The notes under the pieces were generated by a model. It was not told where the DNA came from. It did not search any database and saw only the letters and a list, made by a program, of their open reading frames with translations. A stretch of DNA of 41,041 bases from Gammaproteobacteria bacterium. Lineage in GTDB: Bacteria; Pseudomonadota; Gammaproteobacteria; Steroidobacterales; Steroidobacteraceae. The stretch covers positions 1 to 41,041 of the forward strand of contig JANYLH010000072.1 of NCBI GenBank assembly GCA_025357915.1, given 5' to 3'. Position numbers and translations under genes: made by a program. Shown here piece after piece: positions 1 through 41,041 of this stretch; the stretch's first letter is position 1, and each line of letters starts with the position of its first letter.

Positions 1-1163
<1,163 letters not shown>

Positions 1164-1205
1164 GCCTTAACCCTCAAAATTGCCATGCGCTTCGCGCAGG
1201 AATCA

Positions 1206-1232
1206 ACGCGCTTCGCCAAAAGCGAAGCGCGT
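1206..1232 (-). other. Hairpin in the tRNA-Thr to tuf leader
   Basis: A perfect 11-bp inverted repeat (ACGCGCTTCGC / GCGAAGCGCGT, 5-nt loop) lies between tRNA-Thr and the tuf start. A smaller palindrome, TGCGC-TTC-GCGCA, sits at 1186-1198, so the core GCGCTTCGC occurs more than once. The run of T on the minus strand precedes the hairpin instead of following it, so it does not look like a terminator for tuf-direction transcription. A role in processing the tRNA-mRNA transcript is an inference. Confidence 0.5.
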
Positions 1233-1290
1233 CCATTAAAAAAATTCAGAACCTAGAAAAACCCAAAACCAAAACCCGGCTCCGGTCGAC

Positions 1291-1366
1291 TGGAGCCCAC
1301 GACCGGAATCGAACCGGTGACCTCGTCCTTACCAAGGACGTGCTCTACCGACTGAGCTACGTGGGC
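1291..1366 (-). tRNA. tRNA-Thr (anticodon GGT)
   Basis: A 76-nt cloverleaf with encoded CCA: acceptor GCCCACG/CGTGGGC, anticodon stem CGTCC/GGACG with loop TTGGTAA, and a TTCGATT T-loop. The discriminator base is T. It is the last tRNA before tuf, matching the thrT-tufB order of enteric bacteria. Confidence 0.97.
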
Positions 1367-1420
1367 AAGTACCTCGAAACCTCAGCCGCCCTGCACGCCT
1401 CCGATCACCGCCAGAAAAAC

Positions 1421-1494
<74 letters not shown>

Positions 1495-1578
1495 CAGTGG
1501 TCCTGACAATGGCAGTACCCGACCCACCGACTCCAATCTGCCCGCTCGCTCGCCGTCCTCGTCCACGGGTGTCACCCA

Positions 1579-1664
1579 TGGTGGAGGGGGTAGGATTCGA
1601 ACCTACGAAGGCGTAAGCCGGCAGATTTACAGTCTGCTCCCGTTGGCCGCTTGGGTACCCCTCC
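1579..1664 (-). tRNA. tRNA-Tyr (anticodon GTA)
   Basis: An 86-nt class II tRNA with a long variable arm and encoded CCA. Acceptor GGAGGGG pairs with CCCCTCC, the anticodon loop is CTGTAAA and the T-arm has TTCGAAT. First gene of the tRNA-tuf transcript. The additional tRNA-Thr that precedes it in E. coli is absent here. Confidence 0.97.
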
Positions 1665-1684
1665 CAAGAAAAAACGAGCCGCGT

Positions 1685-1713
1685 ATTCTGATTTCGCAGC
1701 CGCAGGGTGTCAA
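1685..1713 (-). promoter_or_regulatory. Promoter of the tRNA-tuf operon
   Basis: On the minus strand there is a consensus -35 TTGACA (1708-1713), a 17-bp spacer and a -10 CAGAAT (1685-1690, 4 of 6 matches), about 20 nt before the tRNA-Tyr 5' end. A GC-rich ACGCGGC stretch follows, the type of discriminator expected for a stable-RNA promoter. The rest of 1714-1799 shows nothing recognisable. Confidence 0.75.
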
Positions 1714-1799
1714 TGCAGTTTTCGGGCCAAACGCGCCTTTATTTCGCAGCGCGTCAGGCCGCCCGGGCCGCTTGCGGGCCGCAAGCAGGCGCCGCAGGA

Positions 1800-2237
1800 T
1801 CAGTGCCCGCGGGCGTTGAGGTAATTATCGACAGCCGCCCGAACCGCCGGTGCGGCATCCGGGCTCGCGGAAAAATCGAGATCGATCATCCCCAGATCGT
1901 CCATGCGGGCCAGGATTTCCAGCAATTCCGCCTTGCCCTGATACTGGACCTTGAACTGCCAGACCTTGGGTTGGTCAGGTTTCAGTCCGTTGATGTCCTG
2001 GTCCACGCGGTTGGCTTCAGCCGCGCCAAACCCGGCGCTGAACAGGTGGGTGACCTGGCGCAGCACTGCGCTCGCATATTTGACGTCGAAGCTGGTGGTG
2101 ATCCGGACGGAGTCGCCAGCCACTGCCGCGCGACTCGAAAGGCCGCACGTTATCGTGACAAATAGCACCACAATCACGGGTATTAGGCCCATGATTGACG
2201 GAGATCGAGGCTTTTCCCGTCTTGAGGTGATGTCCAT
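1800..2237 (-). CDS. Small exported protein of unknown function
   Basis: 145 residues with a basic N-terminus, a hydrophobic segment (about residues 16-35) and an AVA-like cleavage site before GDSVRITTSF, so it is probably exported to the periplasm. The mature part has no motif I recognise. It begins 8 nt after the rluB stop and is probably co-transcribed with it. AAGGAG lies only one base before the ATG at 2237, which is tight; an alternative start is the Met at 2192, which still keeps the signal sequence. Reality is supported by the signal peptide and operon position; function is unassigned. Confidence 0.7.
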   Translation of the reverse strand: MDITSRREKPRSPSIMGLIPVIVVLFVTITCGLSSRAAVAGDSVRITTSFDVKYASAVLRQVTHLFSAGFGAAEANRVDQDINGLKPDQPKVWQFKVQYQGKAELLEILARMDDLGMIDLDFSASPDAAPAVRAAVDNYLNARGH

Positions 2238-2245
2238 ACTCCTTA

Positions 2246-2953
2246 TTATAACAGGAGACCCTCGCCAGGCGACATCAGGCGCCAGGCGCCCGGTCGCAGG
2301 TCCTCAGGGAGCCCCACCGGACCATAGCGGAGCCTCGTCAGGCGGCTGACCTCATACCCCACCTCCTGCCAGAGCCTGCGCACCTCGCGGTTGCGACCCT
2401 CACGGAGCGTCACCCGGTACCAGCTGTGGCTCTCGCTGTGACCACCCGCCTCGATCCGCCCGAAGCTGGCGGGACCGTCTTCCAGCATCACTCCCCGGCG
2501 GAGCCGGTCGATCACGTCCTGGCCTGGCCGGCCATGGACCCGGACCAGATACTCGCGTTCGATTTCCGCCGATGGGTGCATCAACCGATGGGCGAGCGCG
2601 CCGTCATTGGTAAACAGCAGGAGCCCGGTGGTGTTCACGTCCAGCCGACCGATCACGACCCAGCGGCCACTGGGCGGCGCCGGAAGTCTTTCGAACACGG
2701 TCGGCCGCCCGGCCGGATCGTGACGCGTGGTCACTTCACCGACCGGCTTATGGTAGATGAGCACCGCGCGCGCCGGCGGCGCTGCGCTCGCGAGCGGCTG
2801 GCCGTCCAGGCGCAGGTCAGCGCCGGCGGCGGCCCGCTCGCCAAGCTGTACGACGCGACCCTTGAGCGTCACGCGCCCGTCGCGTATCCACTGTTCGATC
2901 TCGCGCCGCGAGCCGTGGCCCGAAGTCGCGAGCAGTTTCTGGATCCGCTCCAC
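2246..2953 (-). CDS. rluB: 23S rRNA pseudouridine synthase (RluB/RsuA family)
   Basis: Converts a uridine of rRNA to pseudouridine; RluB acts on the 23S peptidyl-transferase centre. The N-terminus is an S4 RNA-binding domain ([18 protein letters not shown]). The catalytic motif [12 protein letters not shown] places the nucleophilic Asp at about residue 105, and the family motif GRNREVRRL follows. At 235 residues it lacks the long basic C-terminal tail of many RluB proteins, so RluE/RsuA-like specificity is not excluded. The start is GTG at 2953, just before the S4 domain. It lies 21 nt downstream of cysB and 8 nt upstream of the small exported protein. Confidence 0.9.
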
Positions 2954-2974
2954 TTCAGGCCGCGCGCTGGCCCG

Positions 2975-3949
2975 CTAGCGCGCGGGCAGGGAAATCTTGC
3001 GGAACAGCTCGCTCTGGCCGTCGCCGTCGCGGGCCTCGATCGCGCGATCGATCAGCTGGTGTGTCAGGTGCGGGCCGAACAGCTGCATGAAATCGTAGGC
3101 GAAATTGCGCAGCAGCGTGCCGCGCCGGAAACCCACCCAGGTGGTGTGCAGCGGGAACAGGTGCGAGGCGTCGAGCACCACCAGGTCGGCATCATGCACC
3201 GGCTCAATCGCCACGCTGGCGACGATGCCGACGCCCAGGCCCAATCGCACATAGGTCTTGATGACGTCGGAATCGCGCGCGGTCAGTGCGACCTTCGGTA
3301 CCAGACCTTCGCGTGAAAACACGGTCTGGAGCGAGGAGGCGCCGGAAAAACTGAACACATAGGTGACGAGCGGATACTTTGCCAGCTCCTGGAGCGTGAG
3401 CTTGCGAGTGCCCGCGAGCGGATGGTGCTTCGGCACGATCACCTGGCGGTGCCAGCGGTACACCGGCAACAGCACGAGCCCGGGGAACAGGCCGTCCGAA
3501 CCGGTGGCGATCGCCAGCTGCACGCGATCGGTCGCGACCATTTCCGCGATCTGCTCGGAGGTGCCCTGGTGCAGGTGGAGTTCGACCTCGGGGTAGCGTT
3601 CGCGAAAGGTCTGCACCACGGGCGGCAGGACATAACGCGCCTGGGTATGCGTGGTGGCGATGGAGAGCGTACCGCGGTTGTCCTGGTTCAGATCGGCAGC
3701 CACCGCCTTGAGACTGTCGATCTCCGCGAGCGCGCGGGTCGCGTATTCGAGCACGCGGGCGCCCTGCGGAGTGATGCGCGAGAAGGCGCGGCCCTCGCGC
3801 ACAAACAGGTCGAAACCCAGCTCCCGCTCCAGGGCCTTGAGCGCGCGACTGATCGCGGGCTGCGAAGTACCGAGCGCCGAGGCCGCCTGCGTGACCGACA
3901 GGCCGTGGCGCGCAATGGCCACCGCGTACTGCAACTGGTGGAAATTCAT
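2975..3949 (-). CDS. cysB: LysR-type regulator CysB
   Basis: Master activator of sulfate assimilation and cysteine biosynthesis, normally induced by N-acetylserine or O-acetylserine. The 324-residue length equals that of E. coli CysB. The helix-turn-helix is at residues 18-46 (LSVTQAASALGTSQPAISRA) and is followed by the CysB-type effector domain, including TTHTQARYVLP, the family's inducer-binding signature. It is divergent from cysK with 108 bp between them, which suits a shared control region. The start MNFHQLQYAVAIARHGLSVT is family-typical. Confidence 0.93.
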   Translation of the reverse strand: MNFHQLQYAVAIARHGLSVTQAASALGTSQPAISRALKALERELGFDLFVREGRAFSRITPQGARVLEYATRALAEIDSLKAVAADLNQDNRGTLSIATTHTQARYVLPPVVQTFRERYPEVELHLHQGTSEQIAEMVATDRVQLAIATGSDGLFPGLVLLPVYRWHRQVIVPKHHPLAGTRKLTLQELAKYPLVTYVFSFSGASSLQTVFSREGLVPKVALTARDSDVIKTYVRLGLGVGIVASVAIEPVHDADLVVLDASHLFPLHTTWVGFRRGTLLRNFAYDFMQLFGPHLTHQLIDRAIEARDGDGQSELFRKISLPAR

Positions 3950-3983
3950 GGCATGAGTCTATGGCCGTCGTGGTGCCGAAATT

Positions 3984-3998
3984 ATAACAACGCGTTAT
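3984..3998. promoter_or_regulatory. Candidate LysR/CysB operator
   Basis: ATAAC-N5-GTTAT, a dyad containing the T-N11-A signature of LysR-family sites, lies between the divergent cysB and cysK starts. It fits a CysB site for autoregulation and cysK control, but real CysB sites are degenerate, so this rests on position and symmetry only. A GC palindrome, GCCCCGG-A-CCGGGGC, lies at 4026-4040 close to the cysK start. Confidence 0.45.
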
Positions 3999-4057
3999 CA
4001 GCGGATGGCTTTTTCTTTATCGCTTGCCCCGGACCGGGGCATTAGAGTGCCGGCAAC

Positions 4058-4999
4058 ATGATTTACGACAACATACTCGGCACCATTGGCCGCACTCCCG
4101 TCGTCCGCATCCAGCGCCTCGCGCCGGCCGGCGTGACCATGTACGTGAAGTGCGAATTCTTCAACCCGCTGGGCTCAGTCAAGGACCGCCTGGCCATCGC
4201 CATCATCGAAGACGCCGAGCGGCGGGGCGAACTCAAACCCGGCCAGACGGTGGTCGAGGCGACTTCCGGGAACACCGGCATCGCGCTGGCGATGGTCTGC
4301 GCGGTCAAGGGTTATCCATTCGTCGCCGTCATGGTCGAGACCTTCTCGATCGAGCGCCGCAAGATCATGCGCATGCTCGGCGCCAGGGTGATCCTGACGC
4401 CAGCGGCCGGGCGTGGCACCGGCATGGTGCGCAAGGCCGCGGAACTCGCCGAGAAGAACGGCTGGTTCCTCGCGCGCCAGTTCGAGAACCCGGCTAACCC
4501 GGCCTATCATCGCAGCACCACGGGTCCGGAAATTCTTTCCGACTTTGCCGGCAAGCGGCTCGATTACTTCGTGAGCGGCTGGGGAACGGGCGGCACCATG
4601 ACGGGCGCGGGCGAGATGATCCGCCTCGCGCGACCCGAGGTGCGCATCATCGCCACTGAGCCCGAGGGCGCGGCACTGCTGTCCGGTAAGCCGTTTGCGC
4701 CGCACAAGATCCAGGGCTGGACGCCCGACTTCATCCCTGCGGTGCTCAACCGCAACGTGGCCGACCGCATCGTCACCGTCACGGACGCCGAGTCGATCGA
4801 CGCCGCGCGCCAGCTCGCACGCCAGGAAGGCATCTTCGTCGGCATCTCGAGCGGCGGCACTTTTGCCGCGGCACTCAAGGTGGCGAAAGAGGCCGGCCCG
4901 GGCGCGGCGATCCTCGCCATGCTGCCCGACACCGGCGAGCGCTACATGAGCACTGTGTTGTTTGAAGGAATCCCGGATGGGTCCGATCCGGAAGGCTGA
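4058..4999 (+). CDS. cysK: Cysteine synthase (PLP-dependent sulfhydrylase)
   Basis: Forms L-cysteine from an activated serine ester and sulfide. The PLP lysine is in NPLGSVKDRL (K42), the phosphate/substrate loop is TSGNTG (69-74), and GWGTGGTMTG and ISSGGT are the other cofactor-binding loops. 313 residues is normal. The protein resembles the CysK/CysM-like enzymes that Xanthomonas-type bacteria encode next to a MetX-family serine acyltransferase, and here that gene overlaps its 3' end by 23 nt. The natural substrate may therefore be O-succinylserine instead of O-acetylserine (inference). Divergent from cysB. Confidence 0.92.
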   Translation: MIYDNILGTIGRTPVVRIQRLAPAGVTMYVKCEFFNPLGSVKDRLAIAIIEDAERRGELKPGQTVVEATSGNTGIALAMVCAVKGYPFVAVMVETFSIERRKIMRMLGARVILTPAAGRGTGMVRKAAELAEKNGWFLARQFENPANPAYHRSTTGPEILSDFAGKRLDYFVSGWGTGGTMTGAGEMIRLARPEVRIIATEPEGAALLSGKPFAPHKIQGWTPDFIPAVLNRNVADRIVTVTDAESIDAARQLARQEGIFVGISSGGTFAAALKVAKEAGPGAAILAMLPDTGERYMSTVLFEGIPDGSDPEG

Positions 5000-6138
5000 G
5001 TCACGCGTGATCGACGCGCCCCGCACGCAGCCTGCACCACCTGCCACGAGCGGACACGCGCCCGACAGCGTGGCATTGCCTGATCCATTTCCGATGTACC
5101 GGGGCGGCGTACTGCACGGCGCGCGCATCGCTTACGAAAGCTGGGGCCGGCTGAATGAGGCGCGCGATAACGCCATTTTGCTGTTCACCGGCCTGTCCCC
5201 TTCTGCACACGCTGCGGCCACGGCCGGGAATCCAGCGCCCGGCTGGTGGCAGCGCATGATCGGTCCGGCACTGGCGATCGACACCAGCCGCAATTTCGTG
5301 CTGTGCGTCAATTCGCTCGGCAGCTGTTTCGGCTCGACCGGCCCGACGAGCATCGACCCGGCCACGGGTGAGCGTTACCGGCTCGCCTTTCCCGAAGTGG
5401 CGCTGGAAGACATCGCGCGCTCCGGATTCGAAGCCGCGCGCGCTGGGCATCGAGCAACTCGAAGTCGTGATGGGTGCCTCGCTCGGCGGGTCGGTGGTCG
5501 CCGCCTTTGCGGCGCTGTTCCCCCAGGGCGCGCGACGCCTGGTCAGCATCTCCGGATCGCCCGCGGCCTCGCCCTTTGCGATCGCCCTGCGATCTGTGCA
5601 GCGCGAGGCGGTGCTGCGCGACCCCGACTGGCAGGGCGGCAATTATTCCCCCGACCACCCGCCACGCAATGGCATGCGCCTGGCGCGCAAGCTCGGCACG
5701 ATCACTTACCGCTCGGCGACCGAGTGGCGCCAGCGCTTCGGGCGCGAGCCACTGGCCGGCATGGCCCTGCGCACGAGCCCGTTCGCGCCGCGCTTCGCCG
5801 TCGAGGGCTACCTCGAGGCACAGGCGGAACGTTTCGTCCGCATCTATGACCCCAATTGCTATCTGTACCTGTCGAGTGCGATGGACCGCTTCGACCTGGC
5901 CGAGCACGGCGGTTCGTACCAGGCGGCGTTCGCAGGCAGCAGGCTGCGCGACGCGCTGGTGATCGGCGTCGAGAGCGACCTGCTCTACCCGATCCACGAA
6001 CAGGCGGCGCTCGCCGAGGCCTTCGAGCGCTGCGGCGTGCGCACGAAATTCACGCGGCTCCCCTCGCTCGAGGGGCATGACGCCTTCCTGGTCGACATCC
6101 CGCGCTTCGACGCCGAAATCCGCGCCTTCCTGGCCTAG
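4977..6138 (+). pseudogene. MetX-family acyltransferase (serine O-succinyltransferase-like), frameshifted
   Basis: Alpha/beta-hydrolase acyltransferase of the MetX family. In Xanthomonas-type relatives, members with LTGLSP..HAA, NPAPGWW and DPNCYLYLSRSMD-like motifs act as L-serine O-succinyltransferases feeding cysteine synthesis. Here NPAPGWW, nucleophile elbow GASLGGS, DPNCYLYLSSAMD, Asp in GVESDLLYP and His in LEGHDAFLVD are all present. The reading frame breaks at about 5434-5443: the first frame runs to SGFEAAR, the second resumes at ALGIEQLEVV. Adding one GC to the GC repeat restores a single protein of about 387 residues. The start is ATG 4977 after GAAGGA, overlapping cysK. This is either a recent inactivation or a sequencing error. 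Confidence 0.85.
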
Positions 6139-6251
6139 CGCCCGGCCGCCCACCACCGCTGGGCCGCCCCGGGCCGCCCCGGGCCGGCCAGCGCCGCGAG
6201 CCGCCTGCGCCGCACCACAGCGGTGCAGGGGCCAGCCCACATTGGTTCTAT

Positions 6252-6267
6252 TGTGAAATAGTTCACA
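6252..6267. promoter_or_regulatory. CRP/Vfr/Clp-type binding site
   Basis: TGTGA-N6-TCACA, a perfect match to the CRP half-sites, lies about 80 bp upstream of the predicted transcription start of the small gene at 6393. Its flanks also form a larger imperfect repeat (TGAAATAGTTC / GAACATTTCA). The site stands in an AT-rich island (about 6241-6360) within GC-rich DNA, as expected for a regulated promoter. Confidence 0.65.
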
Positions 6268-6302
6268 TCACGAACATTTCATGAACTTGTAACCGTCTTG
6301 TC

Positions 6303-6332
6303 TCTTGCAGTGCATACAGTATGGGTTACCAT
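6303..6332 (+). promoter_or_regulatory. Promoter with PhaR-like operator, copy 1
   Basis: The 16-mer TCTTGCAGTGCATACA (6303-6318) is identical to one in the phasin promoter (24436-24451). It contains the TGCA-G-TGCA type of dyad seen in PhaR operators and overlaps the -35 TTGCAG (6305-6310). A -10 TACCAT (6327-6332) follows after 16 bp. The sequence from the spacer through the -10 also aligns with the phasin promoter (11 of 15 positions at 6321-6335). Binding by the PhaR encoded at 23039 is an inference. Confidence 0.6.
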
Positions 6333-6392
6333 ATGGTTTGTAGAGCTAATCATATTGATTGCCTACCTGTTTAGAGACAAAGGAGCACGAGC

Positions 6393-6587
6393 ATGAGCGA
6401 ACTGAACTTCAAACCAGCGGCCGGCAGCGGTTTTGCCGGTGACAAGGCAGAGTCCGTGCCGGCGCTCGACGCCAGCACGCCGGGGACCAGCAGCCAGCGG
6501 GGCAAATCGCCGGCCAGCCAGCGCCGGCGCCTGAACGTCCTGCGCTACACGATCGACCCGGGGTTCCGGCTGTTCCGGGTCTTCTGA
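6393..6587 (+). CDS. Unrecognised 64-residue protein in a PHA-type promoter context
   Basis: The sequence starts MSELNFKPAAGSGF, has a Ser/Ala/Gly-rich middle and a basic stretch SQRRR, and ends in an aromatic tail (DPGFRLFRVF). No family is recognised, and there is no signal peptide or membrane segment. AAAGGAG lies 8 nt before the ATG. A full regulatory region precedes it (CRP-type site, PhaR-like operator, -35/-10) and an 11-bp hairpin follows at 6616, so this is very likely a real single-gene unit. Sharing its promoter with the phasin gene suggests a role linked to PHA storage, for example at the granule surface. Function is otherwise unknown. Confidence 0.72.
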   Translation: MSELNFKPAAGSGFAGDKAESVPALDASTPGTSSQRGKSPASQRRRLNVLRYTIDPGFRLFRVF

Positions 6588-6615
6588 GACCATTTCGAAG
6601 CTGACGGCAAGCGCA

Positions 6616-6641
6616 CGCGGCGGGTAGCGATACCCGCCGCG
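6616..6641. terminator. Hairpin between convergent small gene and pilE
   Basis: A perfect 11-bp stem (CGCGGCGGGTA / TACCCGCCGCG) with GCGA tetraloop lies between the 64-residue gene and the end of pilE. There is no T tract, so it is a terminator-like structure that could serve both convergent transcripts, not a canonical intrinsic terminator. Confidence 0.5.
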
Positions 6642-6679
6642 CGCACTCGCTTGTCCCGGGGAATAATTGCGGCGGCGCG

Positions 6680-7138
6680 CTAGCGCCAGCAGCCGCTGGC
6701 GTCGTTGGGCGTGCGCGCGCCCTGCTCGTTGATCGTGAACTTCAGGCAGGTCGTGTCGTCGGTCTGGCTGCCGGTGGCATCGGCCTGCAGCGTGTACGTG
6801 GTCGCCGAGGCCGCCGCGAAACTGATGGTGTATTTGCCGCCGGTAGTCACGCCGGCGGCGGTCAGATTGACACCCAGCCCGGCCGGAGGCGCCGCGACCA
6901 CCGTGGCGATACCCTGCGCGTACTGGTTGTTCTGCAGAAAGTACTTCTCCTCAGCCACCTGGATGGCCAGCAGCGCCATGCGGCCCTCGGTGCGCGCCGC
7001 GCGCATCACGTAGTTGCGGTAGCTCGATACCGCGATGGTGCTCAGTATCGCGATCACGGCAATGACCACCATGAGCTCGATCAGCGTGAAGCCGCGCGCA
7101 CGGTCGCGCGAGTGGATATTGAGTGACTGCCTGATCAT
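6680..7138 (-). CDS. pilE: Type IV pilin PilE-like (minor pilin)
   Basis: Small pilin assembled into the type IV pilus. It has a short basic leader, the prepilin peptidase site G^FTLIE, the hydrophobic helix [23 protein letters not shown], and a C-terminal domain with a TCLKF...SGCW cysteine pair expected to form the D-region disulfide. Of several Met codons, ATG 7138 has AGGGG at 7-nt spacing and gives 152 residues. It is the last gene of the fimT-pilVWX-pilY1-pilE operon, 16 nt after pilY1. The final-gene position is typical of the minor pilin PilE, not the major pilin PilA. Confidence 0.9.
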
Positions 7139-7154
7139 GGTCATACCCCTGGCG

Positions 7155-10100
7155 TTAGTTGGCCATGCCTTCACGCCAGTATGTCTTGCGACGCTGGTTG
7201 AAGTTGGTGCAGACATTCAGAACTTCGACGCCTGACAGGCAGGTCACCTGTCCCCCGCCACCGCCGCCACCGCCGCCGCCAGCGGAGCCGTTCGGATCAG
7301 GAGCAAGGAACAGGAACGCGGTTTCCGGGGCGATACCGCCCTGGCGCAGATCCTGGCTGCGTTCGCTGGTGGCGAGCGCGCCGTCGTTGTTGCGATCGAT
7401 CACCGGCGACCCGTCGAACACGCTCACCACGTAGACGCGGTTCGTGCCCGTGCCTATGCCCGAGCATGGATCCGCCGAGGGCGTGGTGTTTGGCGAATAG
7501 GTGGTGAAGATCACGTGATCGCTGAAGGTCCGCGAGGGCACCAGTGATTTCTCGCCGGCAGCCCAGTCGGAATGCGTATTCAGGTTGAGCTGCCAGCCAA
7601 GCGCGTCGGTCGGCAGCGTCGGGGTCGCCGACCCGGTAATGTCGATGAGCCTGGACGCCGGCACGCCGGCGCTCAGTGCGTCGCGCACCAGCGTCAGGGT
7701 GTCGAAATAGGTCTGCGGCATCTGCTGGAAGCCGTTGTAGTCCCGAATGTCGTAGAAGCGGTCGTGCACCGTGCTGTCGAGAGGATGGCCGCGGTAGCCC
7801 GAGCCCAGCGCAATGCTCATGAAGGGACGGACCTTGGGTTTCTGCTCGGCGGCCACATCCGGGGCGCTGTAGAAGCGGCGCACATCCGCCGCGGCGTGAA
7901 TGGCGTCTTCCTTGGTGCCGAGCGAGGCGATGACGCCGCCGGCCACCAGGCTCGCCGCCGGATTGCCGTTGGTGATATCGAACCGCCACACTTGCGCGGC
8001 CATATCGCCCACGTACATGCGATCGGCATAGCCGTCGCCATCGAGGTCGAGCACGGTCACCGGGCTCGGAATGGCGTGATCCATGCGCGCACTGTTGAAA
8101 CTGGCGCCGCTGTTGCCCGCGCTCCATAGCAGGCTGCCCTTCAGTGCGTCGACCATATAAATGCGATTTCCCACCGTATCCGCCGGGTAATAGGCCCTGT
8201 TGTCCTCGGCGGCATCGTAGCCGCCGCCAATGACCAGTGCGATGCGCTGCGAATTCTGGGTTGCGCCTCCGACGTTCACACGCGTGATGACCGGGGTTGA
8301 CCAGGCCTGGCCGAGGCCGGGCAGCGTCGCGCCGTCGACCGTCCACAGGATCTGCGGATTGTTCTTGTCGGTGACATCGAGCGCGTAGTACACCGCGGCA
8401 TCGGCATTACGGCCTGTGCCGAAGAACAGGATGACACGGTCATTGCCGTTGATGGTGCCGTCGCCGTTGATGTCGTACTTGAGCACCGCGATCGAGCCGT
8501 CCAGCCCGTAGTGCTTGGTGGTCATCGAGTTGTTGTTGTACAGGTCCTTGAGGTGCGGCAGCATTTCCTTCGGGATGAACGACCACAATTCCTGACCGCT
8601 GGTGGCGTTATCGCTGCCATCCGGATTGGCAGTGGCATTGATGGCATGGAAGTAACCATCGTTGGTGGGCACGAAAATCACGGTGTCGTCCGTGCCGTCG
8701 GAGTTCTTGCCGTAGATCATGGCCACCGGCTGCGTATGGATCGGATCGCCCATCTCATGCCGGGAGTCGCTCGTGCCCGCGGGCGGAATGACATCCTGCA
8801 CGTCGAGGCCCAGGGCCCAGTCTACGAGGTCGGCCCGCAGCGGGTCGCCGACGGCACCGATGTTCAGGTCGGCGTCGGTGACGCTCGAATCGGTCAGCGG
8901 CGTCAGACTACTGGGGAAGCTGCCCCCGGTGTAGGTGTAAACGGTGCGCACGGCGGCATCGGGCAGCTTGCCTGCGGCGCCGCCCTGGGTTACGTCGGCT
9001 CCATCCACCGCGCTGCTCCAGTAGCTTCTGGCCGTATCGGTGAAGAATCCGGTGTTGGGATCGACGGCCGCGGCCCCGAGCGAGTCCTGCACCTGGCCGT
9101 TCAGCACCTTGTACTTCTTGACGTTGCCCGGCCAGTGGTAATCCAGGTGCGGGCTGAACACGGACACGTACAGGTCATTGAGCGTCTGCGTGCGGTTGAA
9201 AGCGTTGACGGCCACGGCGGGCGCGGAGAAGGAGGTATTGGTCTTGATCACCTCGGCCAGGATGTCGTTGAAGGCGCCCGTGAGCTCGGTCAGGTTTGTA
9301 GCGGTGAAAGCCTTGCCGCCGCCGGCCGTCGCTGCGTTGTTGAGGTAGGTGAAGGCTGCCGTAGGCGCACCGCCACTGGAAAAGTCGGTACCAAAACCGA
9401 TGAAATAGCTGGTGACGTTCTGCACCTTGGCGATGTCCGGTCGCATGTCGTTGTTGTACAGGTAGCTCGCGAGTGCCGAAGTGCACAGGCCACCGCGCGC
9501 GCCTGCGAAGGCCGAGGCGTCGCACTTGACCCCCAGTGACTTGATCGCGGCGTCCGAAGCGCCCGCCTCGTTGGGCAGACCGTCGGTCAGGTAGACGACG
9601 AAGTTCTTGCGGCAGGAATAATCCGCCGGGCTGTCATAGTTCGCGCTCGCGAGCGTGCCGCCGGTCCGGGACGCGGCGACCGAGGGCGCGGCGAAGCTGA
9701 CCGCGCCGCCGCAAGTGCCATCGACCGCGCTCCATGACGTACATGTGGTCGAGAAGGATTTGTTGCCGTACTGAACACTCTGGCCGCTGAAATACCGGTA
9801 CGCCTCGTAATAGGTCTCCGACAGTGGCGTGACGCCCGTTGGCGCCCAGCTGTCGACCAGGTTGATGCGATCGGCGCGGTTGGTGCCGGTATCGATCGGC
9901 GCGACCGGCGCCAGCACCATGCCACCGCTCCCCTTGTAGTCGTAGCGCATCAGGCCGACGTTCACGCCGGTCATGCTGTTGAGGAGCGAGGCCGCGGCAG
10001 TGTGCATGATCGCCATCTTCGAGCTGGTCGACGACTGGCTGGAATCGTTGATGTAGTTGAGGTAGTTCCCCGTGTAGATCGTGTAGGTTCCGCCGCTGGC

Positions 10101-10802
10101 GCTGGCGAAGTAGTTCTTGGTGGCGTCCCACACGCCCGTCAGCCGCTCGGGAAAGCCCGTCACCGTGTCGACCGTCACCGTCACGGTGCCCGGGGGCGTC
10201 GTGGTCGTGGTCTGAAAGGAGAACGTATCAGTAGAGGCGTACAGGTTGGTCATATTGACGCCATTTCCATGGACGCCCTTGTCCGCCTTGCACTCCACGT
10301 AGCCGGTGGTGTTGGCGGCATTGATCGACGCCTGCCAGCCGTAGGTATTGGTGGACTTCGTCACCTTGGGCCTGGCAACCGTGCCTTTGCCCGTGGTGGT
10401 GCTGGATACGGCCGAGCCCCACTGCGTAAAGGCATCGGTGGCAAAACCGGTCGTACCGAGCGCCGGGAGCATGTTCGCGCACTTGAACAGGGTCTTGGCG
10501 ATCCTGGCGGCCGAACCGCAGCCGGGAAGGCCTTTGGCGCTGTAGTAGTAGTAGTTGTTGTCGAATGCGCTAGCACACTTATCGGCGCTGTAGCCATTCG
10601 ATGGGTCGTAGGGTTTCTGCGTCGTCACCAGGCTGTTCATACTTCCCGAGGTATCGAGAATGAACAAAATATTGGCGGGAATGTTCCCGTTGTTCTGGTT
10701 GAAGAAGATCTCGGTGTCATCGGCCAGGGCCGCCGAACCGCCTCCCACTGACAGCAGGAACCCGGTCAACACTGCAACGAATCGCGACTTAGGGAATCGC
10801 AT
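7155..10802 (-). CDS. pilY1: PilY1, pilus tip adhesin/assembly factor
   Basis: Large secreted protein that primes pilus assembly with the minor pilins and acts in adhesion and surface sensing. From ATG 10802 (AAGGA upstream) it has 1215 residues with a signal peptide ending ALA-DD. A von Willebrand A-type region near the N-terminus has the MIDAS motif DTSGS (D50). The C-terminal half is the PilY1 beta-propeller, with calcium-binding-type loops [12 protein letters not shown] and DLDGDGYAD. It ends with a ten-Gly linker (codons near 7255-7285) and a short tail with two Cys (VTCLSG...NVCTN). It lies between a 118-residue exported protein and pilE. Confidence 0.93.
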
Positions 10803-10830
10803 GATGTGATCCTTCAGCGCCATGGCGCTG

Positions 10831-11187
10831 TTATTTCTCAAGTACCGAAATACGGCTGACGACCAGGTCGCGCAGCCGGTAACTGATGGTGAGCGGCCGT
10901 GCGCCATTCTGGCGTGCGAAGGCCGTCATCTCCCGCAGGCTCACGGTGTGACCCGCGAGTATGCACAGGGTGTTCTGGTCCAGCTGCAGCGTGGAGTGCA
11001 GGCAGCCCACGCAGTTGCGCACGTCGACGCGGCCGGCGAGGCTGGAGGGAAAGATCACCGCGTCGGTGGTGGTCTCGACTGCATCCTCGATGACCACGTT
11101 GGGCGGCAGCTGTGCCTGCGTCGGGCCCACGCCGGCAGCCAGTGCCAGTAGCGACGCCGCGATCAGGGTCTTGAATGTGCTTTTCAT
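10831..11187 (-). CDS. Exported CxxC protein of unknown function in pilus operon
   Basis: 118 residues from ATG 11187 (GGAG upstream). A clear signal peptide ends PTQA-QLPP. The mature part holds CVGC within a NCVGCLHSTLQL segment and a third Cys soon after (NTLCIL), then ends SYRLRDLVVSRISVLEK. It is not a pilin, as there is no prepilin leader, and CxxC is not followed by H, so it is not a c-type cytochrome. It lies between pilX and pilY1 with short gaps (29 and 28 nt), so it should be co-expressed with them. I do not recognise the family; a periplasmic factor for minor pilin or PilY1 biogenesis is a guess from context. Confidence 0.8.
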   Translation of the reverse strand: MKSTFKTLIAASLLALAAGVGPTQAQLPPNVVIEDAVETTTDAVIFPSSLAGRVDVRNCVGCLHSTLQLDQNTLCILAGHTVSLREMTAFARQNGARPLTISYRLRDLVVSRISVLEK

Positions 11188-11216
11188 GATGCTCTCCAGT
11201 TCCAGGTGGCCGCCGC

Positions 11217-11702
11217 TCAGCGCAACCGGTTGTCGGCCAGGTTCGGATCGTTCTGCACCGTCGGATCCCAGGGGGAAATGACGGCCAGGCCCTGCGTATT
11301 GATCGCGCGGGCACTGCGTACGGAATTGCCGGTGCTGACCACCACGAAGTGATAGGTCGAGAAACTGTTCCAGGATGAGCCCCACATCGCTGGCAGCGGC
11401 ACACCGCCGAGCTGCGCCGTCACCGTGGCCGCCCAGGTGTCGTCGGCGGTCACCGCGCCGTTGAGATTCTCGGTCGCGTTGGCCGGGTTGAGGACGCCCT
11501 GTGAGATGGCCTGCTCGATGCCGGTCTCCGCGGTCTGGAAAGCGTTGGAGCGGTACTGTTCGTTGCCCGCCATGACGAACTCGAGGCTGGCCGAATTCAT
11601 CCCGGACACGGCGAGGAGCGTCAGCACCATGAGCAGCAACAGGCCGATGACCAGTGCCGCGCCCTGCTGCCGCTTCCTGCCCGCTGTGGAAATGTTGCGC
11701 AT
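11217..11702 (-). CDS. pilX: Minor pilin PilX
   Basis: Minor pilin of the priming complex. The N-terminus RKRQQGAALVIGLLLLMVLTLL is the PilX-type transmembrane helix that lacks the usual Glu5, and it is followed by SLEFVMAGNEQYRSNAFQTAETGIEQA, typical of PilX_N. ATG 11702 gives 161 residues; pilW stops 4 nt before it. Part of the operon that sets pilus assembly with PilY1. Confidence 0.88.
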   Translation of the reverse strand: MRNISTAGRKRQQGAALVIGLLLLMVLTLLAVSGMNSASLEFVMAGNEQYRSNAFQTAETGIEQAISQGVLNPANATENLNGAVTADDTWAATVTAQLGGVPLPAMWGSSWNSFSTYHFVVVSTGNSVRSARAINTQGLAVISPWDPTVQNDPNLADNRLR

Positions 11703-11706
11703 GATT

Positions 11707-12843
11707 TCAGGTTCCCAGCGCATTGCGTACCTGGATGGTGCGCGAAATCAGCAGCCGGCGCACATGCCGCGGCCCGGTGAGCGAAGCATCGGGGTTCGCC
11801 GCTGGCTGGTAGGCGCTGCCGATGGCGGCTACGGAGTTCAGGTCGCCGCTCGGCGTCGCCGGCAGGCGATCGGCGTACTGGTAGATGCGATCATCGGTGA
11901 AACCGGACTCATAGGTATCGGAACGCACCAGCAGCCAGATGCGCACGGATACGATCTGCGCGGTCGCGGGCACGGTCGCATCGTTGGGATCGACATATCG
12001 CGTGGCGACGCCGGTGTTGCCGATCGGATCGATACCGAACTGCACCTGCATGTCTTCCACGCCAGCGATGATCTCCTGGTCGCGGAACACCGGCACGCCG
12101 CCGGCGGTCGTCAGCGTCTTGCGGCGGAGCGAGGGCAGGCCCACCTGCTGCTGGGAATTGCGGGATATGTAATACGTGTCGACGATGAGGCTCTTCAGCT
12201 TCTGGACCGCCAGCTCTTCGGGTTGCCCGGCGACCGCGGCCGGGCAGGAAGCGGCAAGGCCGTCACTTATCAGGCGCCCGGCAATGCGCGAGGTGCACAC
12301 CTGCAGCTGGCCTGCCGGCCCGGGCACGCTGTCGAACACGGAGGCGCGCCGCACGGTGAGCGTGTCGGCCGTAGCCACCGGATTGCTGGGCCAGGCCACG
12401 GCCGTGACCAGGTCCGGCAAAACGTCGCAGCCCGCCAGTTTCGTGGGGCTGATGAAGTAGCGGTTGTTGTCGCCCTGCAGGTTCGTGCTCAGGTCGACGG
12501 CGAAATTGGTGCCGCAGACGTTCGCCGCGGCGCCGGCCGCCACCGCGGCGGCGGCGACGGTCTGCGGCGCCTGGCCGCCGATCACGCCCGCGCCCTTGAG
12601 CAGCCCCAGGTAGTTGGACATGCGCACGTCCGGCTCGATGACCGACATCGCATAGCGCGCGGTCTCCTGCATGCGGGCCACGTTTTCATTGACGCCGTAG
12701 GCATGGCGGCTGTTGACGAAGACCTGGGTGGCGCCAAAGATCAGCACCGCGCCAATGGTCATCGCCACCATCAATTCGATGAGACTCAGGCCCTGTTGAT
12801 CGGGGCGCAGGCCATGCGCAATGCGGTGGGTTCGGGCGTTCAT
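11707..12843 (-). CDS. pilW: Minor pilin PilW
   Basis: 378-residue minor pilin with prepilin motif QQG^LSLIELMVAMTIGAVLI, followed by family-typical ARYAMSVIEPDVRMSNYLG. The ATG at 12843 overlaps the pilV stop as ATGA, so translation is coupled. PilW is the large member of the priming complex that links PilV/PilX/PilE to PilY1. An open frame continues upstream through pilV, but the prepilin leader defines this start. Confidence 0.92.
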   Translation of the reverse strand: MNARTHRIAHGLRPDQQGLSLIELMVAMTIGAVLIFGATQVFVNSRHAYGVNENVARMQETARYAMSVIEPDVRMSNYLGLLKGAGVIGGQAPQTVAAAAVAAGAAANVCGTNFAVDLSTNLQGDNNRYFISPTKLAGCDVLPDLVTAVAWPSNPVATADTLTVRRASVFDSVPGPAGQLQVCTSRIAGRLISDGLAASCPAAVAGQPEELAVQKLKSLIVDTYYISRNSQQQVGLPSLRRKTLTTAGGVPVFRDQEIIAGVEDMQVQFGIDPIGNTGVATRYVDPNDATVPATAQIVSVRIWLLVRSDTYESGFTDDRIYQYADRLPATPSGDLNSVAAIGSAYQPAANPDASLTGPRHVRRLLISRTIQVRNALGT

Positions 12844-13313
12844 AGCTGCAGTGTCAGCAGGTAGGATGGCGTGGCCCCACCGCTCTCCGTCCAGTTGACC
12901 GTAATCTGGTAGGTGAACAGTGCGCCACCGGCCACGGGGTTGACCGCCACGACAGCGTTTCCGCCCGGCAGGATGGCGGCCACCTGCTGATTCCAGACGA
13001 ACAGATCGTTGGCCGCCATCTGGGCCGGCCCGCAGTCCGCGGAACCGGCGCCGTAGCAATTGTTGTCGGCTCCCGCGCCAGCGTAGGCCACGTTGGCGCG
13101 GCGATTGGCGCGGATGCGATCGCCGAGATCGGCGGCCAGATTCACCGCCTGCATGCGATAGATGGCCCCACCCCCCGAACGCAGGGTGGTGACGTACAGG
13201 CCGGCGATCCCGAGCATGCCGACCGCCAGCACGACGAGCGCGACCATGGCCTCGACCAGCGTGAAGCCCTGCGCGGTCCGGCGGCCGTGAAATGCCGGTT
13301 TCCTCACGGGCAT
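12840..13313 (-). CDS. pilV: Minor pilin PilV
   Basis: 157 residues with the prepilin motif QG^FTLVEAMVALVVLAVGMLGIAGL typical of PilV. Its start overlaps the end of fimT by 10 nt and its stop overlaps the start of pilW. Acts in the periplasmic pilus-priming complex. Confidence 0.92.
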   Translation of the reverse strand: MPVRKPAFHGRRTAQGFTLVEAMVALVVLAVGMLGIAGLYVTTLRSGGGAIYRMQAVNLAADLGDRIRANRRANVAYAGAGADNNCYGAGSADCGPAQMAANDLFVWNQQVAAILPGGNAVVAVNPVAGGALFTYQITVNWTESGGATPSYLLTLQL

Positions 13314-13909
13314 CCCCCGCCAACCTTGGCGAGCGCCGCAATGACATCGGCATAGGTCGCTGAAGAACGGGCGCGGCCCGTTTGCGTGATGAGCAGCGCC
13401 CGGCCCGTCGAGCTCCCGCCTGCCGCAACCACGCCGCGCGAATCACACAGGACGATCGTGGACGTAGGGTTGCGCGCTCCGGCCGGATTGGCGAAACCAC
13501 TGGCGCCGAAACTGATGATACGGTCGGTGGCATCCGTCTTGACGGTCACGCCGGCATCCAGCAGCCCGTGGCGTTCGATCACCGGTTCGGCGGCGCCGTG
13601 CTGCCAGTTGCCATCGGTGTCCTGGAACACGAACCAGCCCTTGAAGGTGGCGTAGTCGCAGGCCATGGCCGCATCGCCCGCCGTGGGATTGGCCGTGCCG
13701 CAGATGACGACGCTACCGTTCTGCCTTTTTATGGCCTCGCTCCGCGCCACCTGGAGCGAATGCAGCATGTCGTTGACGCCGCCTGAAAGCCGGTTGTTGC
13801 GGATGAAATCGCGCATATTCGGCACCGCGATGCCAACCAGGATGGCGGCCACCGTCAGGGTGACCATCAGTTCGATCAGCGTGAAGCCGGATTCCCGGTG
13901 CTTGTCCAT
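13304..13909 (-). CDS. fimT: Minor pilin FimT/GspH family
   Basis: 201 residues with prepilin motif SG^[27 protein letters not shown], followed by the GspH-type region (LHSLQVARSEAIKRQ, VVICG). First gene of the minor-pilin operon; FimT members have been linked to DNA binding in natural transformation. Transcription probably starts in the 110-bp divergent gap to the right, which holds an imperfect dyad at 13944-13968. Confidence 0.9.
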   Translation of the reverse strand: MDKHRESGFTLIELMVTLTVAAILVGIAVPNMRDFIRNNRLSGGVNDMLHSLQVARSEAIKRQNGSVVICGTANPTAGDAAMACDYATFKGWFVFQDTDGNWQHGAAEPVIERHGLLDAGVTVKTDATDRIISFGASGFANPAGARNPTSTIVLCDSRGVVAAGGSSTGRALLITQTGRARSSATYADVIAALAKVGGGCP

Positions 13910-13943
13910 GGGCGCATCCTAGGGGCCCCGCGAGCCCCGTACA

Positions 13944-13968
13944 CAAACAGCCGATTAGCGGCCGTTTG
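13944..13968. promoter_or_regulatory. Inverted repeat between fimT and the divergent exported phosphatase gene
   Basis: CAAACAGCCG-N5-CGGCCGTTTG, a 10-bp repeat with one mismatch, lies in the divergent promoter gap. It could be an operator or a leader hairpin; the regulator is unknown. Confidence 0.35.
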
Positions 13969-14019
13969 CGGGGGATGAACGGCGTGACGGCGGGCTGCAA
14001 TTTACCTTAAGGTCGGGCC

Positions 14020-14982
14020 ATGAGCACCCGGGCCGCCCTGCGCCTCCGCCAATGCCTCAGGTACGCGACCGCGACGCTGGCGGCCGCCGCCGCGGCGGTT
14101 GCCGCGGAGGCCCCGGCGACGATCAAGCTGGCCACCTGGAACATGGAATGGTTCCTGGCCCCGGCTACCTTCAATGAGCTCAAGGGCGATTGCACCCGGG
14201 ACGAGCGCTCGCACCGCAGCAACCCACGCAGCATTCCCTGCGACGTGGCCGCCAGGCTGGAGCGCAGCGCCACCGATTTCGCGGCCATGGCCCGTGTCGC
14301 CCGCACGCTCGATGCCGACGTCGTGGCCATGCAGGAAGTCGACGGGCCCGAGGCGGCGCGACAGGTGTTCCCCCGGCACGAGTTCTGTTTTACCGGCGGC
14401 CGGGCCGTGCAGAACACCGGCTTCGCCATCCGCCGCGGTGTGCCGTTTCGCTGCGATGCCGATGTCGCGGGGCTCTCGCTGGGCGATGAACTGCGGCGCG
14501 GCGCCACGGTAGTGCTCTACCCGGATACGGCACGCGAACTGCATCTGCTCGCGGTGCACCTGAAATCGGGCTGCTGGCGCCAGCCGCTGGATTCAAGGGC
14601 GCACGCCTGCGAGCGCCTGACCCGGCAGGCGCCGGCCGTGCACGATTGGGTGGCATCGCAACAGCGCGCCAGGCATCGTTTTGCGGTGCTCGGCGATTTC
14701 AACCGCGATCTGCTCGCCGAGCATGCCGACGGCCTATGGGCGCGTCTCGAAGCCGATTTGCCAGAATCCTCACTGGTCAACACCGCGAGCCGCGCGGTGT
14801 TCCGCAACTGCTACCCAGGCCAGACCCACACCGGCTTCATCGACTACATCCTGCTGGGGAATACGCTGGCGTCCGCCCAGATCGCCGGCTCCTTCGAGCG
14901 GCTGACTTATTCCGCCGCCGACGCCTGGCGTCTTAAGCTTTCCGATCATTGTCCGGTTGCGATTCGTTTACGTCTTGATTAA
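14020..14982 (+). CDS. Secreted endonuclease/exonuclease/phosphatase family protein
   Basis: A Mg-dependent phosphoesterase of the DNase I/inositol-phosphatase fold with an Ala-rich signal peptide (about residues 1-29). All core motifs are visible: TWNMEW near the N-terminus, QEVDG with the metal-binding Glu, HLKSGC, GDFNRD, DYIL and the final SDHCPV with the catalytic His. 320 residues. The substrate cannot be told from sequence; extracellular nuclease or phosphodiesterase is most likely. It is transcribed away from the pilus operon. Confidence 0.88.
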   Translation: MSTRAALRLRQCLRYATATLAAAAAAVAAEAPATIKLATWNMEWFLAPATFNELKGDCTRDERSHRSNPRSIPCDVAARLERSATDFAAMARVARTLDADVVAMQEVDGPEAARQVFPRHEFCFTGGRAVQNTGFAIRRGVPFRCDADVAGLSLGDELRRGATVVLYPDTARELHLLAVHLKSGCWRQPLDSRAHACERLTRQAPAVHDWVASQQRARHRFAVLGDFNRDLLAEHADGLWARLEADLPESSLVNTASRAVFRNCYPGQTHTGFIDYILLGNTLASAQIAGSFERLTYSAADAWRLKLSDHCPVAIRLRLD

Positions 14983-15084
14983 GTTAGCTCAGGGTTGGAT
15001 TCGTGCCGGATCCATGCATAATCGAAGCTGGCCGGGTCCATAGCCGAGACATCGGATAACCGGCCCCAGGGGTTTTGCAAGCAC

Positions 15085-15360
15085 ATGGAACGACGCCTGC
15101 ACACACGCCACCGGGCGCGCACTACGGTGTACATCATGATGCCGGCGGGCAAGCGTCGCCTGTGCCGCGCCATCAACCTCAGTGCCAACGGCGTGTTCAT
15201 CCGCACCGCTTCGCTCGGCCTCAAGAAAGGCCAGCAGGTCGAACTCGCCTTCGCGATCGACCTGGGTGCCGTCACCAAGGTGCACCGGCGCACCGCGGTG
15301 GTCGCGCATATTTCCGGCGGCGGAACGGGTCTGATGATGGACGCCTACGCCGCCCGCTAG
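15085..15360 (+). CDS. PilZ-domain protein (c-di-GMP binding)
   Basis: 91 residues forming a single PilZ domain. The N-terminal basic stretch RRLHTRHRAR contains the RxxxR motif and NLSANGVFI fits the (D/N)xSxxG motif, which together bind cyclic di-GMP. It is a stand-alone cytoplasmic adaptor; proximity to pilus genes and to an ABC exporter gives possible targets but no proof. Confidence 0.85.
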   Translation: MERRLHTRHRARTTVYIMMPAGKRRLCRAINLSANGVFIRTASLGLKKGQQVELAFAIDLGAVTKVHRRTAVVAHISGGGTGLMMDAYAAR

Positions 15361-15410
15361 AGCCGCGTGCCCCGGCTACCCGGGGGAGAAATCGTGAGAC
15401 ACTAGCCTGC

Positions 15411-16316
15411 ATGCTGCAGGTTCGCGATCTCCACAAATCCTATTCCGGTACCGAAGTCGTCCGCGGCGTCTCATTTGGCGTCGCGGCCGGCGAGTGCTAT
15501 GGCCTGCTCGGACCCAACGGGGCCGGCAAGACCACGACGCTCAGGTGCTGCCTGGGCCTGACGGCGAGCGACGCGGGCACCATCACCCTTGCGGGCCTGC
15601 CAGTGCCGGCTGCGGCGCGCGCAGCCCGCGCACGGACCGGTGTCTGTCCACAGTTCGACAACCTCGACCCTGACTTCACTGTGGCCGAAAACCTCGTGGT
15701 CTACGGCCGGTATTTCGGTATCGCCCGCCGCGTCATGCTGGAGCGCGTGCCGCGCCTCCTGGAATTCGCCGGTCTCGAGGACAAGGCGGCCTCCCGGCTC
15801 GACACGCTCTCGGGGGGCATGAAGCGACGCCTGACGCTCGCGCGCGCGCTGGTCAACGACCCGCAGATCATTTTTCTCGACGAACCCACCACCGGGCTCG
15901 ACCCGCAGGCGCGGCACCTGATCTGGGACCGGCTCAAGGGCCTGGCCGCCTCCGGGCGCACGCTCATCCTGACTACCCATTTCATGGACGAGGCCGAGCG
16001 GCTCTGCGATCGCGTCGGCATCATGGACCGCGGCTCGCTGATCGCCGAGAGCGCGCCGCGAGCGCTGATCGGCGCGCAGATCGAGCCGCATGTGGTCGAG
16101 ATATTCGGCGACGGGGTGCGCGAGTTCGCGCGCGATGCCGCACCCCGCTACGCCCAGCGCGTCGAAGTGACCGGCGAGACGGCGTTCTGTTACTGCCGCG
16201 ACGCCGCGCCACTGCTCGAGGCCCTGCAGGGCCAGACGGCGCTACGCGCCCTGTCGCGCGCCGCCAATCTCGAGGACGTGTTCATCAAGCTGACGGGACG
16301 GGACATTCGTGACTGA
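15411..16316 (+). CDS. ABC transporter ATP-binding protein (NodI/drug-export type)
   Basis: ATPase subunit of an ABC-2 exporter. Walker A GPNGAGKTTT (34-43), signature LSGGMKRRL, Walker B IIFLDEPTTGLDP and the H-loop TTHFMDEAE are all intact. The ATG at 15411 begins MLQVRDLHKSY and gives 301 residues. It overlaps the permease gene by 8 nt, so the two are translationally coupled. Resembles NodI-like exporters; the substrate is unknown. Confidence 0.92.
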   Translation: MLQVRDLHKSYSGTEVVRGVSFGVAAGECYGLLGPNGAGKTTTLRCCLGLTASDAGTITLAGLPVPAAARAARARTGVCPQFDNLDPDFTVAENLVVYGRYFGIARRVMLERVPRLLEFAGLEDKAASRLDTLSGGMKRRLTLARALVNDPQIIFLDEPTTGLDPQARHLIWDRLKGLAASGRTLILTTHFMDEAERLCDRVGIMDRGSLIAESAPRALIGAQIEPHVVEIFGDGVREFARDAAPRYAQRVEVTGETAFCYCRDAAPLLEALQGQTALRALSRAANLEDVFIKLTGRDIRD

Positions 16317-17088
16317 GCCGCTGATCGAGCGCCTGGGGCTGCGCTTCCTGCACGTGGTGGGGCGCAATTTCCTCGTGTGGCGCAAGCTCATGTTCGCCTC
16401 GATGATCGGCAACATGGCCGACCCGATCATCTACCTCGTTGGCCTGGGGGTCGGGCTGGGCGCCTTCATGCCCACCATCGGCGGCATGCGCTACATCAAT
16501 TTCCTGGCCGGCGGCATGCTGTGCTTCAGCGCCATGAACAGCGCCACCTTCGAGGCGCTGTACTCGGCGTTCTCGCGCCTCAAGGTGCAGCGCACCTGGG
16601 AAGGCATCATGCACGCGCCCATGACCGCCGCCGACGTGGTGCTCGGCGAATGGATCTGGGCGGCGCTCAAGGCCACGCTCTCAGGCACCGCCATGCTGGT
16701 GGCGATGTACCTGCTCGGCATCGCGCACGGCTGGCGGCCGCTGCTGGTGATGCCGGTGGTACTGCTGATCGGGCTGGCGTTCTCGGGCCTCGGCCTGATC
16801 ATGACCTCCATGGCCAGGTCCTATGAGTTCTTCATCTTCTATTTCACGCTGCTGATCACGCCGATGATGTTCCTCTCGGGCGTGTTCTATCCGCGCGCCG
16901 CGCTCCCGCACGCGATCCAGGTCATCGGCGCGTTTCTGCCGCTGACGCACGGCGCCGACCTGGCGCGCGGCATCACGCTGGGCATGCCGATGGCGCACCC
17001 CTGGCTCGACGTGCTGGTGCTCGCAGCCTATGCGACCTGCGGCGTGTCACTGTCGGTGCGATTGGTCGAGCGCCGGTTGCTGAAGTAG
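16309..17088 (+). CDS. ABC-2 type permease (NodJ-like)
   Basis: 259-residue integral membrane protein with about six hydrophobic segments and the ABC-2/NodJ signature region FFYFTLLITPMMFLSGVFYP. It partners the preceding ATPase to export an unknown lipid, drug or polysaccharide-like substrate. Its last 61 nt overlap the end of the convergent GAF-like gene. Confidence 0.92.
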   Translation: MTEPLIERLGLRFLHVVGRNFLVWRKLMFASMIGNMADPIIYLVGLGVGLGAFMPTIGGMRYINFLAGGMLCFSAMNSATFEALYSAFSRLKVQRTWEGIMHAPMTAADVVLGEWIWAALKATLSGTAMLVAMYLLGIAHGWRPLLVMPVVLLIGLAFSGLGLIMTSMARSYEFFIFYFTLLITPMMFLSGVFYPRAALPHAIQVIGAFLPLTHGADLARGITLGMPMAHPWLDVLVLAAYATCGVSLSVRLVERRLLK

Positions 17089-17855
17089 GCGGCACCCCCG
17101 GCCACCGGGTCGAGCAGCGTGGCCAGTTGCGCGGCACAGCGTGCCGCGATCACGCCATCCTGGGCGTGAAAGCGCGACCTCGAATCATGTGCGAATACGG
17201 CCAGCACGCCGAACACGGTGGCAGCGCTGCGCAGCGGCGCACTGATGAAGCGAAATGGGTCTGCAGCGGGCGCGGTGCGCGCCTTGTCGACGCACAGCAC
17301 GTCGCCGGCCTGCCGGACACGCCGCGTGATTTCCATGCTCGCGGCGGTGCGCAGTACGGCCGGATCGTGAAGCCTGGATTCCGGGGCCGAATGGCAGTGG
17401 AAGTAGTCCTGCTGCGGAATACTGACCACCGCGGCGTCGGCCCTGACCGTAGCGGCGAGTTCCTTGAGGAGCCGCTCGACCGGGTCGGCGATGGTGCGTG
17501 CGCCAGCGGCGAGAATTGGCCCGAGCCGCACTTCCAGCACGCCGGGGAGCAGCATTTCGTCGCGCCGGAACGGCCCGTCCACGGCCAGCGCCAGGGCGCC
17601 GGCCAGAGCGCCGGAGGGCTCGCGCATCAGGAAGGCATAGCTGGCGGCGGCGTCGAGCGCGCAACGCATCGAATGGGACGGCCCGCCGTGATCAGCGCTC
17701 GCGAGGAGATCGGCGGCGAGCGCGCACAGGTCAGCGTGTTCCCGGTCGTCGGAAACCCAGGCGGGCCGCGCCAGGTGATCGAACAGCACCACCGCACTCG
17801 CCCGCGGCACGATGGTTTTGACAAGCTGCCCGAAAGTCGAAAGTTTGCCCGCCAA
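17028..17855 (-). CDS. GAF-like domain protein, function unknown
   Basis: Soluble protein of 275 residues from a TTG at 17855 preceded by AGGAG at 6-nt spacing; a GTG at 17897 would add 14 residues without a ribosome site. The C-terminal half (AAVVSIPQQDYFHCHSAPESR to SAPLRSAATVFGVLAVFA...FHAQDGVIAARCAAQLATLL) has the pattern of a GAF sensor domain. The first half may be a second, diverged copy. No output domain is present, so it may signal through a partner. The domain call rests on pattern recognition only. Confidence 0.65.
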   Translation of the reverse strand: MAGKLSTFGQLVKTIVPRASAVVLFDHLARPAWVSDDREHADLCALAADLLASADHGGPSHSMRCALDAAASYAFLMREPSGALAGALALAVDGPFRRDEMLLPGVLEVRLGPILAAGARTIADPVERLLKELAATVRADAAVVSIPQQDYFHCHSAPESRLHDPAVLRTAASMEITRRVRQAGDVLCVDKARTAPAADPFRFISAPLRSAATVFGVLAVFAHDSRSRFHAQDGVIAARCAAQLATLLDPVAGGAAYFSNRRSTNRTDSDTPQVA

Positions 17856-17900
17856 GGCGCGCTCCTGCCGCGATTCGCATTCGTGGCTGTCACGCACGAT

Positions 17901-17916
17901 GCCCGCGAAAGCGGGC
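17901..17916. terminator. Short hairpin upstream of the GAF-like gene
   Basis: GCCCGC-GAAA-GCGGGC, a 6-bp perfect stem with tetraloop, between the 71-residue gene and the GAF-like gene. There is no T tract, so termination is possible but not shown. Confidence 0.3.
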
Positions 17917-17990
17917 GGCGACCGCCGATGCGGTCACATCGCGGGATTTCTGCTGACAGCGGGCTGAACCGGACCTGCGTCACACAGGGT

Positions 17991-18206
17991 TCAGCGCCGC
18001 CCGGATCCCGAGACGGCACGCCGTCCGCGGGCGTTATAGGGGTCGCCCCCGTGCGCGGCTGTGCTTCCCCAGGGCGCCGCGACATCGAGCGTCTCCAGCG
18101 TCACGCTCTGCGGGGGCGCGGCGCCTGGCACGCGCGCCCGCTCCGCGGCGTGGGTCGCCACGGCCGTGAAACGAAATACCTGGTTGTCGCGTTTTGCGTC
18201 AGACAT
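17991..18206 (-). CDS. Unrecognised 71-residue protein
   Basis: Begins MSDAKRDNQVFRFTAV, contains VTLETLDVAAPWG and ends in a Gly/Arg-rich tail after GDPYN. It is hydrophilic, with no signal or membrane segment, and I do not recognise the family. GAGGAG lies at good spacing before the ATG at 18206. The start codon and ribosome site sit inside a perfect 9-bp inverted repeat (18204-18228). That a strong ribosome site precedes an intact frame supports a real gene. Confidence 0.55.
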   Translation of the reverse strand: MSDAKRDNQVFRFTAVATHAAERARVPGAAPPQSVTLETLDVAAPWGSTAAHGGDPYNARGRRAVSGSGRR

Positions 18207-18228
18207 GGCTACTCCTCGCGTAGCCATG
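18204..18228 (-). promoter_or_regulatory. Inverted repeat enclosing ribosome-binding site and start codon
   Basis: CATGGCTAC-N7-GTAGCCATG. On the minus strand the loop GCGAGGA exposes the Shine-Dalgarno bases while the 3' arm contains the ATG of the 71-residue gene. It could control translation initiation or be a DNA operator. Confidence 0.5.
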
Positions 18229-18351
18229 CTAGTTCCACAGCTGTCGGGCGTGGAAGCCAGTTCGTCGGCTCCGGCACGCCGTTCGTCGGAGCACGCCCCG
18301 TCCATCCCGCAGTGGCGACCGCTCGTCGGTTGCGGAGGCAGACTCGGGGGA

Positions 18352-18611
18352 TCAGGTGGTGCCGCGCGGCCCGGCGCGTACGGCACGCAGCGCTTCATCC
18401 ATCGCGGAATCAATATCTGTGGCCGGCATCCCCGCGTTGCGCGCCTTTGTCTCGGCCACGGTCTGATCGAATACGCGCCAGCGCACCGCTTCCTCGATGA
18501 ACTTCGACAGGTCACCCTTCTTCATTCCCCTGCGGGCCAGAAAGCTGCGCACCGAGATGTCAGTGTCCTTCGAGACCTTGACCGTCCAACGTACGCTATA
18601 GGGGACGTTCC

Positions 18612-18639
<28 letters not shown>
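18352..18639 (-). CDS. Orphan ribbon-helix-helix (antitoxin-like) protein
   Basis: 95 residues. The conserved part RWTVKVSKDTDISVRSFLARRGMKKGDLSKFIEEAVRWRVFDQTV fits the ribbon-helix-helix proteins usually found as antitoxins beside PIN-domain toxins. No PIN domain or other toxin is encoded downstream. The first 16 residues lie outside the recognisable domain, the ATG at 18639 lacks a ribosome site, and the gene overlaps head-on the start of the PAS fragment, so its original 5' end may have been lost. Probably a relic or a solitary DNA-binding protein. Confidence 0.6.
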
Positions 18640-19261
<622 letters not shown>

Positions 19262-19290
19262 AAATCCCGGGCTGGCCCGATTCCAGGCAT

Positions 19291-19306
19291 GGGCGCTGAC
19301 GCGCCC
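19291..19306. terminator. Hairpin between SPOR gene and tRNA-Thr
   Basis: GGGCGC-TGAC-GCGCCC, a perfect 6-bp stem in the 113-bp gap, with no T tract. It is a possible end of the ctlX-birA-coaX-SPOR transcript or a processing structure ahead of the tRNA. Nothing else is seen in this gap. Confidence 0.3.
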
Positions 19307-19374
19307 GCGGCGATTTTGCCTCAGGGCGCGCCAAGGTGCACCCATTGCCGGCGAGGCGGCGCGAAACGTGAAAG

Positions 19375-20034
19375 CTAGGGCGTGGCCGGGGTGGCCGTGT
19401 CGACCGGCGCCGCGCAGCCGCCCCAGGCGGGCGCGGCGCTCATGTTGAGGCCGGCGATCAGGGCCGCCACGGCGGGCAGCGGCATGTCACTCGCCAGATT
19501 GACGTCGAACCAGTATTCCTTCGCCGGGTGCGTGCGTGCTTCGATGACCGGCTCGAGGCCCGCGGCACGTACCGCGGCGGCGCGCAGGTTCGCGCCGGCC
19601 TGCTCGCTGAACAGCCCCACCGACACCTGGCCGCTGCTCGCCAGGGCCGCGGCATCGCGGACTCCGGCACGAGCCAGGCGTTTGAGCGCACGCGCGCGCA
19701 CCTCGGGGTCGCGCAAATTGTCGACGTAGACCCAGTAGCCATCGGCCACATCGCTCTGTACCGCGCGCTCCCGCGGCGTGATATTGCGGGCGCGGAGCGC
19801 CGTGCCCACGACGGCGGCCGCGGACGGGTCGGTGAACGGGCCGAGGCTCGAGCAGCGTGCGGCCGCACCCTCGGGCGCTGCGGCTGCGGCCGCGGGCGCT
19901 GCAATCGCCGGCACGAGCTGCAGCACAGACGCGCTCGCCAGTGGCGCCCGGCCAGGTGGTGGCTTGTCGATCCAGTATGACCAGCCGAAGTACAGCAGGT
20001 TCGCCAGGGCCAACGTGAGGACCAATAAGCGCAT
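19375..20034 (-). CDS. SPOR-domain membrane protein
   Basis: 219 residues. An N-terminal anchor (residues 1-20) is followed by an Ala/Pro-rich linker. A sporulation-related-repeat-type region (about 60-150) contains CSSLGPFTDPSAAAVVGTAL, GYWVYVDNL and SSGQVSVGLFSEQAGA. SPOR domains bind denuded glycan strands of peptidoglycan, often at the division septum. The segment WFDVNL with a late Cys follows. It lies 9 nt after coaX, the usual place for this protein in Xanthomonas-like genomes. Confidence 0.8.
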   Translation of the reverse strand: MRLLVLTLALANLLYFGWSYWIDKPPPGRAPLASASVLQLVPAIAAPAAAAAAPEGAAARCSSLGPFTDPSAAAVVGTALRARNITPRERAVQSDVADGYWVYVDNLRDPEVRARALKRLARAGVRDAAALASSGQVSVGLFSEQAGANLRAAAVRAAGLEPVIEARTHPAKEYWFDVNLASDMPLPAVAALIAGLNMSAAPAWGGCAAPVDTATPATP

Positions 20035-20043
20035 CCGGTTAGT

Positions 20044-20811
20044 CTAGCGGGAATCGAGCGCCGCGAGCAGCGCCAACCCGCGCAGCACCAGATCGTCGGC
20101 GCGGACGTGCGCCACGGACAGGAGCGGCGCCACCTGCGCTGCGCCGCCGCCGGCCAGCAGCAGACGGGGTCGGCCCCGCAGTTCGCTGCGCGCCTCGCGC
20201 AGCGCGCGCTCGATGAGCGCGGCGCAGGCCATGGCGCTACCCGAGAGCAGGCCCGCGCGGGTGCTGCGCCCAAAACGCACGGCGCCGCGCCGTCCGGCGC
20301 CGGCCCTCGGGCCCGCGCGAGCGCGGATGCCGGCGGTGTAGTTCAGGAGCGAATCCACCATCAGCGCCGGCCCCGGAACCAGCAGGCCCCCGCGGTGCCG
20401 GCCGTGCGCGTCGAGCAGGTCGAGCGTCAGTGCCGTGCCGACATCGACGACGCACAGGGCGCGCCCGGGATACAGCGCGCGGGCGCCGAGCATCGCCACC
20501 CAGCGATCCGCGCCTAGCCGCCAGGTCTGCACGTAGCCATTGCGCACGCCTGCCGCATGGCGCGTGCTGCGGACGAACTGCGGCGGGCCCTTGCCGGCCG
20601 CGCGCGCGGCCTGCCGCAGCGCGCGTTCCAGCGCAGCGCCCGCGACGCTGCAGACCAGCACGCGCTCGCCGGACGTACGCATCACGGTTCGGGCGATGGC
20701 AGCCACGCCGCGCGCGTTCCACTCGAGGGCACGGCTGCGCCCGAGGCGCCCGCCCTGGAGCGTGGCCCACTTGAGCCGCGTGTTGCCCGCGTCGATCAGC
20801 AATTGCTTCAA
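20044..20811 (-). CDS. coaX: Type III pantothenate kinase
   Basis: Phosphorylates pantothenate in the first step of coenzyme A synthesis. Motifs are LLIDAGNTRLKWA (ATP phosphate loop), GADRWVAMLGAR and VVDVGTALTLDLLD. The start is a TTG at 20811 that overlaps the birA stop (TTGA) and gives the family N-terminus MKQLLIDAGNTR, 255 residues; the open frame extends upstream only inside birA. Coupled to birA as in many gammaproteobacteria and betaproteobacteria. Confidence 0.92.
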   Translation of the reverse strand: MKQLLIDAGNTRLKWATLQGGRLGRSRALEWNARGVAAIARTVMRTSGERVLVCSVAGAALERALRQAARAAGKGPPQFVRSTRHAAGVRNGYVQTWRLGADRWVAMLGARALYPGRALCVVDVGTALTLDLLDAHGRHRGGLLVPGPALMVDSLLNYTAGIRARAGPRAGAGRRGAVRFGRSTRAGLLSGSAMACAALIERALREARSELRGRPRLLLAGGGAAQVAPLLSVAHVRADDLVLRGLALLAALDSR

Positions 20812-21860
20812 GGTTGCGCCCTCACTGAAACTTCGCCGGAATGGAAACTTCGCAGCGCGCCGTTCCCGTGCACGCACAGCGCGCCGCCGGAATCGATGCC
20901 ACGCGCCTGGCCCACGAACTCGCCGCCTGGCTGCGTCACCGTCACCATGCGGCCCTCGAGCGCGTCGGCCGCGGCCCAGTCCGCCGCGAACGGCGCCAGC
21001 CCGTGGCGCTCGAATTCCAGCACGCCCCGCACAGTCTCGTCGAGTAGCGCCGCGGCCAGAGCGTTGCGATCACACGCTACGACGCCGAGGGCTGCCAGGT
21101 CGATCGGGTCCGCGCCCGTCGCGCGGACGCGGCGCATCACCGCAGCGCCGAGCGCACAGTTGATGCCGATGCCGATCACCACGTAGGCGGGACCGGCGCT
21201 CTCGGCACGCAATTCGATCAGAATGCCACCGAGCTTGCGCTCGAGCGCGAACAGGTCGTTGGGCCACTTGAGCCGCACTGGAAGCGGCGCGATCGTCGCC
21301 AGCGCCCGCAGCGCGCACACCCCGACCGCGAGGCTCAGTGCGGCGGCGCCCTGCGGGAGCGTGGCAAAACTCCAGGCCAGCGACAGGCACAGCGCACCGC
21401 CCGGCGGAGCGAACCATTGACGGGCCCGGCGCCCGCGCCCGGCGCTCTGGTATTCGGCGGCCAGGAAATCAAAACGGCCGGCGGGCAGCTCGCGAGCCGT
21501 CCCGGCACCCTCGGGCGACAACAGGGCGCTGTTGGTCGAGGCGAGCGACCAGGCCACCCGGGCCTGGCGCAGCCGCGCGCGCACCTCGGGGGAGAGCTGG
21601 CCGCTGATGCGCGCGGCATCGAGCGGTGTGACCGGCGCTGCCAGGGAATAACCGCGGTGCGGCGCCGCTTCGATGGCGACGCCCAGCTCCTCGAGCGCGC
21701 CGACCGCCTTCCAGACGGCGCTGCGGGTGACGCCCTGGGCGGCGGCCAGCTGCTCGCCCGAGTGCACGGCGCCATCGGCCAGCGCGCAGAACACGCGTTG
21801 CACGAGCGACGCCGCTGGCGCCGCGAGGGCGTCATCGCCCGCCGTGGGCTGCCCGTTCAA
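20808..21860 (-). CDS. birA: Biotin-protein ligase / biotin operon repressor
   Basis: Activates biotin to biotinyl-AMP and attaches it to acetyl-CoA carboxylase; it may also repress biotin genes. A winged-helix DNA-binding domain (about residues 15-75, GVTRSAVWKAVGALEELGV) is followed by the catalytic core with QSAGRGRRARQW, KWPNDL, KLGGILIE and VVIGIGIN. 350 residues. The start is TTG at 21860 overlapping the ctlX stop as TTGA. Starts and stops interlock with both neighbours, indicating one translationally coupled unit. Confidence 0.93.
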   Translation of the reverse strand: MNGQPTAGDDALAAPAASLVQRVFCALADGAVHSGEQLAAAQGVTRSAVWKAVGALEELGVAIEAAPHRGYSLAAPVTPLDAARISGQLSPEVRARLRQARVAWSLASTNSALLSPEGAGTARELPAGRFDFLAAEYQSAGRGRRARQWFAPPGGALCLSLAWSFATLPQGAAALSLAVGVCALRALATIAPLPVRLKWPNDLFALERKLGGILIELRAESAGPAYVVIGIGINCALGAAVMRRVRATGADPIDLAALGVVACDRNALAAALLDETVRGVLEFERHGLAPFAADWAAADALEGRMVTVTQPGGEFVGQARGIDSGGALCVHGNGALRSFHSGEVSVRAQP

Positions 21861-22813
21861 ACCGTGAGCTCCGGAACTTCTGCCAGCATGCAGCGCACGC
21901 TACCGCCGCCGACGCGCTCGATCGTCGGCACCGGCACGGCCAGGATCGAATCGACGCAACCCTGCAGGCGCTGCAATATGGCCCCCGGAAGCGCCGCGCG
22001 CGCCGTGGCCGACATCACCAGCACCGTGGCGTCGCCCAGGGCTTCATCCCAGGTTGCGAGCTCGATCATGTTGCCGGCAAAGGCTGCGACGGCGGCGCGA
22101 TCGATTTCGATGAGCTCGCGCTCGCGCTCGCGCTCGCGCAGCTTGCCGCGGACGCGTTCGCGGTCAGCCGGCGCAATCGCCTCCAGACAGGCCATGGCGC
22201 AGCGCGAGCCGATCCACATCATCACGTTGGTGTGGTAGTAAGGCTGGCCGCGCGCATCTGTCGCGTCGAACACTACGGCTTCGAAATTCATCGCGCGCGA
22301 CCACTCCCGCACCAGCGACTCGTCGGTGCGCGGCGAGCGGCAGGCATAGGCGACGCGCGCCACGTGATCGAGCACCAGGCTCCCGGTGCCCTCGAGAAAG
22401 CGCCCTTCGTCTTCATGGGCAGTGAGATCGAGGCGGCGGCGGGGCTGAAAATCAAGAGCTGCGCACACCGTGGCGATGAGGTCCGCACGGCGCTCGAGCC
22501 GGCGGTTCGGGGCCAGCATCGGGTACAGCACCAGCGTGCCGTCGGCGTGGAAGCTCACCCAGTTGTTGGGGAACAGCGCGTCGGGCTTCGCCGGCAGCGC
22601 CGAATCCGCCCCGACCAGAACCCGCACGCCCTCCGATTCCAGCGCCCGCCTGAGACCGGCGGACTCGGCGCTCGCCAGCGCCGCGGGCGCGCTGCCGCCA
22701 GCCGCAGCCGGCTGCTGCATGGCGTTGCTCGCGGCCGTCTGGGCGTTAAAGCCAAAAGCCGCCGGTTCCACCATGAACACGGCGCTGGCGCACTGCCGGA
22801 CGCGCGATGTCAC
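21857..22813 (-). CDS. ctlX: Citrulline/arginine-handling amidinotransferase-fold hydrolase (CtlX-like)
   Basis: A member of the guanidino-group-modifying superfamily, close to CtlX of citrulline utilisation. Motifs: FGFNAQTAASNAMQ, FPNNWVSFH, EGTGSLVLD, HTNVMM and the C-terminal catalytic-Cys region GGGSVRCMLAE. 318 residues from GTG 22813, which puts FMVEPAAFGFN at the family-typical place. A four-unit GCTCGC repeat codes for the RERERERE stretch. First gene of the ctlX-birA-coaX-SPOR unit, divergent from phaR across 225 bp. The precise substrate is uncertain. Confidence 0.8.
   Translation of the reverse strand: MTSRVRQCASAVFMVEPAAFGFNAQTAASNAMQQPAAAGGSAPAALASAESAGLRRALESEGVRVLVGADSALPAKPDALFPNNWVSFHADGTLVLYPMLAPNRRLERRADLIATVCAALDFQPRRRLDLTAHEDEGRFLEGTGSLVLDHVARVAYACRSPRTDESLVREWSRAMNFEAVVFDATDARGQPYYHTNVMMWIGSRCAMACLEAIAPADRERVRGKLRERERERELIEIDRAAVAAFAGNMIELATWDEALGDATVLVMSATARAALPGAILQRLQGCVDSILAVPVPTIERVGGGSVRCMLAEVPELTV
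22114..22137. repeat. Hexanucleotide tandem repeat inside ctlX
   Basis: Four perfect copies of GCTCGC coding on the minus strand for alternating Arg-Glu. Each unit is two codons, so copy-number slippage would keep the frame. Confidence 0.8.
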
Positions 22814-22875
22814 GGCCGCTCCAGCAGATGTCGTGTGCGCTGCATTAAGGAAAACCCAGGAGCCTGGCGGAATTT

Positions 22876-22888
22876 CTATGCAGCATAG
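22876..22888. promoter_or_regulatory. Dyad in the ctlX-phaR divergent region
   Basis: CTATGC-A-GCATAG, a perfect palindrome near an AT-rich patch (about 22898-22925). It shares the TGC...GCA theme of PhaR operators and lies about 150 bp before phaR, so autoregulation by PhaR is possible but weakly supported. Nothing else is recognised in this 225-bp gap. Confidence 0.3.
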
Positions 22889-23038
22889 AGCGTGCTAACC
22901 AATTGAAATAATTAATGTATCAATCTGCCCGCACGCGCCAAAGCGCGCCTGTGCGGCGTTCAATTGTGCGACGCATAGCGACTGAGTTAGCATGCGCGCG
23001 CATCTTTTACCCCCCTCTGTCCGTCACCGGATCAAGCT

Positions 23039-23551
23039 GTGAGCCCACCCAGAGTCATCCGCAAATACGCGAACCGCAGGCTCTACGACGCGACCGCCAG
23101 CCGGCATGTCACGCTCGAGGACATCCGGCGCCTGATCGCCAGTGGCGAGCGGGTGCAGGTCGTCGATGACCGGTCCGGTGACGACCTGACGCGCGCAGTG
23201 CTGCTGCAGATTATCTCCGAGCAGGAACAATTCGGTTCCCCCGTTCTGAGCGTGCAATTGCTCGAGGGCATTATCCGCTTCTACGGCAATCCTGTGCAGG
23301 ACATGCTCTCACGCTACCTCGAACAGAGCCTCGGCACGGTCATGCAGCAGCAGCGCTCGGTCCAGGCGCAGATGGCCAAGGCGATGGAAGCGCCATTGGC
23401 GCCGCTCGCGGAACTCACGCGCCAGAACATGGAAATGTGGAGCCGCATGCAGGCGCAAATGCTCGCTGCGCTCAACCCCCAGGCGCCCGCTGCGAATGAG
23501 CCGGGGACTTCCGGGACGCCGCCGCAGCCCGACGATCAATCCCCCAAATAA
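23039..23551 (+). CDS. phaR: PHA synthesis repressor PhaR
   Basis: Cytoplasmic regulator that binds both DNA near phasin genes and PHA granules, releasing the promoter when polymer accumulates. The N-terminal PHB-accumulation domain has the hallmark IRKYANRRLYDATASRHV and DDLTRAVLLQII; the PHB_acc helix follows (LLEGIIRFYG...YLEQSLGTVMQQQ). A Gln/Met-rich C-terminal part ends with a Pro-rich tail. 170 residues from GTG 23039. It lies 9 nt before an SDR reductase gene and upstream of phasin and phaC. Confidence 0.94.
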   Translation: MSPPRVIRKYANRRLYDATASRHVTLEDIRRLIASGERVQVVDDRSGDDLTRAVLLQIISEQEQFGSPVLSVQLLEGIIRFYGNPVQDMLSRYLEQSLGTVMQQQRSVQAQMAKAMEAPLAPLAELTRQNMEMWSRMQAQMLAALNPQAPAANEPGTSGTPPQPDDQSPK

Positions 23552-23560
23552 AGGAACTTC

Positions 23561-24322
23561 ATGGATCTTGAGGGCAAGACTATCGCTGTCAGCGGGGCCG
23601 CCCGTGGCATCGGCCGCGCACTAGCGGAAAGCTTTGCCGCCGCCGGCGCCAACGTGGCACTGATCGACATGCAGGCCCCTGACATGGCCGATGCGCTCGC
23701 GGCCTGTGCGGCGCACGGCGTGCAGGCGCGCGCCTACGGCGCCAACGTCACGAACGAGGACCAGGTCGGCGCCACCTTCGACCGGATCGTCGGCGATTTC
23801 GGCCGCTTCGATGGCATGGTGAACAACGCCGGCATCATCCGTGATGCGCTGCTGCTGAAGGTCAAGGACGGCGCCGTCACCGGCAAGATGAGCCTGGAGC
23901 AATGGCAGGCGGTCATCGACGTGAACCTGACCGGTGTGTTCCTGTGCGGGCGCGAGGCTGCCGCGCGCATGGTCACGCTCGGCAATGGGGGCGTGATCAT
24001 CAATATCTCCAGCATCTCGCGCGCCGGCAACGTCGGTCAATCGAACTATACGGCCGCCAAGGCGGGCGTCGCTGCGATGGCGGTGGTCTGGGCGCGCGAA
24101 CTCGCCCGTTACCGGATCCGCGTCGGCGCCATCGCGCCCGGGTTCACGCACACCCCGATACTCGATACCATCAAGCCGGAAATGCTGGAAAAGATGCTGG
24201 CCCCGGTGCCCGTCGGGCGCCTGGGGCAACCGGAAGAAATTGCGCATGCGGCGCGGTTCATCTTCGAAAACGAGTTCTTCACAGGCCGGGTCCTCGAACT
24301 GGACGGCGGCCTGAGACTGTAG
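23561..24322 (+). CDS. SDR-family reductase (FabG/PhaB-like)
   Basis: A NAD(P)H-dependent short-chain dehydrogenase: cofactor motif SGAARGIGRA (11-20), NNAG, and catalytic Ser-Tyr-Lys in ISSISRAGNVGQSNYTAAKAG. 253 residues; ends in the typical RVLELDGGLRL. It lies between phaR and phasin/phaC, so acetoacetyl-CoA reduction to (R)-3-hydroxybutyryl-CoA is plausible. The SDR scaffold alone does not prove this, and a FabG-type role is equally possible. Confidence 0.85.
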   Translation: MDLEGKTIAVSGAARGIGRALAESFAAAGANVALIDMQAPDMADALAACAAHGVQARAYGANVTNEDQVGATFDRIVGDFGRFDGMVNNAGIIRDALLLKVKDGAVTGKMSLEQWQAVIDVNLTGVFLCGREAAARMVTLGNGGVIINISSISRAGNVGQSNYTAAKAGVAAMAVVWARELARYRIRVGAIAPGFTHTPILDTIKPEMLEKMLAPVPVGRLGQPEEIAHAARFIFENEFFTGRVLELDGGLRL

Positions 24323-24435
24323 AATGCGTCGCAGTAATCCTGATGCTCCGCGTTCAGGGCATCGTAATTCTTATAGATAGCAATATCAATTACTTAGATC
24401 TACGTGTAACTCCTGATATGGCCTGACGACGTTTA

Positions 24436-24466
24436 TCTTGCAGTGCATACAAACATGCGCTAGAAT
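24436..24466 (+). promoter_or_regulatory. Phasin promoter with PhaR-like operator, copy 2
   Basis: The 16-mer TCTTGCAGTGCATACA (24436-24451) overlaps the -35 TTGCAG (24438-24443); a -10 TAGAAT (24461-24466) follows after 17 bp. The same element stands before the 64-residue gene at 6393. The TGCA-G-TGCA core and the phasin target are what is expected for PhaR repression. It sits in a 188-bp gap that also contains an AT-rich stretch (24365-24415). Confidence 0.7.
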
Positions 24467-24510
24467 ATGCCCCGTGGAGATGCAGGCCCCCCTTCTTCGG
24501 AGTACATGAC

Positions 24511-24870
24511 ATGAACACCAACACTTTTGACCCGACCGCCCTGATCGAGAGCTACCGCAATGCGCTGGCCCCGATGCTCCATGCCCAACAGGAAGGCCTC
24601 AAGGCTTTCGAGCGCATGGCCCGTTACCAGTACGCCGTTGCCGGCGACTACCTAGAGTGGAGCCTGACGCAGGCGCAGGCCGTCCTCGCGGCCAAGAACC
24701 CCACCGAGCTCGCCGCCAAGCAGGCCGAGCTGGGTTCGAAGATCAGCGAGCAGCTGCGCGGCCGCGTGCAGGAACTGACCACGATCACCAGCGAGTCGCA
24801 GAGCACGCTGAACCAGCTGTTCAACGAAGCGACGGCCAAGGTCGTCGAACTGTCGAAGAAAGCTGCCTAA
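24511..24870 (+). CDS. phaP: Phasin family protein
   Basis: Small amphipathic granule-coat protein, 119 residues and almost wholly helical: LIESYRNALAPMLHAQQEGLKAFERMARYQYAV followed by a long helix with regular Leu/Ala and Gln spacing, ending in ATAKVVELSKKAA. This pattern fits the phasin family. It is expected to coat PHA granules and limit coalescence. It lies between phaR-SDR and phaC and has its own promoter with a PhaR-like operator 60-75 bp upstream. Confidence 0.9.
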   Translation: MNTNTFDPTALIESYRNALAPMLHAQQEGLKAFERMARYQYAVAGDYLEWSLTQAQAVLAAKNPTELAAKQAELGSKISEQLRGRVQELTTITSESQSTLNQLFNEATAKVVELSKKAA

Positions 24871-24898
24871 GGCGCTTGCGCAGTCGCTGACAGAGACT

Positions 24899-24928
24899 GG
24901 CCCCGGGGTGATTCATCTCCCCGGGGCC
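24899..24928 (+). terminator. Strong hairpin between phasin and phaC, covering the phaC ribosome site
   Basis: GGCCCCGGGG-N10-CCCCGGGGCC, a perfect 10-bp stem with no T tract. The 3' arm contains the only purine-rich stretch (GGGG, 24923-24926) before the phaC ATG at 24937. It may attenuate transcription after phasin, or hide the phaC ribosome site and lower synthase synthesis relative to phasin. Confidence 0.5.
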
Positions 24929-24936
24929 ATCTGCCC

Positions 24937-26664
24937 ATGACCACCGCCCTGCAACTGGCAAGCCCGCAGCAACTGGTGCGCGGCGTGCGCTCGCAGCTCG
25001 CCACCGGGCACGCTGCGCCGGACGCTGATGACTATCTGCGTGCCTGGGCCGACTGGTGCCTGGGGCTCGCGATGGCGCCAGACAAACAACTGGCGCTCGC
25101 CCAGTCGGCCGTTGCCATGGGCGCCGACACCTGGCGCTTCGCGCTGCAGGCAGCTAGCGGACGGCGCATGGTGCCCGCAACCGAAGATCCGCAGTTCGCT
25201 GCCGCCGCCTGGCATCACTGGCCTTTCAACCTCTACGCCCACGGCTACGGCCACCTGAAGCAGTGGGGCGCCGCGGCTCTCGCCGCCGCCGCTGGCATGT
25301 CCTCCGAGAACGCGCGCCGACTCGAATTCCTGCAGCGCCAGTGGCTGGATGCTGTTTCGCCCGCGCACTATCTGGCGACCAATCCGCAGCTGCTGGAGCA
25401 GACGCACGCCGAAGGCGGCGCCAACCTGCTGCGCGGCGCGCGTCACTGGCTCGCGGACGCCGCGCGCCTGATAGCCGGCGGCGCCGCGCCCGGCACCGAG
25501 CATTTCCGCGTTGGCGAGCAGGTCGCGGTCACGCCGGGCAAGGTCGTGATGCGCAATGAACTCGCTGAGCTGATCCAGTACAGCCCGCAGTCCGAGGCAG
25601 TGCACGCCGAGCCGATCCTGATCACGCCGGCGTGGATCATGAAGTACTACATCCTCGATCTCTCGCCGCACAATTCGCTGGTGGACTACCTGGTCGGCCG
25701 CGGTTATACGGTGTTCATGCTGTCGTGGAAGAACCCGACCGCCGCCGACCGGAACCTCGGCATGGAAGACTATCTGCGGCTGGGCCTGAACGCGGCGCTT
25801 GATGCCGTAGGTGCCATCGTGCCCGGCAGGCGGATTCACGCCGTCGGCTATTGCATCGGCGGCACGCTGCTCGCCATCGGTGCAGCCGCGCTGGCTCGTC
25901 AGGGCGACACGCGCATCGGCTCGATCACGCTGTTCGCCGCGCAGACGGATTTCAGCGAACCAGGAGAACTGTCGCTGTTCATCTCGCCGAACCAGCTCAA
26001 GGCGCTTGAAGGGCAGATGCAGCGCGACGGCGTGCTCAAGAGCGAGAGCATGGGGGCGGCGTTTGCCATGCTGCGCGGGGCCGACCTGATCTGGGCGCCG
26101 GCGGTCAACCAATACCTGCGTGGCCAGCGCGCGACGCTGAATGACCTGATGGCCTGGAATGCCGATGGCACGCGCATGCCCTGCCGCATGCACAGCGAAT
26201 ACCTCAATCGGCTCTACCTGCACAATGAACTCGCCGCCGGCCGCTTCACCGTCGTCGGTGAAGCGGTGGACCTGAAACTGCTGGCGGTGCCGATATTTGT
26301 AGTCGGCACCGAGACCGATCATGTGGCACCGTGGCGCTCGGTGTTCAAGACCCGCGCGCTGACGCGCTCAGCTGACTTCAGTTTCGTGCTCACCAGCGGC
26401 GGCCACAACGCCGGCATCATCAGCGGCCCGGTGAATGCGAAGCGCCGTCATCGCGTGTTTCACTGGGCCGACGCCGAGGCGCCCGCCAGCCCCGAACAAT
26501 TCCTGGATGGCGCCGAGCTGCACGCCGGATCATGGTGGCCAACCTGGGAGCAATGGCTCGCCGCGCGTTCCACGCCCGCGAACGCGACGTCGCCGCCGAT
26601 GGGCAATGCCGCCGCGGGCTTTCCGCCGCTCTGCGACGCGCCCGGCGGCTACGTGCGCGGCTGA
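24937..26664 (+). CDS. phaC: PHA synthase, long single-chain type (class I-like)
   Basis: Polymerises hydroxyacyl-CoA to PHA. 575 residues, as in class I/II synthases. The lipase-like box GYCIGG carries the catalytic Cys306; Asp461 (GTETDHVAPW) and His490 (SGGHNAGI) complete the triad. PAWIMKYYILDLSPHNSLV and WPFNLY are further family motifs. Unlike the second synthase at 29904 it needs no PhaE partner. It lies downstream of phasin behind a hairpin, and its 3' end overlaps the convergent DUF885 gene by 16 nt. Substrate chain length cannot be told. Confidence 0.93.
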   Translation: MTTALQLASPQQLVRGVRSQLATGHAAPDADDYLRAWADWCLGLAMAPDKQLALAQSAVAMGADTWRFALQAASGRRMVPATEDPQFAAAAWHHWPFNLYAHGYGHLKQWGAAALAAAAGMSSENARRLEFLQRQWLDAVSPAHYLATNPQLLEQTHAEGGANLLRGARHWLADAARLIAGGAAPGTEHFRVGEQVAVTPGKVVMRNELAELIQYSPQSEAVHAEPILITPAWIMKYYILDLSPHNSLVDYLVGRGYTVFMLSWKNPTAADRNLGMEDYLRLGLNAALDAVGAIVPGRRIHAVGYCIGGTLLAIGAAALARQGDTRIGSITLFAAQTDFSEPGELSLFISPNQLKALEGQMQRDGVLKSESMGAAFAMLRGADLIWAPAVNQYLRGQRATLNDLMAWNADGTRMPCRMHSEYLNRLYLHNELAAGRFTVVGEAVDLKLLAVPIFVVGTETDHVAPWRSVFKTRALTRSADFSFVLTSGGHNAGIISGPVNAKRRHRVFHWADAEAPASPEQFLDGAELHAGSWWPTWEQWLAARSTPANATSPPMGNAAAGFPPLCDAPGGYVRG

Positions 26665-28463
26665 GCCGCGGCCCGGGAAGATTTCGCCGGCCCCGCCCGG
26701 GCTTGTACTTCGAGCCACGCGTTCATGCGCCGCTCGAGCACGGACAGCGGCAGCGCGCCGGCCCCCAGCAACGCGTCGTGGAACGCGCGCAGGTCGAAGC
26801 GATCACCCAGCCTCGAGCGCGCCCTGGCACGCAGTTCGCTGATCTTCATCTGCCCGATCTTGTAAGCCAGCGCCTGGCCCGGCGTGGCGATGTAGCGATC
26901 AATCTCGTTGGTGATGTCAAGATCAGACTTGGGCGCATTGGCCTTGAAGTAGTCAATGGCCTGCTGGCGGGTCCAGCCCTGGGCGTGCATGCCGGTATCG
27001 ACGACCAGGCGCACCGCACGCCACATTTCGTAGGTCTTCTGGCCCATCCGGTCGTACGGATCGGCGTAGAGACCCATGTCGTAGCCCAGCTGCTCGGCAT
27101 ACAGGCCCCAGCCTTCAACGTACGCGGTGAATCCCGCCTGGCGGCGGAACATCGGCTGCCCCGGCAATTCATTGGCTATTGAGATCTGCAAATGATGGCC
27201 GGGCACGGATTCATGCAGCGTGAGCGGCAGCATTTCCCAGATCAGCCGCGTCTCCGGCTTGTAGAGGTTGACGTAGAAATTCCCTGGCCGCCGGCCGTCA
27301 GCCGAGCCGGGGTTGTAATAGGCCGTAGTCGTGTCCGGAGCCAGACTGTCAGGAATCGGCACCACCCCGTAAGGGGCGCGCGGCAACACGCCGAACAGAC
27401 GCGTCAATTCCGGATCGATGCGCTTGGCCAGCGCGCGGTAGGCCATCAACAGTTGCGCGCCGTCGGTGTAATGAAATTTCGGATCGATGCGCAGGTAAGC
27501 AAAGAATGCCGGCAGGTCGCCCTGGAAGCCGACCTCGGCCCGGATCGTTTCCATGTCGGCGTGCAGACGCGCCACTTCCTTCAGGCCGATCTCGTGGATT
27601 TGCGCGGCGCTGAGACTGGTGGTGGTGTAGGTGCTGGCGAGGTAGTCGTAATAGGCCTTGCCGTCGGGCAAGTCACCGGCGGCCACGGAATCGCGGCAGG
27701 CCGGCAGATACTCGCTGTTGAAGAAGGCCTGGAAACGCCGCAGCGCGGGCAGCACGACCTCGCTCACCGCCGTTTTTCCCGCGGCACGCAACCGGTCCTG
27801 TTCAGCTGCCGCTACGTTTGCCGACATCGCCCTGAGCGGCGCGTAATAGCTGCTGTCCTCGGGCACGGCTACGATCTGCGCGGCAATCTGCGCCGGCACC
27901 CGGGCCATGATCGCCTTGGGCGGCAGCCAGCCGCTAGCCATGCCTTGCCGCATCAGCGCGATGGTCTGGTCGGTGTACTGGCCATAGGCCCGGAGCCGTG
28001 CGATCCAGTCGGCGTAGTCCTTGCGGCGCTCGAACCGCAGGACCTGGAGCACGCTGTCGGCGAGCGTATGCACGCCGCCCTGCTGGGTCACCGCAATCTG
28101 CTCGTCATGAAAGCGAAAGCCGGCGATCTTTTCATCCAGCTCGCGCAGATAGATGTCGTAGTTGAGCTGGTCGGCGGCGCTAAGATTCTTGCGGCCTATC
28201 GACAGCAAGGCGGCGCGCGAGTCACGCACCGCCTGCTGGCTGGCAGCCAACGCGGCGGGACGCAGGTCGGGCAAGCGGTCGTGGTACCGATCGTCGCCAA
28301 CATGGCTGGCGGTGAGCGGATCTTCGCGCAGCCGCCGCTGGTAGTCGGCATCAAACAGGGCGTGCAGCGCAGTGCTTGCCTCGGCGCCCGACGCCGTGTG
28401 CGCCGCAGCGGCCAGCGACAACAGGCCGAGCGCCAGGATGCGCGGATACATCGCGATCGCCAC
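26649..28463 (-). CDS. DUF885 family exported protein (putative metallohydrolase)
   Basis: 604 residues with an N-terminal signal peptide (MYPRILALGLLSLAAAAHTASG-AEA). The motif LTLHESVPGHHLQ carries a metalloprotease-like HExxxxHH pattern, and EGWGLYAEQLGYDMG and WTRQQAIDYF are conserved family segments. DUF885 proteins are thought to be peptidases, but substrates are not established. It is the last gene of the phaE-phaC-aminotransferase run, 3 nt after the aminotransferase, so probably co-transcribed. Confidence 0.88.
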   Translation of the reverse strand: MAIAMYPRILALGLLSLAAAAHTASGAEASTALHALFDADYQRRLREDPLTASHVGDDRYHDRLPDLRPAALAASQQAVRDSRAALLSIGRKNLSAADQLNYDIYLRELDEKIAGFRFHDEQIAVTQQGGVHTLADSVLQVLRFERRKDYADWIARLRAYGQYTDQTIALMRQGMASGWLPPKAIMARVPAQIAAQIVAVPEDSSYYAPLRAMSANVAAAEQDRLRAAGKTAVSEVVLPALRRFQAFFNSEYLPACRDSVAAGDLPDGKAYYDYLASTYTTTSLSAAQIHEIGLKEVARLHADMETIRAEVGFQGDLPAFFAYLRIDPKFHYTDGAQLLMAYRALAKRIDPELTRLFGVLPRAPYGVVPIPDSLAPDTTTAYYNPGSADGRRPGNFYVNLYKPETRLIWEMLPLTLHESVPGHHLQISIANELPGQPMFRRQAGFTAYVEGWGLYAEQLGYDMGLYADPYDRMGQKTYEMWRAVRLVVDTGMHAQGWTRQQAIDYFKANAPKSDLDITNEIDRYIATPGQALAYKIGQMKISELRARARSRLGDRFDLRAFHDALLGAGALPLSVLERRMNAWLEVQARAGPAKSSRAAAQPRT

Positions 28464-28466
28464 GGA

Positions 28467-29870
28467 TCAGGCCAGCAATGCCGCCGCCTCGGTCAGCGAC
28501 TTGTCGAGGATATCCACCAGCTTGTCGACCTCGGCGCGGGTGATGATCAGCGGCGGGCTCATCACGATCGTGTCGCGCACCGCGCGCACCATCAGGCCGT
28601 TGGCGACGCACCGGTCGCGCACCACGGGCCCGGCCGTGCCTTCTTTGTTGCCGAAGCGCAGGTTCGTGCCTTTCTGGCGGACGATTTCCACCGCGCCGAT
28701 CAGGCCCAGCGAGCGCGTCTCGCCGACGATGGCGTGCCGGTGCAGCCGCTCCAGCGCCTTGCTGAGGTACGGACCGATGTCCTCGGCGACGCGCTTGACG
28801 AGGCCTTCACGCTCGATGATCTCGATGTTGCGCAGCGCGACCGCCGCGCAGGTCGGATGGCCCGAGTAGGTGAAGCCGTGGAAGAACTCGCTGTCCTTCT
28901 CGCGCAGCAGCTCGATGATCTCGTGCGAGACCACCGTGGCGGAGATCGGCAGGTAGCCCGAGGACAAGCCCTTCGCCATCGTGATGAGGTCAGGGTCGAG
29001 CCCGAAGTGCTGGTAGCCGAACCAGCTCCCGAGCCGGCCGAAGCCGCAGATGACTTCGTCGCACACCAGCAGCACGCCGTATTTCTTGCAGATGGCGCCG
29101 ATCCGCTCCCAGTAGCCGCGCGGCGGAATGATCACGCCGCCCGCGCCCTGCACCGGCTCACCGATGAATGCGGCGATCTTGTCTGGCCCGAGCTTGAGGA
29201 TGCGCTCTTCGAGCTCGTTGGCGGCGCGCGCGGCGAAGGCGTCTTCGCTCTCGGCAAAGCCCTCGCCGAACTTGTAGGGTTGGCAGATGTGCTCGATGCC
29301 GGGGATCGGCAGGTCGCCCTGCGCATGCATCAGCTTCATGCCGCCGAGGCTCGTGCCCGCGACCGTCGAGCCGTGATAGGCGTTCCAGCGGCTGATGAAG
29401 ATCTTGCGCTGCGGCTGGCCGCGCAGGTCCCAGTAATGACGCACCATGCGAAACGCGGTGTCGTTGGCCTCGGACCCGGAACTGCTGAAGAACACATGCT
29501 GGAGCTTGCCGCCGGTGAGGCTGGCGATCTTGGTGGCCAGCTCGACGGCCGGCACCGTCGCCGTGCGGAAAAAGGTGTTGTAGAACGGCAGCTGCAGCAG
29601 CTGCTCGTGCGCCACATCGGCGAGCTCGCTGCGCCCGTAGCCGACGTTGACGCACCACAGCCCCGCCATGCCGTCGAGAATCGTGTTGCCATCGGCGTCG
29701 TGGATGAAAACGCCTTCGGCGTGCGTGATGATGCGGCTCCCGCCGAGCGTCTGCATCAGCCGGTAATTTTGCTGCGCTGGCAGGTGATGGGCGAGATCGA
29801 GCTCGCGCAGGCGCGCCGTGCTGGGGTGGGTCCTGGTCGCTGTCGCTGTCGCGTTGGTCGCTGGATTCAT
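28467..29870 (-). CDS. Class III aminotransferase (putrescine/omega-amino acid:pyruvate type)
   Basis: A PLP enzyme of 467 residues. Motifs: SSSGSEANDTAFRMVRHYW, AYHGSTVAG, Asp in VCDEVICGFGRLG and the Schiff-base Lys in TMAKGLSSGYLPI. It resembles aminotransferases that use polyamines or omega-amino acids with pyruvate as acceptor, such as SpuC. It lies 33 nt after class III phaC and 3 nt before DUF885. It could supply carbon for PHA by deaminating amines (inference), but the substrate is open. Confidence 0.88.
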   Translation of the reverse strand: MNPATNATATATRTHPSTARLRELDLAHHLPAQQNYRLMQTLGGSRIITHAEGVFIHDADGNTILDGMAGLWCVNVGYGRSELADVAHEQLLQLPFYNTFFRTATVPAVELATKIASLTGGKLQHVFFSSSGSEANDTAFRMVRHYWDLRGQPQRKIFISRWNAYHGSTVAGTSLGGMKLMHAQGDLPIPGIEHICQPYKFGEGFAESEDAFAARAANELEERILKLGPDKIAAFIGEPVQGAGGVIIPPRGYWERIGAICKKYGVLLVCDEVICGFGRLGSWFGYQHFGLDPDLITMAKGLSSGYLPISATVVSHEIIELLREKDSEFFHGFTYSGHPTCAAVALRNIEIIEREGLVKRVAEDIGPYLSKALERLHRHAIVGETRSLGLIGAVEIVRQKGTNLRFGNKEGTAGPVVRDRCVANGLMVRAVRDTIVMSPPLIITRAEVDKLVDILDKSLTEAAALLA

Positions 29871-29903
29871 GATAGACGCCCTTCTTTATTGTTGACGCGG
29901 TGG

Positions 29904-30962
29904 CTAACGCCGCTGCAGCCAGTAAGCGATCGCCTGCGGCAGCTCGCGTTGCGAGCGACCACTGACATACATGCCAATATGCCCGACGTCCAGGCCGAGC
30001 GCCATGTAGTCGGTGGTGCCGACCAGGGATTCGAGCGCAGTCGAGGCCGCGGGCGGCACCAGGTGATCCTGCTTGCCGTAGACGTTCAGCACCGCCTGGC
30101 GCACGTTCCTGAGGTCGACCCGGCGACCGCCGATTTCGAGCGTGCCCTTGAGCAGGCGGTTTTCCTGGTAGAACCAGCGCATGAACTCGCGGAACGCCGC
30201 GCCGGCCTGGGCCGGGCTGTCGAAGATCCATTTTTCCATGCGCATGAAGTTGTCCATCTGCGCCTGGTCGCCGTCGGCATCGAGCAGGTTGACGTACTTC
30301 TGCTGCAGCAGCCGGAACGGCAGCAGCGAGACGTAAACCGCATTGAGCACCTCGCCCGGCACCACGCCGTGCGCGGCCACCAGCGCGTCGACGTCGATGC
30401 TCTGCGCCCAGCGCGACAGCAGGTTGTCGCTGGTCTGGAAATCGACCGGCGTGACCATGGTGATGAGATTGCGCACGCGCTCGGGATGGAGCGCGGCATA
30501 ACACAGACTGAACGTGCCGCCCTGGCACACGCCCAGCAGCGTCGTCGCGGGAAGCTGGTGCGCGCGCAGCACCACGTCGAGGCAACGGTGCAGGTAACCG
30601 TTGATGTAATCGTTCAGGTCGGTGTAACGGTCGGCGCCGTCCACATAGCCCCAGTCGATCAGGTAGACATCAATGCCCAGCTCGAGCAGACGGCGGATCA
30701 GTGAGCGGTCGGGCTGCAGGTCCATCATGTACGGGCGATTCACCAGCGCGTAGACGATCAGGACCGGGGGCAGGTTGGCACTCGGCGCGATTGCGCGGTA
30801 GTGGTACAGCGTCAGCTTGTCTTCGCGGTAGACAGCATCCTTTTCCGAACAGCCGAAGGTGACGTCCGCCGCTGCCTGGAGCGAACGCACCGTAGCGGCC
30901 AGGCGCCCCGGCAATTCGCCCAGTTCGTCAAAAGGGGTCGACGGCACCTGCGCTTCCGCCAT
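29904..30962 (-). CDS. phaC: Class III PHA synthase catalytic subunit
   Basis: 352 residues, the length of class III/IV PhaC. The box GVCQGG holds catalytic Cys146; Asp299 (GKQDHLVPP) and His328 (DVGHIGM) complete the triad. VYALVNRPYMMDLQPDRSL and YLIDWG are class III signatures. The gene directly follows phaE with one base between stop and start, and class III PhaC is active only with PhaE, so the pair should form one enzyme. It is a second polymerase system beside the long phaC at 24937. Confidence 0.93.
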   Translation of the reverse strand: MAEAQVPSTPFDELGELPGRLAATVRSLQAAADVTFGCSEKDAVYREDKLTLYHYRAIAPSANLPPVLIVYALVNRPYMMDLQPDRSLIRRLLELGIDVYLIDWGYVDGADRYTDLNDYINGYLHRCLDVVLRAHQLPATTLLGVCQGGTFSLCYAALHPERVRNLITMVTPVDFQTSDNLLSRWAQSIDVDALVAAHGVVPGEVLNAVYVSLLPFRLLQQKYVNLLDADGDQAQMDNFMRMEKWIFDSPAQAGAAFREFMRWFYQENRLLKGTLEIGGRRVDLRNVRQAVLNVYGKQDHLVPPAASTALESLVGTTDYMALGLDVGHIGMYVSGRSQRELPQAIAYWLQRR

Positions 30963-30963
30963 G

Positions 30964-31914
30964 CTAGCCCCGTATGCCCGCCAGCGCCGCCTTCAGTTCG
31001 CGCAGCTGCTGGTGGACGCTGTTGAGTTCGGCGCGAGTAGGCAGGTCAAACTGCTTTGCCCATTCTTCGAGCAGCTCACGCTGCGCGCTGCGCAGCTGGC
31101 TGGTCGCATTGGTGAGTTCAGCCTGCGCCTGCACGAACGCGGCACCGCGCGCCGCCTGCGCGTAGACGCTCTCGGCCGAGTCGACCCACAGGTCGTAGAC
31201 TTCCTTGAGTGAACCGGGCACGGCGCCACTCTTGAGCCGCGGCGCCAAACGCTCGGCCAGTTCTCGCAAGGCCTTGCCGATGATGTCGTTCCATTGCCCG
31301 CTGACCTGCATCTGCGCCTGTGCGCAGCGCGCGCCCAGCTGCCCCAGGCGCTGCCACGATTCCTGCTGCTCGCGCGTGGGGCCGAGCGAGGGCATGTTGA
31401 AAGCGCCCGGGAGTCCCGCCATGCCGGGCATGCCAGTCATGCCAGTCATGCCGGGCATCCCTGGCATCCCCGGCATCCCGGCCAACCCTTGCATACCTGG
31501 AAAACCGGCCATGCCAGTCATGCCGCCGCCAAACGGCGCGGCCCCCGGCGCGCCAAAGGGCGTGGTTGCCCACAGGCCCGCGAATTGCTGCTGCAAACTG
31601 CCAAGTCCTTCGGTAAAGGCGCGGTTGCGCTGCTCTGCATCGCCCACGGCCGCGGACCGGGTCACCAGGTCCCACAAAGACCGCGAGATACCCAGGTACT
31701 GCTCGCATTGCTGCAGGAAGTGCCGCGCCAGGCCCTCGGCCGATGCTCCCGGGGAGCCCGGCACACCACCCGGAGGCGGTGCAGCGGCGCCCGGCCCCGC
31801 CGTGGCGGTGCGTGTCCAGCTCTGTCCCATGTCGGTCCACTGGCGCAGCAGGTCGGCCTGGGCTTTCTGCATGGCAGCTGCCCAGTCACCGCCCGGATTC
31901 GTGTCGGATGCCAT
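30964..31914 (-). CDS. phaE: Class III PHA synthase subunit PhaE with collagen-like insert
   Basis: Accessory subunit for class III PhaC. 316 residues from ATG 31914 (GGAGA upstream). The N-terminal part (WAAAMQKAQADLLRQWTDMG) and C-terminal half (LAPRLKSGAVPGSLKEVYDLWVDSAESVYAQ and a long helix) are family-typical. Between them residues 131-169 are thirteen uninterrupted Gly-X-Y triplets, mainly GMP/GMT/GMA. First gene of phaE-phaC-aminotransferase-DUF885. The 78-bp divergent gap to the right contains its promoter, with no clear PhaR-like element. Confidence 0.9.
   Translation of the reverse strand: MASDTNPGGDWAAAMQKAQADLLRQWTDMGQSWTRTATAGPGAAAPPPGGVPGSPGASAEGLARHFLQQCEQYLGISRSLWDLVTRSAAVGDAEQRNRAFTEGLGSLQQQFAGLWATTPFGAPGAAPFGGGMTGMAGFPGMQGLAGMPGMPGMPGMTGMTGMPGMAGLPGAFNMPSLGPTREQQESWQRLGQLGARCAQAQMQVSGQWNDIIGKALRELAERLAPRLKSGAVPGSLKEVYDLWVDSAESVYAQAARGAAFVQAQAELTNATSQLRSAQRELLEEWAKQFDLPTRAELNSVHQQLRELKAALAGIRG
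31408..31524. repeat. Collagen-like Gly-X-Y repeat in phaE
   Basis: Thirteen consecutive Gly-X-Y codon triplets, rich in GGCATG-type units (GMP x4, GMT x3, GMA x2, with GFP, GMQ, GLA and GLP). The 9-nt periodicity makes it prone to copy-number change in frame. Confidence 0.85.
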
Positions 31915-31992
31915 ATTGTCTCCAGCCCTGTTTGTCAGCAACGCGCTACAGTGAAATCATACGCTGTACCGGCTGCAGCTGAGGAGGCGCTC

Positions 31993-32787
31993 GTGTCCAA
32001 CAAGGCTATTCCCGCCCTGGCGGCAGTCCTGCTGCTGGGGAGCGCCGCGGCCTGGCACTGGTGGCCGCGAATCGCACCCACTGCGGCTCTACCCCCGCCC
32101 GTCACGGCGCCGCCCGAGGCCGAGGCGCCGATTGCCAACCCCATGACGGCGGCTCCCGAGGCCGGAGCGGCGGCACTCCCGGCACTGGGTGAAAGCGACG
32201 CGCCGTTCACGGCGGCGCTGGCGGCGCTCCCCGGCGCCGGCGCCCTGGGCGCGTTCCTGCGGCCCGAGAACCTCATCCGGCACCTCGTCGCCACGGTCGA
32301 CAACCTGCCGCGCCACCGGCTGGCCGAGGAGCTGCGGCCGCTCAAGGCGACGGGCGGCGCGCTGCTGGTGAGCGGGGGCGACGAGCAGGCTACGCTCGAT
32401 GCGCGCAACGCCGCGCGCTACGCCCCGCTGATCGCGATCCTCGGTCGTGTCGACATGCGCGCCGCCAACGGCCTGTACCAGCATTACTACCCGCTGTTCC
32501 AGCGCGCCTACCAGGACCTGGGCTATCCGCAGGGCTATTTCAACGATCGCCTCGTGGGCGTCATCGATCATCTGCTCGCGACGCCGCACCCGGCCGGCCC
32601 GCCGGCGCTGGTGCGACCCAAGGTGTACTGGGAGTTCGCCGATCCCGAGCTCGAGGCACGCTCCAGCGGCCAGAAACTCCTGCTGCGGATGGGCAACGAC
32701 AACGCCGCGGTTGTCGAGCGCAAGCTTCGCGAACTGCGCGCCCTGGTCGCCACGGGCGGCGGCACGGGCCAGCGCGCGAACCAATAG
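31993..32787 (+). CDS. DUF3014 domain protein (membrane-anchored)
   Basis: 264 residues from GTG 31993, preceded by GAGGAGG. An N-terminal hydrophobic anchor (AIPALAAVLLLGSAAAWHWW) is followed by a Pro/Ala-rich linker and a periplasmic domain with FLRPENLIRHLVATVDNLPR, YQHYYPLFQRAYQDLGYP and KVYWEFADPELEARSSGQKLLLRMG, which match DUF3014. Function unknown. Divergent from phaE. Confidence 0.85.
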   Translation: MSNKAIPALAAVLLLGSAAAWHWWPRIAPTAALPPPVTAPPEAEAPIANPMTAAPEAGAAALPALGESDAPFTAALAALPGAGALGAFLRPENLIRHLVATVDNLPRHRLAEELRPLKATGGALLVSGGDEQATLDARNAARYAPLIAILGRVDMRAANGLYQHYYPLFQRAYQDLGYPQGYFNDRLVGVIDHLLATPHPAGPPALVRPKVYWEFADPELEARSSGQKLLLRMGNDNAAVVERKLRELRALVATGGGTGQRANQ

Positions 32788-32814
32788 ACACAGCGGCGGT
32801 CCATACTGCTCACC

Positions 32815-33495
32815 ATGCCACCCCGATCGACCTGGCGCCGGATAACGGCGGGATTCATGTTCGCTGCCGCGCTGGGCGCGAGCGCCTGTTCCTCGCTCGC
32901 GACACAGCCGGCTGGAGCTGCTGCCGAGCTGGCCGGAAACTGGCAAGTGGACGTTGCAGGGAGCGAAGACTTCGATCGCAAGCTCGGCCCGCTGCTCGAG
33001 GCACAGCGTGAACGGATGCGGCCGCGCCGCAACCAGGTCATCGCGCCCGGTTCGCGTGGCGGCAATGATGATGACCGTTCCGGCGCGGGCCGTGGGCCCA
33101 ATGAACTCGACGCGCTGGTGATGCCGCCGGAAGAGCCGGACAAGGTCCGCGAGCGCCTGGCCAACGAGCTGCGCCCGCCCGCGAAGTTGCAGATTGCGCT
33201 TGCCGGAGACGCCATCGAGATAAGGAGCGATGCTGATCCGGTGCGGCAATACCTGCCCGGGCAGTCGGTGTCGCGCATCGACAGCACGGGCGCCGCCACT
33301 CTCGGCAGCGGCTGGGACCTGAGCGCCTTCGTGGTGCGCGCAAAATACACCAACCGTGGCTCGCGGGCCTGGCGTTACGAGCTGGAACCGGGCGGCGAGA
33401 TGCTGCGCCTGAGCTTCGAAGCGAGCGATCCGGAATTCGGCAGCTTCAAGCTGCTGACGCGCTACCGGCGAGCAACAGGCGACGGTCTCAACTAA
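32815..33495 (+). CDS. Exported/lipoprotein-like protein of unknown function
   Basis: 226 residues. A basic N-terminus and hydrophobic stretch (FMFAAALGASACSS) suggest export. A Cys near residue 25 could be a lipidation site, although the preceding residues are only a weak lipobox. AELAGNWQVDVAGSEDFDRKLGP recalls proteins with an extracytoplasmic beta-sandwich, and the middle is Pro/Arg-rich. No family recognised. It follows the DUF3014 gene by 27 nt, so probably one transcript. Confidence 0.75.
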   Translation: MPPRSTWRRITAGFMFAAALGASACSSLATQPAGAAAELAGNWQVDVAGSEDFDRKLGPLLEAQRERMRPRRNQVIAPGSRGGNDDDRSGAGRGPNELDALVMPPEEPDKVRERLANELRPPAKLQIALAGDAIEIRSDADPVRQYLPGQSVSRIDSTGAATLGSGWDLSAFVVRAKYTNRGSRAWRYELEPGGEMLRLSFEASDPEFGSFKLLTRYRRATGDGLN

Positions 33496-33546
33496 TATCC
33501 CCAGACGAGTGGATGGGCTGCCATCCCTGACCAGGGGGATGTTCCC

Positions 33547-36321
33547 GTGACGAAGACGCTCCTGCCTCGCGCCCTGCTTACCGTGGGCCTCTGTTTCCTG
33601 GCACTGATCCTGACTGTGCCGGCGCTGGCCGACGACTGGATCGGCGGCCCGGGCTACCAGACCTTTGTCGTCGGCGACGTAGGCACGCCGACGCCCGATC
33701 CGGTCGTCGGCGGTCTGCTGCTCAACGGCGGCGGCGACTGGCCAACCGAAGCATTTCGATGGTTCACGGCGCACGCGGGCCACGGGCATCTGGTCGTGCT
33801 GCGCGCCTCGGGCACGACAGAATCGCAGGAGGAGTTCTACAGCAAGGTCAAAGGCCTGCTGTCGGTGCGCACCTTCCTGTTCACAGACCGCAAGGCGGCC
33901 TCGGACCCGCAACTGCTGGCGGCCGTGAGTGCCGCCGACGGTATTTTCATTGCGGGCGGAGACCAATCCAACTACGTGCGCATGTGGCGCGGCACGCCGC
34001 TGAACGCGGCACTCGACGCGCACGTAGCCGCGGGAAAGCCCCTGGGCGGTACCAGTGCGGGTCTGGCGATCCTGGGCGCCTGGCTGTACGGCTGCATGGA
34101 CAGCATCAGCATCACTTCCGCGCAGGCCATGGCCGATCCACTGGGCGCGGCGGTGACGGTCGAGGGCGACTTCCTGCACAACGAACTGCTGGCCCATGTC
34201 ATTACCGATAGTCATGTCGACACTCGCAACCGCCTCGGCCGGCTGTTCGCGTTTCTCGCCAAAGCACACAGTCTGGATCCTATGCGTACCCTGGCCGGGC
34301 TTGGCATCGATGAAGACGCGGCCGTGACGGTCGAGGCAGACGGCACAGCGCGTTTCCACGCCGGTGATATCGGCAAGCACGCCTGGTTGGTGCAACCTGG
34401 CGCGTTCGGCGCTTTGGAACCCGGCAGGCCGCTCAACCTCGCGCAGCTGCGCGTCACCGCAATAGCCGCCGGCAGCACCTTCAATGTCCGGACGATGCAA
34501 GTCGGCGCGCCAGATTTTATTCGCGTGTACGACGTCGCCAACGGCAGGGTAGCGCGGCAGACGCAAGGGTCGCCCGCGGCAAGATCGCAAAGCGCTGCGG
34601 ATACGCTCTTTGAGCACGGCTACGTCTACACGGTGGATGGCGCCAACACAGTGGCCCAGGCGCTCGCCGTGCGGGACGGGCAGATCATCTATGTCGGCGA
34701 CGACACCGGGGCGCGCTCATTCGTGGGCCGCAAGACGCGACGCATCGACCTGGCAGGCCGCCTGCTGATGCCGGGCCTCATCGACGGCCACATGCATCCG
34801 CGTTCCGGTGGCATGCGGCTCCTGACCTGCGACCTCAACTACCGGCGCCTCACCGTGCCGGAATTCCAGGCCGCCATCCAGGCCTGCCTCGACCATGACA
34901 GCAAGGCGGGTCCGGATGATTGGCTCAAGGTCAACAGCTGGTTCGAACAGAACATGGAGCCGGCCGGCATCGTACTGACGCACGCGGCGCTCGATGCGCT
35001 CAGGACCACGCGTCCGATCGGGGTGAATTCGTCATTTGGCCACTCGGAACTCGTCAACCGGCGCGCCCTCGAGCTGGCGCACATCACGCGCGCTACGCCC
35101 GACCCAAAGGACGGCATCATCGCGCGCGACGCCACCGGCGAGCCTACCGGACTCCTCGAGGATGCGGCTCAGGATCTGGTTGATCGCCTGATGCCCGAGC
35201 CAACCCCCGCGCAGAATGACCGGGCCGTACGCAGCGCGCTCGAGGCATTGCGAGCGCAGGGCATCACCAGCTTCCTGGATGCCTCCGCCGATAGCGGCGC
35301 GCTCACGGCCTTTGCCCGGGCGCAGCGGGCGGGGGAACTCACGGCCCGCGGCCACTTCGCCGTGCTGATCGATTCCATCAAGGACTATGACGCCAACCGG
35401 GCGGTCGCCGAGGTGCTGGCGCAACGGAAACTCTTCGACCAGGGCGCGATCACCGCGCAACCGACGCTCAGCGTCGATACCGCGAAAATGTTCCTCGACG
35501 GCGTCTATTCCGCGCCCGCCTACACCAGCTACCTGCTGCAGCCTTATTTCGAGCCAGGCGAAAACCCGGAGCATCCGGACTGGGAGCCTGGCGACAATCA
35601 CGGCCCGCCGCTCTATTTCACGCAGCAGCAACTCGACGCCACCTTGATCGCCCTAGCCGCCGCGGGACTCAATCCGCACATGCATGCCGACGGTGACGGC
35701 GCGGTCCGCGAAGGCCTCAATGCCGTTGCCGCCATGCGCGCCGTGCATCCCGGCGACGATATCCGCCCGGCCCTCGCGCACTCGGAAATCGTTGATCCGG
35801 CCGACTTTCCGCGCTTCGCCGAACTCAACGCGCTGCCGGTCTTGTCGTTCCAGTGGGAAAAGCCCGCCGCCGATCTCAACGTCGAGGCGGGCCAATATCT
35901 CGGCGCGGTGCGCTACGCGCTGATTGAACCCGCCGGCTTGCTCAAACCTTACGGCACGCGCCTGGCCTTCGGCAGCGATTGGCCGGTCGACAGGCTGGAT
36001 GAATGGCTGGCGATGCAGGTCGCCGTCACGCGGATGGCCGTAGGCGAGGACGCCGCGCGCTTTCCGGGGCGGCTTGGCATCGACCCCGGGCTCTCCGTCG
36101 CCGAGGCCATCCGGGCCATGACGATCAATGCAGCCTACAGCCTGCGCCAGGACGCACTGACCGGCTCACTGGAAACCGGAAAATTCGCTGACCTGATCGT
36201 GCTCGACCAGAACCTGTTGCAGATCGCGCCGGCGCGCATCGCCAGCACGAAAGTACTGCTGACCATGGTGGGCGGAAGAATCGTCCACGAGTCGCCGCAC
36301 TTTTTAGAATCGACACAGTGA
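33547..36321 (+). CDS. Fusion of cyanophycinase-like S51 peptidase and amidohydrolase
   Basis: 924 residues, exported (signal peptide 1-28, VPALA-DD). Residues 30-335 form a cyanophycinase-like peptidase S51 domain: LLLNGGGDWP, GGDQ (137-140), nucleophile Ser170 in GGTSAG, and SHVDTRNRLGRL with His223. Residues 352-920 are an amidohydrolase of the YtcJ/amidohydrolase-3 type: GYVYTVDGANTVAQALAVRDGQI, metal motif HMH (415-417), HMHADGDGAV and FGSDWPVD. Start GTG 33547 after AGGGGGA. The two parts are usually separate exported enzymes; no stop or ribosome site separates them. Cleavage of beta-Asp-type peptides followed by amide hydrolysis is an inference. Confidence 0.88.
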   Translation: MTKTLLPRALLTVGLCFLALILTVPALADDWIGGPGYQTFVVGDVGTPTPDPVVGGLLLNGGGDWPTEAFRWFTAHAGHGHLVVLRASGTTESQEEFYSKVKGLLSVRTFLFTDRKAASDPQLLAAVSAADGIFIAGGDQSNYVRMWRGTPLNAALDAHVAAGKPLGGTSAGLAILGAWLYGCMDSISITSAQAMADPLGAAVTVEGDFLHNELLAHVITDSHVDTRNRLGRLFAFLAKAHSLDPMRTLAGLGIDEDAAVTVEADGTARFHAGDIGKHAWLVQPGAFGALEPGRPLNLAQLRVTAIAAGSTFNVRTMQVGAPDFIRVYDVANGRVARQTQGSPAARSQSAADTLFEHGYVYTVDGANTVAQALAVRDGQIIYVGDDTGARSFVGRKTRRIDLAGRLLMPGLIDGHMHPRSGGMRLLTCDLNYRRLTVPEFQAAIQACLDHDSKAGPDDWLKVNSWFEQNMEPAGIVLTHAALDALRTTRPIGVNSSFGHSELVNRRALELAHITRATPDPKDGIIARDATGEPTGLLEDAAQDLVDRLMPEPTPAQNDRAVRSALEALRAQGITSFLDASADSGALTAFARAQRAGELTARGHFAVLIDSIKDYDANRAVAEVLAQRKLFDQGAITAQPTLSVDTAKMFLDGVYSAPAYTSYLLQPYFEPGENPEHPDWEPGDNHGPPLYFTQQQLDATLIALAAAGLNPHMHADGDGAVREGLNAVAAMRAVHPGDDIRPALAHSEIVDPADFPRFAELNALPVLSFQWEKPAADLNVEAGQYLGAVRYALIEPAGLLKPYGTRLAFGSDWPVDRLDEWLAMQVAVTRMAVGEDAARFPGRLGIDPGLSVAEAIRAMTINAAYSLRQDALTGSLETGKFADLIVLDQNLLQIAPARIASTKVLLTMVGGRIVHESPHFLESTQ

Positions 36322-36482
36322 TTGCCTGCGCGGTGGCCTGTTACCCTCGCTCGCGCGCTCGGAACCTTGCCCCGCGCATGTTGCCATTCTGAGTGCAATT
36401 GGCAGTAGGATCCGGACCAAACTGTTGCACTCAAGTGCGGGCGATCCGTGCGTACTGCCGCGTTGAAATCCCGGGCACGTGA

Positions 36483-37337
36483 GTTGACCAGCAGCCGAAG
36501 ACTCTGACTGCCCTGGGCATCGACCCGACCACCTTCGAGCCTTCGTCATCCACTCAGGCCTCGATCTCAGTGCAGGGGTTCGCGAGTGGCAATCCCGGCC
36601 TGAGCGAACAGACCGCCAAGACCTGGACCGCGGGCGTTGTGCTGACGCCGACCGGGCTACCCCAGCTTTCGGTGCGCGGCGACTGGTTCAACATCCGCAT
36701 CAACAAGGCCGTCAATACTTCCGATGCGCAAAGCATCTTCGAGCTGTGTGTCGATCAGCCTACGATCGACAACCCGTTCTGTGGCAATACATCACGCAAC
36801 GCGGGCAATGGCTTCATCAACGGCTTCCGGGTCCGCCCGGAGAATGTAGCGCAGAACAGCACCAGCGGCTTTGATGTCACTGCGAACTACCGGCTGGAAA
36901 CCGCAAGCTCCGGCAGCCTGGTTTTCGGCATCATCGGCACTCACGTGAACTCATTCGAATTCATTGCCACACCGGGTGCGCTGGTCGACTCCAATCTCGA
37001 CCAGGAGTGGTATCCACGCGATGCTGCCGTGCTCGACGTGACCTGGGAGCGCAAGCCGGTGACCATCTCGTACAGTCTCGACTGGGCGTCCAGAACCAAG
37101 CGCTACACCGACCTGCAGATCGCCGCGAACCCGGACATCGCGGCGCCGCAGTACCTGTGGGCCAAGCCTTCCTGGGAGCAGAACCTGCAAATTGAGTGGT
37201 CGCGCAGTGACCGGCTGTCGGTCTGGGCCGGCATCAACAATCTGTTCGACGAGAAGCCGGAGTTCGGCTATCGCTCTTATCCGGTGTCGGCGAAGGGGCG
37301 TTATTTCTACGTGGGCCTGAAGACGAAGCTCCGGTAG
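36483..37337 (+). pseudogene. TonB-dependent receptor, C-terminal remnant
   Basis: The frame from about 36483 reads as the C-terminal third of a TonB-dependent outer-membrane receptor: GFASGNPGLSEQTAKTWTAGVV, PQLSVRGDWFNIRINKAV, SGFDVTANYRLE, INNLFDEKPEFGYRSYPVSAKGRYFYVGLKTKL. The terminal beta-strands are intact, but plug domain and about two thirds of the barrel are missing. The first possible start is an internal GTG (36570) and a stop lies at 36480. The segment 36322-36480 shows no receptor sequence. A 5' deletion is the simplest explanation. Confidence 0.85.
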
Positions 37338-37470
37338 CCAGCCAACTCCCCCTTATTTCCCATGCCATTAGCTACGGTAGGAACCTCGGCAAGTCGCCCT
37401 GCCATTCATCACTTTAGTCGGAGCCTATGGCGCAGGCGCTGACACCGCCCAGTCCAAGGCGAGGCCGGTC

Positions 37471-37818
<348 letters not shown>

Positions 37819-37837
37819 TCAACCGGGCGGACGGGTC

Positions 37838-39472
37838 TCAACGGGAGCGATATCCTAACGCAATACCCTCCCGGAGCGCACCGACGACGGCATCGACGCT
37901 GGCGCCACTGAGCACCGGCCCGGTGAGGCCAGGCAGGGCGGCGGCGGTCAGCACCGCGAGCACCGGGTCCTTGAGCCGGGCCAACCGCAGTGTGCGCCCG
38001 CCGCGCGTGACCTGAGCCGCGAACTGCCCCAGCACCTCGATGGCCGTGCCATCCAGGTTCGGCGACTCCTCGAGGCTCAGTACCAGGGTGTGGACGTCGC
38101 GCGCCGCAGCCAACTGCGCGGCGGCGTTGTCCAGCACCGCCTCGGCGTTGGCAAAGAACAGCGGCTCCTCGGGGCGCAGGATCAGGAGCCCGGGCACCGC
38201 TCCCACCTGCGGGTGCGCGCCGATACTGACGAAATCGTGGCTTTCACCCAGGCGCCCGAGCGCCGTGAGCCGTGGTTGCGTCAGTTCGCGAATCAGCAAC
38301 GCCAGGCTCACGGCGATGCTCACCAGCAGTCCATTCAGTACGCCCAGCAGCAACACGGCAGCGATGGCCGTCATGAGCACGCGACGGTCGCGCTTCCAGA
38401 CCAGGTAGGGGCGGAGCGGCTCGAAGCTCACCGCGTGGCGCATGGCGAAGATGACGATCGCGCCGAGGATCGGTTCGGGGATCCGCGCTACCCAGCTGCG
38501 CAGCAGCCACAGCGCGGCCCCCACGAACAAGGCCGCACCGAGGCCCGCCAGGCGCGTACGCGCGCCCACCGACTCGTTGGCGGCGGTAGCCGAATACCCC
38601 GCGCCCACCGGCATGCCCTGCAACAACCCGGAAGCCACGTTGGCGACGCCCAGTGCCAGCAGCTCCCGATTCACGTCGATGCGGTCGCCGTGGCGCAGGG
38701 CGCAGCTGCGCACCGAGCCATAGCTCTCGGCAAACAGGATCAGCATCAGCGCCAGGGCCAGCTCGGTGGCGCGAAACCAGGCGTCGAATTCCAGCGTCGG
38801 CAACTGCGCCTGCACGGTACGCAACTCGATGGGGCCGACCAGCGCGATGCCCGCGCCGCCGGCGCCCAGCAGCGGCACGGCCACGATTCCGAGCGCCAGC
38901 ACCGCGAGCGCGCCTGGAAAGCGGGGCCAGCGGCGCAGCAGCGCGAGCAGCAGGAGCGCCGCGGCGCCAAACAGCAGGCTCGCGCCATTCCATTCGCCGC
39001 GCCGTTGGAACAGTTCGAGCACGAGTGGCGCGAGCGCCGTGTGCGTGGCGTGGATGCCGCACAGCTTGGCCAGCTGCCGCGTGGTGATGATCACGGCCAG
39101 CCCGAGAGTAAAGCCCCGCACTACGGGGCGGGCAATGAACTGCGCCATGCGTCCCAGGCGCAGCGCGCTGCACAGCAGGAACAGGATGCCGGCCATCAGC
39201 ACCATTGCCGCTGAATGCTGCAGGGCCTGAGCGGCGCCGATGCCCGGCAGCGAATGCAGTGCCGAGGCGAGCACGGCTGCTGAAGAGGAGGTGGCCGTGA
39301 CGATGGCGAAGCGGCTGGTGCCGAGCAGCGCGTAGCAGAGGAGCCCGGCAAGGGCTGCCAGCAGGCCGGACAGCGGCGGCACGCCGGCGATGCCGGCGTA
39401 GGCCAGCGCTTCGGGCAGCACCAGCCCCGCAATCGACACGCCGGCAATCAGGTCCGGCCAGGCGCGCCTCAC
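37838..39472 (-). CDS. SulP-family anion transporter with STAS domain
   Basis: 544 residues in the inner membrane with about ten to twelve hydrophobic segments, including DLIAGVSIAGLVLPEALAYA, the SulP N-terminal signature. A STAS domain occupies about residues 430-535 (LILRPEEPLFFANAE, SLEESPNLDGTAIEVL). Such proteins carry sulfate, bicarbonate or dicarboxylates. The GTG at 39472 overlaps the stop of the ParB-like gene (GTGA). PII follows downstream, and PII-type proteins are known regulators of nitrogen and carbon transporters, so PII control is conceivable. Confidence 0.9.
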   Translation of the reverse strand: MRRAWPDLIAGVSIAGLVLPEALAYAGIAGVPPLSGLLAALAGLLCYALLGTSRFAIVTATSSSAAVLASALHSLPGIGAAQALQHSAAMVLMAGILFLLCSALRLGRMAQFIARPVVRGFTLGLAVIITTRQLAKLCGIHATHTALAPLVLELFQRRGEWNGASLLFGAAALLLLALLRRWPRFPGALAVLALGIVAVPLLGAGGAGIALVGPIELRTVQAQLPTLEFDAWFRATELALALMLILFAESYGSVRSCALRHGDRIDVNRELLALGVANVASGLLQGMPVGAGYSATAANESVGARTRLAGLGAALFVGAALWLLRSWVARIPEPILGAIVIFAMRHAVSFEPLRPYLVWKRDRRVLMTAIAAVLLLGVLNGLLVSIAVSLALLIRELTQPRLTALGRLGESHDFVSIGAHPQVGAVPGLLILRPEEPLFFANAEAVLDNAAAQLAAARDVHTLVLSLEESPNLDGTAIEVLGQFAAQVTRGGRTLRLARLKDPVLAVLTAAALPGLTGPVLSGASVDAVVGALREGIALGYRSR

Positions 39473-40089
39473 GAGTGGGTGCCTGACCAGCCCGGCAGGT
39501 AGCGCGCCACGGCGGATCTGGCCAGCCGCACGCCCTCGCGTACGGCGCGGCGCGGTTCACCACGCGCCACCCGGTCGCCGATGCGCGCGCGCAGGAAATC
39601 GGCCCAGAGAAATTCCGCGAAGGGTGCCGGCGACTTCGCATACCCGCCGGCCTTGTGCACGTCGCCGGCCAGGCTCCGGTAAGGATCGTCATGCAGGTCC
39701 GTCAGGCGGCGCGGCATCTGACGGTAATGGCGCCGCCGGCCGCCGGCGTCGAAAGGATGCGCCCAGGCGCGAAATTCCATCGTGCGCCAGAACACCTCGG
39801 GCTCGAGCCAGGACAGATCGTCTTGCGGTGCGATCCAGACGCGGTCTACGCCTTCTTCGATCAGCGCGAGGCCGAGGTGATGGTGGTCGATGATGTAGTA
39901 ACGGTCCCCGGGGCCCAGTACGGCCGGAAATACCTGCTGCTGGAGGGTCTCGCGGCGCTGCTTCGGGCCCAGCGCAGCCCATTCCCGGCGCTTGCGCGCC
40001 ACCTCCGCCAGTCCGACCGACATCTGCGTCGGCCGCAGCCGCCCGGGCGCTTCGCTGACGAGATCGTGGTGATGAATTTCGGGCCACAT
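39469..40089 (-). CDS. ParB-like nuclease-fold protein (ParBc_2 type)
   Basis: 206 residues from ATG 40089, preceded by AAGGAG at 7-nt spacing. The core GDRYYIIDHHHLGLALIEEG (61-80) is the ParB/Srx-like fold signature of the putative ParB-like nuclease family, here with three consecutive His. It is not a chromosome-partition ParB: there is no helix-turn-helix region and no parA neighbour. First gene of the unit ParB-like, SulP, PII. Biochemical role unknown. Confidence 0.8.
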   Translation of the reverse strand: MWPEIHHHDLVSEAPGRLRPTQMSVGLAEVARKRREWAALGPKQRRETLQQQVFPAVLGPGDRYYIIDHHHLGLALIEEGVDRVWIAPQDDLSWLEPEVFWRTMEFRAWAHPFDAGGRRRHYRQMPRRLTDLHDDPYRSLAGDVHKAGGYAKSPAPFAEFLWADFLRARIGDRVARGEPRRAVREGVRLARSAVARYLPGWSGTHS

Positions 40090-40177
40090 GGCGCACTCCT
40101 TCCGGCGTGATTGCGGTGCCATGCAGGAGTTTACGACGGCAGCCGGAGATTGCCTTGCCCGCGACGCCGGGCGCACA

Positions 40178-41041
40178 ATGCGCACCCTCCCGCCGGCCTG
40201 GTTCCTGGATTCCTCCGCCCTGCCACCCCACAGCCGCCTCGCATTTCTCCTGGCCCTCGTGGCGGCCCTGTTCTGGGGGGTGCTGCCGCTGGCGTTGCAC
40301 GTCGTGGCGCCGGTGCTGGACACCTGCACCATCACCTGGTGCCGGTTTCTGGTTGCGGCCATCGTCATTGGACCCTTTCTCGCGCAGCGCGGCGCCCTGC
40401 CCCGTCCCTGGGAACTTCCGCGGCCGCTCTTCGTGCTGTTGCCGGTCGCGGTCATCGGTCTGACGCTCAACTACACGCTGTTCGTGGTCGGATTGCGCCT
40501 GAGTTCGCCGGAAACGGCCCAGGTCGTCGGCCAGAGCGCGAGCCTGTTCCTGCTGCTCGGGGGACTGGTCGTCTACCGGGAAAAATTCAGCCGCCTGCAG
40601 TGGCTGGGCGCGGCGCTGCTGGTCGCCGGCCTGGCACTATTTTTCAACCGGCGGCTCCCGCTGCTGTTTGCCGGCAGCTCCAGGCTGGGACTCGGCGTGC
40701 TGCTGCTGCTCACGGGCTCCCTGACCTGGGCCATCTACAGCCTGGCGCAGAAACGCCTGCTGCGGGAGTGGACCTCCCCGCAGCTGTTGTGGCTGCTGTT
40801 CGTCGGCGGCACGCTGGTGCTCACACCGCTGTCGCACCCGGGGGACCTGCGGTTCCTGACGCAGGGCCAGGGTTGGGCGCTGGCGTTCTGCTGCCTCAAT
40901 ACCGTCATTGCCTATGGCGCCTACGCCGAGGCCATGCACCTGGGCGAGGTGGCGCGGGTCAGTGCCACGGTCGCGGTCTCACCGCTCTTTACCTCGCTGG
41001 CGACCTTCCTGGCCGCAGGCGCGCTGCGGCCCGACCTGGAG
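40178..41041 (+). CDS. DMT-superfamily (EamA) transporter, 3' end cut by window
   Basis: 288 codons are visible with no stop before the edge. Two EamA repeats can be seen: the first with FLLALVAALFWGVLPLALHV, WCRFLVAAIVIGP and the family-typical SPETAQVVGQSASLF; the second beginning GVLLLLTGSLTWAIYSLAQKRL. About nine hydrophobic segments are present of the usual ten. Likely an inner-membrane metabolite or drug exporter. ATG 40178 is preferred; an in-frame ATG at 40121 would add 19 residues, and neither has a strong ribosome site. Divergent from the ParB-like gene. Confidence 0.9.
   Translation, partial: MRTLPPAWFLDSSALPPHSRLAFLLALVAALFWGVLPLALHVVAPVLDTCTITWCRFLVAAIVIGPFLAQRGALPRPWELPRPLFVLLPVAVIGLTLNYTLFVVGLRLSSPETAQVVGQSASLFLLLGGLVVYREKFSRLQWLGAALLVAGLALFFNRRLPLLFAGSSRLGLGVLLLLTGSLTWAIYSLAQKRLLREWTSPQLLWLLFVGGTLVLTPLSHPGDLRFLTQGQGWALAFCCLNTVIAYGAYAEAMHLGEVARVSATVAVSPLFTSLATFLAAGALRPDLE

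Follow-up and report, generated by a model that had tools for sequence, protein, structure and literature searches.

A phasin gene and a small gene encoded 18 kb away from it carry the identical 16-mer TCTTGCAGTGCATACA in their promoters. This sequence is very probably a PhaR operator placed over the −35 region of both promoters, so that both genes would be derepressed when PHA accumulates; for this reading, which is built on sequence comparison, we estimate a probability of roughly 0.82. The window, by which we mean the whole analyzed stretch of 41,041 nucleotides (contig JANYLH010000072.1 of a Steroidobacteraceae assembly), contains the two predicted PhaR-type operators at 6303–6318, upstream of a gene for 64 amino acids (6393–6587), and at 24436–24451, upstream of the phasin gene (24511–24870; Phasin_2, PF09361, 46.7 bits against a cut-off of 24.9). 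These operators and genes lie on the + strand, as do phaR, phaC, and the promoter elements of the window described below. At both places the motif covers a predicted −35 box TTGCAG (6305–6310 and 24438–24443), which is followed by the predicted −10 box TACCAT (6327–6332, spacer of 16 bp) in the small-gene promoter and TAGAAT (24461–24466, spacer of 17 bp) in the phasin promoter. The two −10 regions (6321–6335 and 24455–24469) are alike at 11 of 15 positions, and in four orthologues the −10 box of the small gene reads TATCAT, TATTGT, TATTAT, and TACTAT. From the start of the motif to the ATG the distance is 90 bp for the small gene, which is preceded by the ribosome-binding site AGGAG (6381–6385), and 75 bp for the phasin gene. 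The palindromic core TGCAGTGCA of the small-gene operator occupies 6306–6314; the right arm TACA of the 16-mer falls outside the palindrome, and part of what the two copies have in common may be kept for the promoter or for some other protein. An earlier sequence-only reading had reported the overlap with the −35 box, the distances to the start codons, the spacers, and the likeness of the −10 regions, and all of these counts proved correct.

The identity and common orientation of the two copies, likewise claimed in that reading, go far beyond what chance would give. Within the window no third match was found at up to three mismatches, and shuffled sequences gave 0.18 matches on average with none of 100 shuffles reaching two. 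Throughout the own genome assembly (2,668,664 bases in 87 contigs, 93% complete) there are two matches at up to two mismatches, each before the phasin or the small gene, against one for the reversed motif. The same threshold yielded 27 matches, compared to 10 for the reversed pattern, in the genus set of 15 genomes (own included), and the DNA downstream was read for all 27. All 14 strong matches (eight exact, six with one mismatch) precede either a phasin gene (nine) or the small gene (five) and start 67–95 bp ahead of the start codon, the phasin starts of two loci (L022, L029) having been set from the phasin profile match; none of the 13 two-mismatch matches stands before either gene. A search of 150 family genomes for the 15-mer CTTGCANTGCATACA gave 18 exact matches, and reversed controls gave none. 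Thirteen of the 18 are located before a phasin gene and four before the small gene, and around the remaining one (G101) neither gene was seen in the surrounding sequence. A scatter of hits over unrelated regions would have spoken against a dedicated operator, and the strong matches show no such scatter (14/14 in the genus, 17/18 in the family). The strict 15-mer is not universal in the family. A phasin was matched in 57 of its genomes, and 13 of these have the 15-mer before it; elsewhere a looser palindrome takes that place. A wider regulon was sought in the own genome with TTGCANTGCA, which gave 10 matches against six for reversed controls; most of the eight other matches appear, as judged by eye, to lie inside coding frames. 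One of the eight, TTGCACTGCA, is located at 1291–1300 of L044, 61 bp before the ATG of what we take to be a porin-like outer-membrane gene, a possible further PhaR target.

The window encodes the presumed reader of this motif, as the sequence-only reading had stated: phaR (23039–23551) is recognized by TIGR01848 (134.5 bits against a cut-off of 109.45), and its product would regulate the phasin and the small-gene promoters. A PHA synthase gene, phaC (24937–26664, profile match), follows the phasin gene. PhaC and phasin are present in the same nine of the 15 genus genomes, and exactly these nine carry a match to the 16-mer with no or one mismatch. The small-gene promoter has what is expected of a member of the PhaR regulon: TGCAGTGCA at 6306–6314 agrees with the core TGCRNYGCA / YGCRNYGCR, the genome encodes PhaR, and the site is common with the phasin promoter and kept across PhaR-encoding species, namely in five of the six PHA-positive carriers of the small gene. 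Upstream of phaR itself there is a weak PhaR-type match, TGCGACGCA (22967–22975), and the other eight PHA-positive genomes of the genus have a YGCRNYGCR match 64–100 bp before the PhaR domain match. PhaR is known to regulate its own gene, and occurrence in 9/9 PHA-positive genomes is as expected from this autoregulation; the pattern is loose, with 70 matches in the window and occurrences upstream of 5 of 15 other PHB_acc_N loci.

Orthologues of the small gene were recovered by single-sequence search from G001, G003, G008, G012, G013, and G014 (E 6e-9 or better) and from G007 (3.8e-4), which together with the own copy form the eight-member alignment A1. A profile search added weaker orthologues in G005, G009, and G006 (E 9e-8 to 6e-6), so that 11 of the 15 genus genomes carry the gene; a weak match in G011 (E 0.005) was left uncounted, and the match L014 (E 0.0018) was read as chance because it lacks the conserved C-terminus. 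Outside the genus, from which alone the gene is known so far, the profile gave only weak matches (E 8e-4 to 0.0097), several with internal stops, and none was counted. A scan of named genome contigs returned seven small-gene loci, all from metagenome-assembled Gammaproteobacteria or Proteobacteria. A metX-like frame was looked for upstream of the gene in seven other loci and found in six; in L115, the seventh, an ORF of the same cluster takes this place. The end of a similar frame was also found upstream in L118 and L120. In the window, metX is split over two frames (about 4900–6138), one with the N-terminal and one with the C-terminal part, and is a single frame in six of seven relatives searched; either an assembly error or a broken gene would account for this.

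Five of the eight A1 orthologues have the PhaR-type site, which is exact in the own genome, L007, L008, and L010 and differs by one change in L009. Across these five promoters 15 of the 16 motif positions are invariant, compared to 54 of 162 other alignment columns. Conservation at orthologous loci was therefore partial: the motif is kept in four of the seven other A1 loci, one of them with the single change, and is absent from those of the PHA-less genomes G003 and G007 and of the PHA-positive G008. G008 has PhaC, phasin, and a PhaR-type site at its phasin gene, which shows that a PHA-positive species can have the small gene without the site. On these comparisons the small gene does not follow PHA in its occurrence, and the PhaR-type site at the gene does. 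The gene appears to be confined to the genus and to be a member of the PhaR regulon in only some of its species; most likely it would have been recruited into, or dropped from, this regulon within the genus.

This distribution bears directly on the proposal of the sequence-only reading that the gene at 6393 is PhaR-controlled and granule-linked. The shared PhaR-type operator is well supported by the comparisons above, and the link to the granule found no support. The gene is not tied to the occurrence of PHA synthase in the 15 genus genomes: it was found in six of the nine with PhaC and in five of the six without (G003 and G007, and as weaker orthologues G005, G006, and G009). It was not detected in three of the nine PHA-positive genomes, which counts for little in G004 (72% complete) and G011 (86%) and for more in G002 (97%). 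That the small protein is granule-associated or dedicated to PHA would be compatible with a PhaR operator and could draw on the site it has in common with phasin in five of the six PHA-positive genomes where it was found; the gene's presence in PHA-less genomes and its apparent lack in three PHA-positive ones nevertheless make this unlikely, as do the properties of the protein. Neither Pfam nor NCBIfam profiles assign it a phasin domain or any other family, and when all eight orthologues were searched at E values up to 1 only a chance-level match to PPL5 (E 0.08) appeared. The protein is arginine-rich with a net charge of +3 to +6 (R, K, D, and E counted), and an AlphaFold2 model of low confidence (mean pLDDT 63.3, pTM 0.12) shows no secondary structure.

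Given that each copy of the 16-mer covers a −35 box and that the two promoters resemble each other in spacer and −10 box, the sequence might simply be the strong −35 region recognized by one sigma factor, with an incidental likeness to a PhaR operator. The phasin loci of the family make this explanation improbable. In the best-scoring 30 of the 58 phasin matches listed for 57 genomes, YGCRNYGCR occurs within 130 bp upstream in 29 loci (dinucleotide shuffles: mean 1.04, maximum 4), L076 being the only one without it, and TGCANTGCA occurs exactly within the same distance in 24 (shuffle mean 0.125). The palindromic form is constant among family phasins, while its centers differ (TGCACTGCA, TGCAGTGCA, TGCGCTGCA, TGCAGCGCA) and the arms vary too, and in several loci (for example L069–L072) the distance between the palindrome and the TTG of the presumed −35 box is greater by 2 bp. 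A palindrome that is kept with a varying center and displaced by 2 bp speaks for a protein-binding site rather than for a promoter box alone. Moreover, if the palindrome were a general part of promoters, one would hardly expect it at only two genes and, within the genus, only in PhaC-positive genomes. The phasin tree has too little support to tell when the site was gained or lost.

The operator also resembles published PhaR sites. As far as the available portions of the respective papers show, the consensus in B. diazoefficiens, deduced with footprints, is TGCRNYGCASMA (PMC6201568), the site in R. eutropha is YTKNTGCRNYGCANMAR (PMC12849132), and the motif in S. meliloti is WNWD2NYGCRNYGCRNH2WNW with the core YGCRNYGCR (PMC12542648). 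The core of the small-gene operator fits all three, and one to three outer positions mismatch; counted against the three full forms, the site has 2, 2, and 3 mismatches. Such a scan is too loose for the GC-rich window, which holds many places as near to the published consensus as the operator. With so many places scoring alike, this likeness can only lend support, and it is on the comparative evidence that the claim rests.

A real operator could be read mainly by a regulator other than PhaR, for instance by the second PHB_acc_N protein of the own genome, a short PhaR paralogue encoded on contig 34 (L004, 7295–7468). We consider this improbable as well. A PHB_acc_N protein is encoded in all 15 genus genomes, including the six without PhaC, yet none of these six has a site with no or one mismatch. 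The nine genomes with the site encode full-length PhaR-type proteins (160–178 residues from the domain start), and the shorter copies of 102 and 123 residues occur in site-less ones. The latter, L093 (G007) and L095 (G003), come from genomes that lack PhaC and phasin and are possibly decaying after the loss of PHA. The remaining PHB_acc_N proteins of the genus are of the paralogue type, as judged from the sequences and from a tree of 16 of the 24 that has several long branches.

The small-gene reading frame is probably real. Start, stop, and the C-terminal GFRxFRV[YF] are kept among the orthologues, a GGAG-type ribosome site is present in most, and insertions and deletions comprise whole codons. 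In 27 of the 28 pairwise comparisons the third codon position shows the most differences; in the remaining one it ties with the first. Codons with a changed amino acid exceed synonymous ones in 27 of the 28 pairs, and the gene thus evolves fast. Given these features, it is very improbable that the ORF at 6393 is untranslated and its promoter makes a regulatory RNA, a notion to which the short, fast-changing protein, a palindrome near +1 in the 5′ region, and the small RNA MmgR that PhaR represses in S. meliloti (PMC12542648, available part) lend some color.

Two further elements accompany the predicted operator in the small-gene promoter. Firstly, a palindrome GTGAAATAGTTCAC at 6253–6266, which we presume to be CRP-like, was recognized from sequence and orthologue comparison. 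Its form GTGA-N6-TCAC is located 36–37 bp upstream of the PhaR-type site in the same five of eight A1 promoters, and a search of 170 bp did not find it in the promoters of G003, G007, and G008. A role as mere companion of the PhaR site was considered and dropped, since of the three weaker orthologues L118 and L119 have GTGA-N6-TCAC upstream without a PhaR-type site; the box is therefore not simply tied to that site and may be older. Secondly, a degenerate palindrome GTTTGTAGAGCTAAT (6336–6350) surrounds the predicted +1 of the small gene. GTTYG-N5-CRAAC is exact at this position in five of the eight A1 orthologues and near in the other three, the own one included; among the weaker three the search form matches L120, and L118 and L119 are similar by eye. 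This palindrome persists in promoters that lack the PhaR-type site, and its two arms change independently of each other (for example GTTCG with CAAAC). To judge from its sequence it resembles a binding site for a protein more than an RNA hairpin, and it would be a candidate second operator at +1. As a regulon marker the palindrome was rejected: the strict form GTTYGTANNRCRAAC, which the own copy does not fit, gave 13 rows at 12 places in the 15 genomes (reversed control: 1), four of these places being small-gene promoters and the other eight lying in varied surroundings where no shared gene was seen.

PhaR control remains the best explanation for the small-gene promoter, and by analogy with published PhaR systems the protein would bind the operator, repress rather than activate, and be released by PHA. 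As long as polymer is scarce, free PhaR would occupy the TGCA-N-TGCA palindrome of each promoter and keep RNA polymerase out; upon PHA accumulation PhaR would move to the granule, and phasin and small gene would be derepressed together. According to the part of the R. eutropha study that is accessible, the PhaR sites of phaP1, which lie beside the −35 and at the transcription start, are characteristic of a repressor that works by steric hindrance, and at phaP3, with upstream PhaR sites, PhaR activates (PMC12849132). Since both sites described here cover the −35, repression relieved by polymer is to be expected for both genes.

The small gene probably adds a new target to those of a familiar type of regulator and brings in a protein family that is so far uncharacterised. 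More speculatively, and with the odds rather against it, this might be an unnamed family of small, arginine-rich, probably disordered proteins with three inputs (CRP-like box, PhaR operator, +1 palindrome) that, after recruitment in some species, would carry the polymer-store signal outside PHA metabolism. Either way, a strict motif that marks little but phasin promoters, plus one unexpected extra target, makes the gene a test case for the reach of a polymer-sensing repressor beyond the granule, and the comparison within the genus, of the gene with and without the site and of genomes with and without PHA, offers a view of a regulon changing its membership. A literature search, which covered subscription papers incompletely, returned no account of this gene or of a PhaR regulon of this family among the listed titles and abstract beginnings.

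The PhaR regulons in the papers cited are those of alphaproteobacteria and Ralstonia; here a clean operator is found in a gammaproteobacterial family that is represented in this analysis by metagenome assemblies. Among the closest counterparts is R. eutropha PhaR with phaP1, where, in the accessible text, a TGCRNYGCA palindrome likewise lies beside the phasin −35 and steric repression is relieved by PHA (PMC12849132). In contrast to phaP1, an identical site is present here at a second, non-phasin gene 18 kb off, and there is one strict site per promoter instead of the two footprinted regions that the same source gives for phaP1 (PMC12849132). In B. diazoefficiens, TGCAGTGCA itself is among the sites listed in the part of the paper at hand (phaZ3, rhlE), but the bases that follow the core are TAC here and SMA in TGCRNYGCASMA, a difference at two of three positions (PMC6201568). 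The core YGCRNYGCR is shared with S. meliloti PhaR/AniA, whose motif, according to the available sections, occurs in 50 promoter regions, whereas the strict motif marks two promoters of the present genome (PMC12542648). The strong S. meliloti targets named there include the small uncharacterised proteins SMc03998 and SMc02051 (PMC12542648), and a small non-phasin target of PhaR is thus not without precedent.
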